64,000 nucleotides of DNA from contig KK106982.1 of the NCBI GenBank assembly GCA_000611775.1, forward strand, positions 2,847,992-2,911,991, written 5' to 3'. The notes below the pieces were generated by a model. The model did not search any database. It was not told the DNA's origin and saw only the letters and a program-made list of their open reading frames with translations. The position numbers were made by a program, and so were the translations under genes. Shown in pieces: positions 1 through 64,000 of this stretch. How positions within the stretch are numbered: the first letter of the stretch is position 1; each line of letters opens with the position of its first letter. The DNA is from Umbilicaria muhlenbergii (taxonomy: Eukaryota; Ascomycota; Lecanoromycetes; Umbilicariales; Umbilicariaceae).

Positions 1-1387
1 CAGGATATATAGTATCCCAATACGAGATCTCAAGTACTTAGCGGCCGAAAACCCAACCCGAAAGCCTGAACATACTGGGCAGCCTACGGATCGCAGTCAG
101 TTGACCGCCCTGAATACTTCCATCGATACTAGATGTCATGGCTCAAGAGGTTTTCCCGACGACATTGGCCAGCATACATTAAATACAGACCACCAACATC
201 CTAGACCTTCTTCTTACGATCACAACGCTGGCCTGACACAAGACAACCTTGCAGCCTACCATGATGCTCTAGCTTTCGCTGCCAACCAAGCTGCTCTCGA
301 CGGCAAATTCACCCGCAAGCCAAGCATAGACGACAGTCCAGAAAAGTCACCAGACCACAACATGTTCCTCGAAATAACCACCGATACCAACCGAGTCAGT
401 CACGAGACGGTCTGTTTCGCACAACCCGAAAACCACGAAGACACAGAAGATTTCGACTTCGACGACACTCTCTCCGACGACCCCATCATCGCCGCCGCCA
501 ACGCCGAAGCGCTCGAGAACGACGACGAAGGCTTCTACGGCCGCGAATTCGGCTTCTTCGCCCACGCCTCCGGCGAAGCCGAATACGCCAACGGCGGCTA
601 CTTCGGCACCCGCAATGGCGCCGTCGACGGCATCGGCCGCAGCCACAGCGGCCGCGTCAACTTCCAAGAACCGAGTCTCACCCCCATCACCGAACGCAGC
701 GAATGGAGCAACCGCACGTCGACGATCTCGCTCGCCATGTACGGCCACCCGCATCCCACACAGGCGCAAGCGGCGGTCTCGAGCCCCGGCTTGGCGCAGC
801 TGGCGGATATGATGCAGCATGACGACGACAACATGACGCTTTCTGCGCTGCTGAAGCTCCGGCGGGGGGCGTGGGGTGGGAGCAACAACAGTCTGCGGAG
901 TACCAGCGCGGGCAGCCAGCAGAGCGGGTCGCCGCTGACGCATTTCCCGCCGGGTCCGCTCGGCGGCGGGGTGGGCACGTCTCTGTTGCCGGCTTCGGGC
1001 TCGAACTATAGTCTTGCCAGCGCGCCGTCGCCGGTGGAGTCGAGTCCGCCTGCTAGTCCGACGGTGACGTCGGTTTCGCAGCTGCAGCCGCAGCCGCAGC
1101 CGCAAGCACATGTACAAGTGCAGGGACAACCTCTAGACCTGCATCTCACGACGACGACTGCCGGCGTGCAGAACGGCGCGGAACCCTTCGGCGGCGCAGG
1201 AAGGAACAAGGGGGCGGGTAAGGGAGGGCATAGTCGAGATGGTAGCGTGGGGAGCGAGAGCGTGAGTTATGTGAAGGATGTGGATGAGGATGGGGTGGGG
1301 CGGTGGTGGTTGGAGAAGAGAAGAGTTGGGGAAGGGGGGGAGGGGGTCGTGGTTGGCAGGAGGGTTGTGGAGGGGGGGAGGATCTGA
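1..1387 (+). CDS. conserved fungal protein of unknown function, 5' end outside the window
   Basis: The frame is open from the first complete codon (base 2) to TGA at 1385-1387, with no in-frame ATG near the left edge, so the gene or this exon begins upstream and 461 residues are visible. Recognisable blocks are an acidic stretch (DFDFDDTLSDDP), an aromatic/glycine block (EFGFFAHASGEAEYANGGYF), a block ending ITERSEWSNRTSTISLAMYG, a Ser/Pro/Gln-rich middle, and the end block RWWLEKRR...VVEGGRI. From memory these blocks recur in proteins of filamentous ascomycetes with no assigned function. There is no membrane segment in the visible part. The last 150 bases are strongly G-rich, yet the conserved end block confirms that they are coding. 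Confidence 0.75.
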   Translation, partial: RIYSIPIRDLKYLAAENPTRKPEHTGQPTDRSQLTALNTSIDTRCHGSRGFPDDIGQHTLNTDHQHPRPSSYDHNAGLTQDNLAAYHDALAFAANQAALDGKFTRKPSIDDSPEKSPDHNMFLEITTDTNRVSHETVCFAQPENHEDTEDFDFDDTLSDDPIIAAANAEALENDDEGFYGREFGFFAHASGEAEYANGGYFGTRNGAVDGIGRSHSGRVNFQEPSLTPITERSEWSNRTSTISLAMYGHPHPTQAQAAVSSPGLAQLADMMQHDDDNMTLSALLKLRRGAWGGSNNSLRSTSAGSQQSGSPLTHFPPGPLGGGVGTSLLPASGSNYSLASAPSPVESSPPASPTVTSVSQLQPQPQPQAHVQVQGQPLDLHLTTTTAGVQNGAEPFGGAGRNKGAGKGGHSRDGSVGSESVSYVKDVDEDGVGRWWLEKRRVGEGGEGVVVGRRVVEGGRI

Positions 1388-2816
1388 TGATGTTAGTGGG
1401 AGGTGGGGGGTGGGGGGAATCTGATGCGGGGGAGACATGGGGGGGAAGACGTGATGGGGTGGGGATTTTACAAAGGGAGGTTAGGGAGGGGGGTTCAGGG
1501 TGGGGAGATGAGAAGGGTGGTTTTCTTGGGATATATCGGACGGCAATGTGGGATGGATATATTGTTATTGATACCCGGAGGGTTATATGGACGAGTGTTT
1601 AGTCGCTCGTTTAGCGTTTTAGGGGGCCTATATATGGGGCCTCTGTGCCGTGAGGTGGGGGATTGGAATACTCTGATTCATTAAATTGAGGAAGGATTTG
1701 GATAATACGATAACCTCACTGAGACCCGAGGGATCTTGGCGTGCGTAATGGCGACTACGTTTGTTGTCAATATGTGAGACCTGAGGATGATATCCTGTCC
1801 TGCTACTGTGCCTCTGCCACCGACCGCACTTCAAATTGGTTGCAGGCAAGTAGAGTATCTTTCAATCCTAGGACCAACAGTTCTTGACTGCGTACAAGTG
1901 CGTATACTTGATTAAGAGTGGAGGTGGTATACAACCCATCCCAAGCCAAGTGAGAGAAGCACTAGCACCACCACCATCATCACCATCACCACCATCACCA
2001 TTATCACCATCACCATTATCACCATCACCATTATCACCATCACCATTATCACCATCACCATCACCATTATCACCATCACCATCACCCTCCATGTCAAGCC
2101 CCAAACCCTCCCATCCATCTCCGACTAACCCATTCATTCATCTCCCCCCCTTCACCACCAGATCCCCACGCTCCCTCTCCCTCCCCCCAGCCAATCAACT
2201 CCCCCCCCCGGAACCCTAAACCGAGAAATTACACAAATTTCCCATCCAGGCAGACGCCCCGCATCTCGGCCGAGCACAAAAGCACCAAGACGTTCCACGA
2301 CGATTGCTGCGTTGCCAGATGGGGAAGGGAAATCGCGTCACTGGCGCGTTCAGATTTGCACGTTTAGGTGAACACTATTCTGGATTGGGAGATGGCGTGC
2401 TTGGTTGGAGGCGGCACGGACGGCATACGCGGCAGGTGGGAGATGCTTGGGGGGTGGAGGAGGCGTTGGAGTTGAGTTCGCGGTCTGTGATGGTGAATTT
2501 ATTGGGGTAGGTGACTCCGCATAGATCACCACCGTGATGTGGTGGTGGCTCATGTATGGTGAGCTGGTGGACCGGCTGGACTATGTGGTGAATGCCTCAG
2601 GAAGTGAACGGTAGCGACTGTCCAGCTCTTGTTCCACGACCATCGACTCTCGGCTGATGGGGATGGGTTCCATCATCGCGATGTGATGGTGGCTGTTTGG
2701 AGGGAGATTCTTTCGTTTCGCGCGGTGCACGGGTGCACGTGATCATGACTGGCTTCCAGGCAATACATCATCACCCAATCCACACCGATCAACACTGCGC
2801 ACTGCAGGTGGCGTGT
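1388..2816. other. intergenic stretch between convergent genes
   Basis: This lies between the 3' ends of the upstream protein gene and NCS6. It is G-rich next to the first gene, then contains a trinucleotide/hexanucleotide microsatellite. Several open frames here are low-complexity readings of that repeat. I see no supportable gene. Confidence 0.6.
1966..2092. repeat. ATCACC/ATTATC microsatellite
   Basis: About 125 bases made of CACCAT, CATCAC and CATTATCAC units. It reads as Ser-Pro repeats on one strand and Gly-Asp/Met-Val repeats on the other, which explains the apparent open frames across it. Confidence 0.9.
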
Positions 2817-4091
2817 TCATCCCGGTGAGATGGTCAAGCCTTCCATTCTTCTGGTCAGAGTTGGACTGTTATCTTCCTCATCCACGCCGACTTGGATCTG
2901 CATCTTCGGCCTGTTCTTGTTCAGGCCTTCGAGGAGCATGCAGGCTTTGCAGATGGACTGGCTGGAGAGATAACCGCAGCGGGTGCAGGTGCCCATTTGC
3001 TGCTTGGGCATTTTACGGGGTGCTTTCGGACGGGGCTGCTTGGACATGGTGTCTGATCGGTCGTGCCTTAACCTGTTCAGTGTCGACAATGTGATCTCGA
3101 CCTCATTCCCTTGTGCCTTTTTATCATCTCGGAGTTTCTGCTCCATCGCCGCCATTTCGCTCCCACTTGTTCTCCCATTCGCGCTTCCACAGCCTCCGGT
3201 GCCTTCCTCCTCTCCGTCCATCACAACGACGTCCTTCGCACCCTTCGACCCTCCACTCACTCCCTCGGGCACCAATCTCGCCATATCTTCTCCGCTGCGC
3301 ACAACATCTAAAATCGCACTTGGGCGGATCCTCTCCAAGTTCTTAATCAACGTCCTAGCACTCCCTCTGAAGGCCTCCGGGGAATAGATACACTCAGTTG
3401 TGAAATAATCCAAACGCTTATGATGCGCATACAGCACAATCTCCTTCTCATACGCATACTTCAGCGGCTTACTCCTCTTGATCTCGCTCGCCGTACTCTC
3501 CGTCACGATACTCGTCGCCCTGGCCAACCTCGGCAAGTCCCCTCGCAACAGATTCATCATCACGGTTTCGGCGATATCATCGGCATTATGTCCTGTGACC
3601 ACATGCTTGATGCCCAGTCGAGCGGCGCCCCGGTCGAGCGCCTGCCGCCTAAATACACCGCAGTAGGTGCAGTTGCCCTTCTTGCCTATTTGCTCGACTA
3701 CTTGGTCCATTGTCCAGCCGTAGAGTTCGTCGTAGCCGACGATTTCCAACGGCATTGCATATTGAACAGCGTTCCTCTTCACCGTTTCCAGACTATCATC
3801 CCTGTATCCCTTGATCCCCTCATCGATGGACAACAGGACCAGGTCCAACCCGTAATCGTGCCGCTGATTGAGAGTTTTGAGGACGGAAGCTAACACCGTG
3901 GAGTCTTTGCCCCCGGAGGCACCGATCGCGACCCGTTCACCGCGGTGGAAGAGCGAGTTTGACGTGATGGTGTTGTGGATTTCGGTCTCGAAGATGGTGA
4001 TGAAGCAGGCTTTGCAGAGCTTTTGATGGTTCTTTGGGCGAATGATGAGGGCCCTGGAGGAGTGGCAAAGTGCGCACAGGATGGGCGCCAT
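2817..4091 (-). CDS. NCS6: cytoplasmic tRNA 2-thiolation protein 1 (Ncs6/Ctu1)
   Basis: Single-exon protein of 424 residues. With Ncs2/Ctu2 the family thiolates U34 of Lys, Glu and Gln tRNAs, taking sulfur from the Urm1 relay in the cytosol. Visible motifs are an N-terminal zinc-binding CxxC pair (C6/C9 and C26/C29), the ATP-pyrophosphatase PP-loop SGGKDS (59-64), the central CxxC (C141/C144) with a further Cys at 234, TGHNADD (166-172), and a C-terminal CTRCGY...ICKAC zinc motif. The start is the first ATG before the conserved CALC motif. It is longer than many orthologues because of a Gly/Ser/Lys-rich linker (roughly residues 275-365) between the catalytic core and the C-terminal zinc motif; I see no convincing splice pair inside it. 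It is divergent from the glycerol kinase gene. Confidence 0.95.
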
Positions 4092-4765
4092 GACGAGACA
4101 AGCAAGGATGATCTCGTCACGGGTGGTGGCTCATCCCAGCGACGAGGAAGAAGCTCAGTGGCAGCAGGCTCTCTTTTCGCAGTCACGTTCGATTACGCCA
4201 TCAGCCCGGGAAGGCGGTGCTCGGCAAACCTTGCTGCAGAGCCTCCTCGGCCTCGACCCCACATCACACCTGCCACCGCTGCGGACGGGGTGAAACTTCT
4301 CACTTCTCACTTCTCATTTCTCCTTTCTCATTTCTCATTTCTCATTTCATCCTGTGTCGGACGCATCTACAGCGATGCAAGGCTCGTTCTCTCCTACCAT
4401 TGCAGTATTTCAGTCCCTTATTCTTGCGTCCTCGCCGTGCGCGGGCTCAGCTGATCGGGCGGACAGTGATCGGCGTCTCGGCCATTGACTCCGCAATGGC
4501 CCATCCCATGGCTACCCCGCAGCCCGCCTCACGGTTTCGGTGGGGTGCCATTCCCACGGGCTTGTGACAATGCAACGATGGTGACACAGGAACCATAATA
4601 CGACCACTCCAATGCCCCACACCCCTCGTATACCCTTTTATTATGTGTGATCACTCTTGTCTCCTCCGCCCTCCTGACCTCCATCGCTCGCTACTCTTTC
4701 GCCCCACCGAATACTGAACAAGAGCCTCCCCCCTTGCGTTGCCGTCGCTGACATCTTCTGTCGCC
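4092..4765. promoter_or_regulatory. shared upstream region of NCS6 and glycerol kinase
   Basis: A 674-bp divergent intergenic region. It holds a pyrimidine-rich tract of TTCTCA/TTCTCC units at about 4295-4350, a common feature of fungal core promoters. No specific operator is called. Open frames here are short and overlap the NCS6 start. Confidence 0.6.
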
Positions 4766-6440
4766 ATGCCGGACGCGTCCAAGCACACCTACATCGGCGC
4801 GATAGATTTGGGGACGACAAGCTCTCGGTTTCTCATTTTCGATACTACTGGCAATCCGGTGGCATCGCACCAGATTGAATTCAAGCAGAAGTATCCGCAG
4901 TCTGGGTAGGCAATAGATCATCACTCCACTTCACAAAGTGCAGCCGGTCTGAAACTTTGAGCAGATGGCATGAACAAGATCCCGGTGAGCTGGTTACCTC
5001 GGTCGAGGAATGCATCGACAAAGCCACAAAGGCCTTCGTTGATGATGGCCATTCGGAGTCGCAAATCGAGACCATCGGTATCACCAATCAACGGGAGACA
5101 ACGTTGGTCTGGGATAGTGAAACAGGGGAGCCTCTCTGCAATGCCATCGCGTGGCCAGACACAAGGACACAGGCTATCGTGCGAGAACTGAAAGAGAAGA
5201 AGGGTGCCGACAAACTTCAAGACATCTGCGGGCTGCCTCTTTCGACATATCCCTCATCGGTCAAGCTGATATGGCTATTGCGAAATGTTGACAAGGTCCG
5301 AAAGGCTTACGACGAGGGACGCTTGGCATTTGGTACTCCGGATACTTGGTTGTTGTACAAGCTGAATGGTGGTAAAGAACGCAATGTCTTCGTCACAGAT
5401 GCCACCAATGCCTCAAGAACAATGTTCATGAATTTACACAAGCTGCAATATGATGATACTGTGTTGCAATTCTTCGAACTGGACACTGCCAAGGTAAAGT
5501 TGCCGAAGATCGTGCCCTCTTCAGATCCAGAAGCTTTTGGCTCCATGGCGTCTGGGGCCCTGAAAGGCACAAAGATCACTGGATGTCTCGGTGATCAATC
5601 CGCAGCGCTTGTGGGCCAATGTGCCTTCACTCCTGGGCAGGCCAAAAATACCTACGGTACGGGATGCTTTTTGCTCTACAATGTTGGCGAAAAGCCAGTG
5701 ATCTCGAGTCATGGCTTGCTGGCGACAGTCGCATACGACTTTGGTGGAAAGCGGAAACCGGTATACGCGCTGGAAGGCAGCATTGCCGTCGCAGGGAGTG
5801 GTGTCAAGTTCCTCATGCACAATTTTGGGTTCATCGAAGCTTCCCACAAGATCAGTGAGCTGGCAGAGACAGTGGAAGATAATGGAGGCTGCGTGTTCGT
5901 GACTGCATTTAGTGGTCTCTTTGCGCCTTATTGGATTGACGACGCCAAAGGAACGATATTCGGCATCACACAGCATACTGAGAAGGGTCACATAGCTCGA
6001 GCCACTTTAGAAGCTACCTGCTACCAGACCAAGGCAATTCTAGATGCGATGGAGAAAGACAGCGGTCACAAGCTTTCTCAACTTGCGGTCGACGGTGGTA
6101 TGAGCAATTCCGATTTATGCATGCAGGTAGGTAACCTCTTATCGCAAATTTTCTTCCGTCTGCCATCAGCTCAACTCACATATTATAGACCCAGGCCGAC
6201 ATTACAGGTATTCCCGTCGATCGTCCCGCTATGCGTGAAACAACTGCTCTTGGTGCTGCAATTGCTGCCGGCTTCGCTGTAGACATCTGGAAGGAGTTCG
6301 ACGAGCTCAGAGAGATCAATCGGGCCAACCGTAAGATCTTCAAGCCACAGATATCCGAAGAAGACAGTGCGAAGATGTATAAACGATGGGCGAGGGCAGT
6401 TGAAATGTCGAGAGGCTGGCTGGATGAAGCTGACCAGTAG
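4766..6440 (+). CDS. GUT1: glycerol kinase
   Basis: CDS join(4766..4905, 4965..6126, 6189..6440), 517 residues, the normal length. It phosphorylates glycerol to glycerol-3-phosphate with ATP, the first step of cytosolic glycerol use. The N-terminal FGGY/ASKHA phosphate loop GAIDLGTTSSRF lies at residues 11-22, WHEQDP at 48-53, the substrate region ITNQRETT follows, and the second ATPase-lobe motifs GDQSAALVGQ and YGTGCFLLYN are intact, as is the DGGMSNSDL region before the last intron. Intron 1 (4906-4964) has GTAGGC...GAGCAG and restores the codon for Gly-Trp; intron 2 (6127-6188) has GTAGGT...TTATAG and joins ...LCMQ to TQADITG. The reading frame that runs through intron 2 gives a false C-terminus. 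The start is the ATG just before the phosphate loop. Confidence 0.96.
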
Positions 6441-7647
6441 AGCAAGAGCATACTATTAGCATCTCAGTTTGGGCTGAACTCGGTAGTACTTTCTCGGGAT
6501 AGTGAGAATAGATGAACACCTTTTGGGAAGCCCCTTTCGCGAGCATGATTGCCTTGAATACGTTTGCTGCGTTCCGCCCATTGAGGCTTTAGCTTCGCAC
6601 TTCTTGGAGACATGTGCATTGCGCAGCGAGCTGTGCTCCAGGGATGAGCAGGGGGATACCGACAGTCCAAGTCCAGCGCTACGCTGGCGGCACGATACAT
6701 CCCGGCTTGTTCTTGATCGACGATGCTGCTGTTGGTATTTGAGCGACCAGGTAATAGTGACATTAAGCTCTAAGTCGGCTGACTTTTCTATCATCAGGAA
6801 GCGTCTGCCCAAACTACCAAAAGCTGCGTCCATATCGACAATGAACCCGGGGGGCCCTGTTCCGCTACCATGACAGGGCCGCTGTCTACATGGATGTTCT
6901 GGCGCTCATTCCACATCCCTGGGACCCGCTTCTACAAGGATCAACCCAATCATGACCATGTGGCAGAAGCAACATGACAGCTCGGGCCCGGCCATGCGCC
7001 TCTTCCGTTAGCCACGGTGATCTGAGCGGGCTTCACGTGGAGAAGGAGGTAGCAGAACTGGTCTCAATGGGATAGAGGAGCTCGTGACCATACCCTGTAC
7101 ACGCCGTCGACACCTCTCTGGCGAACGTCATGAAGCCCCGCACCTTCTCCTTTACAATGTCAATCGATTTCTCTCCAAACGGCCTCCGCCATATGTTGGC
7201 AATCGGCATCCCTTCGGTCTTCCCGTGTACTCACTTCTCACAAGCCTCTCTAGAGAATGAACCGAGCTCGGCGCAACTACCAACCTTGTGGAATGATCTG
7301 ATTCGAAACAATAGCCCGAATAGCACAAGCCACCACTAAGTCAATAGAGCACCATCGAGCCTAGACCCAACTACACACGTCCTTGCGGGCCGCTCCTGCT
7401 GGCTCCTCCCATTAATGACCCTTCTTGGTGACACCGCATATAAGCACGTCAAGCATATAGGCACGTCAAATCAGACACGCTCTATCACATGGTATATTCG
7501 CATCAGGCCCGTCCCTTCTCCCCTATCTCCACTTTGATTACAGACCCGCAATAATGCTAAAATCAATCGATTATCTCTCCTTTCATCCGGGTACAAACAA
7601 AGCATGCTTTGACTCTCTCATCTGCGCCTTCTTGAATAGTACGAATA
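6441..7647. other. intergenic stretch, no gene recognised
   Basis: About 1.2 kb downstream of glycerol kinase. Overlapping open frames of 60-125 codons occur on both strands, but none shows a recognisable motif, a consistent codon pattern or plausible splice partners. Confidence 0.5.
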
Positions 7648-8620
7648 ATGTGTGACTACACTCAGGTCAATTACAAATGCGGACACGTCCGATACCTTGT
7701 GAAAGCGTGGTGCATCAGGTACCAACAGACGCATGAGCGCTGTGCTCCTAACGTCGTGGCAGTGTATGTACTCCTCTGTTGCCTGCAGATACCTGCTTGC
7801 CTGGGCCCACCACATTTCTAAACCCTTCGGCTAACATACTGCTACAGAGAGACCAAACTCGACGAAAAGTGCGGTCAGTCACATCTGTTCCTTTCCCTAG
7901 CCCCCAAACCACCAATCATTCCTCCTCGGTCCATTACCCCAGGCACAAGGAGGGATGATCGAAACAAAGCAAGACCCCACAAGCAAAACCGCGTACAATC
8001 TCTGGCTTCACACCTTACCCCGATCAATGGCTTTTTCTCTCGATCGTTACGGTGTCCCCCTTCTCCCCTCACCCTACCCTCCCCGGCTCCCAACCAACCC
8101 CCTTTTCCCCTCCACCTCCTCACAAATTCAATGGCACAGAAACTAACAGACCCTCTCCACCACAGGTGACTGCAAATCAAACAGCTCCATCCCTGGGGCC
8201 AGCGCTTCCACGCCCAAGGACAACACCTCCACCTCAAAGCCCAGCTCCTCCACCGCCGGGGCCAGCAGCTCCACCTCAAAGCCCAGCTCCTCCACCGCCG
8301 GGGCCAGCAGCTCCACCTCAAAGCCCAGCTCCTCCACCGTTGGGGCCAGCAGCTCCACGTCAAAGCCCAGCTCTTCCACCGCTGGGGCCAGCAGCTCCAC
8401 GTCAAAGCCCAGCCCCTCCACCGCTGGGGCCAGCAGCTCCACGTCAAAGCCCAGCTCTTCCACCGCTGGGGCCAGCAGCTCCACGTCCAAGCCCAGCACC
8501 TCCACCGCTGGGGCCAGCAGCTCTACCCCCAAACCCAGCGCCCCACCCTCGAACCCCAAACCCAGCACTTCGCCCTCGTCCCCAGCCCCACCCGCCTCGG
8601 CCAAAAAGTCCAAGCCCTAA
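7648..8620 (+). CDS. small Cys/His-rich protein with a 14-residue Ser/Thr repeat
   Basis: Three exons inferred: join(7648..7763, 7848..7873, 8166..8620), 198 residues. Exon 1 encodes MCDYTQVNYKCGHVRYLVKA and then WC, H and C residues. Intron 1 (GTATGT...CTACAG) and intron 2 (GTCAGT...CCACAG, 292 nt) keep frame and rebuild the block LDEKCGDC at 43-50. Cysteines at 2, 11, 22, 32, 47 and 50, with H13 and H29, suggest a small metal-binding module; I recall similar N-terminal modules (CGHVRY...WC...C...EKCGDC) in uncharacterised dothideomycete proteins. The rest is about seven copies of STSKPSSSTAGASS followed by a Pro/Ser/Lys tail. No signal peptide or membrane segment is visible. The reading frame is split over three exons, so it is easily missed; an out-of-frame proline-rich reading (8052-8864) is longer. 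Function unknown. Confidence 0.75.
8228..8521 (+). repeat. 42-bp tandem array, seven copies, coding
   Basis: Seven near-identical 42-bp units encode STSKPSSSTAGASS with single substitutions (Val in unit 3, Pro in unit 5, Thr in unit 7). A degenerate partial unit follows. Because 42 is divisible by three, several other frames on both strands also stay open across the array. Confidence 0.92.
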
Positions 8621-9542
8621 CCTCCCTCTTGCCCACATTTTCATTCCCGGCCTCTCCGGTTTTCACCGCACGATCGAGCTCGCAGCCCCTATTGCAGAGC
8701 CCCCCCCCTGCACGCCTCCTACCCACCACCCTCGCATCGTCGGTACGAAACACCTTTCCCTCGCTCCCTTCCTCCCTTTCCTCCCTCCCCCCCGCCCTAA
8801 CCAACAATTTCCCCCCTCCACTTCACACGAAATCCCCGTCCCAAGCGCCGCGGAAGCAAGCTAACAAGCCGCAAGCGCAGAACGCGTCCTACATTTCATT
8901 AGGGTTCAGCTACAGCCAGAATAGAAGGGGAACGGGCGTATAGAAGAAAGAAGAGCAGCTGCTGCCAGCACCGGAAAGGAGAAACGAGAAAAACGACGGC
9001 GATGCGGAAACGGAATGGTTTTGAAAGATGGAGCACGGAAGAAGAAGGTTGCTTGTTGCGTTTTTAGAGAAGAGATCAGAAACGGGGTTCTTGCGGGCGC
9101 TGGATAAAGGACTCGGGCGGAATTATATTGGGTGGGGAGGTGACGATGGTAACTGGATCTGGGGGAGGGTTAGGGGAGAAAGGACTGCGGATGGGGCTGG
9201 CTTTGACACGGTGTGGATGTTTGATACAGAGAGATGGGCGAATCGCTCTCTCTCGCTGTCTATACCCGAGACCGCATCGTGATGAGATAGATAATCACTA
9301 ATGTTATGTCACCAACGCCAAGCGGAGTGTCTTTGTTTGCTATCATATGCATTCATGATAGTCTACCAGATAAATGAGTCTAGCCGAGAAAAACAATCCA
9401 GCCCCAGACACTTGACGGGCCCAAGCCAGGCCACGCCAAGCCCGGTAATCCTCCTGGACTCAACCCATAAAAACACCATGGCCGCTCTCGCCAATTTTGA
9501 TCGACAAAGTAGACAAGTCAGACGCAGCTTCACCCACCCCCA
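8621..9542. other. intergenic stretch between convergent genes
   Basis: C-rich sequence just after the repeat-protein stop, then mixed sequence up to the 3' end of the i-AAA protease. Open frames here are proline-rich readings of C-rich DNA or short and unrecognised. No gene supported. Confidence 0.5.
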
Positions 9543-12281
9543 TCATAACCTCGCCCCCCCATTCTCCCCCGCTCCCGGCCTCCTCCCCCCCTCATCCCCC
9601 TCCCCCTTCCCCACCCTCGTCGTCCCCGCCCCCGCCCCCGCCCCCCCCGGCCCACTCAACCCCGGCAACCCCACCCCCAACCCCGGCAACTTCAACGGCA
9701 CCCCGGGCACCGCACTCAGCTTCTTCAACTTCTCGCCCTTGAGGACCTTTTGCATTTCCGCCAAATCCAGCACCTCATACTCGACGAGGGCCTTGGCGAT
9801 GATATCGAGCTCCTTGCGGCGCTCCGTGAGCATCTTCAGAGCGCGGGCGTGGCCTTCCTCGACGAGCCGGCGGACTTCGTGTTCGATTAGGGCTTTGGTG
9901 TCCGAGGAGAGCATGTGGTAGTCGGTGTTGAGGTCGACGTTGCCGAGGAGGTCGGACATGCCCATTTGCGTGACCATGGAGTAGGCGATCGACGTGGCGG
10001 CTTGGATGTCCTGGGCGTGTGATTAGCAGACTTGGAGGGAAGGGGGTGAGGTTGGGGAAAGGGAACGTACCGATGAGGCGCCGCTGGTGACGTCGTCGGG
10101 GCCGTAGATGAGTTCTTCGGCGGCTTTGCCGGCCATGGCGACGTCGATGCGAGCGAGGCATTCTCGTTTGGACAGGGATACTTTGTCCATTTCTGGCATC
10201 TGGAAGGTCGTACCTAGAGACTCGCCTCGAGGCATGATGGTAGCTTTGTAAAGCGGATCGGCGCCGAGGGTGAACATGGCAAGAAGAGCGTGGCCTCCTT
10301 CATGATATGCAGTCATGATCTTGTCCTTCTCCATAATGACTGCGCTTCGCCTCTCAGCCCCCATTAGGATTTTGTCTTTCGCCCAGTCAAAGTCTAGCAT
10401 GCCGACTTTCTTCGCTTGGTTTCGACTGGCGCGAACGGCGGCTTGGTTGACCAGATTCTCTAAATCGGCACCCGAAAAGCCTGGAGTCTGTCGAGCAATG
10501 ACCGTCTCGTCGACGTCAGTAGCGACCTGGATGTTCTTCATGTGGTGTTTGAGGATCTCCATGCGGCCTCTGACATCGGGCAGCGGCACAACAACGTTGC
10601 GATCGAACCGACCAGGTCTAGTAAGAGCTTTATCGAGGAGCTGAGGGAAGTTTGTAGCCGCTAAGATGATGACACCGCTTTGCTGAGAGAACCCATCCAA
10701 TTCGGTCAGAAGCTGGTTAAGTGTCTGCTTGACGTATGCCGCATCTCTTTCGTTACGCTTTCCACCTATGGCATCTAATTCGTCGATGAAAATGATAGCC
10801 GGTGCCTTCGCGCGTGCTGAGTTGAAGAGCTCGCGGACACGTTTTGCACCAACTCCAACGTAGACTTCGTCGAATTCGGATCCGGACATGAAGAAGAACG
10901 GGACACCTGCCTCGCCTGCGACCGCACGAGCGAGTAGTGTCTTGCCGGTACCGGGAGGTCCAACTAGGAGAACACCCTTAGGTAGTTTCCCGCCCAACGT
11001 TGAGAATCGTTCCGGGTTTTTCAAGAATTCGACAAGCTCCTGTAGCTCTTCTTTTGCCTCATCGCAGCCATGAACATCGGAAAAGCGAACAGTTTGGTGT
11101 TGAGGCTGAGCTTCGTTGTTCTGAATACCTCCAACCTTCTTCAAAACTCCAGTAGTCTCAACGGCCACGGTGATGAGCACCAGAGAAAAGTAGGTAATGA
11201 GTCCGAAGTATAGCAGGAATTTGGCCCATTTGAATATTGTCCCGCCGATAGATTCTTCCACCACGACATATAGAGGGCTCTCCTTTGCACCAGTACCTGA
11301 TGAACCGCTCTTGCCCCGCACCGAGGCAATATTCCCACCTCTGGACTGCGCGGCGATAGCTTGAGCGACGGCTTGCATCTGATCGTTGTTCAATGTACTG
11401 TTCTGACTGTTTAGATGCGTCCCAGTGGCAAGTCCAGACCCAGAATCAGTTTGTCCAACCCGTTCTAGAGCTCGGAGATAGGTTGCCTCACACGCGGGGC
11501 TACTTGCATACCTCCCTGTTTGATAACGCTCGACAATTATAGCTGGCATATTGGCTCTTAGTAGCGCTGAGTAGAAAGCGTTCTGCGCTGTGGCACTTGT
11601 GGGATTGTTGTTGGCCGTCTGTTCCATGTGCGCGAGGAGGTTCTGGGTGCTGCCTATGGACAGTAATCTTCGCTGTGATCCTGTTGACATGGCTTGGTGT
11701 GGCATCGGCTGCAGTCTTAAAATGCGAAAGGGAGGCAGCGTTGAGTAGAGTCGGGCTGTTTGCAGCATGCCTGGAGGACTTCGAGCAAGGGGGTTGGCAG
11801 ACCGAAGGGTATTCCGGGATGCTAAACGCTTTAGTGCGCAGGACTGATGTGAGATAGACTCTTTCATACCATCAAGCAAAGGACTTGGACACTGCCGTCC
11901 CAGGCTACCAGTTGACAATCGTAGAGCAACCATCGGCACTGATGCTAAACAGTCTGGCATATCGTAGGAGGGTACCGCCTATGTCTGTCAATATTTATCT
12001 GCACTATCTTCTGGTGGCCGACTCACTGGAGCAGGTGCATGCTCTTTAGGAGTGGAGGAAGGCCTCCGTGCTTCGGTGGTGTTGGATCGGTGTTGGGATT
12101 TGGGAGTGACGATTGGGTGGCGAAAGGTACGCCAGGGTGAAGCCAGCGTAGCTTTCATCGACGGCCACAACTCAGAGGTCGCAGATGCCATGTTCTATGG
12201 ATGCCGAAGGTCAGTAATTCCCTGGAGGGAGAAGGGTGGCGATGCGCGTACGGATAGATTCATCGGAGCCTGGAAGGCCAT
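9543..12281 (-). CDS. YME1: mitochondrial i-AAA protease (Yme1/IAP-1, FtsH family)
   Basis: An ATP-dependent zinc metalloprotease of the inner membrane facing the intermembrane space. Proposed CDS complement(join(9543..10010, 10071..11978, 12027..12194, 12252..12281)), 857 residues. In that numbering: mitochondrial-type basic N-terminus, one membrane segment near 315-338, Walker A GPPGTGKT (406-413), Walker [10 protein letters not shown] (to 469), the arginine-finger region with TRPGRFDR, and the protease motif HEGGH (625-629). The 60-nt intron 10011-10070 is secure because it joins VTSGASS to [17 protein letters not shown], the standard protease-domain sequence. The two 5' introns are less sure. 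Both keep frame, and the first has a good TTACTGAC branch site. They would give the start [10 protein letters not shown]; otherwise translation could begin at the ATG at 11960. The C-terminus is rich in Gly/Pro/Arg. Confidence 0.9.
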
Positions 12282-13163
12282 GGTTGCCTCGAGAAGCGAC
12301 CCGCAAGCTGCAAAGGGAGGGGTATTAGTGTCAAGGAAATTAGCTGAATTGATAAATAAAGGAAAGTGAGGAAAGATGTTTCTCTGGAGCGACGTGCTCG
12401 CCTGGTGGCGGAGGTGGGGTGTTGACAACGATGCAGTCCTCAGTCCTCGATAGTTGCTGCTAAATCCGCGAGGGCAGGCGGCGGAAGTCATGACATTTAG
12501 AGTTTAGCGCCAACATCACACAGGGCTCTCAGCCTTAAGGTAAGGCCAGTATACCCCAGGACCCTGAAGGAAGCGTGCTGCTAACGTTGATAGTCACCAA
12601 CAACTCCACGGATACTGTCGTCCTTATTCGAAAACTGCACGTTCTGATGCAGTAGACTTATCCGATATCAGCCTTCAATGTTTTTTTAAACTGTCTGAGC
12701 CTGAGGATTTGTCCTCAGCGTTGAATGTCACTCTCTACAAGTTGCAACGGTCAAAATATTCATCCCATTTGGTGTGAGACGAAATAGTTTCTTCAAAGAT
12801 AAATACCAACGAGGGTTGTGTATAACCTGAAAACATGTGAAAGCCAGGAAGGCCTCATACTTGTTGAAGAGAGAGACGACCAGTTTCTTGTTCTGTGGCT
12901 GTTCGAGGGCGGTTGCACGACGTTATCGGTCCCGGAGAGCCGCATGCAGCGTTGGGGCGAGGTAGTATAGCACCACCAAGTCCCGGCTGGAAGATACATG
13001 CAGACCTTTGTCAGAGATAAGAACAGTGGTACAAGAACCCCGAAGAAGACTCATAGAATGTGCCTGCGAGTTCACAACTCAAGAACGTCAGACAGAGTTT
13101 CTCACCTAGCTGTATCCCAAGATACTTTGGGCATTCAACTCACGATATAGAGCTGTGCTCAAC
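12282..13163. promoter_or_regulatory. divergent upstream region of YME1 and the F-box-like gene
   Basis: About 880 bp between two starts on opposite strands. No open frame with recognisable content. A regulatory role is assumed from position only. Confidence 0.4.
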
Positions 13164-13856
13164 ATGAACATCATTGAAGACCGCACTCCCGCGTGCCACA
13201 CCCAGAACATGAATACTCCCATTGCAAGTGGGCTGGCCTCGTCATCTCCGCTGCTCCGATTACCCACCGAGATACGCAACAGGATCTACGAGCTCGTCAT
13301 GATGTCCAAAACCCCCATCGAGAGAAAGAGAGGCACATGCGCACTGTTCATAGACACTAATTCCGCAACCAGAAAGAGAGCACGTGCATGGCACGGGCAA
13401 CGTCAACACGTCGATACCGCCACCTCGCTCTCCCTAGCCCTAACATGTCGGCAAATCTACCGGGAGACGACCGGATACTACTACACGCTCAACGAATTCG
13501 CGTTCAACCTCCTCGACTTCGCCGACTTCTCGCGCAGCATCAGATCGAGCAACCTCAACCGCATTGCCATGGTTCACTGTATCCTCCCCGCCGAATGCTC
13601 GCTCTCGCAGCTTGTGTATTTATTCAGGATGGCGGGCCTCAAGAAATTGCACCTGGAGCTGGAGAATTCCGCACCCATCGCCATCGACGAGAGCCGTCGA
13701 ATGGTGGAAAAAATGTGGCAGATATCGAAATCGCTTGAAGAGGTTCACCTGGCGGCTTGGCCCTGGTGGAGCGCAGAATATCATTGGACATTCTCGGATG
13801 GTCAGCTCCGATGCTCCGTGAACAAGAAAAGTGCCACTTGTGCTATGTTCCGGTAG
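13164..13856 (+). CDS. F-box-like protein of a filamentous-fungal family
   Basis: Single exon, 230 residues from the first in-frame ATG at 13164 (another at 13209 begins MNTPIASG). The segment SPLLRLPTEIRNRIYELVM is the F-box-like helix pair found at the front of many Pezizomycotina proteins with the pattern LLRLPxEIRNxIYELV, and SLALTCRQIYRETTGYYY is the second typical block (CRQIYxE). The C-terminal half, with KKLHLELEN and SKSLEEVHLAAWPWW, looks like a leucine-rich tail. The family often pairs this module with variable C-termini and is presumed to act in substrate recognition, but no substrate or Skp1 contact can be inferred here. No membrane segment or signal peptide. Confidence 0.7.
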   Translation: MNIIEDRTPACHTQNMNTPIASGLASSSPLLRLPTEIRNRIYELVMMSKTPIERKRGTCALFIDTNSATRKRARAWHGQRQHVDTATSLSLALTCRQIYRETTGYYYTLNEFAFNLLDFADFSRSIRSSNLNRIAMVHCILPAECSLSQLVYLFRMAGLKKLHLELENSAPIAIDESRRMVEKMWQISKSLEEVHLAAWPWWSAEYHWTFSDGQLRCSVNKKSATCAMFR

Positions 13857-14769
13857 CGGGACTACGAAAGGATCAAAGGGAATAAAACGAAGTTGAACAA
13901 GTAGAGCTGGGAAGAAGGATCACGACCATCTTTACCACCGATCACCCTGAGTCCCTCTCCTAGTCTAGCGGACCAAAGTACCACACCAATCCTCGCCGAG
14001 CCCCAGCAGTAACTGCGCACCATCGTCGAACCCTCAGCAACAGCATGGGCAAGAAGCAGCATGCTGTCAATGCACAGCTCCAGCCCGTATCACATCACCA
14101 ACCTCCCGGCGATGCTCGTTCCCAACACCAGGTACTAGAAAGCGTCCTTAATCACAAGAGGAACGCTGAGTATTTTGTGCCAGCTCCTACCGGGCATATA
14201 CAACATTTGCCACCCTCCAGGGGCCCCAGCCAGCAACAAGAGCTAGCCGAACCCCGACTTTGTGATATTCCAGGCAGTTCAGATCTCAACCCTTCCACGT
14301 TCTCTAGACATTCGGCATCCGAGCGAGCAAACTGGTTCCGATGTACAATGAGCACCAACCAACCAGTTCGCATGGCCTCTTGCTCATCACGAACTATGAG
14401 AACAGGACGCTTTGTAGCGCAGTGTCTCACTCTCACAGCTCACAGCTTTCATTCCAGGGAGATGGCTAAGCATGGCCACTATAACTGTGTTTACAATAGT
14501 ATATCTACAAAGCCGCCTCCCCCAACACCTCCACCCAGGGTATATCCAAGTCCATCCCATCCCATCCGCGCCCCAAAACCCCATTCCCCCAGGGCCAGCA
14601 ATTCCCCAACCCAATCCCGAATGCACGACCTAATTGGTCACAAACCTCGGCCGCCCACTCCACCCCTCAACCCCCTCCCCCAACCCACCAACCCCCTCAC
14701 GCCGCCCACCGGTCGTCCTCATCGCATACCAACCACGCCGCCACCTCTCCACTCCCCTCGTGGTAAGAA
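13857..14769. other. intergenic stretch with low-complexity C-rich sequence
   Basis: Contains a plus-strand frame (14045-14860) rich in Pro/Ser/Thr that overlaps the 3' end of the MFS relic on the other strand; its composition follows from C-rich DNA and it shows no domain. Not called as a gene. Confidence 0.45.
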
Positions 14770-15490
14770 GTCAAGCACATACTGTGAAGAGGGGTCCCAA
14801 AGTACGGGAATAGAACAACAAACGGAGCCCGATATTGATTTTACGCGCATGTTCACGTAGATAGAAGAGATCTTTAATGAACATAAGACCGCCCTATGCC
14901 AAGCCACCCCCGTTAGCGCTACCCCTGGCATTGAAAAGTAGGAGCATTACCTTACCCCCTGCGCGACGGTAGAGAAAAAACTCATTCATGATCCGCGCGG
15001 CCATGAAAGAACGGAACGTCGTAGCTGTCGCGCACCATATCACCGTTACGACAGCGGATATCATAACCCAGAATGAAACCGGGTAGCGGCCGAAACAGGC
15101 GGAGAAGGCAACGACGAAGACCGCCGCCAGCGCCCAGCATGAAGTCCTTGCTGACTTCGGAGTGATTGACCTCATTTTCAGAGGTTTTTGACATCCTGAG
15201 AACGGTCAGAGGAAGGATTGACAGGGTTGGGAGGAAAACCCATTACATGTTGCGAAATGGAGAACTCACATCGATTGCGGTATCAACGTGACGGCTCCCA
15301 CCGCGCAGGCATGGTCTGGGAGGAAGGATGTCGTGAGCGCCGATGATGAGCAGGAAATGGTGGGTTTGGAAGCAGGTCCAATTTCGAGGGTGATTGGGAT
15401 CGTCGCCTGGTTGGGGGATCCAGATACTTCAGCCGTTGGATGTGGGGTTGAAGTTTGCAGCGCCCGAGGGAGGCGTCTAGAACAAATCAC
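14770..15490 (-). pseudogene. degraded MFS transporter gene (N-terminal half)
   Basis: Minus-strand pieces in changing frames line up, in order, with the first four membrane segments of a fungal DHA1-type MFS transporter. They are DDPNHPRNW, AVGAVTLIPQS, a probable intron (GTGAGT...TTCTCAG), SENEVNHSEVSKDFMLGAGG, FGRYPVSFWVMISAVVTVIW, TFRSFMAARIMNEFF, then, after a second probable intron (GTAAGG...GCATAG), LMFIKDLFYLREHARKINI and LGPLFT. At least two single-base frame changes are visible: one in the GGCGGCGG run after MLGAG and one in the six-T run encoding EFF. Beyond LGPLFT the rest of the transporter is not recognisable. The two introns show a once-functional host gene rather than a processed copy. 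Confidence 0.75.
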
Positions 15491-17759
15491 TCTGTCTCGC
15501 CCCGTTCTTCGAGATGGAGTATGGGCGATGGTGACTCGTTCCGCGAGAGAGATTCGAGTTCGTTGCTGAGGATTTGCTGTCGTCTCCCTGCCATGGCGAC
15601 GACAGATGCGACGGCGGATTTCATTGCGGAAGCTGAGTAATTGCAGCTACGGAAAAGATGCAGTGGATAGAGAGGCATCTGGCAAAGGGACTGGCTGGCG
15701 GGAGCGGGAGATGGTGTAGAGCGCGTAGCAGCATGTTCCACGTTGTGGAGTTGTGTACCGCAATAGCAGAGCGAAACGCCGGACTGGAAACGTCGCGCGC
15801 GGCACATTGGCCATGTGGAACGGGAGATCATGCGTGACCGTTGCATTGATGGCACTAGTGCGCCCAATCAACCGACCACCCAGCATCGCCGTCGTCACCG
15901 GAGAGCAACTGATCAGATTTGCGACAGTTATTATCGCAGAACCTGCATCTCTCTGTCAACACACCCCGATCCCCCATTCCTCAGCTGAACCGACACGACC
16001 CAAGCATGGAAGCGCCGCCGACCGATGGGACTGGGTACGGGATTGGGTCAGCACCATGCCCATGCCATTCCTCAGCTGCATGACATCTCTCAGCGCAGTG
16101 TGGGGCGCCAGTTCGACAGAGAAAACGGGCCGAGCATGCGTGACACGGCCGCGCCGGCCCCCCCCGGCGGACCAAGAACGGCGGGCATGATGATGTCGAC
16201 CAGCGACCGCGAGCAAATGAAAGGCCGCACGCAGTCGCAGAACGGCTACGGGTCATGATGAAATCGCCTTGGGGGGTAAGCCGTGTGTGTCTGGTGCGAA
16301 CTGCTGACTCCGGCGTTGCACCGGTTCGGGTTAGGGTTAGCCGGCTATGTGACGTGCGTTGGTCGCAGTCGGCTGGAAAGCTGAAAGCTGAAAACCGCTG
16401 CCCTCGGGTACGGAGTACTTGGCGAGGAGCGATACTGCGGACAGACGAGGCTCATGGTGGACGAATGGAATGGCCCTGGAGGGGTCCGGTCGATACCAAG
16501 ATGCGAGGGTGGAGCCTTCCGGGGGCAAGGGCGCGGTGCAGGGCAGGGGTGTTTTCTTCATGACAACAGCAGCTGTGGTTTCGGTGCAGCAAGCAGATGC
16601 AGGGTTCACGTCTTCAAGATAGCTGGCATTGTTTTTGATAGTAGATGTACGATGTATTCGCAAAGGCCTGAGCACATCGCAGCCGCATCATGCCAAGCGG
16701 CCCAACCGTCGTGGCGAGAACGACGACACTCCTACGATGGCACCAATCCTCGACAAATCACCGAGCAAGGTACACGCGATATACTTGTTTTCCACTCTTC
16801 TTCAACGGATGGCAAACTCGGCCTTCCCATTGATGATCACTCAAGCTGCGTGTCTACGAAGGCAGTCGACAATGCAGAAGATCGGAATCCTGCGATTATC
16901 GTCTTGCAGAACGCCGGCGTTCAAGATGGATGAACCAGGGCCCGTCAATGCGGTGCATGAAGAGCTCATTGCCCCTTCCACTCGTAGTCACACACGAAAG
17001 CTCCGTACTGAAGACCGATCTGGTACCGGACTCTCTGCCCATCTTCTGTCAACCATGGTAACGGCTACCGGAGACGCTCCCAGTCCCGCGAGCATCCGGC
17101 TGATCTGCCATAATTGCTCTGCCTCAAGAAATGAAGGAGGTCCACAAGAGATGCATGCCCTCCGCCCGAAACAGAGGCATGCGCATTAGATGCTGTACAA
17201 GCCCCCGGCCTAACGTTGACGTTTTTTTGCGGTGCCAAATATACTCCTACAAATATAGAAGTCTAGGCATCCAGCCACTCAAAGGACCTCTTCGTCAGGG
17301 TCCTAGAGAACAGGGGTTACCATTTCCGATAGATCTTCCCAACTATGAGATGTAGATCTGTTCCGGCTGAAGTCACTGTTTCCATACCTTACTGCTCGTT
17401 ATACGTGACCTCCACCTTGGTGGTTTTTGTTGTGTTTCTCTTCGCTTCTTGGGCCGTGGTTACCCATTAGACCACTACCACTCTCCTCCCAGATGGCTTT
17501 TGCGGGATAAGCGGTAGCGTGTGAGAGACCGTCTTCACCGTCTAGTCCGGACAGGTTTGAAGCGGATTAAAGAGCATGTGAGTCGTTTTCCTCGTTATAA
17601 GGGAAGTAGCCCTTCCTGCAACGAGAGAGGTTGCTGCCGTAAAGTTGTCGGCTCCCTAGCCGTCCACTACTGCTGCCGTGGCTGGGTTTGTCGCGGAAAG
17701 ACACAAACAAGGCTCGCATCGGAGGTACTGAGGTGGCAGTGATAATGACGAATTGCTCG
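15491..17759. other. gene-poor stretch
   Basis: No open frame with recognisable content. Features seen are a short TTAGGG-like tandem (about 16328-16341) and one TACGGAGTA motif (16409-16417). Plus-strand frames up to 186 codons at 16454-17189 have no motif and an implausible composition. Confidence 0.5.
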
Positions 17760-18816
17760 GTCCTGGGACAAGTCTTGACCGCAGAATGTTCTTTGAAGCA
17801 GTCGCGACGTCGAATGATATCATCCAGATAACCAGATCAACAGTGTCAACTACAGACCACCGTCAGCTTTGAGTTCCACCGAGGAGAACTGTCGGATGCT
17901 CACATGTATAGTCACCTCTGGAAGAGAAACTCTTGAGCTACACCGTCTTGATAATTGGTGCTATACAAGCACTATCTCTAGGTAAGCTTTCCCGTCTCGG
18001 AGACCAAGTGAAGCTAGCCAGCAACTCACAAATTACCCAGTCCCATAATGATTGCCAAGCTGACCTTGACCCTAAACTTCATATTGAGGTCCAATAGAAC
18101 TGTGATAGGAAACAGAGCTAGGGTGAAGTCCGTAAACGACAATAGGCTTGTGGAGTGCCAGCCAGAGCATCTGTGTCCTCAAAGCGATATAGTTTTGCAC
18201 ATACGCGCTGTGAAATAACCGTAATCTTGCTGTAGAGTGGGGCTCCAGTATTTCCCAACCACTGCAGGATCCCAGAGAGCGGAAGCTGGCGTGCACTAGG
18301 CGAAGATGAATGTAACGCAACCAACGCTGATAACAAAGAGGGCAGAGATTATTGAGTACAGAAACCACGCCTGACGCTTACTATTCCCTATTATTGGGAG
18401 TATCAATACAATAATGGAGATTTTGCCAAAGCAAGTACTAATAATATGGAAAGCTTGAGTAACCCGGTTTGAGCTTCACGGCCATTAAATGTTGTTAAGC
18501 ACTCAGATAGTAGACATGCCTTCCGGTCCCTAATACACCTCCGGGGCTACTATAAAAACGAACTGAAGGGCCAGGAACTGTCCCACGAGTCAGAAGCCTT
18601 CCGTTGGAATTGGAAGACCTGTCTTGAGGTCCAACTCACGAACGAGATAACCATTGCCCAGTCATCTGCCCCAAACCCGCGATTGACTTTGAGCCGTGCG
18701 CACATCCTCCCGCACAAGAAACTGAATGATATGGCGCATTCGAGCCAGCCACAATCAGAATGAGCGGGCCACGGTTCACATCAACCACTTGGAGGCGGAG
18801 TCGAAAGGTCCACCAT
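17760..18816 (-). pseudogene. degraded Pth11-like rhodopsin-domain membrane protein gene
   Basis: The minus strand carries, in order, the landmarks of the fungal rhodopsin-domain family (seven-helix Pth11-like proteins). They are an ATG at 18816 (MVDLSTPPP), VNRGPLILIVAGSNA, then in another frame FLCGRMCARLKVNRGFGADD and WAMVISF, LPIPTEGF, RVTQAFHIISTCFGKISIIV, AWFLYSIISALFVISVGC, CTPASALWDPAVVGKYWSPT, DYGYFTA, FTDFTLALFPIT, LNMKFRVKVSLAIIMGLG, IIKTV, and VDTVDLVIW. Disabling changes include at least two frame changes and two TAG stops at positions where the family has Gln (18296-18298, before CTPASALW; 17938-17940, after IIKTV). Typical GT...AG intron positions are still visible, so it was an intron-bearing host gene. 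The C-terminal tail is not recognisable. Confidence 0.78.
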
Positions 18817-21363
18817 GGTGTTTCTCGTCTCAAATCTTGGTCGTGCGCGTTTCGAAGTACCTGCGACGTTGAGATTTGCGATAGCAGCGCAGAGTGAAGT
18901 CAAATAGGGGAAGATTGAGTACTAATCCTAAGTTGAAGAAGGGTGAGATGCAAAGATCCGTTGTGTCACCGGTAGATGGGTGGGACCATAATGATTCTCC
19001 CGCTCACACAGGTACGACTTGCTCCTTAGATAATGGAGGTTTCTCGCGCACTCCCGCTGGCAACAGCGAGGAAGTAATCCCGCCAGTGGGCTATCCGACG
19101 AATTAACATGCTTCTGGACCGTAAAGCGGTCTTCTAGAGTAGTTGTCGACGGAACGGTAATCGGAGGCAAGCAGCATGGAAACAGAAAGATTGATGGCAC
19201 TCGCGATGGTCGACAATGTAATCTTACAATGTGGTGCACATAGTCAGTCACGGCGGTGTCAACGGCACCAGCCCATCACCAAAGTCGGCCTTAAAGCGCC
19301 TCCGAGGTCCGAAAAGAGAAAGGACTGTATCCGGCACAGAGTACTCTGTACTACGTACTCCATATGGAGTACTCTCTACTTCCGTACCTCCGTACTCTGT
19401 AACATAGCTCGTGGTGCCGCATACTGCAGCGTTCCGAACGTGCTGCAGATTTCAGGCGCTCAAATCGGTGCCGTGCGCTTGCAGCCCAATCTTGATGTGC
19501 TGTGACTCGTGGGACCAGGCCATCTGCAACGTCAAAAGCCCTTGAGCCTGGTAACGACGAGTAAACGAGAGTACCGTCCTCATACTCCGTACCATGGTTC
19601 ACGACGGGCAACATTGTCTGCTGGAATTGTCCCTCCAGTTGGGATGGCATCGACTGAAGAGCCTGATTGGAGGCTGAAGTCCTCGGTCTAAACCTCATCC
19701 GCACTAGCTGATAACAACGGCAGATCCGCAAAGCCTTCCATTCTTTTTGGAAATCCCCATGTGCCCTATCTATCCTATATTCGTATTCCTTATCCATATC
19801 CCAAATCCCATATCACATATCCCTTGACATTACCGAGGACAGAGCAAGGAGTACGAACCCACAGTTCACCACTCACTTACTTCTCTGCCTTGTCCTATCT
19901 CGCCTGTACTTCTCGTGCGTCTGGTACCCACGTCTGCACCCACGACTGGGGTTGCCCCATGAGCCGTGCATACATAACAGGCCTCCCAGGCTTGCCAGGC
20001 TTGTCAGCCGTTCCTTTGCCTCCGAGGCGATAGATTACCAATTAGAGGCACGATAGAAGTGTTGGGCAAACTCGTGCGAGAGAGCCAAGTCGTTGATTTG
20101 CCCGCGTTGCCCGGGATCACGTTCGCAATCACTTTCTGCACAAGTTGTCTTCTGAATGGCTCATGTGCCGATCAGCGACTCGAACAAGTGGCTCTAATGA
20201 ACGACGAAGCCGGCCCTAGCCAGTCGCTTGCATCCTCCTCCGCTGTCAGACCAACTGCTCGCAGGAGGAAGGTGTGCGTATGCTGCTTGCCTACCTTACT
20301 TATCCGACACTGGCAACGCAGGAACCCGCAGTGAGTATCACGCAGAAGAGGATCGAAACAGCACGGAGCGTCTACACCACAAGTGCCCAAAGGGAGAGGG
20401 CCAATGTAGTGTGACGTGCCCTTTTGACACGTATAGACCGATTGAAGGCCGGCAACCGCACGGGAATCTTGTCCCTGCCAACCGTACTAATCGAAACGAA
20501 TAGGTTGTTCGATCACTGCATGTGAGGAAATCATAACCATGTGCGGAGATACCTGCGGCAACTCAGCCATGCAAAATGTGCTGCGGAGAGTGTTTGGCAT
20601 GTGTAACCTCTGCTTCCTTGAACAATTGCAGCGCACCCTGGGAGTCCGCTGGCACTGACTCTCGCTACAGAAGATTCATTCTTGTTGGGGAGAATGCGGA
20701 CCAGGGCTCATTCAGCACACGAATGCTTCGTACTAATTTCTGCCGTGATGGAGGGATAGGCGCAGAAACGCATCGGTTACGGGAGCAGTGCCAAAATGGG
20801 TGATCGGTGATCAATTATCACGGCCCCGCCCAAGGACTCGAAACACGTTTGACGGATTGATCGTTAAACTCGTTCCGAAATGGTGGCTGTGTTATGTCTA
20901 GGGATGTGGAGTACCGGTCAATGCGTATATTGTGGCCTGAGAGGCTGGTGGAGATTGTCGATAGTCGATTCTCGATTAGTCGACTTGGAGTTTCATGTCC
21001 GAGCAGGCCTCACCGAGTCGCAAAGTCGCAGAGTCGCAGCCTCGCAGCCCCGCAGATGACAGGCGTGAGATTTTAGTCAACCCGATGGGCATTGGGCATT
21101 TCCGATACCAAGGTAGTGGCGACATGAGGTGCTTGGAGCTAATGTTTCTGTGGCTGGAAGGCGTCGTGATTCGTTGCAGGTCGTACCGAGAAGGCCCCAG
21201 GCTGCTTTGCGCACCAATGATGCACCTTTGCACCTCAAGCTTCCCGTTTCCGCTCCCTTGAACCCTTACCTTCTTTTACAGGCGATTTCTCACTTCTCAT
21301 GCACACTACAGGAGGCTTGAATCCTTCTTACTCGTCCGTATAATGCTCATTTTCCGAAACCAG

Positions 21364-21412
21364 TGCCAATGGCAGCGGCGATGGCAGTGGCAGTGGCAAT
21401 GGCAGTGGGCAG
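21364..21412. repeat. GGCAGT/GGCAAT short tandem
   Basis: About eight degenerate 6-bp units (GGCAGC, GGCGAT, GGCAGT, GGCAAT). Confidence 0.8.
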
Positions 21413-23088
21413 ACTGGCAGTGCCATCTTGTCCAACGGCTTGTATGTCCCGATCTCGCATGGACGCTGGCCGGATCATGCAAGCGTGCGTATCTGCCAAA
21501 ACTATCGTACCACCCAAGATGAAGCTATGTAAGGTACAAATGCCACTGGCGCCAAAGAAAACCCACTCCCTCGTTATTGACCTGCCAACAGCGAGCTCAG
21601 CGAACTCCTCGCGTTGTGATTTGTGACCTCACAAGGGTAAGGTAGCGTCTCTGTCTCTGCTCGTGGATGCGTACATCGTACGTTCTTCGATCCCCGGAAA
21701 GCAGGATGGGAGGGGTAGAGTAAATCATGCCAAGATCGCACGATCCCTGTTGTCACGAGGGAGGCAGATCGTTTCCACTTCGTCCTCGGACCGACTGCTC
21801 CACACCATCATTATCTCTGAAGTCACTAGAATCACAACCACGTACCTCATACTCCCGTACAGCCGTAAATCACGGTGCTACTAGATGTACAGCTACCTGC
21901 TCCTATTCCAGGTCTACCGCTCCGTCGACGAAGAACCCCAAGTGGGCCCCAGGGTCCGGGGTGTATTATAAGGTTGCATTTGGGGTTGAACCTCCACAAA
22001 TCGATATTGACCGCAAGCCAAAGGGCCATCATCCTTAGCGAGGAAGACGTCCAGCCCAGAGTATCAAGCCTGTCCAAACCGGAGCTCAGACAGTTACTCG
22101 CGAGCTGAATTTTGAATCGTCACTAGAGGCAAGGCGATCTACAGTACCTTGCCTCGGTGATACTCGCTCGTACGTTGGACGGGAATACGGGGATGCGGGA
22201 ATATGGCAATGTCCTTGATGGCTGATGGAATTTATTTTTCACGTCACTGCAGCACCGTATTTTGACGGATTCGACCAGTTCCTCGGCAATAAATATGTAG
22301 TCATAGACACGCCAATCAGCGCGGGAGGCAAGTAGGGAGAAACATCGTCGCCGTTGCTTATGCCGCTCAGCCCTGCATGGAGAGCGGGCCGCGAGATGGG
22401 GCATAGCCTGATAGCCTCCTTCCCGGAGACTTTGTGACACTCGCCAGTCCCCACAAATTTGATCTGACAGATCTGACAGATGCGTGGCCGACCAAACGCG
22501 GCAATCACAACCCAAACCGGGCGCCCTCAGACTCGCCGTTCTGGCAGTCTCCCTCAGCCACCAGGACGCGCCAGTCATCGTGCGGGAAAGACATGCACCT
22601 TCCACCCTCCCCAAGGGTGGCGGATCTGGAGCACGTCTCAAACTTCGGGGAAGAAGAGTGCATGAGCTACATCTCCGACCATGTTAGGGCATTGAGGATC
22701 GGTGAATCGTGGACCGTCAATCTTACTTCCGACCATGCGTAATCGGTTCGCGCCGCCTATGACGGCGTTCTTTAGTATTGTCAATTTTGGCAGAAATTGC
22801 TTCTCGATGCTGACTACTGGCAATGGCACTGGAGGCACGCAGCTAGAAGGATCAAAAGTGCGCCTCGAAATTCCTAGTGTTTCCCAATCCGACGGCTCCA
22901 ACCCGCTCTATTCCTTCGAGATGACAGACGAAGGGCATGCTCTCTACCTCATAGGCACGTCAAGCCTCCGATCTCAAGGTGGAGCACGTCAATGGGGTGG
23001 AGCCTCTAGGGGAGGCGCCCGGACCGTGTAGGTTTTAGGTGAGCTGTGCCGAGAAATGCCCAGCCTGCAGTGGCACAAATGCCTGAGG

Positions 23089-23153
23089 AGCCAGAAGCCA
23101 GAAGCCAGAAGCCAGAAGCCAGAAGCCAGAAGCCAGAAGCCAGAAGCCAGAAG
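23089..23153. repeat. 9-bp tandem repeat AGCCAGAAG
   Basis: About seven perfect copies of a 9-bp unit, followed by a diverged copy (AGTCGGAAG). It lies in non-coding sequence. Confidence 0.93.
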
Positions 23154-24204
23154 TCGGAAGTAAGTATCTTGCCTACGACTGGAGGTACTCCACACCTACA
23201 GGAGACAGTCTACAGTCAACCGGCCACAGGAGGCCATCTTGCAGGCTGCAGGAAGCAGGAAAGCAGACAAATCCGCATAGGATAGTATCGTCGTCTCATT
23301 GGGTCGACGGCATTTGCAGGCAGAGCACTAGAGGACGAAACAGGGACAAGGACGTCCCGATAATTAATCCCGCACGCAAGTGAGGCAAGTAATAGTTTGG
23401 CTTAGCAAGAATAAGGTAAGGGAACAACCTTATGATGGCGGCGAAAACTCTCACGAATCAAGTAGGTGTGCGTGGTGTCACCGTTGTGTAACGTTCCGAA
23501 CCTTTTCCTCGCATTGATTGCGAGATGTAAGGTACGTAGTAGACGGATGGACTCTGTCCAACTACTTGCACCTTTACCTCTACTTTGTCTCGTGTATCTG
23601 GCAGTAGCTGTTAGAACATAGACGAACAGATTATGTAAAACGTGATCTTCTCAGTCTCCGTCTCTCGCCATCTCACACCGTGACTCTTTTGTGTTGCGTG
23701 CCTCGTAACGCCATCTCCAGCTAGTGGAGTTTGGTGGCATCGCAAGTCTGGTTCCGACCTTCAGCTCCTGACTAAGAGGCCATCTTGGTTCTTACTCGAA
23801 CGCTTCCAAATCGCCCCAGATGCAAATGCAGATGCAAATGCAAATCGCATATCTTAATTTCTACCCTGGCCTGCCCGATCTCTTTCCCCAACACTATCCT
23901 TACTCGCAACGGCTTAAGGGGATCTCCAGATGGATTTCCAGGGCGGTGCTAATCGCCTTTAACCTCCCTGACGTACCCAGATCTCGCGACCAGCGTACCC
24001 TCAAGGATTCCCCGGAAAACCCTGGCCCCCTGCCTGCTTCAAGTCGGCCTCCACTGGCTCTGGCTCCACCGTGGCCGCGCCAGCTCCAACTCCACTGGCT
24101 CCACGGCTCCGCGGCTCCACTCCCTCATCCCCAGTCCCCCGTCCCCCATCATATCAGACCGTATGCCGGTAATCATTGGGCCTAATGGCAGGCTCGTAAA
24201 AGCC

Positions 24205-24252
24205 TAGGCTCCAGGCTCTAGGCTCTAGGTAGGCTCTAGGCTGTAGGCTCTA
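24205..24252. repeat. AGGCTCTAGGCTCTAGG-type short tandem
   Basis: Seven degenerate 7-8-bp units built on AGGCTCT/AGGCTGT within non-coding sequence. Confidence 0.8.
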
Positions 24253-25344
24253 GCTGAATCGATCATACCGAAAGGTAACCAAAACCGATCCTTGCCCGGG
24301 CGGCATCTTTCGCTTCTTGCCTCACGGGCAGCCACGCAGAAGCCCAAAGCACCCTTCGGCCAGTCAGTTTCAGTCATTGCACTTGCACCGGCCGGCCAGA
24401 TTGCCCACCAGCCAGCCATTCAGGAACAAGTGCCAGAGGCCTCATGGCCACTCAGATCCACCCACTCCACCGATTCCACTCCAGTCGCCCACTAGCATAG
24501 CTTTTGGCACCTTTTCTGCAGCGTTAGCAGCTCCATCGACCAGTCCCGCCAACAGCAGCGACAGGCATCCGGAGGTTACTACACCGTACGTTGTAGCGGC
24601 ACGCAGAGCTTGACACCTCTTGCCTGGTACATCTGGCTTTCCACCGCGATCCGTTGGACGCCTGGGAGTCTTGCACGGCCTAACCGCTGTTGCACTTGCA
24701 CTTGCACGCTTGCACGCTTGCACGCAACAGAAGCCCGGCTACGTTCTAAAGCTCTTTCGATTCCGACTCCCAACCACCATCACCGTTCTCCTTCGCAACC
24801 TGGACGCTCTCACCTGGGCGGCAGCATTCAAGCTCCGTTGCTTTGACCATCAGCCATCATCTACGCGTGCGCATATCCCAGGACCAGGAAGCTACTTGCG
24901 CCTATCTGCACGCCGTTCCTAGAAACCTCCGCATAATCGACTGGGGTTGCCCAACGCTTGTTGCAGCACAAGCAGCACCTGTCAAAGCAGGTATCCGCCC
25001 GTGATATTACCTTACTGCTGCTACTTGACCCAGCGACCGCCCTCTACAATTATTGACGTCAATAATACTGATTGGCACTCCTCGAAAGCCGATGCTTCGT
25101 GCTCTCCTCCTACCATCACAGCAGCGACAGCACTCCTCTTATCGCCCTTGGTGATTTGATTACCAGTCTCGTTGTTGCCAGCAGCAGCGATCGTTTATTT
25201 CGCTCCGCCAGTGGTGCCTCTCTCGTCGTCTCCGTCTCCGACACGCTACATAGGTATTTCGCTACAGCACTTTCGCACGCCAGTACTACTTTGTAGTACT
25301 TGTGCAACCTCGCCAAAATTGAGAACTTCTCGGAAACAGTGCGC

Positions 25345-27103
<1,759 letters not shown>

Positions 27104-30100
27104 AGAAGCACGTAATGATCAATTCGCGCTACACACCGGTCTTTGCATTTACAGGCTTCGATCTTTTAGGGTCGTTTCGGCCCGGGAGTTGGGCATTCAG
27201 CCGAAATTGGCCTCTTTTATGCATTTTCCAGCGAGCATGGCGCCTTTCCGCGGATTTTTGTGGGCTTGAGTGGTGTTTTTCCTCCGAGTGCTTTTTTGCC
27301 CTCATTCAAAAAGAAAAGCTACGTTCCTCCTTTCAGGGTTGGCCTTCGTCGTTTTTATCCATATCGGGCAGGGTATCATCCCGGCATCCCATCTGGAAGG
27401 GGACTTTGCGGGTTTTGTTTTGTGTCATTTTGCAATAGGCTGTACGTTGTCTGTCATTTCTGCGACTAATTCACGTACGAACGAATCTACGACCTTTGGA
27501 GTTTGAAGATCGGTATGGGATTGCGGCCATTGTGGTGGCTGAGAATCCCGAATCCGGCAAGGCCAGTATTAGCTGCCTTTTGATGTGGTCTGTTTTGATT
27601 TTTCACCGTCGTTTTGCATTGCATTCCATTGTCATTGATCGTTTTTCGCGGCGGGTGCCTCTGGCGACAAAATTGAAGGGTGGCAAAGGGAAAATCCATG
27701 TATGGAAAGGCTCCAGTCTCACGTCCCACAAATAAAAAACCATTTCTTCGACGAGTCGAGTCTGGGCAGGGCAAAGGGGATAATGAAAGTGGGCGCGCGA
27801 AAGCAGTGATTTTTTTCTGCGTTGGTTGTATCATAAGTTGCTCTAACGGCCCTCGTATACAATGTCATTACTGTCGTTCTCATCATCACGGCAGTCCCAA
27901 TCTGGCATCTGTCTTCCTTACGGACACGGCAGTCCTCATCCGGCATCTGTCTGTCTCGTGCCCCTACCTGACTGACACCCCTTTCCAGCAGCAGCGAGCC
28001 CGCGCTATGGGCTCCCCCTCGTGGCAGGATCGCGTCGCCCGTCCGTCAGTCATTAGCTCCGTGTGGAGAAGGCCTGCCAGGCACCCACACCCACACCCAC
28101 CCCCAGCCTGGCCAGAACGACTTCCCGCGTGGCTCTGACGTGCAATGTGCCGGGGCCGGGGAGAATCAAACCGCAGGACTCAACCCTCAGCCACGACGCA
28201 AAAAGGCGAAGGAACGGTCTTGCGCACGAAATCCGCACCACCAAGCCACCAAGCAAGCAAGCAAGCAACCCTCGGCTGCGGGCGTCCCCTCCCCCCCCCC
28301 GCCGTAGCCGATCCATCCATCTCCCAGTTTCCCATCTCTACTCCGAGTAAGCCATCCCCAAGCCACCTTCGCACCGCACGCGCCCAAAGTAGAGTCGATC
28401 CCTGGTGGTCGGATTTCGGTGGCCGCAAATTCTCCCACTACAACAGACTCGGAGTGTCGGGCTGTGGCGCGCCAATGGCCTTGATTACCTCATAGACGGG
28501 GCCGCAAAGCGTAACGCCTGCGCCCGCTCTAAAAGCGTCTTTTCCGTTTCGCGACGACTCGCTCGGGGAGGAAGTGGCTGCGGCGCGGTCGGTTCAGGAA
28601 CGGGGTGCACGGATCCGTGCGGAGGGGGGTCCGTCCGTTTCGGGACGGGTGGGTCACGGGGGCATGGAGCGCAGGGGTTTGGGCGGAAGGGAGGGCGGAT
28701 GGGAAAGGGGGGGGGGGCGCTTTGGTGGAGGGGAGGATGTTGTGTGTGGATGGGAAGAGGGAAGATCGCCATGGCTTGGTGGATGGGGTTGTAGAGGAGG
28801 GAGGGGATGTTCGAATGAGGCAACTGAGATTGAGATATCACGACTGTGGTGGTGATGGGAAAAGGCTAGCTCGAAGTTATCGAGGAATACTAATGAACTC
28901 CGATCGGGAAATCTCCCCTTGCCCCAACTAGCTAGCCCGTCCTCCGACCCGGAATATACCTCCTGGCCGCCTCGGCCTCAACCTAGAACCTAGAACCTAA
29001 CCTAGAAACTCTCGTCTCCACCCTTGTGGGAGCGAGATGTAGATCCCCCCAACCCCCTTTGAGCTCAGGCGATCACAATCGGGCGTGTCTAGAGAGGGGT
29101 CAGTGGTCGGCGGCGCTGGATCGACATCTGTATCTGGTATATGGTCGTGGATTAGGTTTGGGATATGAGCTCGATCGGGGTGGATTCAGGGTTTGTATTA
29201 GGTTTTTTGGGATGGCGACACTACTGAGGGACAGACGGCAGGTGACGAACGGACGGACCAAGGATGGGAAGTCAAGATCAGGCAGGAAGCGGAGGGAGGG
29301 AGGAAGGAAGACACGGGAGGGATGGGGGGTGTGATGTCACAGTAATGCCGTGAGGAAGGTTTCTCGGGAGCAGTCGAGTCGCGGGGAAGTTTATGGGGAG
29401 TACTCCGATAGTCGAGGGGTATATCGTAAGCGTTTGGGCTAAGGGCTTGGATGGGAGGGAAGAAGATAAGGTAGACGAGGTGACGAGGTGGCGATGGGGA
29501 GATGGGCGCTGCTAGCGAGAACGAGTAGAGGTAGCAAGCGGGTTGTGCTCGTACAGTTTTGAGGATCGTGATGACGGGGGACGTCGAGGAGATTTGGAGA
29601 AGCTTGAGTGACAGCTGAGGATCGTAACGGCTATGGAGGTCGGGGGAGTTCTGGAGGCGCTCCCGTGCCAGTGGAGGTCCTTTTCACTAACTGGTATGGA
29701 AATGAGCCAGAGCGTTTCTGACAACACTGCAGCTGTTTTGATATGGGGAGATATTAGGGGAGCGACTGTGGGTGCTTCTATCGTTGTCTGGCTTTAGGAA
29801 GTGCTGTCGCTCACGAGACAGAGGAAACGTCCGCGTCTGTACCTCTTTCTCCTGTGTCCTCTAATCTTCTCTTCGCCTTGCTGAACCCAGTATACTCAAG
29901 CTTCGGTGTCCCACTCCCACAAGTGGGTTAAACAACTCGTATCGGTGCGCATGACCCACACACACTTAGCATCAGAAGATATCCTCGTTTTGCCAGCCCG
30001 CAGCACCCAGGTATGAAGGTTCCGCCCCAGCAGGTTTTCACCATCTTCAACCCTGTCCACAAACTCGTTGACCGTCCAATCTTCAGTAACCTTCAGCAGA

Positions 30101-30135
30101 TCCATAGTCTGCGTTGCCTCCACAAACTCACCAAC
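27104..30135. other. 3 kb gene-free stretch
   Basis: Between the C2H2 gene and the 3' end of NTR1. The first part is T-rich and probably includes the C2H2 3' UTR. A G-rich block lies near 28560-28760. Open frames of 80-150 codons are low-complexity and unsupported. At 29896-30135 the minus strand stays open in frame with NTR1 past its stop (see findings). Confidence 0.5.
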
Positions 30136-32919
30136 CTAATTCCCCTCCGCCCTCCCCACCAACCCTTCATCCAACCCCACCGGCGCCCAAGCACTCTTGT
30201 CCTTCTTCCCCTGCGCCCAAACAACATCCCCCTTCAAATAGGCCACCACACCTCCCCTCCCGCTCGCACTAGCCGTGATCCTAAACAGCGGAAGCCCCGT
30301 CACCGCATGCGCTTCTCGGAGCGGCATCATGATTAGCCCATTCTCAGCGCACCAGTCTTCTACGACCTCCTTGAAAGTCGCTTCTTGGACCACCGGCTTC
30401 TTCGCTGAAGTACCATTCGACCCGGGGTTGATAATGGGTAGAGGTGTCGAGGGTTGAGTAAGCGGCTTGACAGGTCCAGCGACCGGAGGCGGAAGCTCTG
30501 ATTTAACATTATCGCCAAGATCCAGGGCGAGAGTGATGGTTTCGAGACCCTTGTTCCACTCCGCTTCCACGGCTGCCACTTCATTGATCTCAGACGGGAT
30601 CTGCTCTTTCCACCACAAATACCAGCGGCGAATCTCGTCGTAGTCCGGGTCGGAGGTCAGCCAGATGTAAAGAATATTGTGCCATTTGGGGAAGAATTCG
30701 GCGACGAGAAGCTGTGCCACGGTGCTGGGTTTGAAGAAGTCTTTCCACGTGAGAGCTTGTGATAAAGGAGTTAGGTCCTGGTCTTGGGGATCGACGTCGA
30801 AGTTTTCTTGGAGATGCAGTGCCAGACGAGGAAGCAGATGGCGGATTAAGACGTTGTCCAGTTCGCTGCGGAGGACCTCGCGCCAGTTCTGTAGGCCGGG
30901 GAGAACGCCTGCGCTGAGATCCCATGTGTCGAGGAGGACGCGGAATTTGCGCTTAACGTCGACGAGCAGGCCGGATGAGGACTTGGGGTCCGTGTGGTGT
31001 TCGTTAAGGTATTGAAGCCAGGGGAAGAGCCATACATGGGGAGGTTGGGAGTGACGATTCCTCTTGTGACTGCTGCGTGGCTTCCAGTCTGCTACAGCAG
31101 TAGCAAGCCGTTGGACGATGAGCTGGTCAACAATGTTCGCCAGGATAAATGGTGGTAGCACTGACTTCCATGGTTCTATGAGAGCGATGAGCGGATTTGG
31201 GTCGTGAACGTCCCAGTCGTTGATTATAGCTGAGCGGACCTGTGGGAGCCATAGGGTGTACATCATCGTTTCGTAGTGTGTGGTAGATTTGCTGTGCGAG
31301 GAGGACTGGCTGTAGCCATTTTGCAGTGCGAGAGTGCTGCTGTCCTTAGTAGACTTGATTTCGAGAATACCGCGAAGTCTTTGAAAGTAGGAGAGGAAAT
31401 GTGTTGGGTCTTTCAGTGGCTCCCATGATTCCATTTCGTTTCGTAACAGAGGATGTATGGCAGCCACAGCTACCTCTGAGAGCGCGTAAGTATCGATCTC
31501 ATCTCTGTATTCAACTTCCAACGATTCCAATTTGCCTACTAGATCATTCCAGGCGCTTGACATATCCTTCACGCCAGTCCAACCGATTGCCACACGATGC
31601 AGCTCTTCAACAACAACTGTAACCCCCTCCAGCCGGCGTATCTCCTCTTGTTGCTGGTCTATTTCTCTGGTAAGCTCGCTGCTCTGCATCTCGAAATACT
31701 TCTTTCTATCGGCAAGTCCATTCCACTCATCAACGAATGCTTCCAGATCGTTCCTAGCTCGGCGAGCGATCTTCATAGCCTCCGTTTCGGCGGCAATGTT
31801 CCCTCCATTCGAAGTCATCAGTCCAGCCGTCGAGGTGAGCAGTTTAGTGCCTTTCCCTGTTGCGTCTATAATGGATTTAAGAACATTCGGAATCTCCAAA
31901 CCGTCTGCAGCTGCCTCCATCTCGGCTGCAGTCCGATATTTCAGCTTCTGTTTTGCCCTTGTACCCCCAGGCGTACTCGTTCCACTAACGGCTCCTGACA
32001 GCCGTTTTTCCTTCTGTTTCCGTCGTCTTTTCCTTTCCTCTTCCGACGAGTCTTCCACTATCTCGCCTCGGAATGCCGCTTCTCTTTTCTCTTCCTCTTT
32101 AGCTTGTTTTGTCTTCTCTCTCACCGCGCCCAACCCAACCCCTTGCGGCCTTAGTTGGGTCTCGATAGGAGCTAGCCGTCCACGCCCTGATGCACCCAGG
32201 CCTTGACCCTCCACGTATCCCATTTTGGCCATCATTTTTGCGGCAAACGAGTTGGGATTGGCCGTGGAAGGCTCAGGGGTGCCCCGGCCCTTTCCGTTTG
32301 TGCGGAGCGGAGGGTTTGGTGCATTGAAAGAAGGTCGAATAACAGTAGGTGTGGTAGCCTCGTCATCTGAAAGCACAGGGTTGAGTACTGGTTGCCTTGC
32401 AGATGACGGAGTCCAGCCCTGGCCTAAAGGCGTGCCTATCCCGTATGCCTGACCTGGTGGAGCTTTTTTCCCATCTCCGAAAGTATTGCGCCGAAGACCC
32501 CCAAATCCAAGCCCTCTGGAGCCCAAGCCTCGTAACCCCGCCGTTTCTTCCACGTTTACTCCACCGACCTCCTTCTCCTCTTCTTCTTCCTCAACCTTGT
32601 CCTCATAGTCATCCTCCTCCTCCTCCTCATAATCATCCATCCGCCCACTTTTCTCTGCCGCCTCTGTCGACTTGGTAAAGCTCATGCCCTTCCCCCGCAA
32701 CGTCTTGGCCTTCCACCGCCGACCCGGACCCTCATCCTCGCTTTCCGAGCCAAATATGCCTAATGCTGCGCTCTCCTTTGCGTCTCTCCCAGTCCTCCGC
32801 CTCTTGCGCCTGTGTTCAGTAAATTCTTCCTCGCCGGGGTTCGTACTTGGGAAGAGGAGTTCATCTTCGTTCTCGTTGGATGAGTCTGAAGATGAGCCCC
32901 CGCCACCGAAGGCATTCAT
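30136..32919 (-). CDS. NTR1: G-patch spliceosome disassembly factor (Ntr1/Spp382, TFIP11)
   Basis: Single exon, 927 residues, close to the usual size. The family activates the Prp43 helicase to take apart intron-lariat spliceosomes in the nucleus. The N-terminus is acidic and Ser-rich with a basic RRKRRR stretch (TIP N-terminal region). The G-patch lies at 224-266 with FAAKMMAKMGYVEGQGLG and LRPQGVGLGA, the glycine pattern that binds Prp43. A basic charged linker follows, then the long helical GCFC region with WLPQVRSAIINDWD and LLPRLALHLQENF. The C-terminal block EVVEDWCAENGLIMMPLREA and VVWAQGKKDKSAWAPVGLD matches the family end, so the TAG at 30136-30138 is a credible stop. The start is the ATG before FGGGGSSSDSS. 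Confidence 0.93.
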   Translation of the reverse strand: MNAFGGGGSSSDSSNENEDELLFPSTNPGEEEFTEHRRKRRRTGRDAKESAALGIFGSESEDEGPGRRWKAKTLRGKGMSFTKSTEAAEKSGRMDDYEEEEEDDYEDKVEEEEEEKEVGGVNVEETAGLRGLGSRGLGFGGLRRNTFGDGKKAPPGQAYGIGTPLGQGWTPSSARQPVLNPVLSDDEATTPTVIRPSFNAPNPPLRTNGKGRGTPEPSTANPNSFAAKMMAKMGYVEGQGLGASGRGRLAPIETQLRPQGVGLGAVREKTKQAKEEEKREAAFRGEIVEDSSEEERKRRRKQKEKRLSGAVSGTSTPGGTRAKQKLKYRTAAEMEAAADGLEIPNVLKSIIDATGKGTKLLTSTAGLMTSNGGNIAAETEAMKIARRARNDLEAFVDEWNGLADRKKYFEMQSSELTREIDQQQEEIRRLEGVTVVVEELHRVAIGWTGVKDMSSAWNDLVGKLESLEVEYRDEIDTYALSEVAVAAIHPLLRNEMESWEPLKDPTHFLSYFQRLRGILEIKSTKDSSTLALQNGYSQSSSHSKSTTHYETMMYTLWLPQVRSAIINDWDVHDPNPLIALIEPWKSVLPPFILANIVDQLIVQRLATAVADWKPRSSHKRNRHSQPPHVWLFPWLQYLNEHHTDPKSSSGLLVDVKRKFRVLLDTWDLSAGVLPGLQNWREVLRSELDNVLIRHLLPRLALHLQENFDVDPQDQDLTPLSQALTWKDFFKPSTVAQLLVAEFFPKWHNILYIWLTSDPDYDEIRRWYLWWKEQIPSEINEVAAVEAEWNKGLETITLALDLGDNVKSELPPPVAGPVKPLTQPSTPLPIINPGSNGTSAKKPVVQEATFKEVVEDWCAENGLIMMPLREAHAVTGLPLFRITASASGRGGVVAYLKGDVVWAQGKKDKSAWAPVGLDEGLVGRAEGN

Positions 32920-33421
32920 GGTAGTCCCTCGCGGTGGTGTTGTTGTTATTGTGAGGTCATCAGCAAATGAATGTACTCCGTAGACAGTAGCGCCACCTAG
33001 ATATTCGCTTCAGCCCTGTGAGGTCAAATTCCGCCCCGGTTAATTTGGCCCCGTCTCAAGACCGGCCAGCCAGCGTCAACTAAACACAAGCGAAGAGCTA
33101 GTGTATACAAATTGGCTATGAGGGGCTTCGTGTTCCATTCAGTGTGCTTCTTCGTGCCATTTCTCAGGCTTAGTTGACTCATTGACGAAAGAGACACACA
33201 GACTCATCGGAGGGCCCTCTGCTATCTCTATAATACAAGCTCTTCAAGATCTGTCATGATATTTGAGAAGTTGAGGCGATCCTCAGCTGTGTCTCGTACA
33301 TTTTCAGCATCATCTGAGCTTGACTAGTAGCTAGCTTACACCGTTGGCTGTCTTGTCTACGGACTGGCAATCTATGCTACAGCCGCGTGCCCAATATATC
33401 AGGCGGTGGAGGGAGTTTATG
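32920..33421. other. upstream region of NTR1
   Basis: About 500 bp between the NTR1 start and the inverted-repeat element. One TACTCCGTA motif at 32974-32982. No gene seen. Confidence 0.45.
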
Positions 33422-34188
33422 GGGTTCTCGTAAAACGACACCCCTATTTCATACATGGACACCCCCTCTCCCCTGAAAGATAAGACACTCAGTCAAAAGA
33501 CTCCCTAAATCCTCCACTAACGTAGTCCACGGGGCAACGCCGCACCACCCCCCCCACGCCGCACCCCCCCCACCCCCCCAACTATTGAGATTACCCATTT
33601 CTCCACCATAATTGCATGCATTCAATGAAGAAAGAAGTGCGTATTCTGAAGGCCATTGAGGCCTATAATGACGCCCTTAAAGATCTAGAAAGCAGCTGGA
33701 GACACAGGCTAGGAAGTCAAAACGGCTGCAGGATAAAGAGGAGAAGCAGACTGCGAAGACTGCAGTTGTCACAGCAAAAGCAGCCTTGGAGGTGCTGAAA
33801 TGCATAGATCCTACAGCTCTGTTATAGACTACAATGTAGAGCTTCAAAGTTCCTTATTTAGATCGAAATTTACAGCTCAATTGGTGAAATTCTGATTTTT
33901 TTCCCCGGGAGGGGGGGGGAGGTGCGGCGTTGCCTATAGTGCGGCGTTGCCTAGTGGGATACGTTAAACTCAACAATCATAACGCGAATGCTTCAACGCT
34001 CACTACACCCACCCTTAACGCTGAACTCTGCGGATAACTTTGTAGTAACAGAATACTAAGGCCGTCTGTACTGGGGGTTAGGCATTGGGGGAAGCGCAGC
34101 GAGCTGTTTGGTGGTTGGGATTACTCCGATAGATATGGATACATGGGGTGTCCACGGATGAACGAGGGGTGTCGGTTGACGAGAACCC
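33422..34188. mobile_element. 767-bp non-autonomous element with 44-bp terminal inverted repeats
   Basis: The left end (33422-33465, GGGTTCTCGTAAAACGACAC...) and the reverse complement of the right end (34188-34145, GGGTTCTCGTCAACCGACAC...) match at about 38 of 44 positions, ending in TGGACACCCC on both sides. The interior has no long open frame, so this is a MITE-like or internally deleted DNA transposon. No clear target-site duplication is visible, so the superfamily is not assigned. A second inverted-repeat element sits inside. Its right end is about 216 bp before the proposed start of the next gene. Confidence 0.75.
33531..33951. mobile_element. nested inverted-repeat element with GGCAACGCCGCACC ends
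   Basis: The left end has GGCAACGCCGCACC (33533-33546) followed by a C-rich run; the right end has the inverse twice, at 33921-33934 and 33939-33951, preceded by a G-rich run. Between them lies a 61-codon frame beginning MHSMKKEVRILKAIEAYNDA, continued by a Lys-rich frame after a frame change. The first part faintly resembles the helix-turn-helix start of pogo/Fot1-type transposases, but this is weak. Likely a truncated DNA transposon inserted into the outer element. Confidence 0.6.
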
Positions 34189-34404
34189 GTGTGGCTTTAC
34201 GAGGAAGCCCCAAGGAGCTTAGCGTACCGGCGGTCTTGATGCGGCAATGTGTCATGCTCGCGACTTCCGTCCGGCTTTTGCACCAGGCTAAAATTAGAGC
34301 CGGCCGTTTGTGCGGATCCTGATGGCGGAGAGGTGGAGGAAGAGGAAGGACAGCATCGCCACGACCATGAGCCCGGCGGCCTTATCACCATAGCCGTCAC
34401 CGAC

Positions 34405-37400
34405 ATGGCCTACGACGCGATCGCTCAGGTCGAGCCAGCCGCCTGTTCTGATTCGCTCACGTCCTATCTCTCTGCGTCAACTCATGCGCAGATCCGCAAT
34501 CTCGCGTTCCCTACAGATTGTAAGCACTCAGGAGGGTCCCCAGCCGCTCCTGAAGCATCTGTCCCCGATAACGATATTGGAGCATCAATGGGCTCTATGA
34601 TGAGGTCAATGATGTCGGCTGCTTCGAGCTATGAGATGATTGAGACCGATGAACAAGATGGCGCCGACGCCAGAAGCACGGGTCGTGGACGTGGTTCACA
34701 TGGTTCGAGCATCGACGAGCACCGTCACCGCAGCAGCTCGAGTGAAAGAGGTCCTTTCGACCAACTCCAGCTGCCAAAGCGTGGGTCTCAACCGACAAGT
34801 ATAAAGACAGTCTCCAGAGAAGGGTCCATTCCCATGCGACATCCGACCCCGGACTTGCAGTCGCTGCAAGGGGCTTACATAGGGAATGTGGAACGTCTGG
34901 AACGCAGTGCAGAGCGGCTGAGCATGTCTTCAGATATTGGGGAGGAGTTACGTAAGATGAGGCTGGAGCAAAAGCGGTCGGACAGTCGAAGGAACAGTCG
35001 GAGGTCTTCGATGCTTGATACGCACGTGGAAGATGAAGAGTTGCCGCCCTTGAGACGTGACTTTACATCAAGTTCAAACGCGTCAAATTCGATTCTAAGC
35101 GTGAACAATGCTGCCAGATCAGGGGGTTTCTCTCCAGGCGGATTCGCCAACTCTCCACGTGTCTCATTACGTTCAGCATCCTGGTCGCATAATTCCGTTC
35201 GAGCTCGATCTGGGTCGCAGAAATCACGATTGACACAGATGCCAGAGCCTGAACAAGAAGGCAGGCCACTTGATTCTCCACTATCACCACGTTCTATACC
35301 AATCATTAGCTCTCCGCAACCCCCGATGCAGGTTCTACGGGTTATAAATCATGATGAACCTTTACCGGAGTTGCCCTCGTCCGATCAGGACTACGACAGC
35401 ACCTTACAACCGCCAGATTCCGCGGACCTTGGGCTGCTGGAACCCGCAAGCGAAACCCTGGAGAGATCCATGACATCTTCTTCTATCAATATCGACCCTT
35501 ATCGTAAAGCCAGCAATCTCTTCGCAGACTTCGATGGCGTGCACATTACAACGCCTCCACCGCCAAATCAGGACGCACCCGCAAACCATACACGTCAATC
35601 ATCCTTAGGACATCTTCCCATCATCCCAAGACTACAACCCCATGCAGCTCCTCCCGGGGAGAACATGGTCTTCTATCCCGCGCCGGTACCCATGACCCTT
35701 AACCTACCACAGAAACTTTCCAAACTTCCACCAGCCGGCCATAGGGACAAGCGGCGTTCGCAAGTACTAAGCAATGTATCTTCTGATGCGCGACAATCAA
35801 CCGCTTGGTTACCGGAGGTGCTGGAGAATACGGACGAGGGCACTCAGAATGACCATAATAGCACCTCGCCAAAAGGCAATGTTGAAAACCGAAAGAGCAT
35901 ACCACCGCAGCTTCGAGCGAGTATTTTCTTCGAGCATCCGGCCCTTCCGCAGACGATTCAGGTGAAGGAAAACTCGGCAGTCGCCACATTGGACAGCATC
36001 CTGGAGGCATCTGCATACGCGCCGATCAGCGCTTTCATAGATCATCCAATTGTAGGTTCTATTGGCGCAGAGATCTATAGTAGTTCCATTGCAAGACCTA
36101 GCGCTAGGAACTTGTTAGGGGACAGGATGGAACACAGAAAGAATAGAAGCTCTATGAATCTTCCCAAAACCCGTCGAGCTAGCTCATATATACCAACGGA
36201 TATCGGGAGGCCTGATAGCAGTTTGCTCACTGACATAGCTAATCTTCATCCAGACATGCTAGATGAAGCAGAGGCGGCGGCTGCCAGTGGTGAACACACT
36301 CCCCTACGGCAGGGAACCCCAGGGCGTGATGGCCCCGAAGAAGACGGAGAGTTCTACGATGCTCACGAAGCATTCGAGGGCGAAGGGGAGTATGGTCACC
36401 ATCCAGAGGAGCCCGAATACAACGGTCCACCCACTACATTACTCGCTGAGCTCCAGCTGCGAAAATTGCAGCAAAAGCAGCGGAACCGAACAGCTGCGAC
36501 AGCCTTCCCCAATGGCATGCATTCGACGCTTTTAGAACTGGACGCCGTTGCGCAGGTGCAAAAGCAGACGCGGAGACAGAAACACATAACCCTTGCCTGG
36601 GAGGATCCTAGTACCGCTAATGCCCGTGCCGAGAACGAAGATGACGAGGATATACCTCTAGGCATATTGTTCCCCGGACGAAAGGCTGCTACGAACGAGA
36701 ATACAGGTCGCTCGCAGCCTGTGGGATTGATACAAAGACGCGACGTTGACGACAATGAGCCTCTGAGTCAGCGGAGAGCGAGGTTGAGAGGCGACGGGCC
36801 GATTCCACAACGGGGTATCAGTCCCGACAAGCGAGCAAGTACGTATACACTTGATATACCAGATCTTCCTGCGACGGATAGAAAGGCGGAGCCCAGCGCA
36901 GAGGAAGGAGAGACCCTCGCGCAACGCATCAAGAGATTGAAGGGCCAAGCGGATACACAAGCCAGACCTATCAGCGGCGACTTTGCCAACGAAGTATTGG
37001 GTCAATTCGGTGGACTTCCAGAGACAGGCAACAAAGCCACATCGAAGAACTCTCCTGGCACACCCGCAGATCCGGAGGAAGAAACACTAGGCCAACGGCG
37101 CAAACGGCTGCAGGCAGAGCAGAAGGCCCACAGCAGACAGGCCAGCGGCGGCAGTGCGCCGAATCCTCCCTCTGCTAGACCAATAGTGTTGCAACGGCGA
37201 AGTACGACGGATCTGTTACAATCACAGCCTACATTGAGCCACCCAGCCACGCCGTATGGGACGGTCCCACCAGCTACGACGTACACTCAATTCAACGCTT
37301 TCGGAGGCCTAGTCCCATCATTTCCACAGCCGACCATCAACCCTGCCGCTCACCTCCCCATGCTGCCGCTACAGTTCAGCAACCCCACTACCCACACCCA

Positions 37401-37542
37401 ATTCCCCACCGGTTTCGGAGGCATAGAGATCCCCCCGTTTCCCACCGCCAATATGCCAATGGGGATGTTCGCGCCGGAGCTGCCGCTGGATATGAAACAG
37501 CGGGACATGATCGATCGGTGGAGACAGAGCGTGATGCATTAA
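34405..37542 (+). CDS. large conserved fungal protein of unknown function, mostly disordered
   Basis: 1045 residues from the first in-frame ATG (34405); the frame is also open upstream to 34249 without an ATG. The protein is Ser/Pro/Arg-rich with blocks that look conserved: MRHPTPDLQSLQGAYIGNVE, ERSAERLSMSSDIGEELRKM, a central TTLLAELQLRKLQQKQRNRT, DEDIPLGILFPGRK, then three similar short blocks NEPLSQRRARLRG, GETLAQRIKRLKG and EETLGQRRKRLQA. It ends with DMKQRDMIDRWRQSVMH. I recall this terminal DRWRQSV block in uncharacterised filamentous-ascomycete proteins. The three (E/L)xxRRxRL-type blocks look like an internal short linear-motif repeat. No membrane segment or catalytic motif. Function unknown. 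Confidence 0.8.
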   Translation: MAYDAIAQVEPAACSDSLTSYLSASTHAQIRNLAFPTDCKHSGGSPAAPEASVPDNDIGASMGSMMRSMMSAASSYEMIETDEQDGADARSTGRGRGSHGSSIDEHRHRSSSSERGPFDQLQLPKRGSQPTSIKTVSREGSIPMRHPTPDLQSLQGAYIGNVERLERSAERLSMSSDIGEELRKMRLEQKRSDSRRNSRRSSMLDTHVEDEELPPLRRDFTSSSNASNSILSVNNAARSGGFSPGGFANSPRVSLRSASWSHNSVRARSGSQKSRLTQMPEPEQEGRPLDSPLSPRSIPIISSPQPPMQVLRVINHDEPLPELPSSDQDYDSTLQPPDSADLGLLEPASETLERSMTSSSINIDPYRKASNLFADFDGVHITTPPPPNQDAPANHTRQSSLGHLPIIPRLQPHAAPPGENMVFYPAPVPMTLNLPQKLSKLPPAGHRDKRRSQVLSNVSSDARQSTAWLPEVLENTDEGTQNDHNSTSPKGNVENRKSIPPQLRASIFFEHPALPQTIQVKENSAVATLDSILEASAYAPISAFIDHPIVGSIGAEIYSSSIARPSARNLLGDRMEHRKNRSSMNLPKTRRASSYIPTDIGRPDSSLLTDIANLHPDMLDEAEAAAASGEHTPLRQGTPGRDGPEEDGEFYDAHEAFEGEGEYGHHPEEPEYNGPPTTLLAELQLRKLQQKQRNRTAATAFPNGMHSTLLELDAVAQVQKQTRRQKHITLAWEDPSTANARAENEDDEDIPLGILFPGRKAATNENTGRSQPVGLIQRRDVDDNEPLSQRRARLRGDGPIPQRGISPDKRASTYTLDIPDLPATDRKAEPSAEEGETLAQRIKRLKGQADTQARPISGDFANEVLGQFGGLPETGNKATSKNSPGTPADPEEETLGQRRKRLQAEQKAHSRQASGGSAPNPPSARPIVLQRRSTTDLLQSQPTLSHPATPYGTVPPATTYTQFNAFGGLVPSFPQPTINPAAHLPMLPLQFSNPTTHTQFPTGFGGIEIPPFPTANMPMGMFAPELPLDMKQRDMIDRWRQSVMH

Positions 37543-38472
37543 CGTATCGCTGAGGCAGGGGTCAACCACGTACGGTGTGTCTTTCAAGGGGAGGCGCAGG
37601 TCTACGATGTAACTATAGTTTCACATTCATATCATACAGCGACGCGAGCACGATAGATGTGCTGCAGATAGATACCCTTGGCGTCACGAAGCGAAACAAA
37701 AACGACAGGTTGGAGGGGGGAGGGGTCATGGTAGACGCGGATGTAATGCTAGATAACAAATACAACATAATTCAGCCACCACTCGGGAAGTGGAGAGTAC
37801 GGAGTTGTGACATGCTATCTACTGTGTGTAGATCGGGTAGAAACCGAGAGAGCGATGGTATTGGAGAAATGGAGGAACCCTTGTCACTAACCCTTTTCCG
37901 CTCTTCCTCTCATCCACATCAGAAGCCGCCGTCGTAACCCCTTCCTTCGCCCCCGATTCACAGCTTACAGAACATGCTCCCACCCCAACATCAGCCGACC
38001 ACCCATCAACCCCTGCAATAAGAAGCAAACACCCGAACATATGCAGTCAACGATCTCCACATTACATATCCCAAGACCAGGCCATCAATGCAAATGTAGG
38101 AGGATGAATAAAGTGGAAAAACTACCATGATATTGCATTTCATCTATAGCCGCACCAGAGAACTCCGAAGTGAAAATCCGCACATCGCTATGCTATGCAT
38201 ATAGCCAACAACCCACCCCCATGCACCGAGATCCCGCCTCGCCCCCCCTCCGGCCCCGCCCCGCCCCTACTGTTCGCCAACCACGCCGCCGCACGCTCAT
38301 ACAGATGCTCCCACAACCATGCAAACAAATGAGTAGAGTAGAAGAAGTCGCTGCCGCCCACCCCGCATCGCCAATCCAGCTCTGTTGCCAAACCCCCTCA
38401 CCAAGTTCCAAGACCCGCCCCCGCACGTCATCATGCAACGGGAGCGTATCCCCATCGACCCCATGACAGCCC
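37543..38472. other. intergenic stretch between convergent genes
   Basis: Contains the 3' ends of the 1045-residue protein gene and BLM10. The long BLM10 frame reads through here without a stop only because its last intron is not removed; that tail is not coding. Confidence 0.6.
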
Positions 38473-41400
38473 CTACGCGAAATAACTCTTCCAAAGCACC
38501 CCATCCAGATCCTCCACCTGTTCCGTCGAAAAAGCCTAAACGCAGTAACGCACCAATCAGCCCCACTGCCAATCATCCGACCAGACCAAACCCCCTTCCC
38601 CCTTGCCGGCAGAGGAGAGTGAAGAAAGATCGGAAACAAAGAAAAAGCACATACCTTCAAATCCATAAACCAAGTATCCTGCCTCGTCTTCTTAAACTCG
38701 CTCAGGATACTCTTCACGCTCTTCCCCACCATCCCCGGATCCGCATTCGCCTTATTCGCCAACGTGGCCAAAACCCCCGGGATCCACCCCGGCGGCGGAC
38801 TCGTGTACGGGAACGCCTGCACCAGCGCCCCGAGCCCCAACACCGCCGCGTGCCGCGTGAGGACGAGTTTCGCGTGCTCCGGCGTCGGCGTACTCGTCCC
38901 CGTGCTGGGCGCCGAGAGGCCGATGCGGTGCCGGGTCGGCTTCTTGGGCAAGGGGTGATCGACCAGCAGTTTCGTGAACTGCGAATTCAGGGTTTGAACG
39001 ACCGAGTCGCGCAACGCGACGGGGGAGCAGCGGATCATGCCGGAAAGCGTCGAGGAAGCGCCGAGGCGGACTTCGAGCTGGGTGTCCTCGAGCATGGCGG
39101 CCACGCAGTCGAAGAGCGCCTGTTGCTGCTGGCGGGAGATGAGGAAGAGGCGGCGGAAGTAGATGACTTGCATGTTGATGAGGACGCGGAGGCGCTGGTG
39201 CCAGAGCGGGGAGGTTTGGCCGATGCGGATAAGGGAGTTGATGAGGTCGACGTCTTCGCCGGCGCGGTGGGGGATGTTGGGTAGGTGGCGGAAGACGTGG
39301 TAGGCGAGGCCTTGGAGCTCTTGGTCTTCTTTGATGTCCATCATGTGCAGGAGCTGTTCCATGAAGACGCTGGGGAAGAAGGGGAGGAGTTGGATGCATT
39401 CGTGCGAGGACAGAGTTGAGTCGAGCCATAACAGTACGGTCTTGCTGCCGGATGTGTATGGTGAAGGGGCTTGATCGCCAGGCGTACGCTCCTGCCTCCA
39501 CTTCTCCAGTCGTTCGAAAACCTCGTGGATGGTCTTGGAGAACTCTTCGGTGGGTTGGTAAGGTCGAGTACCCACAGATGATGCTGCCTTTTGAGTCTCG
39601 ATAAGAGTATCAATGTCTTTGTAAGATTCATGATAGCGTGTACGATATATTGTCGCTATCGTTAGACCCATAGCCTCCCGTACACCCTTGTAGGGGTGAT
39701 CAAGATGCGCCAGAAAATCCTGCAAGACCGGTTTTTCAAGCTGGAAGTGCCAGCCTGCGTCGGTTATACACTGTTGCAGCAGCTGTATTTTAGAGCTTTC
39801 TTTGAACGCGGCGTTAGAGGACATGTCCAATCTAAAGCTGGCGAGCCAATCCACGATCGGCCACGAGCGTCGTGGATCCTTGCCTTGCAGGACGAGGTGC
39901 AAGCAAGTTGTCCAGTATCCCGAGTTCTCCGGAGTCAACCCATCAGAGAAGATCCTTTGGATAATGGGAAAACAGTATTCCCAGACCATCGTTCTGATTT
40001 CCACTCTATGATTAATAGTCGAAGATAACAGCGCACCAAGGATCTCGGCCGTTGCTCGATGCTGATGCTTGTCGGTGCCATCGCCGTAGACACCTGTGAC
40101 TTCCTGCTTAATATCCTCAAAAGTCACGGCAGTGAAACCCTGGTAGATGAGCTCAAATGCATAGATAAGCATCATCGCACTAGCCATGCGGAAGCGATCA
40201 GCGCTGGCATCTCGAGGCTCTTGCTTGAGGTAGCCGAAGAATGTGGAAAACCACTTTCGATCGAGGAGTCGGCCGATTTGAGCAAGAACCGTCTTTTCTA
40301 CATCATCGTACTCAACATCAACTCTCGGATTCGACTTGTATGCCGGCATTGTCTTCTCCCACACGAGCCAGCCAGGATGATCATGATCAACGTAGAATTC
40401 GGCCTCGGGTTGGGCAAACCTAGCAAGGTATTCGGCCGTATATTGGGGATCGTCAGGACGTGTGGTAACTTGAATCTTGGCCGGGACATGCTGCTTTTCA
40501 AGAAGGTAATTCTCATACTTGTGTTCACATACCGCTCGAACGTCAATGAGTGAAAACAAAGCAACGAATGCTCCGGAGTACAAGCCTCTTAATCCAGGAT
40601 GAGAATCGACGGCGCCGGTGGTAACGAGATCAACCATGCTCTTCGAAGCTATACTATCAAACCTCAGGCCCAGGGTGATCACAATAGCAGCTGTGCGGCT
40701 CGCCTTCTTCCAGTGAGATTTCTTGGCCATATCGACAAGCTCGTCAGAAAGTGCAGCCTTCTTGGCCTCCACTTTGGCGCGCTTTTTCTGGATCATGTTC
40801 CTCTTCTTGTCAATCTTTGCCTGGACGTCATCGGGAGGAGCTATGACCTGAACTAGGTCCTTGTTCAAGATGACCACTCTGTCAAGCGCTCGTCCATAGT
40901 CCATGATCTGGAATGTCGCACCAGAACATAGTTTCTGAATTGAGGGTTTGTCAGTAGTGCTGGCTTCTATGTAGGCCTTGATCAACGCAGGCGCGTATCT
41001 CCAGTCTCGTCCTATTGTCTTCGCCAAGCTACCGAAGAGTAAGGAGTACATGGCGCCTTTGATCCGAGGGTAGTCATTGTCTTTAACTCCGCGCTCGAGA
41101 GCGTGAAGCAACGGAGGTATAACCAGAGGCCGCGCTCCAACAATGGCCTTGATTGCGGATTCTCCTGCGCTTTGAGCGTTACGGCGGACTTCCGTGTACA
41201 TTGACACACCCGACTGCGCCAGATCAAGAAGCAAAATCTCGTCCAGATCCGACTTAGGTCTTGGAGACGCATTTTGTCGTAGCCTAGTCAGATGGTACAC
41301 ATTTGCCCTCCGCAAGAGCAGTGGCCTTGGATACTCCTTCCGTAATCCGCTGACTTTATATGGATGAATATCAGCGCAGAAGAGCCGTTGAACTCTATCC

Positions 41401-44400
41401 AAGACGTGAGCAGACCGCTCTATTCCGACATCGATGAACCACGATCGGTAAGCAGTGTATAATGGGCTGAAACACGCAACGTCGTCCTCTTGTTTTTCCA
41501 CGAGGAACTGATGGACCTCGTGTAACACTTTGCCAGTCCTCTCTCTCAAGGCGTGAACTTCTTTGTAATCAGCATCACCTTCCTTCAACAAGTAGCCGAC
41601 TGGGTAGTGGAAAGTAGGCTTGACCTCATCGTCATCCAACCCAACTAAAGCGTCGGTATCATCTTCCGCTTGGTCCTCAGGAGCATGGCCATTGGCTTCA
41701 ACCATCTCAACGTCTCGGCTAGGTAGAGAGTTGGTGTCATGCGCGCTCCTTGATGCAGCCTTCGCATCGAAGAGCACAGATACACCGGACAGCAGAAGAC
41801 GAAGAAGAACGAGATTCCTCGATACCTCATCGGACCACTCTTTCCCGGTACCATCGCGCTTGATACTTGAGCTTCCATTGGTTAGTGAGGTCAAGTGCTG
41901 TAAGGCACTCTCTGCTTGCGACTTGAACAGCTCCACGGCGAAAGCGATTTCTTCTTTATTAGGAACATGCCACTTAATATTCAGCTCCTGCACGTTTGGT
42001 ATCCTGCCCCAGTCCTCGGGACCAAGACCTCTCGCCAAAACATCGGCTTCATAAATTGCGTAGTCAACAGGGTAAGTGACTGTCAAATTAAGGAGCAAAT
42101 GATGGATGTAATTCGAAATGTGTACGGTTGGTATACCCTTACACTTTTTCTGCATATACACGGCAATACCAAAGAGATCTTGCTTATGCTTGAGCACGGC
42201 ATCACCAACATGGACCACACACATGCTAAGCATGCTGACACTCCACACAAGCCCACGATCTCTCGGCAAGACGTCAGTACCAGTGTTACGTGTTGACGCG
42301 GCTCCGTTTTCATCAATCTCAGTACGTATAGATTGAATTAGCATCGGCACAAGGCGCTTCAACGCTTTCTCCGGGTTGACCTTGCAAAGCGCATTGCATA
42401 TGAAAGCCATTGCATCGCGCGCCTGATGGATGACATGATTTCCGACGAAGTCGGCGATCTTATTGAGTGCTAGATCATACAGCTCAGGTGACAGAGTAGC
42501 AAGGAGAGGCGTAAAAGTTGCTGGCAATGTATTCACGACGTTCTCTTCGGGCGAGCCAGATCGTACCCTTGCTGCATCAGGCAGATTCTCTAGCAAAGTA
42601 AAGACTCTACCTAGGAAAGAGCTGAGAAATTCGGTGAAACCAGCAGTCGAAGATCGAAGAATCATTTCCTCGTCTTCGTCGCTAAGCTTGTCTTGATAGT
42701 CAATCTCGACGTTGACGCCTTCCTGCTCCATTCTGCCTACTTCTGAGGTGATCCACTCAACTGCTAGCATGCTGCCGCTGATGTCATCTCTACCTTTCGT
42801 CAAATCGTGAAAGGGTATGCTGTAGCAAACCGACTGAATGTACGACAGAGTGTAGAGTGTCTTTTCAAGATCATTTGCATCGATACCCGGAAGTGCAAGA
42901 CCAAGCATAGTCGTAACATGACACCTAAAGCCCTTTGTCCGTACCATAATCCGTGACAGAACTTGGAGCGACCGTAAAGAAGACATTGTTCGATGTACTT
43001 CAACTAGACCTTGCATAGATGGGTATATCCTCTGAAGCGCTCCGGGTAGAATCAAGTTGGGTTCCAGATACGCCAGGCTCTGCAGCGTCGATAAAGAGAA
43101 GTTCATTGCAGTACCGCTCTTCGCGTAGATGCCCATGAAGATCACATCCCTCAGGCATAGCACAAAGCGTCGCTTCAACTCGTCGTTAAGCTTGCGCTCT
43201 TCCGGAATATCCATCTCACCGCTCCGCTCACGGTTCCAACGCATCACAAAAAAGTCCGCAAGATAGTAGACTAATTGGGATAGTGTCTTCGTCCATCCTC
43301 CGGAGTTCGAGGGGTGGAAGAAAGTCTCCACAGCTTGGATAAGACCTTCAAGATTAGCCAGAATCGAGTCTGGCTTATCCAAGCACGCTGGAGATAAAGA
43401 CATCACAATCCACCGCGCGATATGGTGCGCAATGGGATGCTTCTTCGGGTCCCGATCCAACATCATTCCCAGTCCTGCACTCAGATCGACAGTAACACTG
43501 TAAGGCGAAGTCGCTTGTCCGACCGGTATTTCGAGCAGGCGGAGAATAGACGTGAAGATAAGAGTGGATTGTTCCTGGGTGAAGATGCCATACTCGGAGA
43601 ATTCGATCTGCTTGGCCGGTAACGAGTCTCGGGCTAGTCTCGAGAAAATATCCAGAAAGATCGTATCAAACACTTTCGAGCGGTTGATCAGGGACCATAG
43701 ATGGAAGAAAGTGGGTAGGTAATGCTGAGGCATGAGGTTTGGCTCATCGGCTGATGCAGGCGAGGTCGGCAGCAGCAGGTTTAACAACCCAGCGACAACG
43801 AAGGCACCTTCAGGAAATGATGCACTGTAGTAAGGCAGGAACTCCTTCAACATCACGGTTATGTCTTTAGGATCGAAGTACAATTGTGCAAATGTACATA
43901 GCTTAGTTAAAGTTCGAAAGTTGCGCTTGACGTTTGTTGTGTTCACCATGCCAGACTCTGATGGAAGTACAAAGACCTTCAGTTCTCGGTACAGAGGTCT
44001 CCAGTCAAGTGTAAGGTCTTTTATGGGTCGTAGGTAATGCTTGCGCCTGGATATGTCAGTTTGAGAACCTCAACACCATCTACGTTTCACCCGAGCTCAC
44101 TTTGTCAACACCATGAACATGCTTGAAAACCTCTCCGCCACACTAAGGTCGATCCCTGGTGCCAGCGCAAGTTCATAATAAAGTCTAACGAGCTTGATTC
44201 TCTGTTCCTTTGTCGGATCGAACTTGAGTTGTAGCCAGTTCCTTAATTCTCGTGTCCAGTGAACAGCTCCCGGCGAAAAGTCCCCCGATTCCACCGCCAC
44301 GTAGAGGTACTTCAGAATCTCGTTGAAGTTCTTCTGCCGTTCTGCCTCATCCTCAACTTCATATGGGAGATAGCGGAAATATGGGTAGGTCCGCGGCCTA

Positions 44401-44549
44401 TATCGTGTTACATTCTTGTCGTCGGCATTCGCGCCATTTGTCTCTCTTGCCTCTCCGCCAGGTGAGGTGGCGCGGGAAATGTCGTTGGTATTGTTGCGTT
44501 CCACCATCGATATCAGCTCGGCCAGCCTTTCCTGTGGGTTACCCATCAT
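38473..44549 (-). CDS. BLM10: proteasome activator Blm10/PA200
   Basis: CDS complement(join(38473..38535, 38655..44046, 44101..44549)), 1967 residues. It forms a HEAT-repeat dome that caps the 20S proteasome and opens its gate. The first intron (44047-44100, GTGAGC...ATCCAG) joins FSSMFMVLTK to RKHYLRPIKDLTLDWRPLY, standard Blm10 sequence. The last intron (38536-38654, GTATGT...GTTTAG) joins DTWFMDLK to AFSTEQVEDLDGVLWKSYFA. That ending carries the HbYX-type C-terminal Tyr-Phe-Ala which docks into the 20S alpha ring, so the short last exon is secure. Without splicing the frame would run 87 codons further and lose the docking tail. The start is the first ATG (44549) before GNPQERLAELI; the N-terminus is shorter than in some orthologues, so a small upstream exon is possible. 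Confidence 0.95.
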
Positions 44550-45414
44550 GCAGGGTCTACCCAATCAAGGGGATTACGAAGTCGTAGGGCTTGATGCTCA
44601 CAGTAGTCCGTTGATGGGGATAGATGCCTTAGATGCCTTTGATGCCTTTGATGCCTTTCAACGAAGCCAAGTGTCAGCAGGAGCTCCACAGCAGTCGGGG
44701 GCAGTGCATGTGAGAATTAATCAAGGGAAGATTCCTGTGTCACCAGCATTCACTCACGCAAAACTCATGAGGGCGGGAGAGTGAAGCACACGGCGAATCA
44801 ACACATGCGGCGGCCCAGCCTCGCCTCCGAAGAACGCTAGAAGATCGGGTAGATGCGCCAGGTGCGTTACTCGCTCCTCATGTAACGGCAACGCCGTATG
44901 CAGAGCAACCGCGACTTCCGGCGAGATGGGATGAACACGAAATGTGGCCAGACTTGCTGCCGAGCTCCCAGAGAGCTATCTACCGCTTCTCGCACCCTCG
45001 AGACGTTGACGGATTTCGCTTAACCGGGGTCTCTCGCATCTATGAAGTCCGTAAGTGAACTACCAGGCCTGCAGAGCCTGAGGAGCCACAAAGAATGCCA
45101 CGTTGGGGGAAGAACACCAGAACTAACACTTGGTATGGTTCGAATGGCGAATGCAGCGACTCAGGTGTTATATGTACCTAGAAGTATCCACGGGCCGGGC
45201 GGTCCCTTATAGCGGGGGCCCATGGAGTGGAACAGATCTCAGGCACCAGTCACATACGCAGCCTCGTTAAGGCGCCACCACCGCCACCCAGCTCATGCAG
45301 TAAGCAGATACCTTAGTCCGCATGGAAGTACACCCATCACGTCTGCTGACCTATCGGAAAAAGTAATCGGCCAGTTTCTTCGAAACAGATGTCGCACTCC
45401 CTTGACTGCCTGAG
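44550..45414. other. intergenic stretch
   Basis: Upstream region of BLM10 and 3' flank of GPI18. Contains a short GATGCCTTT tandem near 44626-44657. No gene recognised. Confidence 0.5.
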
Positions 45415-47153
45415 TCAAGCAGGCGGGAGAAAGCTAACGAAGAGACCGCCTTGTACAATCGCATACACCACCATCCATCTACTGATCACCCTGGCTAGCT
45501 GCAACTTCTTTCCAAACACCACTATCTCCCTGTTCTCACTCATCGTTGATGCCAACCACCAGTACCACACCGGGTAGCCAGAAGAAAGCCGGGTGATGAT
45601 TTGCACGTGATAGCTTGTCAAAGCCATAACAGCCAACACCAGCTGCGGAATCGACAGTCGTAGAACCACGCGTCGAGCTCGTTCCGCCCGAGATTCCGTC
45701 GTGTTGGAATCGGATGGCCCGATCCTAGCATTCCTCTTGCCCGATTCCACCGCTGTAGACTCGCTCCTCCTGGTCAAGCCCCACAAGGCGGACGTCGCCA
45801 TAATACACAGCATCGGCGCCGCCAGCACAAACAGCGGTAGATTCGAAACAGTCCAATACCGAAAGAATCCCGCATCCCTAACCCCAATTAGCTCCGTAAC
45901 CATGACCATGACCACCAAACCCCATACTCACCAATAATGACTCTGCACCCAAGCATAAACACTCGGCACCCTATTCTCGCACCACGGCCTCATCTCCCCC
46001 CCCTCCTCACCTTTACCACAAAACTCCAACCACGCCAAAACCTGCGGCATCGCAAACCCCACCCCCACAAACCCGCCCGCCAACCCCGTAACCGCTAACC
46101 CCCACAACTCCTCCCCCCATCTCTCCGCCCCATACATCTCCCCCACCCTCTCCGCCGCATCGACCACAAAAACCAAGCCGCTCAAAAGCCCATTACTCCT
46201 CACCATCGCCGCCGCCCCCAACACCACCCCCGCAAGCACCAACTTCGCATCCGCCCTCCCCTTTCCCATCCACCCGCTTTCCACCCTCCCCCTTCCCCCA
46301 CCCCGCTCCAGCACACTCCCCGCATAAAGCGCATACCCCCCAAACTGCAGCAGCGAAAACAACCCCTCCGCATACGGCGCCGACAAAAACATCCCCGCCG
46401 GCGACAAACTATGCAGCACCGCGGCCACAAGCGCCATCTCCCTTCTCCCCGCGCCAACACCACCACCACTACCACCACTACCACCACCACCACGATCAAG
46501 CCCCGGCAGCAGCAGGCGCGAAAGCCGATACAGCACCCACACGCTCATCGCATGACACACATGCGCCAGCAACACCCCCGCTGCTGCTGTCGCGTAGGCG
46601 GGCTGTGCTAGGTTGATATGGCTGATCCCTTGAGCAAAAAATATTAGCCCCCGGCTGTCGAATCCCCTCTTTCCCCCACCCAACCAACAACCCAAAAACC
46701 CACCCCCCGAAGTAGAGCAGAGTGAAATCAAGTAAAAAAAAACCCCAGTCCACAGACCTACATACCCCAAGCCACCCCCCTCAACACCCTCGTAAACCCC
46801 CACCCAAACGCCCACTCCTGCTCAAAGACATAGCCGCGACGCGCGATAGCGGTGAAGTAGACGGCGTCCCAGCGGACGAGCGTGGCGACGTACCACGGCA
46901 GACGGGCCGGCGTAGCGGTGGCCGCGGCGACGGTGGCGGTGGAATGGGACGGGCCGGTGAGAGGAGCCGGGGTGGCGGGAGTGAGATAGGCAGAGTAGAG
47001 GAGGGAGGTAGAGGAGTCGTAGCCGTGGGCGGGAGAGGCGCTGGGGGCGAGGAGGGCGAGAGCGAGCAGGAGGAGCTTGGAGAGGAGGAAGGGGATGAGG
47101 AGGGAGAGGAGGGGTGAGGAGGGGAGGGGGTGGGTGGGAGAGGGGGAGGACAT
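45415..47153 (-). CDS. GPI18: GPI mannosyltransferase 2 (PIG-V/Gpi18)
   Basis: CDS complement(join(45415..45877, 45932..46607, 46766..47153)), 508 residues, multi-pass ER membrane protein. It adds the second mannose to the GPI anchor precursor from dolichol-phosphate-mannose on the luminal side. Landmarks are a first membrane helix LLSLLIPFLLSKLLLLALAL, the loop VRWDAVYFTAIARRGYVFEQ with the conserved WDxxxF region, FGWGFTRVLR, LSPAGMFLSAPYAEGLFSLL (the family's SPA..F..APYSE motif), AAMVRSNG, and QSHYW+DAGFFRYWTVSNLP across the second intron (45878-45931, GTGAGT...GGTTAG). The first intron starts at 46765 (GTATGT). Its acceptor is either CCTAG, ending at 46608 as given, or CAAG ending at 46629 next to a CTAAT branch site, which adds seven residues; both keep frame. 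The start ATG lies inside a tandem duplication. Confidence 0.92.
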
Positions 47154-47505
47154 GCTGGGGTTGATGGGGTTGAGTGGTGGAGGGTTGGGGGGTTCGAGGG
47201 ATAGAGGGGGGAGGTTGGTGGGGGTTGGAGGTGTGGGATGGATTGTTCGTGGTAGACGTGGAAGTGGAATCGCCCCGGTTGGGAAATCGAGCTCAACGAC
47301 AATATCTTATTGGGGGCGGAGGGTGGGTGTGAGAGGGGGAGGACATGCTGGGGTTGAGGGGTTGAGTGGTGGAGGGTTGGGGGATTGGAGGGATAGAGAG
47401 GGGAGGTTGGTGGGGGTTGGAGGGATGGGATGGATTGTTCGTGGTAGACGTGGAAGTGGAATCGCTCCGGTTGGGAAATCGAGCTCAACGACAGTATCCT
47501 ATTGG
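47128..47505. repeat. 193-bp-period tandem duplication over the GPI18 start
   Basis: Copy A (47128-47313) and copy B (47321-47505) are about 185 bp each and nearly identical, sharing GGATGGATTGTTCGTGGTAG and the following stretch to CGACAATATC/CGACAGTATC. Copy A contains the GPI18 start and its first codons; copy B lies wholly in the upstream leader or promoter. Confidence 0.92.
47293..47346 (-). promoter_or_regulatory. duplicated start codon forming a possible 17-codon upstream ORF
   Basis: Copy B of the duplication carries a second ATG (47346) in the same context as the GPI18 start. It encodes MSSPSHTHPPPPIRYCR and then stops (TGA), 193 bp upstream of the real start. If the transcript begins upstream of copy B, this is a decoy upstream ORF that could lower GPI18 translation. 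Confidence 0.5.
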
Positions 47506-47957
47506 ATTGACCTGGGTTACACATTTGATAGTAACGTTTTTGGAATGTGATAATATTCCGCTACGAGGGGCAGGAAGTGATGCTTCAATTACGTCTGTTC
47601 TCATGACTCAGGATGCTTGCTACCTAGGTTCACCCGTTGGGGTGGAATTGACTTCTTTACTCTTTCTACATAGAAAATCTATGCACCGCTAGCCGTTCAT
47701 TAGCACTTTCATTATGCTATATGCTCCATGCGATTGCGCTCGAAAATCTTCCAACTAGCTCGCCTCTTGCTAGTCTTCAGACGATTGCTCAATACGCTAT
47801 AGGCCCCCAAAACACATAGCAACACCTAGCACAATGCATCGTAACATCAAAAGATCAAAAGTGTCGAGCCGGACGATGTTGTAGAGAGCCAGCCATAAAG
47901 CCCAAGGCGAATCCTTCCAAAACCCAGGGCCTCCAGTCGTAGCCAGGACTTCGCACT
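47506..47957. other. intergenic stretch
   Basis: Between the upstream duplication of GPI18 and the 3' end of the F-box/WD40 gene. No open frame of note. Confidence 0.5.
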
Positions 47958-50900
47958 CTATGTCGGCGGCGCGAAGAACCGACTACACTCGATAATCTTC
48001 TCATCCCCATTAGCAAAGTCCCAGCCCACAATTTTCGGATCCTGGCTACAGCAAATGATTCTGCGTGCGTCAAACTGCAACTTGAAGACCCTCGCATTCG
48101 GCTGCGAGACCCCCGCCGCAGGCGCAGCCGGTGCGTTGGCAGCATGGTGTGCCGCATTCGGCGCAGCCGGAGGATTCCCAGGATGAGCTTGGGCCGGGTT
48201 CGATTGGCTCGGATTCGGGATCGGGGTGCCGAAGAAATTCAAGTTTGCGTTGGCGGCGGCGATTTGCTGGTAGTAGTTCTGGTATTGGGCGTTTGGGAAG
48301 ACGTTTTGGAAGGATGGGTTGAGCTGGGACTGCGCCATGTTGCTGAGATGGGTGTTCAGTGCCGCCATGTTCTGTATGCCGGTCTGCAAAGCCGCGGCAC
48401 CGGTCTGCATTGCTTGCTGCACAATCTGGTGTGCTGGTATGGGCATTTGGGTTGGTTGAGGAGCATGCGCTTGAGGAGGATGGTGCGTTGCCTGACCAGC
48501 GGTTTGCCCGTTCGCGTGCGGTGTCGAGATGGACCCGCCTTGGTGGCCACTGGGCTGGTTTTGATTCTGTTGTGCCTGCAAGGCATTATTAAGATGGGTA
48601 CGAGCCTGGACATCTGACCAAGCTAGAAGAGGACCGCCTGCCGCTCGGAGGGCTTCTTCTTGTCGGAGCTCATGAGCAATTACCCAGCGCCCATCTGGCA
48701 TCTTTTTCCAGATTATGACAGTCTCGTCGTAAGAGCCAGAAACAATCCGGCCCCAGCGACTCCCGCCGCCGCCGGGTGGAAGTTTGGCGCCGTAAGCCAT
48801 AATGTCTTCAGGACGCCTCGAACCGGCGTTTCGCTCGCGAGTGCGAGGGGTACGGGATAGGGCTTTGCCGGTGGATATGGCGCCAGAACGGATTGCCTCG
48901 AAGTATTGGCGGTCGATCGCAAGTGCCTCATCCTCAAGGGCCTCTCGCTTACCAGGGTAGTCGCCGAAAGCTGCTTGAACTGTACGCACAAGCCTGGTGT
49001 GGCCTTGCAAACAAGCCACTTCAGCTTGGGTGATGGGATCGTATATGCGGATTGTGTTGTCGCTGCTGCCGCTTACCATTCTCTTGCCGTCATACTGAAC
49101 ACATGCAATGCCTTTGGTATGGCCCTCGCACCTCGCGGTGCACACACCGGTGTGTATGTCCCACACCTTCAGCGAGCGATCCCCAGAAGCTGACACTAAC
49201 TGGTCCTTGTAGATATGGATCGCATTCACCGCGGCTCCATGGGTATCGAGCATCATAAGCAGAGTGTAGGGTTCTAGCGGTTGCTGTTGCTGTGGAGTAA
49301 GAGTGCTCTCAATACTGCCTGGGATGCCATGCCTCGACAAGTCCACAATGTACGACGGACAGTTACCACCACCATCAAGCCCTCGAACCGGGTAGTTGGC
49401 ATCACCAGGACGTAGCGCATGGCGACTCCAGATTTTGATTGTTTTATCCTTCGAGCACGTTACGAGAAAGCGATCGTCAAACTTGAGATTCAACACTGAT
49501 TCCCGATGAGCGTGGCGGATCTGCTTGATCATCTCGCCAGTCGAGAAACGCCACAGAATCACGTCTGTGTCACTGCTTCCGGAGATGATGATATCCTCCC
49601 TTTCGCTGTCATCAAACTGGAGGCACAGCACAGATCCAGTGTGACCAAGAAGAGGTTTCCGCACAAGCCGTTGGGTCTCAAGGTTCCAGATACGTAGCGT
49701 ACGATCCCGACTCCCACTCACGAGGTACTTGCCAATATACTGCACCGTATAAACACACTCGATATGAGCTTCCTCGGGATGATCACGATGGGGTAATTGG
49801 AAAGGTTTGAAACGACCGGCATTCCAATTGTCCTCTAGCCTCCTCTTTTGCTTGTAGACACTGTGAAAATTTAACCGAGGACTATTCGAAGATGAAGGTA
49901 TAACAAGTGGCGGGTCTAGGACTAGAGACGTAGGTTTTGTGTCGTTCGGTGCAGCATGATGAGCTTGATGATTCGTGATGGCCATGGTATCCATCGGGTC
50001 TTCGCCAGCGCAATTTGTGCCGTGAGAACGGAGTGGGAGCGGGGTATCATGCGAATGCAATGAGCACGATTCGTTCTGCAGTGGAGAGCAAGAGGCCTTG
50101 GTCCCGACGTCGTGCATCTCTTCATCATGGACTGCGTCGTGCATCTCTCTCTCGTGATCGTGGTCAGCCTCCACCTGACCGTGCTGCTCATTCCAAGTTT
50201 TGACGTCCTCTCCTCGAGGCGACAGATGGCTACGGATTCGCCGCGAAGCGTCAACGTCTATATCTGCATCCGCCCCGGCGCGGGCACGTTTGCTCTGCCT
50301 CCGCTCAACATTTGTCTCGGCACGCCTGGATCTTGTTTTCCGGTACATGTTCGCCCCGGCAGTTTGTGCCTCTCTTTCAAAGCGTCGAACCTCGTCCATG
50401 TCTAAACCCCAACCTTCCGACTCAAACTTTTGCTTCCAAAGTCTACTATCCAGTATTCTGTCTCGCCATGCGCGTGACACCCTTGACGCGTCTAATAGCT
50501 TTGATGGATCAAGATATGCAAATATTTCCGACGTTACCTCGGGCGGTAGAACGGCCACCGGGTCTATGTGGAGCAGCGGCCTTAGGCGTTCGACAATAGC
50601 AGCTATCGACGATGTTCGGAGGGATAGCAGCACGTTGTATGCGAATTCTGGAGAACCGCATTAGCATTGGTTTGCGTTGGCCTCCTCGAAGAGGGTCGAC
50701 TGTGCAATCGTACCACTTCTCTCCGCCTCGTTGAGAGTCAAGACCCATTCCGGAAGTCTTGCCATTGACGAGATGGCCGCCGAAGCCATGTCCGAATGCC
50801 CTAAATCCAAGTCCGTAGGAGTGGTGAGTCCATCTTGACTTCTCGTCTCTTCGGAATATCCCTCATCGACTTTGAACGACGTATCCATCTGGGGATCGGG

Positions 50901-50993
50901 GCAACGAGATCGAAACATGTTTGCCTCAGTGTACAGACTGGATTGGTAGTTGTCCATAGTCGCTGGAGCCTCGCTGTTCGCCTCAGCCAGCAT
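47958..50993 (-). CDS. FWD1: F-box/WD40 ubiquitin-ligase adaptor (FWD-1/beta-TrCP type)
   Basis: CDS complement(join(47958..50647, 50714..50993)), 989 residues. The 66-nt intron (GTACGA...CTCCAG) joins WVLTLNEAERS to EFAYNVLLSLRTSS, rebuilding the family's EAERSEFAY block. The F-box is at about 126-166 (LPPEVTSEIFAYLDPSKLLD ... SRAWRDRILDSRLWK) and would bind Skp1 in an SCF complex. WD40 repeats start near residue 398 (YLVSGSRDRTLRIWNLET) and include IISGSSDTDVILWRF, LVTCSKDKTIKIWS, LVSASGDRSLKVWDI, MVSGSSDNTIRIYD and IVSGSYDETVIIWK. A final blade lies at the extreme C-terminus (RIICCSQDPKIVGWDF), separated by a Gln/Ala/Asn-rich insert. In Neurospora FWD-1 targets the clock protein FREQUENCY; the substrate here is unknown. 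An acidic and basic linker separates F-box and propeller. Confidence 0.9.
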
Positions 50994-52420
50994 TCATAGA
51001 GTCATGTTTCCGCAGCCGACGCAACCGAGTTTGGTGATTCAGGAATATGGAAACACGCAGCAGCGATGACAACCAGGCCGTTGTCTGTTGATGATCTGTC
51101 GTGGTACTTTTCTCAACAACGGCGACACCAAACTCACCCAATCCGCAAACAGACGCTAGAAAGTGCCACCGCAGAGAGTCGTCATTCGACGTGGTCAAGA
51201 TATGTGCCGTGGAGTGAATGCGGAATATTGTGCAGAGTTGAATCGAGCACCTTACTAAGCCTGGCTCGCTCGCTGTCTACTGGTAGCAGCGGTGCAGTAC
51301 GAGGACTGCAGCATCATGGCCTTTCCCTGCTTTCAGCCTGTCGCGGTCTCTCTGAGCGGGCCAAGCCTTGTCCAAGCGGCGTGTGCCAAGACTGCCTCGT
51401 CCCGTCTCCGGCATCGTCCTCTTCCCTCAAAGCACACTACCTTAACCGAGTCCATCTTCCCTGCTGCAACTGAGTACTCAGAGGCCTACCTTAGCGAGCT
51501 CGTCCAGCGCCCGCTGATGTACGGTCATCTGAGCAGGCCAACGTCGCAGTGCAACGTAGAACTACGGACGGGCATAGAAGGCGTTCCCTCACTCGCCTCA
51601 GACTTCAGACGGCTCAAGCAACTAAGCCCAAAGTGTTCCACACACGTCCTCAAACAGCGCCACGACCAGCGAACCGGCACCACTCTTGTACCACCGTAAC
51701 TCCCTACTTCGACATGATGCATGCCCCGGTGTAAAATCCCATTTCACCTTCAACCTCCCATCATCCATCATTATTGCTCGCCGTCAGCCTACCCCGTTTC
51801 GAGCTGCATCTCCTCTGTCGTCGCTGCTCAACACTGCGCCCACGCTTACGCTCACGCTCACGCTCACGCTCACCTCAAACGCCTCATTCTTCGACTTTGC
51901 CGCGGTCGGCTGACAGCCCATCCCTGGTCGTCTGCCTTCATTCGTCCTCGCCGCTCGCCTTTTTAACCAATCTGTGTGCAAGACACATTTATCGCTCGCT
52001 CGACGCGCCCGAACCAGCAATAGGTACTGAGCACCACTAAAGTTCTAGAACTCGGGGCTAGGTCGATCACGGGTGTCTATCGCTGTGCTTGCATTCCTGG
52101 GTAGCTTCGATAAAGCTCGCCCCCCTCCCCGAAATAGCTGCTGCTCGACACTCCTCTTCGTCTGCCTCGATACGAACTTGTTGCCTCCGGCAAGGCTATC
52201 GTTTGGTTACGGCCTCAGATGCAGTTTCTCTCCAACCCTTGGGACCCCGTGCCAACTTCACCCTCCCAGTATCTTGCAACCGACTCCGAGCGGCGTCTGT
52301 CCTCGATTCGCAGATCTGAAGCCTGGCCTGTCGCAGCTGTCTTGAGGTTGAAGACCGGTGTGTTGGAGTGATTGTTTGCACGGGAGACAACAACTCGGAC
52401 GTGCTCGAGCTGCGTGAGGT
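50994..52420. promoter_or_regulatory. divergent upstream region of FWD1 and CDC24
   Basis: About 1.4 kb, probably including a long CDC24 leader. It has a (GCTCAC)n short tandem at about 51845-51872. The sequence GAGGTATGC overlapping the first CDC24 ATG matches a splice donor, so a leader intron is possible. No gene recognised. Confidence 0.45.
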
Positions 52421-55400
52421 ATGCTGGTGACAGAGCACGCTCAGGATCCTTCGGCGCGGAAGTTTATGGCCTCGTCGTCGATGCACGCGCGTGCACATAT
52501 GAATGCCATACCGACCTCTTATGCGCCTAATCTCAGCTCTACCCAGGTCAACAAATATCCCACAGGACCCTCAAAACCCAACATGAACGGTGCGCAGCAA
52601 GGGTGGTCTCCTCCCAGCAGCAATGCGGCGCCACAGATAGACGGCAACAACATAATGAACAGAAAGGCGGACGAGAGTAGCTCGTTGTATCAGACTTGTT
52701 TAGGTTTAAGGAAGCGTCTGTCTGAGGTTCCTGGATTTGAGCAGCATATAATAGAGATGGAAGATGAGGAGGCAGAGGCCGATGATTCAACGGATCCTGT
52801 TACCTCAATGTGGAATTGCTTACGGCGAGGCTACCCTCTGATGACCATCTATAATGCCTTGCAGCCGCGGGTGCCACTGGAAGTAGATCCATCCAAAGTC
52901 GCGGAACCAAAGATTGGAAAGGCAGCAACTTTCAAATTCCTGCAGGCTTGCATGACCGATTTGAGGTTTCCGGCGAATGAGTGTTTCCTAATCACGGACT
53001 TGTACGGGGGAGACACCACCGGGTTCGTCAAGGTGGGTACTTCCTCGTTTTGAGACGTGGATCTTCGCTTGTGGCTATCAAATCCCTAGAGTATGTTAGC
53101 TTACGCAACGGTACAGGTGACCAAGGTGGTCAATCAAGTGCTCGACCTTCTATATCAAAGAGGCATACTACTCCGTACAGAACCAGGACCGGGAAATGGC
53201 AGGGATAACGAAGAACCGCGAACACGTACACATAGACAACATGTGGTGGAAGAGCTGGTTAAGAGTGAGCGCACTTACGTGCAGCACCTGGAGACACTTC
53301 AGCACTTCAAAAATCAGATAGAGCAGACTGGAGCTATTCCCGGTGATGCGGTACATGACATCTTTTTGAACCTGAATGCGCTCCTTGACTTTCAACGGCG
53401 GTTCCTTATCCGCATTGAGCAACAGAACACATTACCGGAATCGCAACAGAATTGGGGACGGTTATTCATACAGTATAAGGATTCATTCCGTGTATATGAA
53501 CCTTTCATCGCCAACCAAAGCCGGTGCAATGCTACTGTGGAGAAAGAGTGGGACAAACTCAAAGCAGCTGAGATGTCGCTATCGCCCGAGGTTCGGGAAA
53601 TGGTTTCGAGCAGCAACATTCTGAATGCGTTTCTTCTTAAGCCCTTCCAACGCTTGTCCAAGTATCCAATGTTGCTTAAGGTACGTGTCCCGGCCGCGCA
53701 CCAACTGCTAGGCTATACTGACATTCACTAGGACCTGCGCAAGAAAGGGGATTTAGACGAGGAGCGACGGAGGGATCTCTTCGAGGGCGAGGCCGCCGCT
53801 AGTTCAGTGCTGATCAGAGCCAACGACGCTGTCGGCAAAGAGCAGCGGCAACAGGCTGTTGGAGAATTACAGAGCCGAGTCGAAGACTGGAAAGGCCACA
53901 AAATTGAGCATTTTGGGGAGCTTCTGCTCTACGGGGATTTCACTGTGTTGAAAGGGGATGGTGTCAGGGAGGTTGAACGAGAGGTTCGTATCATTTTCGA
54001 TGCCCTTCATCCAAAGTGTCGCGCTGTTGCCCGTCGGGCATTGGCCCATGTTCCCGCCCTTGTGGCCCAGTATCACTCGACTGGAGTCCCGAATCCTGTG
54101 CACCAGCAGCAGCCAATTGAAAGGCGCAAACTCCCGTTTGGCCTGGATGTCGTTCCAGAGGAGCACTCCGATGAGGGGGACCCAACCGTCTCGCTGGCAG
54201 GAGCAAGGGACGGTAAGATGGGCGGATATCCTCACGCTATTCTCAAATTCCATAAGGGGAACCAGGACCCAGGAGAGGAGAAGCTAAGAGGCCTCTATAA
54301 GAGTCCCATGAAGAGCTTTTTTATTAAATCAAAAACAAGGCCCTCATCGAAGTCAGAGTCCCCCCAAACCCCTGATAATCCACAATCCCATGAAAAGCAG
54401 ATGGCCCCCAATAAGCTAAGTGCTTCCCAAAGCGGTTCCCTGGAGGACTTGATCAGCAAACCTAAAGCAGCCTTTTCACTAGAGATGGGGTTCCCCAAAG
54501 GGCCTGACGCTCTACAAACCCACGGCGGCAAGAAGGCCGCGGAGGAGCCAAGGCTTCATCACAAAGGTTCCTTGACGAGCTTGTTCAGTAAGTCAAAGGC
54601 AAACCTCTCACTAGAGACAGAGTCTCCGAAAGGGCCTGATACTCCACAATCCCATAATGAGGAAAAGGCCCAAGTAGAGCTTAGAGGTTCCCACAAGGTT
54701 CCTGTGAAGAGCTTATTCACCAAGACAAGAGCAATCCCGTCACCCAAGACGGATTCCCCCAGAAGACCTAACACTCCACAATTCCATGACAAGGAGGAGG
54801 CAACGCAAAAGTCAAGAGGTCCCATGAAGAGCTTCCTCGCCAGATTGGGTGCAACCCCGTCACCCAAGCTGAAAGCCCCTAACACGCCAGGTACTACCCA
54901 TTCCGGCTTGGAGATATCCAATGAGTCTCAAATAACACTTCAACGCTTTGGTGAAGGCTCTGGAAGTGGCGCCGGTTTCACACCGCCCACTCCTAGCCGG
55001 AAGAGCAGATCTGATGGACCTGGAGTTCTTGCCAAGTTTGGCCATAAGTTCAGACGCAAGACCAGAGTTCCGCAGATCAGGTCCAAAGACAAAGTGTTTG
55101 AGAAGCTCTGTACCCAGGTACTCATGGCGGCGGAGCTCAAGTACTATTTCGCTTTCAATGGGCCTTTGTGCGACCGGACGACTTTTCTGAACTTTGAGCG
55201 GCCTGGAGTTCCGGGAGTGTCTACATTCCATAAGCCCTGGCTACAAAAGCAACACAAAGGAGACGAAGAAGCTAACGGAAAGGAGCTTATGGCTCCCGTG
55301 TCTATGCAGTATAAAGTGTACCTCTTCGAACGTATCCTTCTCTGCTGCAAAGAGATCAACCCAAACAAGCAGAAAAACAAAATGCTGGGTAACAACAAGT

Positions 55401-57050
55401 CGATCCTCGACAAGAAAGGCAAACCACGTCTGCAATTGAAAGGTCGGATCTTCATGCAGAATGTTACGGATGTGATGTCAATTGGCAAGGCCGGTAAGTG
55501 TCATTTGCACCTTTCACTCCGTAACGGGGACATGACCTCTACTGATGCAGTGGGTTTATGCAGGATCTTACTCGATCCAGATCTTTTGGAGGGGCGACCC
55601 CGGAGTAGAAAACTTTGTTGTCAAGTTCTCCAATGAAGAGATGATGAACAAATGGCGCAGCCAAGTGGAGGTGCAGAAGAAAGTACTGAGTGACTCGGCG
55701 CGAAGTTCTGGCCACACTGGCACCTCCGAGACCGAGTTTACGTACCTAAGAGGTCAAGGTGCTATTCTCCAGAATCCTTACCAACAAGAGGAAGATGCCG
55801 ATGATGATTATGAAGAAGCCGGTGCCCAGGCGGCCGCAACAATGGGGGCTCCGCCAGAATTCGTCATGAGTCGTAATGCTTCCAGCACAAGCCTGCGTTC
55901 CAGGTCAACCACCGGTGGCAGCGGTCCGCCAACATCTCAACATCAAGGCAGGGTGCCCCCACCAAGGTTTCCTATTCTAGAGAATGGCCATGGGCCTTCT
56001 CTTACATTACATACCAATCTCCCTCCTTCAATGTCACCTGCAGAACTAGCAGCTGGGAGTTCTTATTTCTCCCCGACTATGGAATCGCCTGTTTCCACAC
56101 GCTCGAGCTCCCAGGCCAGCATGTACCCTTTCCCTCGTCAAGGGACACCCGGCAACGGGTGGATGAGTGAAGAGCACAAACATAACACTGCTCCAGCTGC
56201 TGTTCGAGCTCCCTCCCGCGATGGACAGGCGTCTCCCAACTCTTACACCATCAATGGCCGCACCGTTCAAAGGCCATCCCTACCAGCAATTGCATCTCAT
56301 ACTTCACAAAGCGCACAGCAGCTCACTATGGCGCAAAATCGAATGCGCTCTGCGAGTAGCCCTGACATTCAACAAAATGTACCAGGAACTCGACGCTATG
56401 TCAACGGTCAGATCCAGTCCACAAATGAAACCGTCCCAGTACCCCCGATTCCGCCACACATGGCTCAAATGCGAGCACCACTGAACAGGAGTCAAAGCAA
56501 CTCACCAACAAATGCTCAGCTTCCCTTTCGGAGCGCAACGCAATCTCCCAATCTGCAACGCGACGGGCCACGATACGTAGGGCACAATCTTCACGATGGA
56601 CCGCCACAACCACACGCAACCCGCTACGAATCCCGTCCATATCTGCACACCACGCAAACCACCCCTGCTCCGTTATTCTCACCAGATCACCGCCTTATGT
56701 CACCTCCACTGCCCTCAGCCACTCAGAGCGACGAGATTCCCTACCCTTCGCAGCTCAAAGTCAAAATATGGTTCAGTCCGCATCCAAGTCATGTCACCAT
56801 CGTTGTTCCCATCATCATAAAGCATCGCTCCCTGATCGACCGGATCGATTCAAAAATGGAGAAGATCTCTCACGCGTCCATCTCCAAAGGCACCGCTCGC
56901 TTGCGCTACAAAGACGCCGACGGCGACGAGGTCCTGATCGGTTCCGAAGAGGACGTCCAACTCGCCATCGAGGATTGGGGTTCCGCTCACGAAGAAGAAC
57001 TCCGCGCAGGCAACATTGCCGACTTCGAGCTCGTGTGGCAGGAAACCTAA
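52421..57050 (+). CDS. CDC24: Cdc42 guanine nucleotide exchange factor Cdc24 with a large PH-domain insertion
   Basis: CDS join(52421..53032, 53117..53680, 53732..55493, 55564..57050), 1474 residues as read. It activates Cdc42 at growth sites. Order: calponin-homology-like region (about 70-195), RhoGEF DH domain (about 241-430; VEELVKSERTYVQHLETLQH, ILNAFLLKPFQRLSKYPMLL), PH domain, a Ser/Pro-rich linker, and a C-terminal PB1 domain (about 1380-1474; LKVKIWF, RLRYKDADGDEVLIGSEEDV) that would bind the Bem1 scaffold. The PH domain starts at about 442 (GHKIEHFGELLLYGDFTVLK), breaks after GVREVERE at residue 476, and resumes at 919 with YKVYLFERILLCCKEINPNK. The 442 residues between are absent from standard Cdc24 (about 900-1050 residues). 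Introns have GTGGGT, GTACGT and GTAAGT donors and all keep frame. The start is uncertain; in-frame ATGs also lie at 52466, 52481 and 52499. Confidence 0.93.
53984..55309 (+). other. 1,326-nt in-frame segment splitting the Cdc24 PH domain (insertion or exitron)
   Basis: The segment starts GTTCGT directly after the GAG codon of VERE and ends TCTATGCAG directly before the TAT codon of YKVYLFE. It is exactly 442 codons long, has no stop in this frame, and contains GCTAACGG (a good branch-site match) about 35 nt before its end. Removing it rebuilds an uninterrupted PH domain. Its first part reads RIIFDALHPKCRAVARRALA, its middle is a repeat array, and its end is rich in aromatic and charged residues; I recognise no domain. 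Confidence 0.75.
54298..54899 (+). repeat. five degenerate 40-44-residue coding repeats
   Basis: Five consecutive units of about 120-135 bp follow the pattern (G/P)S(M/L)xSL(F/I)xKxK, then SPK, xSPxxPxTPQxH and a charged tail. Examples are SPMKSFFIKSK, GSLTSLFSKSK and VPVKSLFTKTR. All lie within the PH-domain insertion of Cdc24. The DNA has diverged, so the duplication is not recent. Confidence 0.75.
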
Positions 57051-57967
57051 GATGCCCTCCCTCTTCTTTAACGTCTCTTCACCCAAAAAGCGAACCTTTT
57101 CTTCCAGCAGCTTTGTTACACGAGCGAACGGGCGTCTTCCTTTGTCCGGCAACAAAACAGTCTACGCGTTTCATGATACCACGATCTTACCACTCCCTTG
57201 GATTCAGGTCTCTACATACTCTACGGAACATTCGCCCGGCGCTGGAGGATTCCCTCGTCTGCGTGGTCTAAGGGGGGGGGGGAAATTGTCCAGCGGAAAC
57301 ATATCTTACTTACGCAGCAGTACGCTACTACCCATGGCCGCGGCGTTTCCTCAGCGACGGCTCGTGTGGTTTGCGTGGGCGCTGGTGAGGAGGGCTTTTT
57401 TTTTTTGGCCACGAACGTATGGGCATGATTTTGATGACACGAGAAACGGGATACGGCGCTATGATTCGAGTGGATTTTGTATGTAGATGAAATGGCATAC
57501 TTTGAAGAGGATCGTTGATGCTTTCTTTCGCTGTTGCTTGAATGTGACGTGACTTCTGCAGAGGGCCGCTGTAGACAAGTAGTAATCTACTCTACTCTCG
57601 CCTCTGGCAGCATTGTGAAATCTGAAACCGCCAACACCCGCACAGTCGGCTCGCCAAACGCGTCAAGCGTAGTGTATCACCAAGGGTAATAACTTTCCTG
57701 TGGAATATACACGCATCTGGCTAAAGCTTCCAAAGCACATCTGGTATCTCAGAATCTTCCCCCCGGTCCAACGCCTTCCACGTGCAACCCCAGCTCCGCA
57801 TGCTCGCAAAGAGAAGAGAAGAGTAGAGCAAATGAAGATATCGCAAGAAAAATCAAGTTCATCACGACCTGGCACCCTGAGGCTCACCATCCACCCGTTC
57901 TTCCCCTCGATTTCCATCTCCACTACCCACGCTGCACGACCTGTCCTTCCATACTGGGTCGATGCTC
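57051..57967. other. intergenic stretch between convergent genes
   Basis: Between the stops of CDC24 and STU2. Runs of G (57271-57280) and T (57398-57407) occur. No gene recognised. Confidence 0.5.
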
Positions 57968-60890
57968 CTAATGCGGTCGACTTAACCCTTGTCGCGCCTA
58001 CACCCCCATCAGCAAAAATTCCGCCAGGAACAGACACAAACTCAGGAATACGAGCCAACAACATACCTTCATCATCTCAATCCTCGCCTTGAGCTGACTC
58101 GTAACCTCCGCCGCCCTCTTCCAACTCTCGATCGGCTCGCCCGTCCCATTTCCATTCCCATTCACCCCCGTCCCATTCGCTCCTCCACTCTCTCCCGCCC
58201 CCCCCGTCTCCCTCCCACTAAATCCCATCCTCGCAGGCGCGCTCTGATCCCTCCCCCCCACCGCCGGACTCCCCACCGCGCCCTTCCCGCCCGCCGCGTC
58301 CAAACTCCCATTCTCCTTCTCCTCACTCGGCGAACGGACATAACTCCTCGCGCGCCGCCACCCCATCTCCCGCCCCCCGGCATTCCGTTCCGTCCCCCGA
58401 TCCCGATCCGCGCCCTCACCTCTCGGTCCCCTTCCCCCGCCATCCACGCCGATGTCGCGGTAAATCCGCTCCCCCACATCCGCCCCAATCGCTGCCTCGG
58501 GACTCGCCCCCCTCCCCACCCGACTCAACTCGCGCTTCAACCGGTCCATCTCCCGCTGCAGCCTCTGCACCGCCTCTTCCGCCGCCTCGGCATCCGATCG
58601 CGCACGGACAAGCTGCGTCTCCTTCGCCTTCACACTCAGCACATCCCTCGTGTGGTCCTCGATCAGCTGTGCGTTTTGATTCTGCAACTCGTGGATCTGG
58701 GACAGGAGTTTGGATTTGTCGTGGCGGAGGTCTTCGGCCGTGCGGTGGAGATGGTCCTTTTCGGCGCGGAGGTCGTCGAGTTCGGCGCGCTCGGCGGCGG
58801 TGATGCCGGCGGGGGGAGGGGGAGGGGAGGGTTCGGAGGAGGTGGTGGGTGGGGGTTTGCCGAGGGGCCGGCCGGCGAGACCGCGGCTGCCGAGGCCGAG
58901 TTTGGGGGCGGGAGTGGCGGCTCGGGGGTGGGGGGGGATGCGTTTCGTTTGGGGGAGGAGAGGTTGCTGGGGCCTGCGAGGCGCTTTTGTAATTTCAGAC
59001 CTCCGGAGGGAGGGGCTAGGCCTGACTTTGGGGGTCCACTTAGTTTCGAAGGTATACTCCTGCCTGTCGTTGATCTCGGCTGCAGTGGTGCGGAGGCGGG
59101 CTCTTCAGCTTGTGGTGTTGATGCCCTTGGGACGGGTTTCTTGGCGCTTGCGGCGGCTTTTGCGATGGCTTTTTGGCCAAAGACCTTTTTTGGAGGAGCA
59201 GCTGCCGCTTTTGGTGGTGGAGCAACGGGCTTGGGCTTGTTCTTCGCCTTTACCTCTGCCGCCTCGAAATACTCCTTTATCTTGGTTTTTCGGATGTCGT
59301 CCAGACCATCAAGATACGGGTTCATCGCTCGTTCTCCCATAATCTTCATGAGTGTGCCGAGGATCTCAGCGCCTCCAGCCCTGGTGACTTCGGTGGATTC
59401 CGTCAATAGCTTTTTAGCAGCATCGGCTATGGATTTGACCTCTGGGTCTGAAGGCACTTCTCTGGTATTCTTGAGACATCGAATCAGGAATTTCAGTGTC
59501 TCAAGCTTGACCTGGGGGTTCTTGTGCTTCAAGAACTCGAGAATTTCTTCCAGACAGTCTGTCAGATTGGTCGAGGCGAACACCGAATCCAAGGCTTGTC
59601 CCAAAGCATCGGCGACCGACTGTTTCTTCTCCTTTAAGCGCTCTAGCATCGGCGACAGCACTCTGCTCCTATATCTTGCAAAGCTCTTTCGCTGACCTTT
59701 AGCAAGCACATCAATACAGTTTGCAGCAACCGTAACGACCGCAATGTTCGCGTCTTTCATGCACTTTGCCAGCGCTGCTATGATGTCGTCGTAAGGCCCC
59801 TCCTTAATTCGCGGCACGTTTGCCACTGCAAAAAAGGCATCCAAGGCGTCTTTTCGGTCCTTCCATTTCGTTGATGCCAAGTTCTCGAGGAAGTCTTTCG
59901 GAACCTTACTGAAGATATCCACAGGCTCGGTAAGATCAATCTCCTCTACCTCCTGTGGCTCGTCTTCAGCATCGTCCCCCCCCATTCCATCGTCCAATCC
60001 ACCACTAGCCGCAGCGGCTTCAACTGCCGCCTGTTGGGACTTTAGTAGCCTCTCCTGCTTTGGTGGCGGTTCCTGCTTGATTCCTTCGAACAACTTCTCG
60101 AGATCTTGTTGTTGTACTGGCTTGAGGTCATTCCAGAACAGTGGTTTCATCGCTTCGCGAAGCCATCTGTACATTTCGACGACCATATTTGTGGCCTCTG
60201 CTCTGACGTTCTTATCTGCATGTCCAAAGACTTTCGGGAGCGCTTTGAGAACCGGTTTTGGATCGATAACCTTGACGCCATAAGCATGGTACATGGCAGA
60301 TATTGCTGATAAAGTTGCTGCAATAATCTTCGGTTGCTTATGGGCTAGATGTGGGAGAAGTTCTTCGATAATCGGATCTGCTTTGTCCAGTTCGATATAC
60401 AGCATTAGTGCCTCTAACGAACTTTGCTTGGTGGCTGCTCGGGTGGAGGAAAGGCCTTTCTCAACTATGGGTGACACAGTGGAATTCCGAGTCCTAGGTT
60501 TATTGTCAGTTACGTTCGGTAGCATCGCAAGTACAAAATGCTCAGTCCTGCCTACCTCGTACAAGCCTGGGTCCCTCCGTATTTCAAGAAAGCACATAGA
60601 GCATTGATGCCCTCTTGTTGCGCCGCCACGTTCGAATCTGCGACAGCCCCTTTGAATAACCCTGGATCCTGTACAAACGGCTTGAACGCCGGATGTGATT
60701 CGTCCGGTGTCTTTTCGAACTCTTTTGCAGCATCTTCGTAGCCTTGCTTCCGAACCTTCCAATTCTAGAAGGGAGGTTCAGTCCATGTGCCAAACGAACG
60801 GAGAACTTGCCAAAGAGCTTTACGGACCTTGTGTACGAATCTGTCTGGAAGTGGCAAGGAGCTGAAGTCCTCCTCTACTGGTTCTGCCAT
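57968..60890 (-). CDS. STU2: XMAP215-family microtubule polymerase (Stu2/Alp14/AlpA), frame broken once
   Basis: Exons complement(57968..57997, 58067..60493, 60556..60764, 60828..60890). TOG domains capture tubulin and the protein tracks microtubule plus ends. Exon 1 encodes MAEPVEEDFSSLPLPDRFVH; splicing joins it to NWKVRKQGYEDAAKEFEKTP, then ...GTQACTR to TRNSTVSPIVEKGLSSTR (TOG1). TOG2 follows (FSKVPKDFLENLASTKWKDR onward), then a Pro/Ser/Lys linker with LGLGSRGLAGRPLGK, a coiled coil (AELDDLRAEKDHLHRTAEDL onward), and the ending ARIEMMK+ARQGLSRPH after a 69-nt intron. One defect: within the linker the frame shifts by one base near a run of eight G (58930-58937), between KRNASPP and ATPAPKLGLG. 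Family sequence clearly resumes in the new frame, so this is a real single-base difference, a sequencing error, or an unseen intron. Confidence 0.9.
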
Positions 60891-61689
60891 ACTGTGTATG
60901 TGTTAGGTGGCTTTCAAGCGTACACGGACCTAATAACATGGAGAGTTAGCGCGAGGTTGTAAGGGTTTCATCCTCCTATATGTCGTCGACGTCACCTCAC
61001 TTCACTCTCGAAACGATTTGGCCATCTTTCAGAGCAGGAGACAATACCGCAATAAACAAAGGTATTTGTAGTTGACTTGCCTTTAAGCTTGGGCCGAATT
61101 CCCACGGTGGTATCAGTTGCTTTATTAGTGCAGGGTGCTAGACGCTTCCTGTGCATGCAGCGGAAAACCCTCCAGAAAGTGTGACGACGTTCCAGGCAAG
61201 GCAGCCAAAGTTGCAACAGACTGTTGGTAGGTTCAAGATGCGATCCGGGTTCAAAGGCGAGTCTGTTGATGCAAACGACTGCGAGCAATTGTCTGGTTGC
61301 GAATGTCAACAACTACGCACGTCGCGCCGGTGATGGAATTATTTCGTAGCGCGACTTCAACGCTCCCCCACCAACAATTGAAGGTCACCCCACGGACGAG
61401 AGAACTATCCACATAAATTACAAGGATCATACCAGTATCAGTGGCCTTACTTGACATCAGGTTCATGCATCGTAATTGAGCCTCCAAAGCTTTTCCTGCG
61501 CTGCTATCTACAATCTTGCGGCCCTTCCTGAAACGCGTGAAAACAACCAAAGAAAGACCGTGCCCGAGTGACAACACAACTCGTATGAAAGAACGCCATT
61601 CAGCCTGGAGCGAGCATCACAAACAACGTACACATTGAGAAGCTTGAAAAGAGGAGGACTACGGCCTGGGAGCGTCTGCGGCTCTCGCC
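60891..61689. promoter_or_regulatory. divergent upstream region of STU2 and LIS1
   Basis: About 800 bp between two microtubule-regulator starts on opposite strands. Open frames here are short and unrecognised. Shared regulation is inferred from position only. Confidence 0.45.
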
Positions 61690-63194
61690 ATGAGCCAGCT
61701 TCTTACCACCAGGCAAGCAGAGGAGCTGTGAGTAAGGCACCGGATCCTTGGACATGCGAGGAAGGAGCTGAACATCTGTCAAGACACAAATCCATCATCG
61801 CCTACCTCACATCGACGAAGCTCTCCAACAGCGCCGCGGCCCTCCGGCAGGAGCTGAACATAGGCGACAGCTTCGACGATGCCACAAGCAAGAAGTATGA
61901 AGGCCTCCTGGAGAAGAAATGGACGAGTGTGGTCAGACTACAGAAAAAGGTTGGCTCATAACATGCCTTGTGGGAGTCCATTATTAACACCAACGCCCCT
62001 CAGATAATGGACCTCGAAACCCGCAACACCGCCCTCCAAACCGAACTCGACTCCGCAACCCCCACCTCCCTCTCCCGGCGCACCCTCGACCCCAGCACCT
62101 GGCTCCCCCGCTCCCCCGCCCGCCACACCCTGCAATCGCACCGCCTCCCCATCACAAGCCTCGCCTTCCACCCGATCTTCTCATCCCTCGCCTCCGCCTC
62201 CGAAGACGCCACCATCAAGATCTGGGACTGGGAGCTCGGCGAGCTCGAACAGACCGTCAAAGGCCACACGAAAGCCGTCCTCGACGTCGACTACGGCGGC
62301 CCCCGCGGCGGCACCCTCCTCGCCTCCTGCTCCTCGGACCTCACCATCAAACTCTGGGACCCCAGCGACGCCTACAAGAACATCCGCACCCTGCCGGGCC
62401 ACGACCACTCCGTCTCCGCCGTGCGCTTCATCCCCAGCGGCGCCGCCGGGTCGCCCGCGTCCGGGAACCTGCTCGTGTCCGCCTCCCGCGACAAGTCACT
62501 CCGGATCTGGGATGTGAGCACGGGGTACTGCGTGAAGACGCTGCGGGGCCACTCGGACTGGGTGCGAGCGGTCGCGCCGAGCTTCGACGGGCGCTGGCTT
62601 CTCTCCGCCGGCAACGACCAGACGGCGCGCCTGTGGGACGCCGCGTCCGGGGAGACGAAAGCGACGTTCCTCGGGCACGAGCACGTGGTTGAATGCGTGG
62701 CCTTGGCGCCCGCCGCCTCGTACGCGCATCTGGCCGCGCTCGCGGGGCTGAAGAAGGCGCCGCCGGGGAGTAGTTCGGGGGAGTTCTTGGCGACGGGGTC
62801 GAGGGATAAGAGCGTCAAGGTGTGGGATTCGAGGGGGACGTTGATAAAGACGCTGGTGGGGCATGATAATTGGGTTAGGGGGTTGGTGTTCCATCCGGGG
62901 GGGAGGTATCTGGTGAGTGTCGGGGACGATAAGTCGATGCGGTGTTGGGATTTGGCGCAGGAGGCGAAGTGTGTCAAGGTTATAGATGATGCGCATGCGC
63001 ATTTTGTGAGTTGTGTGAGGTGGGCGCCGGGGGTGGTGAGGAGTGCAGGAGTGGGAGAGAGTGGTGCGGCGGGGGTGAATGGGAATGGGAATGCGGTGGG
63101 GAAGAGGGATGATCCGGGGGGGGTCAAGGAGAGTATTAGATGTGTGATTGCGACGGGGAGCGTGGATTTGAACGTCAGGGTTTTTGCTTCGTAG
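61690..63194 (+). CDS. nudF: dynein regulator LIS1/NudF/Pac1
   Basis: CDS join(61690..61727, 61784..61949, 62004..63194), 464 residues, normal for the family. It binds cytoplasmic dynein with NudE and promotes minus-end transport and nuclear migration in hyphae. The LisH dimerisation motif (about 8-40) is rebuilt by the first splice, [13 protein letters not shown]+[16 protein letters not shown]. The coiled coil follows ([19 protein letters not shown]+[12 protein letters not shown]) across the second intron, which has a weaker GTTGGC donor and an ATTAAC branch-like site. Seven WD40 repeats run from about residue 100 to the end, for example [49 protein letters not shown] and [15 protein letters not shown]. 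Codon use changes inside the gene from C-ending in the first half to G/T-rich near the 3' end, without loss of motifs. Confidence 0.95.
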
Positions 63195-63569
63195 AAGGGT
63201 TAGCGTTGGTGTTGGGGGCTTAAGGTATCTGGCCGGGTCTTTTGTTTTGAGAGAGAGGGAAGGGGCTTAGATCTGCTTTATTGGGAGCATGGCTGCGGTG
63301 CTTCTCTGGTAGAGTATATTTACGGAAGACACCTTCAATGCTTGAACAATTGCACCTCACTATGGCGCAGGTGTATGGCAGCCATTTATTCAACTATGTC
63401 CTACATTACTGAAGAAGTTGCCATTTACCGCACTTCTTGGGTATCATCCTAGCTTTAATAAAACCACGCAAACGAGGATCCAAACGAGACCATTAAATGC
63501 GTTCGTCTGGTACCAGGCTGGCCAACCCAGACACCTCACGCATGACCATCCTTTCTATTCACGACAACG
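63195..63569. other. intergenic stretch between convergent genes
   Basis: Holds the 3' flanks of LIS1 and the cis-prenyltransferase gene. Nothing else seen. Confidence 0.5.
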
Positions 63570-64000
63570 TTATTTTATCTTCTTCGCGTGCCTTCTCCCA
63601 TTACTACTGATGTACGCTTTCTCCCTTTCCGCTACAATCTTCCTCCGCCACTGCCACTCCACCAACACTGGCAAGAAAGTCCACAGATCAAATTCTGGCC
63701 ACAAGCAATCAAGAAAGACGATTTCGGTATCCTGGTGACACTGCCAGAGCATGAAGTCGCTTAGTCGCGCGACCCCTGACGTCCGCACCAGCAGCTCTAA
63801 TGGTGGTGTCCCCGCGGTGAACATGTGGTCATCTAGGACTTTTGTGGTTATAGACTCGGGATCAGGGTAGTTGTTGGCGGGATGTTTGTCGTCAGTGAAA
63901 TGGGGAGATGTGTTTTGCGGGGGTGAATCAGGATGAAGGGTGGTAGATGTCGACGCCGAGTCCTCCGTGTCAGACGTGCCAGCCGAAGATGGAGAGCGAG
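63570..64000 (-). CDS. RER2: cis-prenyltransferase (dehydrodolichyl diphosphate synthase, Rer2 type), C-terminal part
   Basis: The frame is open from the right edge of the window (first full codon at 63998) to TAA at 63570-63572, so the N-terminal part lies outside; 142 residues are visible. Residues PPLELLVRTSGVARLSDFML and WQ match the conserved RTSGxxRLSxFxLWQ block of cis-prenyltransferases that binds the allylic substrate diphosphate, and LWPEFDLWTFLPVLVEWQW matches the family's final WPxF...LPV block. The enzyme makes the polyprenyl chain for dolichol at the ER. Upstream of the block is a Ser/Thr/Asp/Pro-rich linker (about 58 residues) typical of the insert in fungal Rer2. A short basic C-terminal tail (SSNGRRHAKKIK) follows. 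Confidence 0.85.
   Translation of the reverse strand, partial: RSPSSAGTSDTEDSASTSTTLHPDSPPQNTSPHFTDDKHPANNYPDPESITTKVLDDHMFTAGTPPLELLVRTSGVARLSDFMLWQCHQDTEIVFLDCLWPEFDLWTFLPVLVEWQWRRKIVAEREKAYISSNGRRHAKKIK

Follow-up and report, generated by a model that had tools for sequence, protein, structure and literature searches.

Exitrons of the EIx3 class, studied in Arabidopsis and human, are stop-free segments with a length divisible by three that lie within one coding exon, have weak donors and carry no conserved domain of their own (Marquez et al. 2015, PMC4484396). None of the papers retrieved with 'exitron' and 'fungi' had a title on fungal exitrons, in a search that had most subscription journals outside its scope and does not prove absence. 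In Trichophyton rubrum, the Cdc24 cDNA MW699015 lacks 402 bp of the third exon predicted in XP_003232406; the authors state that these 402 bp are also absent from other filamentous fungi, and assume a mispredicted splice site (PMC11215307). Botrytis Cdc24, the annotation of which was revised by cDNA sequencing, has 1042 aa, and its gene has introns of 47–253 bp (PMC4010548). A PH domain in two halves around an insert is known from PLC-gamma, where the second half starts at strand 4 (PMC9203054).

We analysed a window of 64,000 nt (the whole stretch of DNA under study), which lies in contig 2 of the 34.8 Mb, seven-contig genome of Umbilicaria muhlenbergii. Its Cdc24 gene (Table 1) was identified by CDC24/calponin, RhoGEF, PH_10 and PB1 domains in this order, all four scoring above the curated cut-offs when exons were scanned separately. 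PF06395 matched only once genome-wide at E up to 1, and Cdc24 is thus a single-copy gene with no spare copy. Introns 1–3 were positioned from the reading frame and splice sites alone. Elsewhere in the window, positions 34240–37539 of the forward strand hold an open frame of 1100 codons that matches nothing in Pfam up to an E-value of 0.001, and positions 38196–44069 of the reverse strand a single 1958-codon open frame matching proteasome activator subunit 4 (PSME4) models.

Table 1. Features of the Cdc24 gene and of the block in its third exon (window positions)
Feature	Position	Strand	Basis
Cdc24 gene, block inside exon 3	52421–57050	+	Pfam domains, frame, splice sites
Exon 1, CDC24 calponin domain PF06395 (105.3 bits)	52421–53032	+	Pfam scan
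Intron 1, 84 nt, GTGGGT...CAG	53033–53116	+	Frame and splice sites
Exon 2, most of RhoGEF (DH), PF00621 (96.5 bits, profile 1–149 of 180)	53117–53680	+	Pfam scan
Intron 2, 51 nt, GTACGT...TAG	53681–53731	+	Frame and splice sites
Exon 3 before block, PH start (PH_10 profile 1–24, weak alone)	53732–53983	+	Profile match
Block, 442 stop-free codons with intron-like ends	53984–55309	+	Sequence and statistics
Candidate 5' splice site of block, GTTCGT	53984–53989	+	Sequence; weak genomic enrichment
Five degenerate repeats, block residues 100–302	54281–54889	+	Delimited by eye on translation
Single repeats (44, 45, 44, 42 and 28 codons)	54281–54412, 54413–54547, 54548–54679, 54680–54805, 54806–54889	+	
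Candidate branch motif CTAAC, A 34 nt before acceptor	55272–55276	+	Sequence
Candidate 3' splice site of block, CAG	55307–55309	+	Sequence
Exon 3 after block (PH_10 profile 24–81)	55310–55493	+	Pfam scan
Intron 3, 70 nt, GTAAGT...CAG	55494–55563	+	Frame and splice sites
Exon 4, PH end (profile 85–120), long tail, PB1 domain, stop	55564–57050	+	Pfam scan

The block comprises 1326 nt in phase 0 (GTTCGT...ATGCAG), with boundaries that fall between codons (GAG/GTT and CAG/TAT). Its GT start, AG end, CTAAC motif, length divisible by three, placement between codons and lack of stops had been listed in an earlier sequence-only reading and were all confirmed on the sequence. The joined sequence stays identical when the cut is moved by -1 or -2 nt, with GT...AG at shift 0 only. 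The block's own frame has 0 stops, compared with 13 and 29 in the other forward frames and 16, 9 and 24 in the reverse frames. Halves of one PH profile flank the block: the piece before it scores 12.4 bits, under the PH_10 cut-off of 27.5, whereas the piece after it reaches 62.7 bits and the first part of exon 4 scores 30.0 bits. Removal of the block gives a single PH_10 match over profile positions 1–120 of 121 (134.1–134.9 bits), which bears out the earlier claim that a continuous PH domain is restored. The exact GT-AG join had the best PH_10 score of eight joins tried (134.9 bits), closely followed by a join that removes four more upstream residues (134.3 bits) and then by the remaining six at 124.7–129.9 bits. 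The join at 134.3 bits uses a second in-frame GT at 53972, 12 nt 5' of the block, and also drops VERE. From the profile and the general PH fold, we place the block near the beginning of the PH domain, in the stretch between strands 1 and 2. Like the PLC-gamma domain, the PH domain of this Cdc24 is in two halves around an insert, but the break is near the domain start rather than before strand 4 (PMC9203054). The block resembles EIx3 exitrons in being stop-free, a multiple of three in length and contained in one coding-type exon, and in its weak donor, its lack of a conserved domain and ends that coincide with a domain interruption; it differs in that its splicing is a candidate (PMC4484396).

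We considered whether the block could be an ordinary long intron that is always removed, its open frame being an accident or a remnant. Its splice-like ends and branch motif, the complete joined PH domain and the T. rubrum cDNA without a stretch predicted as exon (PMC11215307) are in line with this. Order-2 Markov simulations of the block, however, contained a mean of 13.9 stops (minimum 3) and were stop-free in 0 of 4000 cases, and 2436 overlapping noncoding-like stretch-frames had a mean of 24.8 stops (minimum 1). Because of these stop statistics, a plain intron with a chance frame is unlikely. Copying of stop-free repeats inside the block lowers the improbability but by our estimate does not remove it. 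The length divisible by three and the exon-like codon score and composition also stand against an ordinary intron: the block has neither the stops nor the composition of unconstrained sequence. Of the two outcomes that the sequence-only reading had proposed, optional splicing and a fixed PH insertion, both survive this comparison.

With a codon score of +31 bits, the open frame of the block ranks above the other five frames. Per codon this corresponds to 0.070 bits; the 26 coding stretches have 0.095 ± 0.041 and the 2436 noncoding-like stretches -0.141 ± 0.138, as calibrated with rough, open-frame-based training sets from 20 regions of 10 kb and the window. The best noncoding stretch nevertheless exceeds the block (0.165 vs 0.070 bits per codon), and that some do so weakens the case for an element that is translated when kept. 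Over the final three sub-blocks, the scores for frame +2 with stops ignored are 7.7, 8.2 and 5.9, against 5.7, 5.1 and 6.8 for the open frame; the frame of these sub-blocks is not picked by codon usage alone. The A-over-T excess of the block (0.16) lies within the range of 0.10–0.24 spanned by the exon pieces; introns 1, 2 and 3 have values of -0.23, 0.0 and -0.17. Its G+C content is 0.525, that of the exon pieces 0.44–0.555 and that of the three introns 0.476, 0.568 and 0.486; Arabidopsis exitrons have been reported to have a G+C content below exons and above introns. The first 150 nt of the block (53984–54133, forward strand) are T-rich with an AT skew of -0.14, unlike the block overall, which cuts against its exon-like composition. 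Their translation appears by eye hydrophobic and perhaps helical, and this 5' part may have a separate origin. On statistical grounds the block as a whole has what defines an exitron in this respect, namely no in-frame stop and coding character when kept.

The ends of the block are rarely matched by chance. Codon-aligned ends were drawn at random from coding regions of the genome, with 40,000 trials for each setting. GT and AG co-occurred in 0.5% of draws at the exact position, 2.4% within ±2 nt, 14% within ±6 nt and 26% within ±9 nt. Inclusion of a CTRAY branch motif reduced these rates to 0.05%, 0.19%, 1.3% and 2.1%, respectively, and requiring CTAAC itself to 0.005% to 0.36%. The GT...branch...AG arrangement of a spliceosomal intron is thus present at the junction defined by homology, with a donor, GTTCGT, that deviates from GTRNGT at +3. 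The automatic intron sets (4 and 36 introns) were too poor for a donor profile and a donor-string count was used instead. GTTCGT was followed by a branch- and acceptor-like string in 5 of 67 occurrences in the 291 kb scanned, 2.56 times background, a noisy measure by which GTGGGT, the donor of intron 1, falls below background (0.31) and the unlikely donor GTTTTT reaches 2.64. Optional splicing is weakened by this off-consensus donor, the enrichment of which rests on five cases, and by two further AGs (55282 and 55285) between the branch motif and the CAG acceptor. It is also weakened by length, since the block is, as previously remarked, far longer than the other introns of the gene (84, 51 and 70 nt), and likewise than those of Botrytis Cdc24 (PMC4010548).

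The weak donor and the unusual length fit better with a fixed coding insertion, in which the block would be retained and translated in every case, giving Cdc24 of this lineage a large PH loop. Its intron-like ends would then be due to chance or be remnants of an intron turned exon. This explanation is nearly as plausible to us as the exitron-like reading, which we place narrowly ahead. It is in agreement with the signs of translation (no stops, codon score, composition), does not require splicing of a 1.3 kb intron from a weak donor, and has a precedent for a PH domain that tolerates a long insert in the split PH of PLC-gamma (PMC9203054). Against it, GT, CTAAC and AG at the junction are unlikely by chance unless the block descends from an intron.

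Scans of the protein encoded by the block found no known domain, with E-value limits of 10 for Pfam and of 1 for both NCBIfam and PDB sequences. The insert of the PLC-gamma PH domain consists of folded signalling domains, and the Cdc24 block has no known domain. The PH domain of Saccharomyces cerevisiae Cdc24 has a long low-complexity insert, as in the block, but that insert is much shorter and occupies another loop, further along the domain. The block translation carries a net charge of +25 and 13 SP/TP sites; we call it disorder-type on the basis of composition. Four copies of the degenerate repeats were also found by a search on DNA only, all in one codon phase. The pooled pN/pS of the repeats was 0.75 (10 pairs, protein-guided alignment), with pN in single pairs ranging from well below to above pS. 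In an ungapped DNA alignment of the four copies, codon positions 1, 2 and 3 had 40, 33 and 52 differences. Amino-acid identity was 0.43 in a shifted frame vs 0.39, and because identity is equally high when shifted, the codon-position differences are not used as evidence. Neither pN/pS nor the codon-position comparison revealed clear protein-level constraint on the repeats, which counts against an exitron that is translated when retained.

An origin of the block as a mobile or introner-like insertion, or as a piece of some other gene that ended up in Cdc24, would account for the sudden insertion of a sequence without known domain. Searches of the 34.8 Mb genome with the DNA, the whole protein, its last 143 and its first 100 residues yielded no further copies among the best candidates scored; the block returned only itself, rather than the many near-identical copies of an introner-like element. 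Between 53700 and 55600, two inverted pairs and two direct families of repeats (at least 14 nt) were detected, none at both block ends. In view of these results we consider such an origin highly improbable. An intein, as another type of in-frame insertion, was rejected as it had no Pfam match and the ends lack the residues expected of inteins. A second PH_10 locus (contig 2, 2015911–2016298) was considered as a block-free paralogue of Cdc24 but is part of a RING-like/PH/VWA gene at about 2015.2–2017.6 kb on the reverse strand, roughly 0.9 Mb from Cdc24. This gene, the only other PH_10 locus found, has matches to zf-RING_2 (25.7 bits, below cut-off), PH_10 and VWA, and its PH match runs through profile positions 2–84 without such a block. 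Its domain order resembles that of Far1/Ste5-type scaffolds. No Cdc24 was found in prokaryote contigs (111 pattern matches, none confirmed) or virus contigs (60, none confirmed); as these collections comprise prokaryotes and viruses, this says nothing on fungi.

A translated appearance and spliced-looking ends can be reconciled only if the block serves, or once served, as intron as well as exon. We tentatively favour the interpretation that it is an intron-derived coding segment that may be removed by the spliceosome at option, i.e. a candidate exitron-like element, as judged from the sequence. It combines 442 stop-free codons with exon-like codon score and A-over-T excess, and GT, CTAAC and CAG at the best-scoring PH junction. 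The predicted 1032 residues without the block are close to the 1042 aa of Botrytis Cdc24 (PMC4010548). The T. rubrum gene shares with it an extra stretch of a length divisible by three in the third exon that is kept by gene prediction and absent from the cDNA; it differs in that the stretch has 402 bp rather than 1326 and lies at the end of the predicted exon, and its authors hold splice-site misprediction responsible (PMC11215307). The likeness concerns exon number and length divisible by three. Together with the signals at the best PH junction, the T. rubrum case has strengthened the earlier exitron proposal, in which optional splicing stays a candidate. As it is the block-free form of Cdc24 that is conserved, the block looks like an intron becoming exon and not like an exon becoming spliceable.

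Under this exitron-like interpretation, an intron early in the PH domain would have lost its stops and grown partly via repeat expansion. Removal of the block would yield a Cdc24 of ordinary type, 1032 residues long and with its DH-PH unit intact, and retention a protein of 1474 residues with a basic loop bearing Ser/Thr-Pro motifs early in the PH domain. The kept loop would set the beginning of the PH domain apart from its remainder, and the domain could assemble from its two parts, as that of PLC-gamma can (PMC9203054). For yeast Cdc24, cooperative binding of anionic lipids is reported, via a PH domain with a very low phosphoinositide affinity (PMC11576722). The basic loop could alter the avidity of Cdc24 for acidic membranes, and could offer phosphorylation sites. 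Splicing, translation of both forms, the intron origin and the influence of the loop on membrane seating and phosphorylation are what we infer from these features. Improbable, in our view, is a wider reading in which an exitron at the first PH loop would be conserved and regulated in Cdc24 of filamentous ascomycetes and the T. rubrum 402 bp would be the same element; optional splicing would then toggle between a compact GEF and a GEF whose membrane domain contains a basic, phosphorylatable loop.

According to the literature, most of the fungi tested need Cdc24 as an essential protein, with N. crassa given as an exception (PMC4010548). Cdc24 also determines the sites of hyphal growth. If splicing controls whether the PH domain of Cdc24 is whole or interrupted, this would constitute a polarity switch at the RNA level and, if true, a 442-codon case of an intron in transition to coding sequence.
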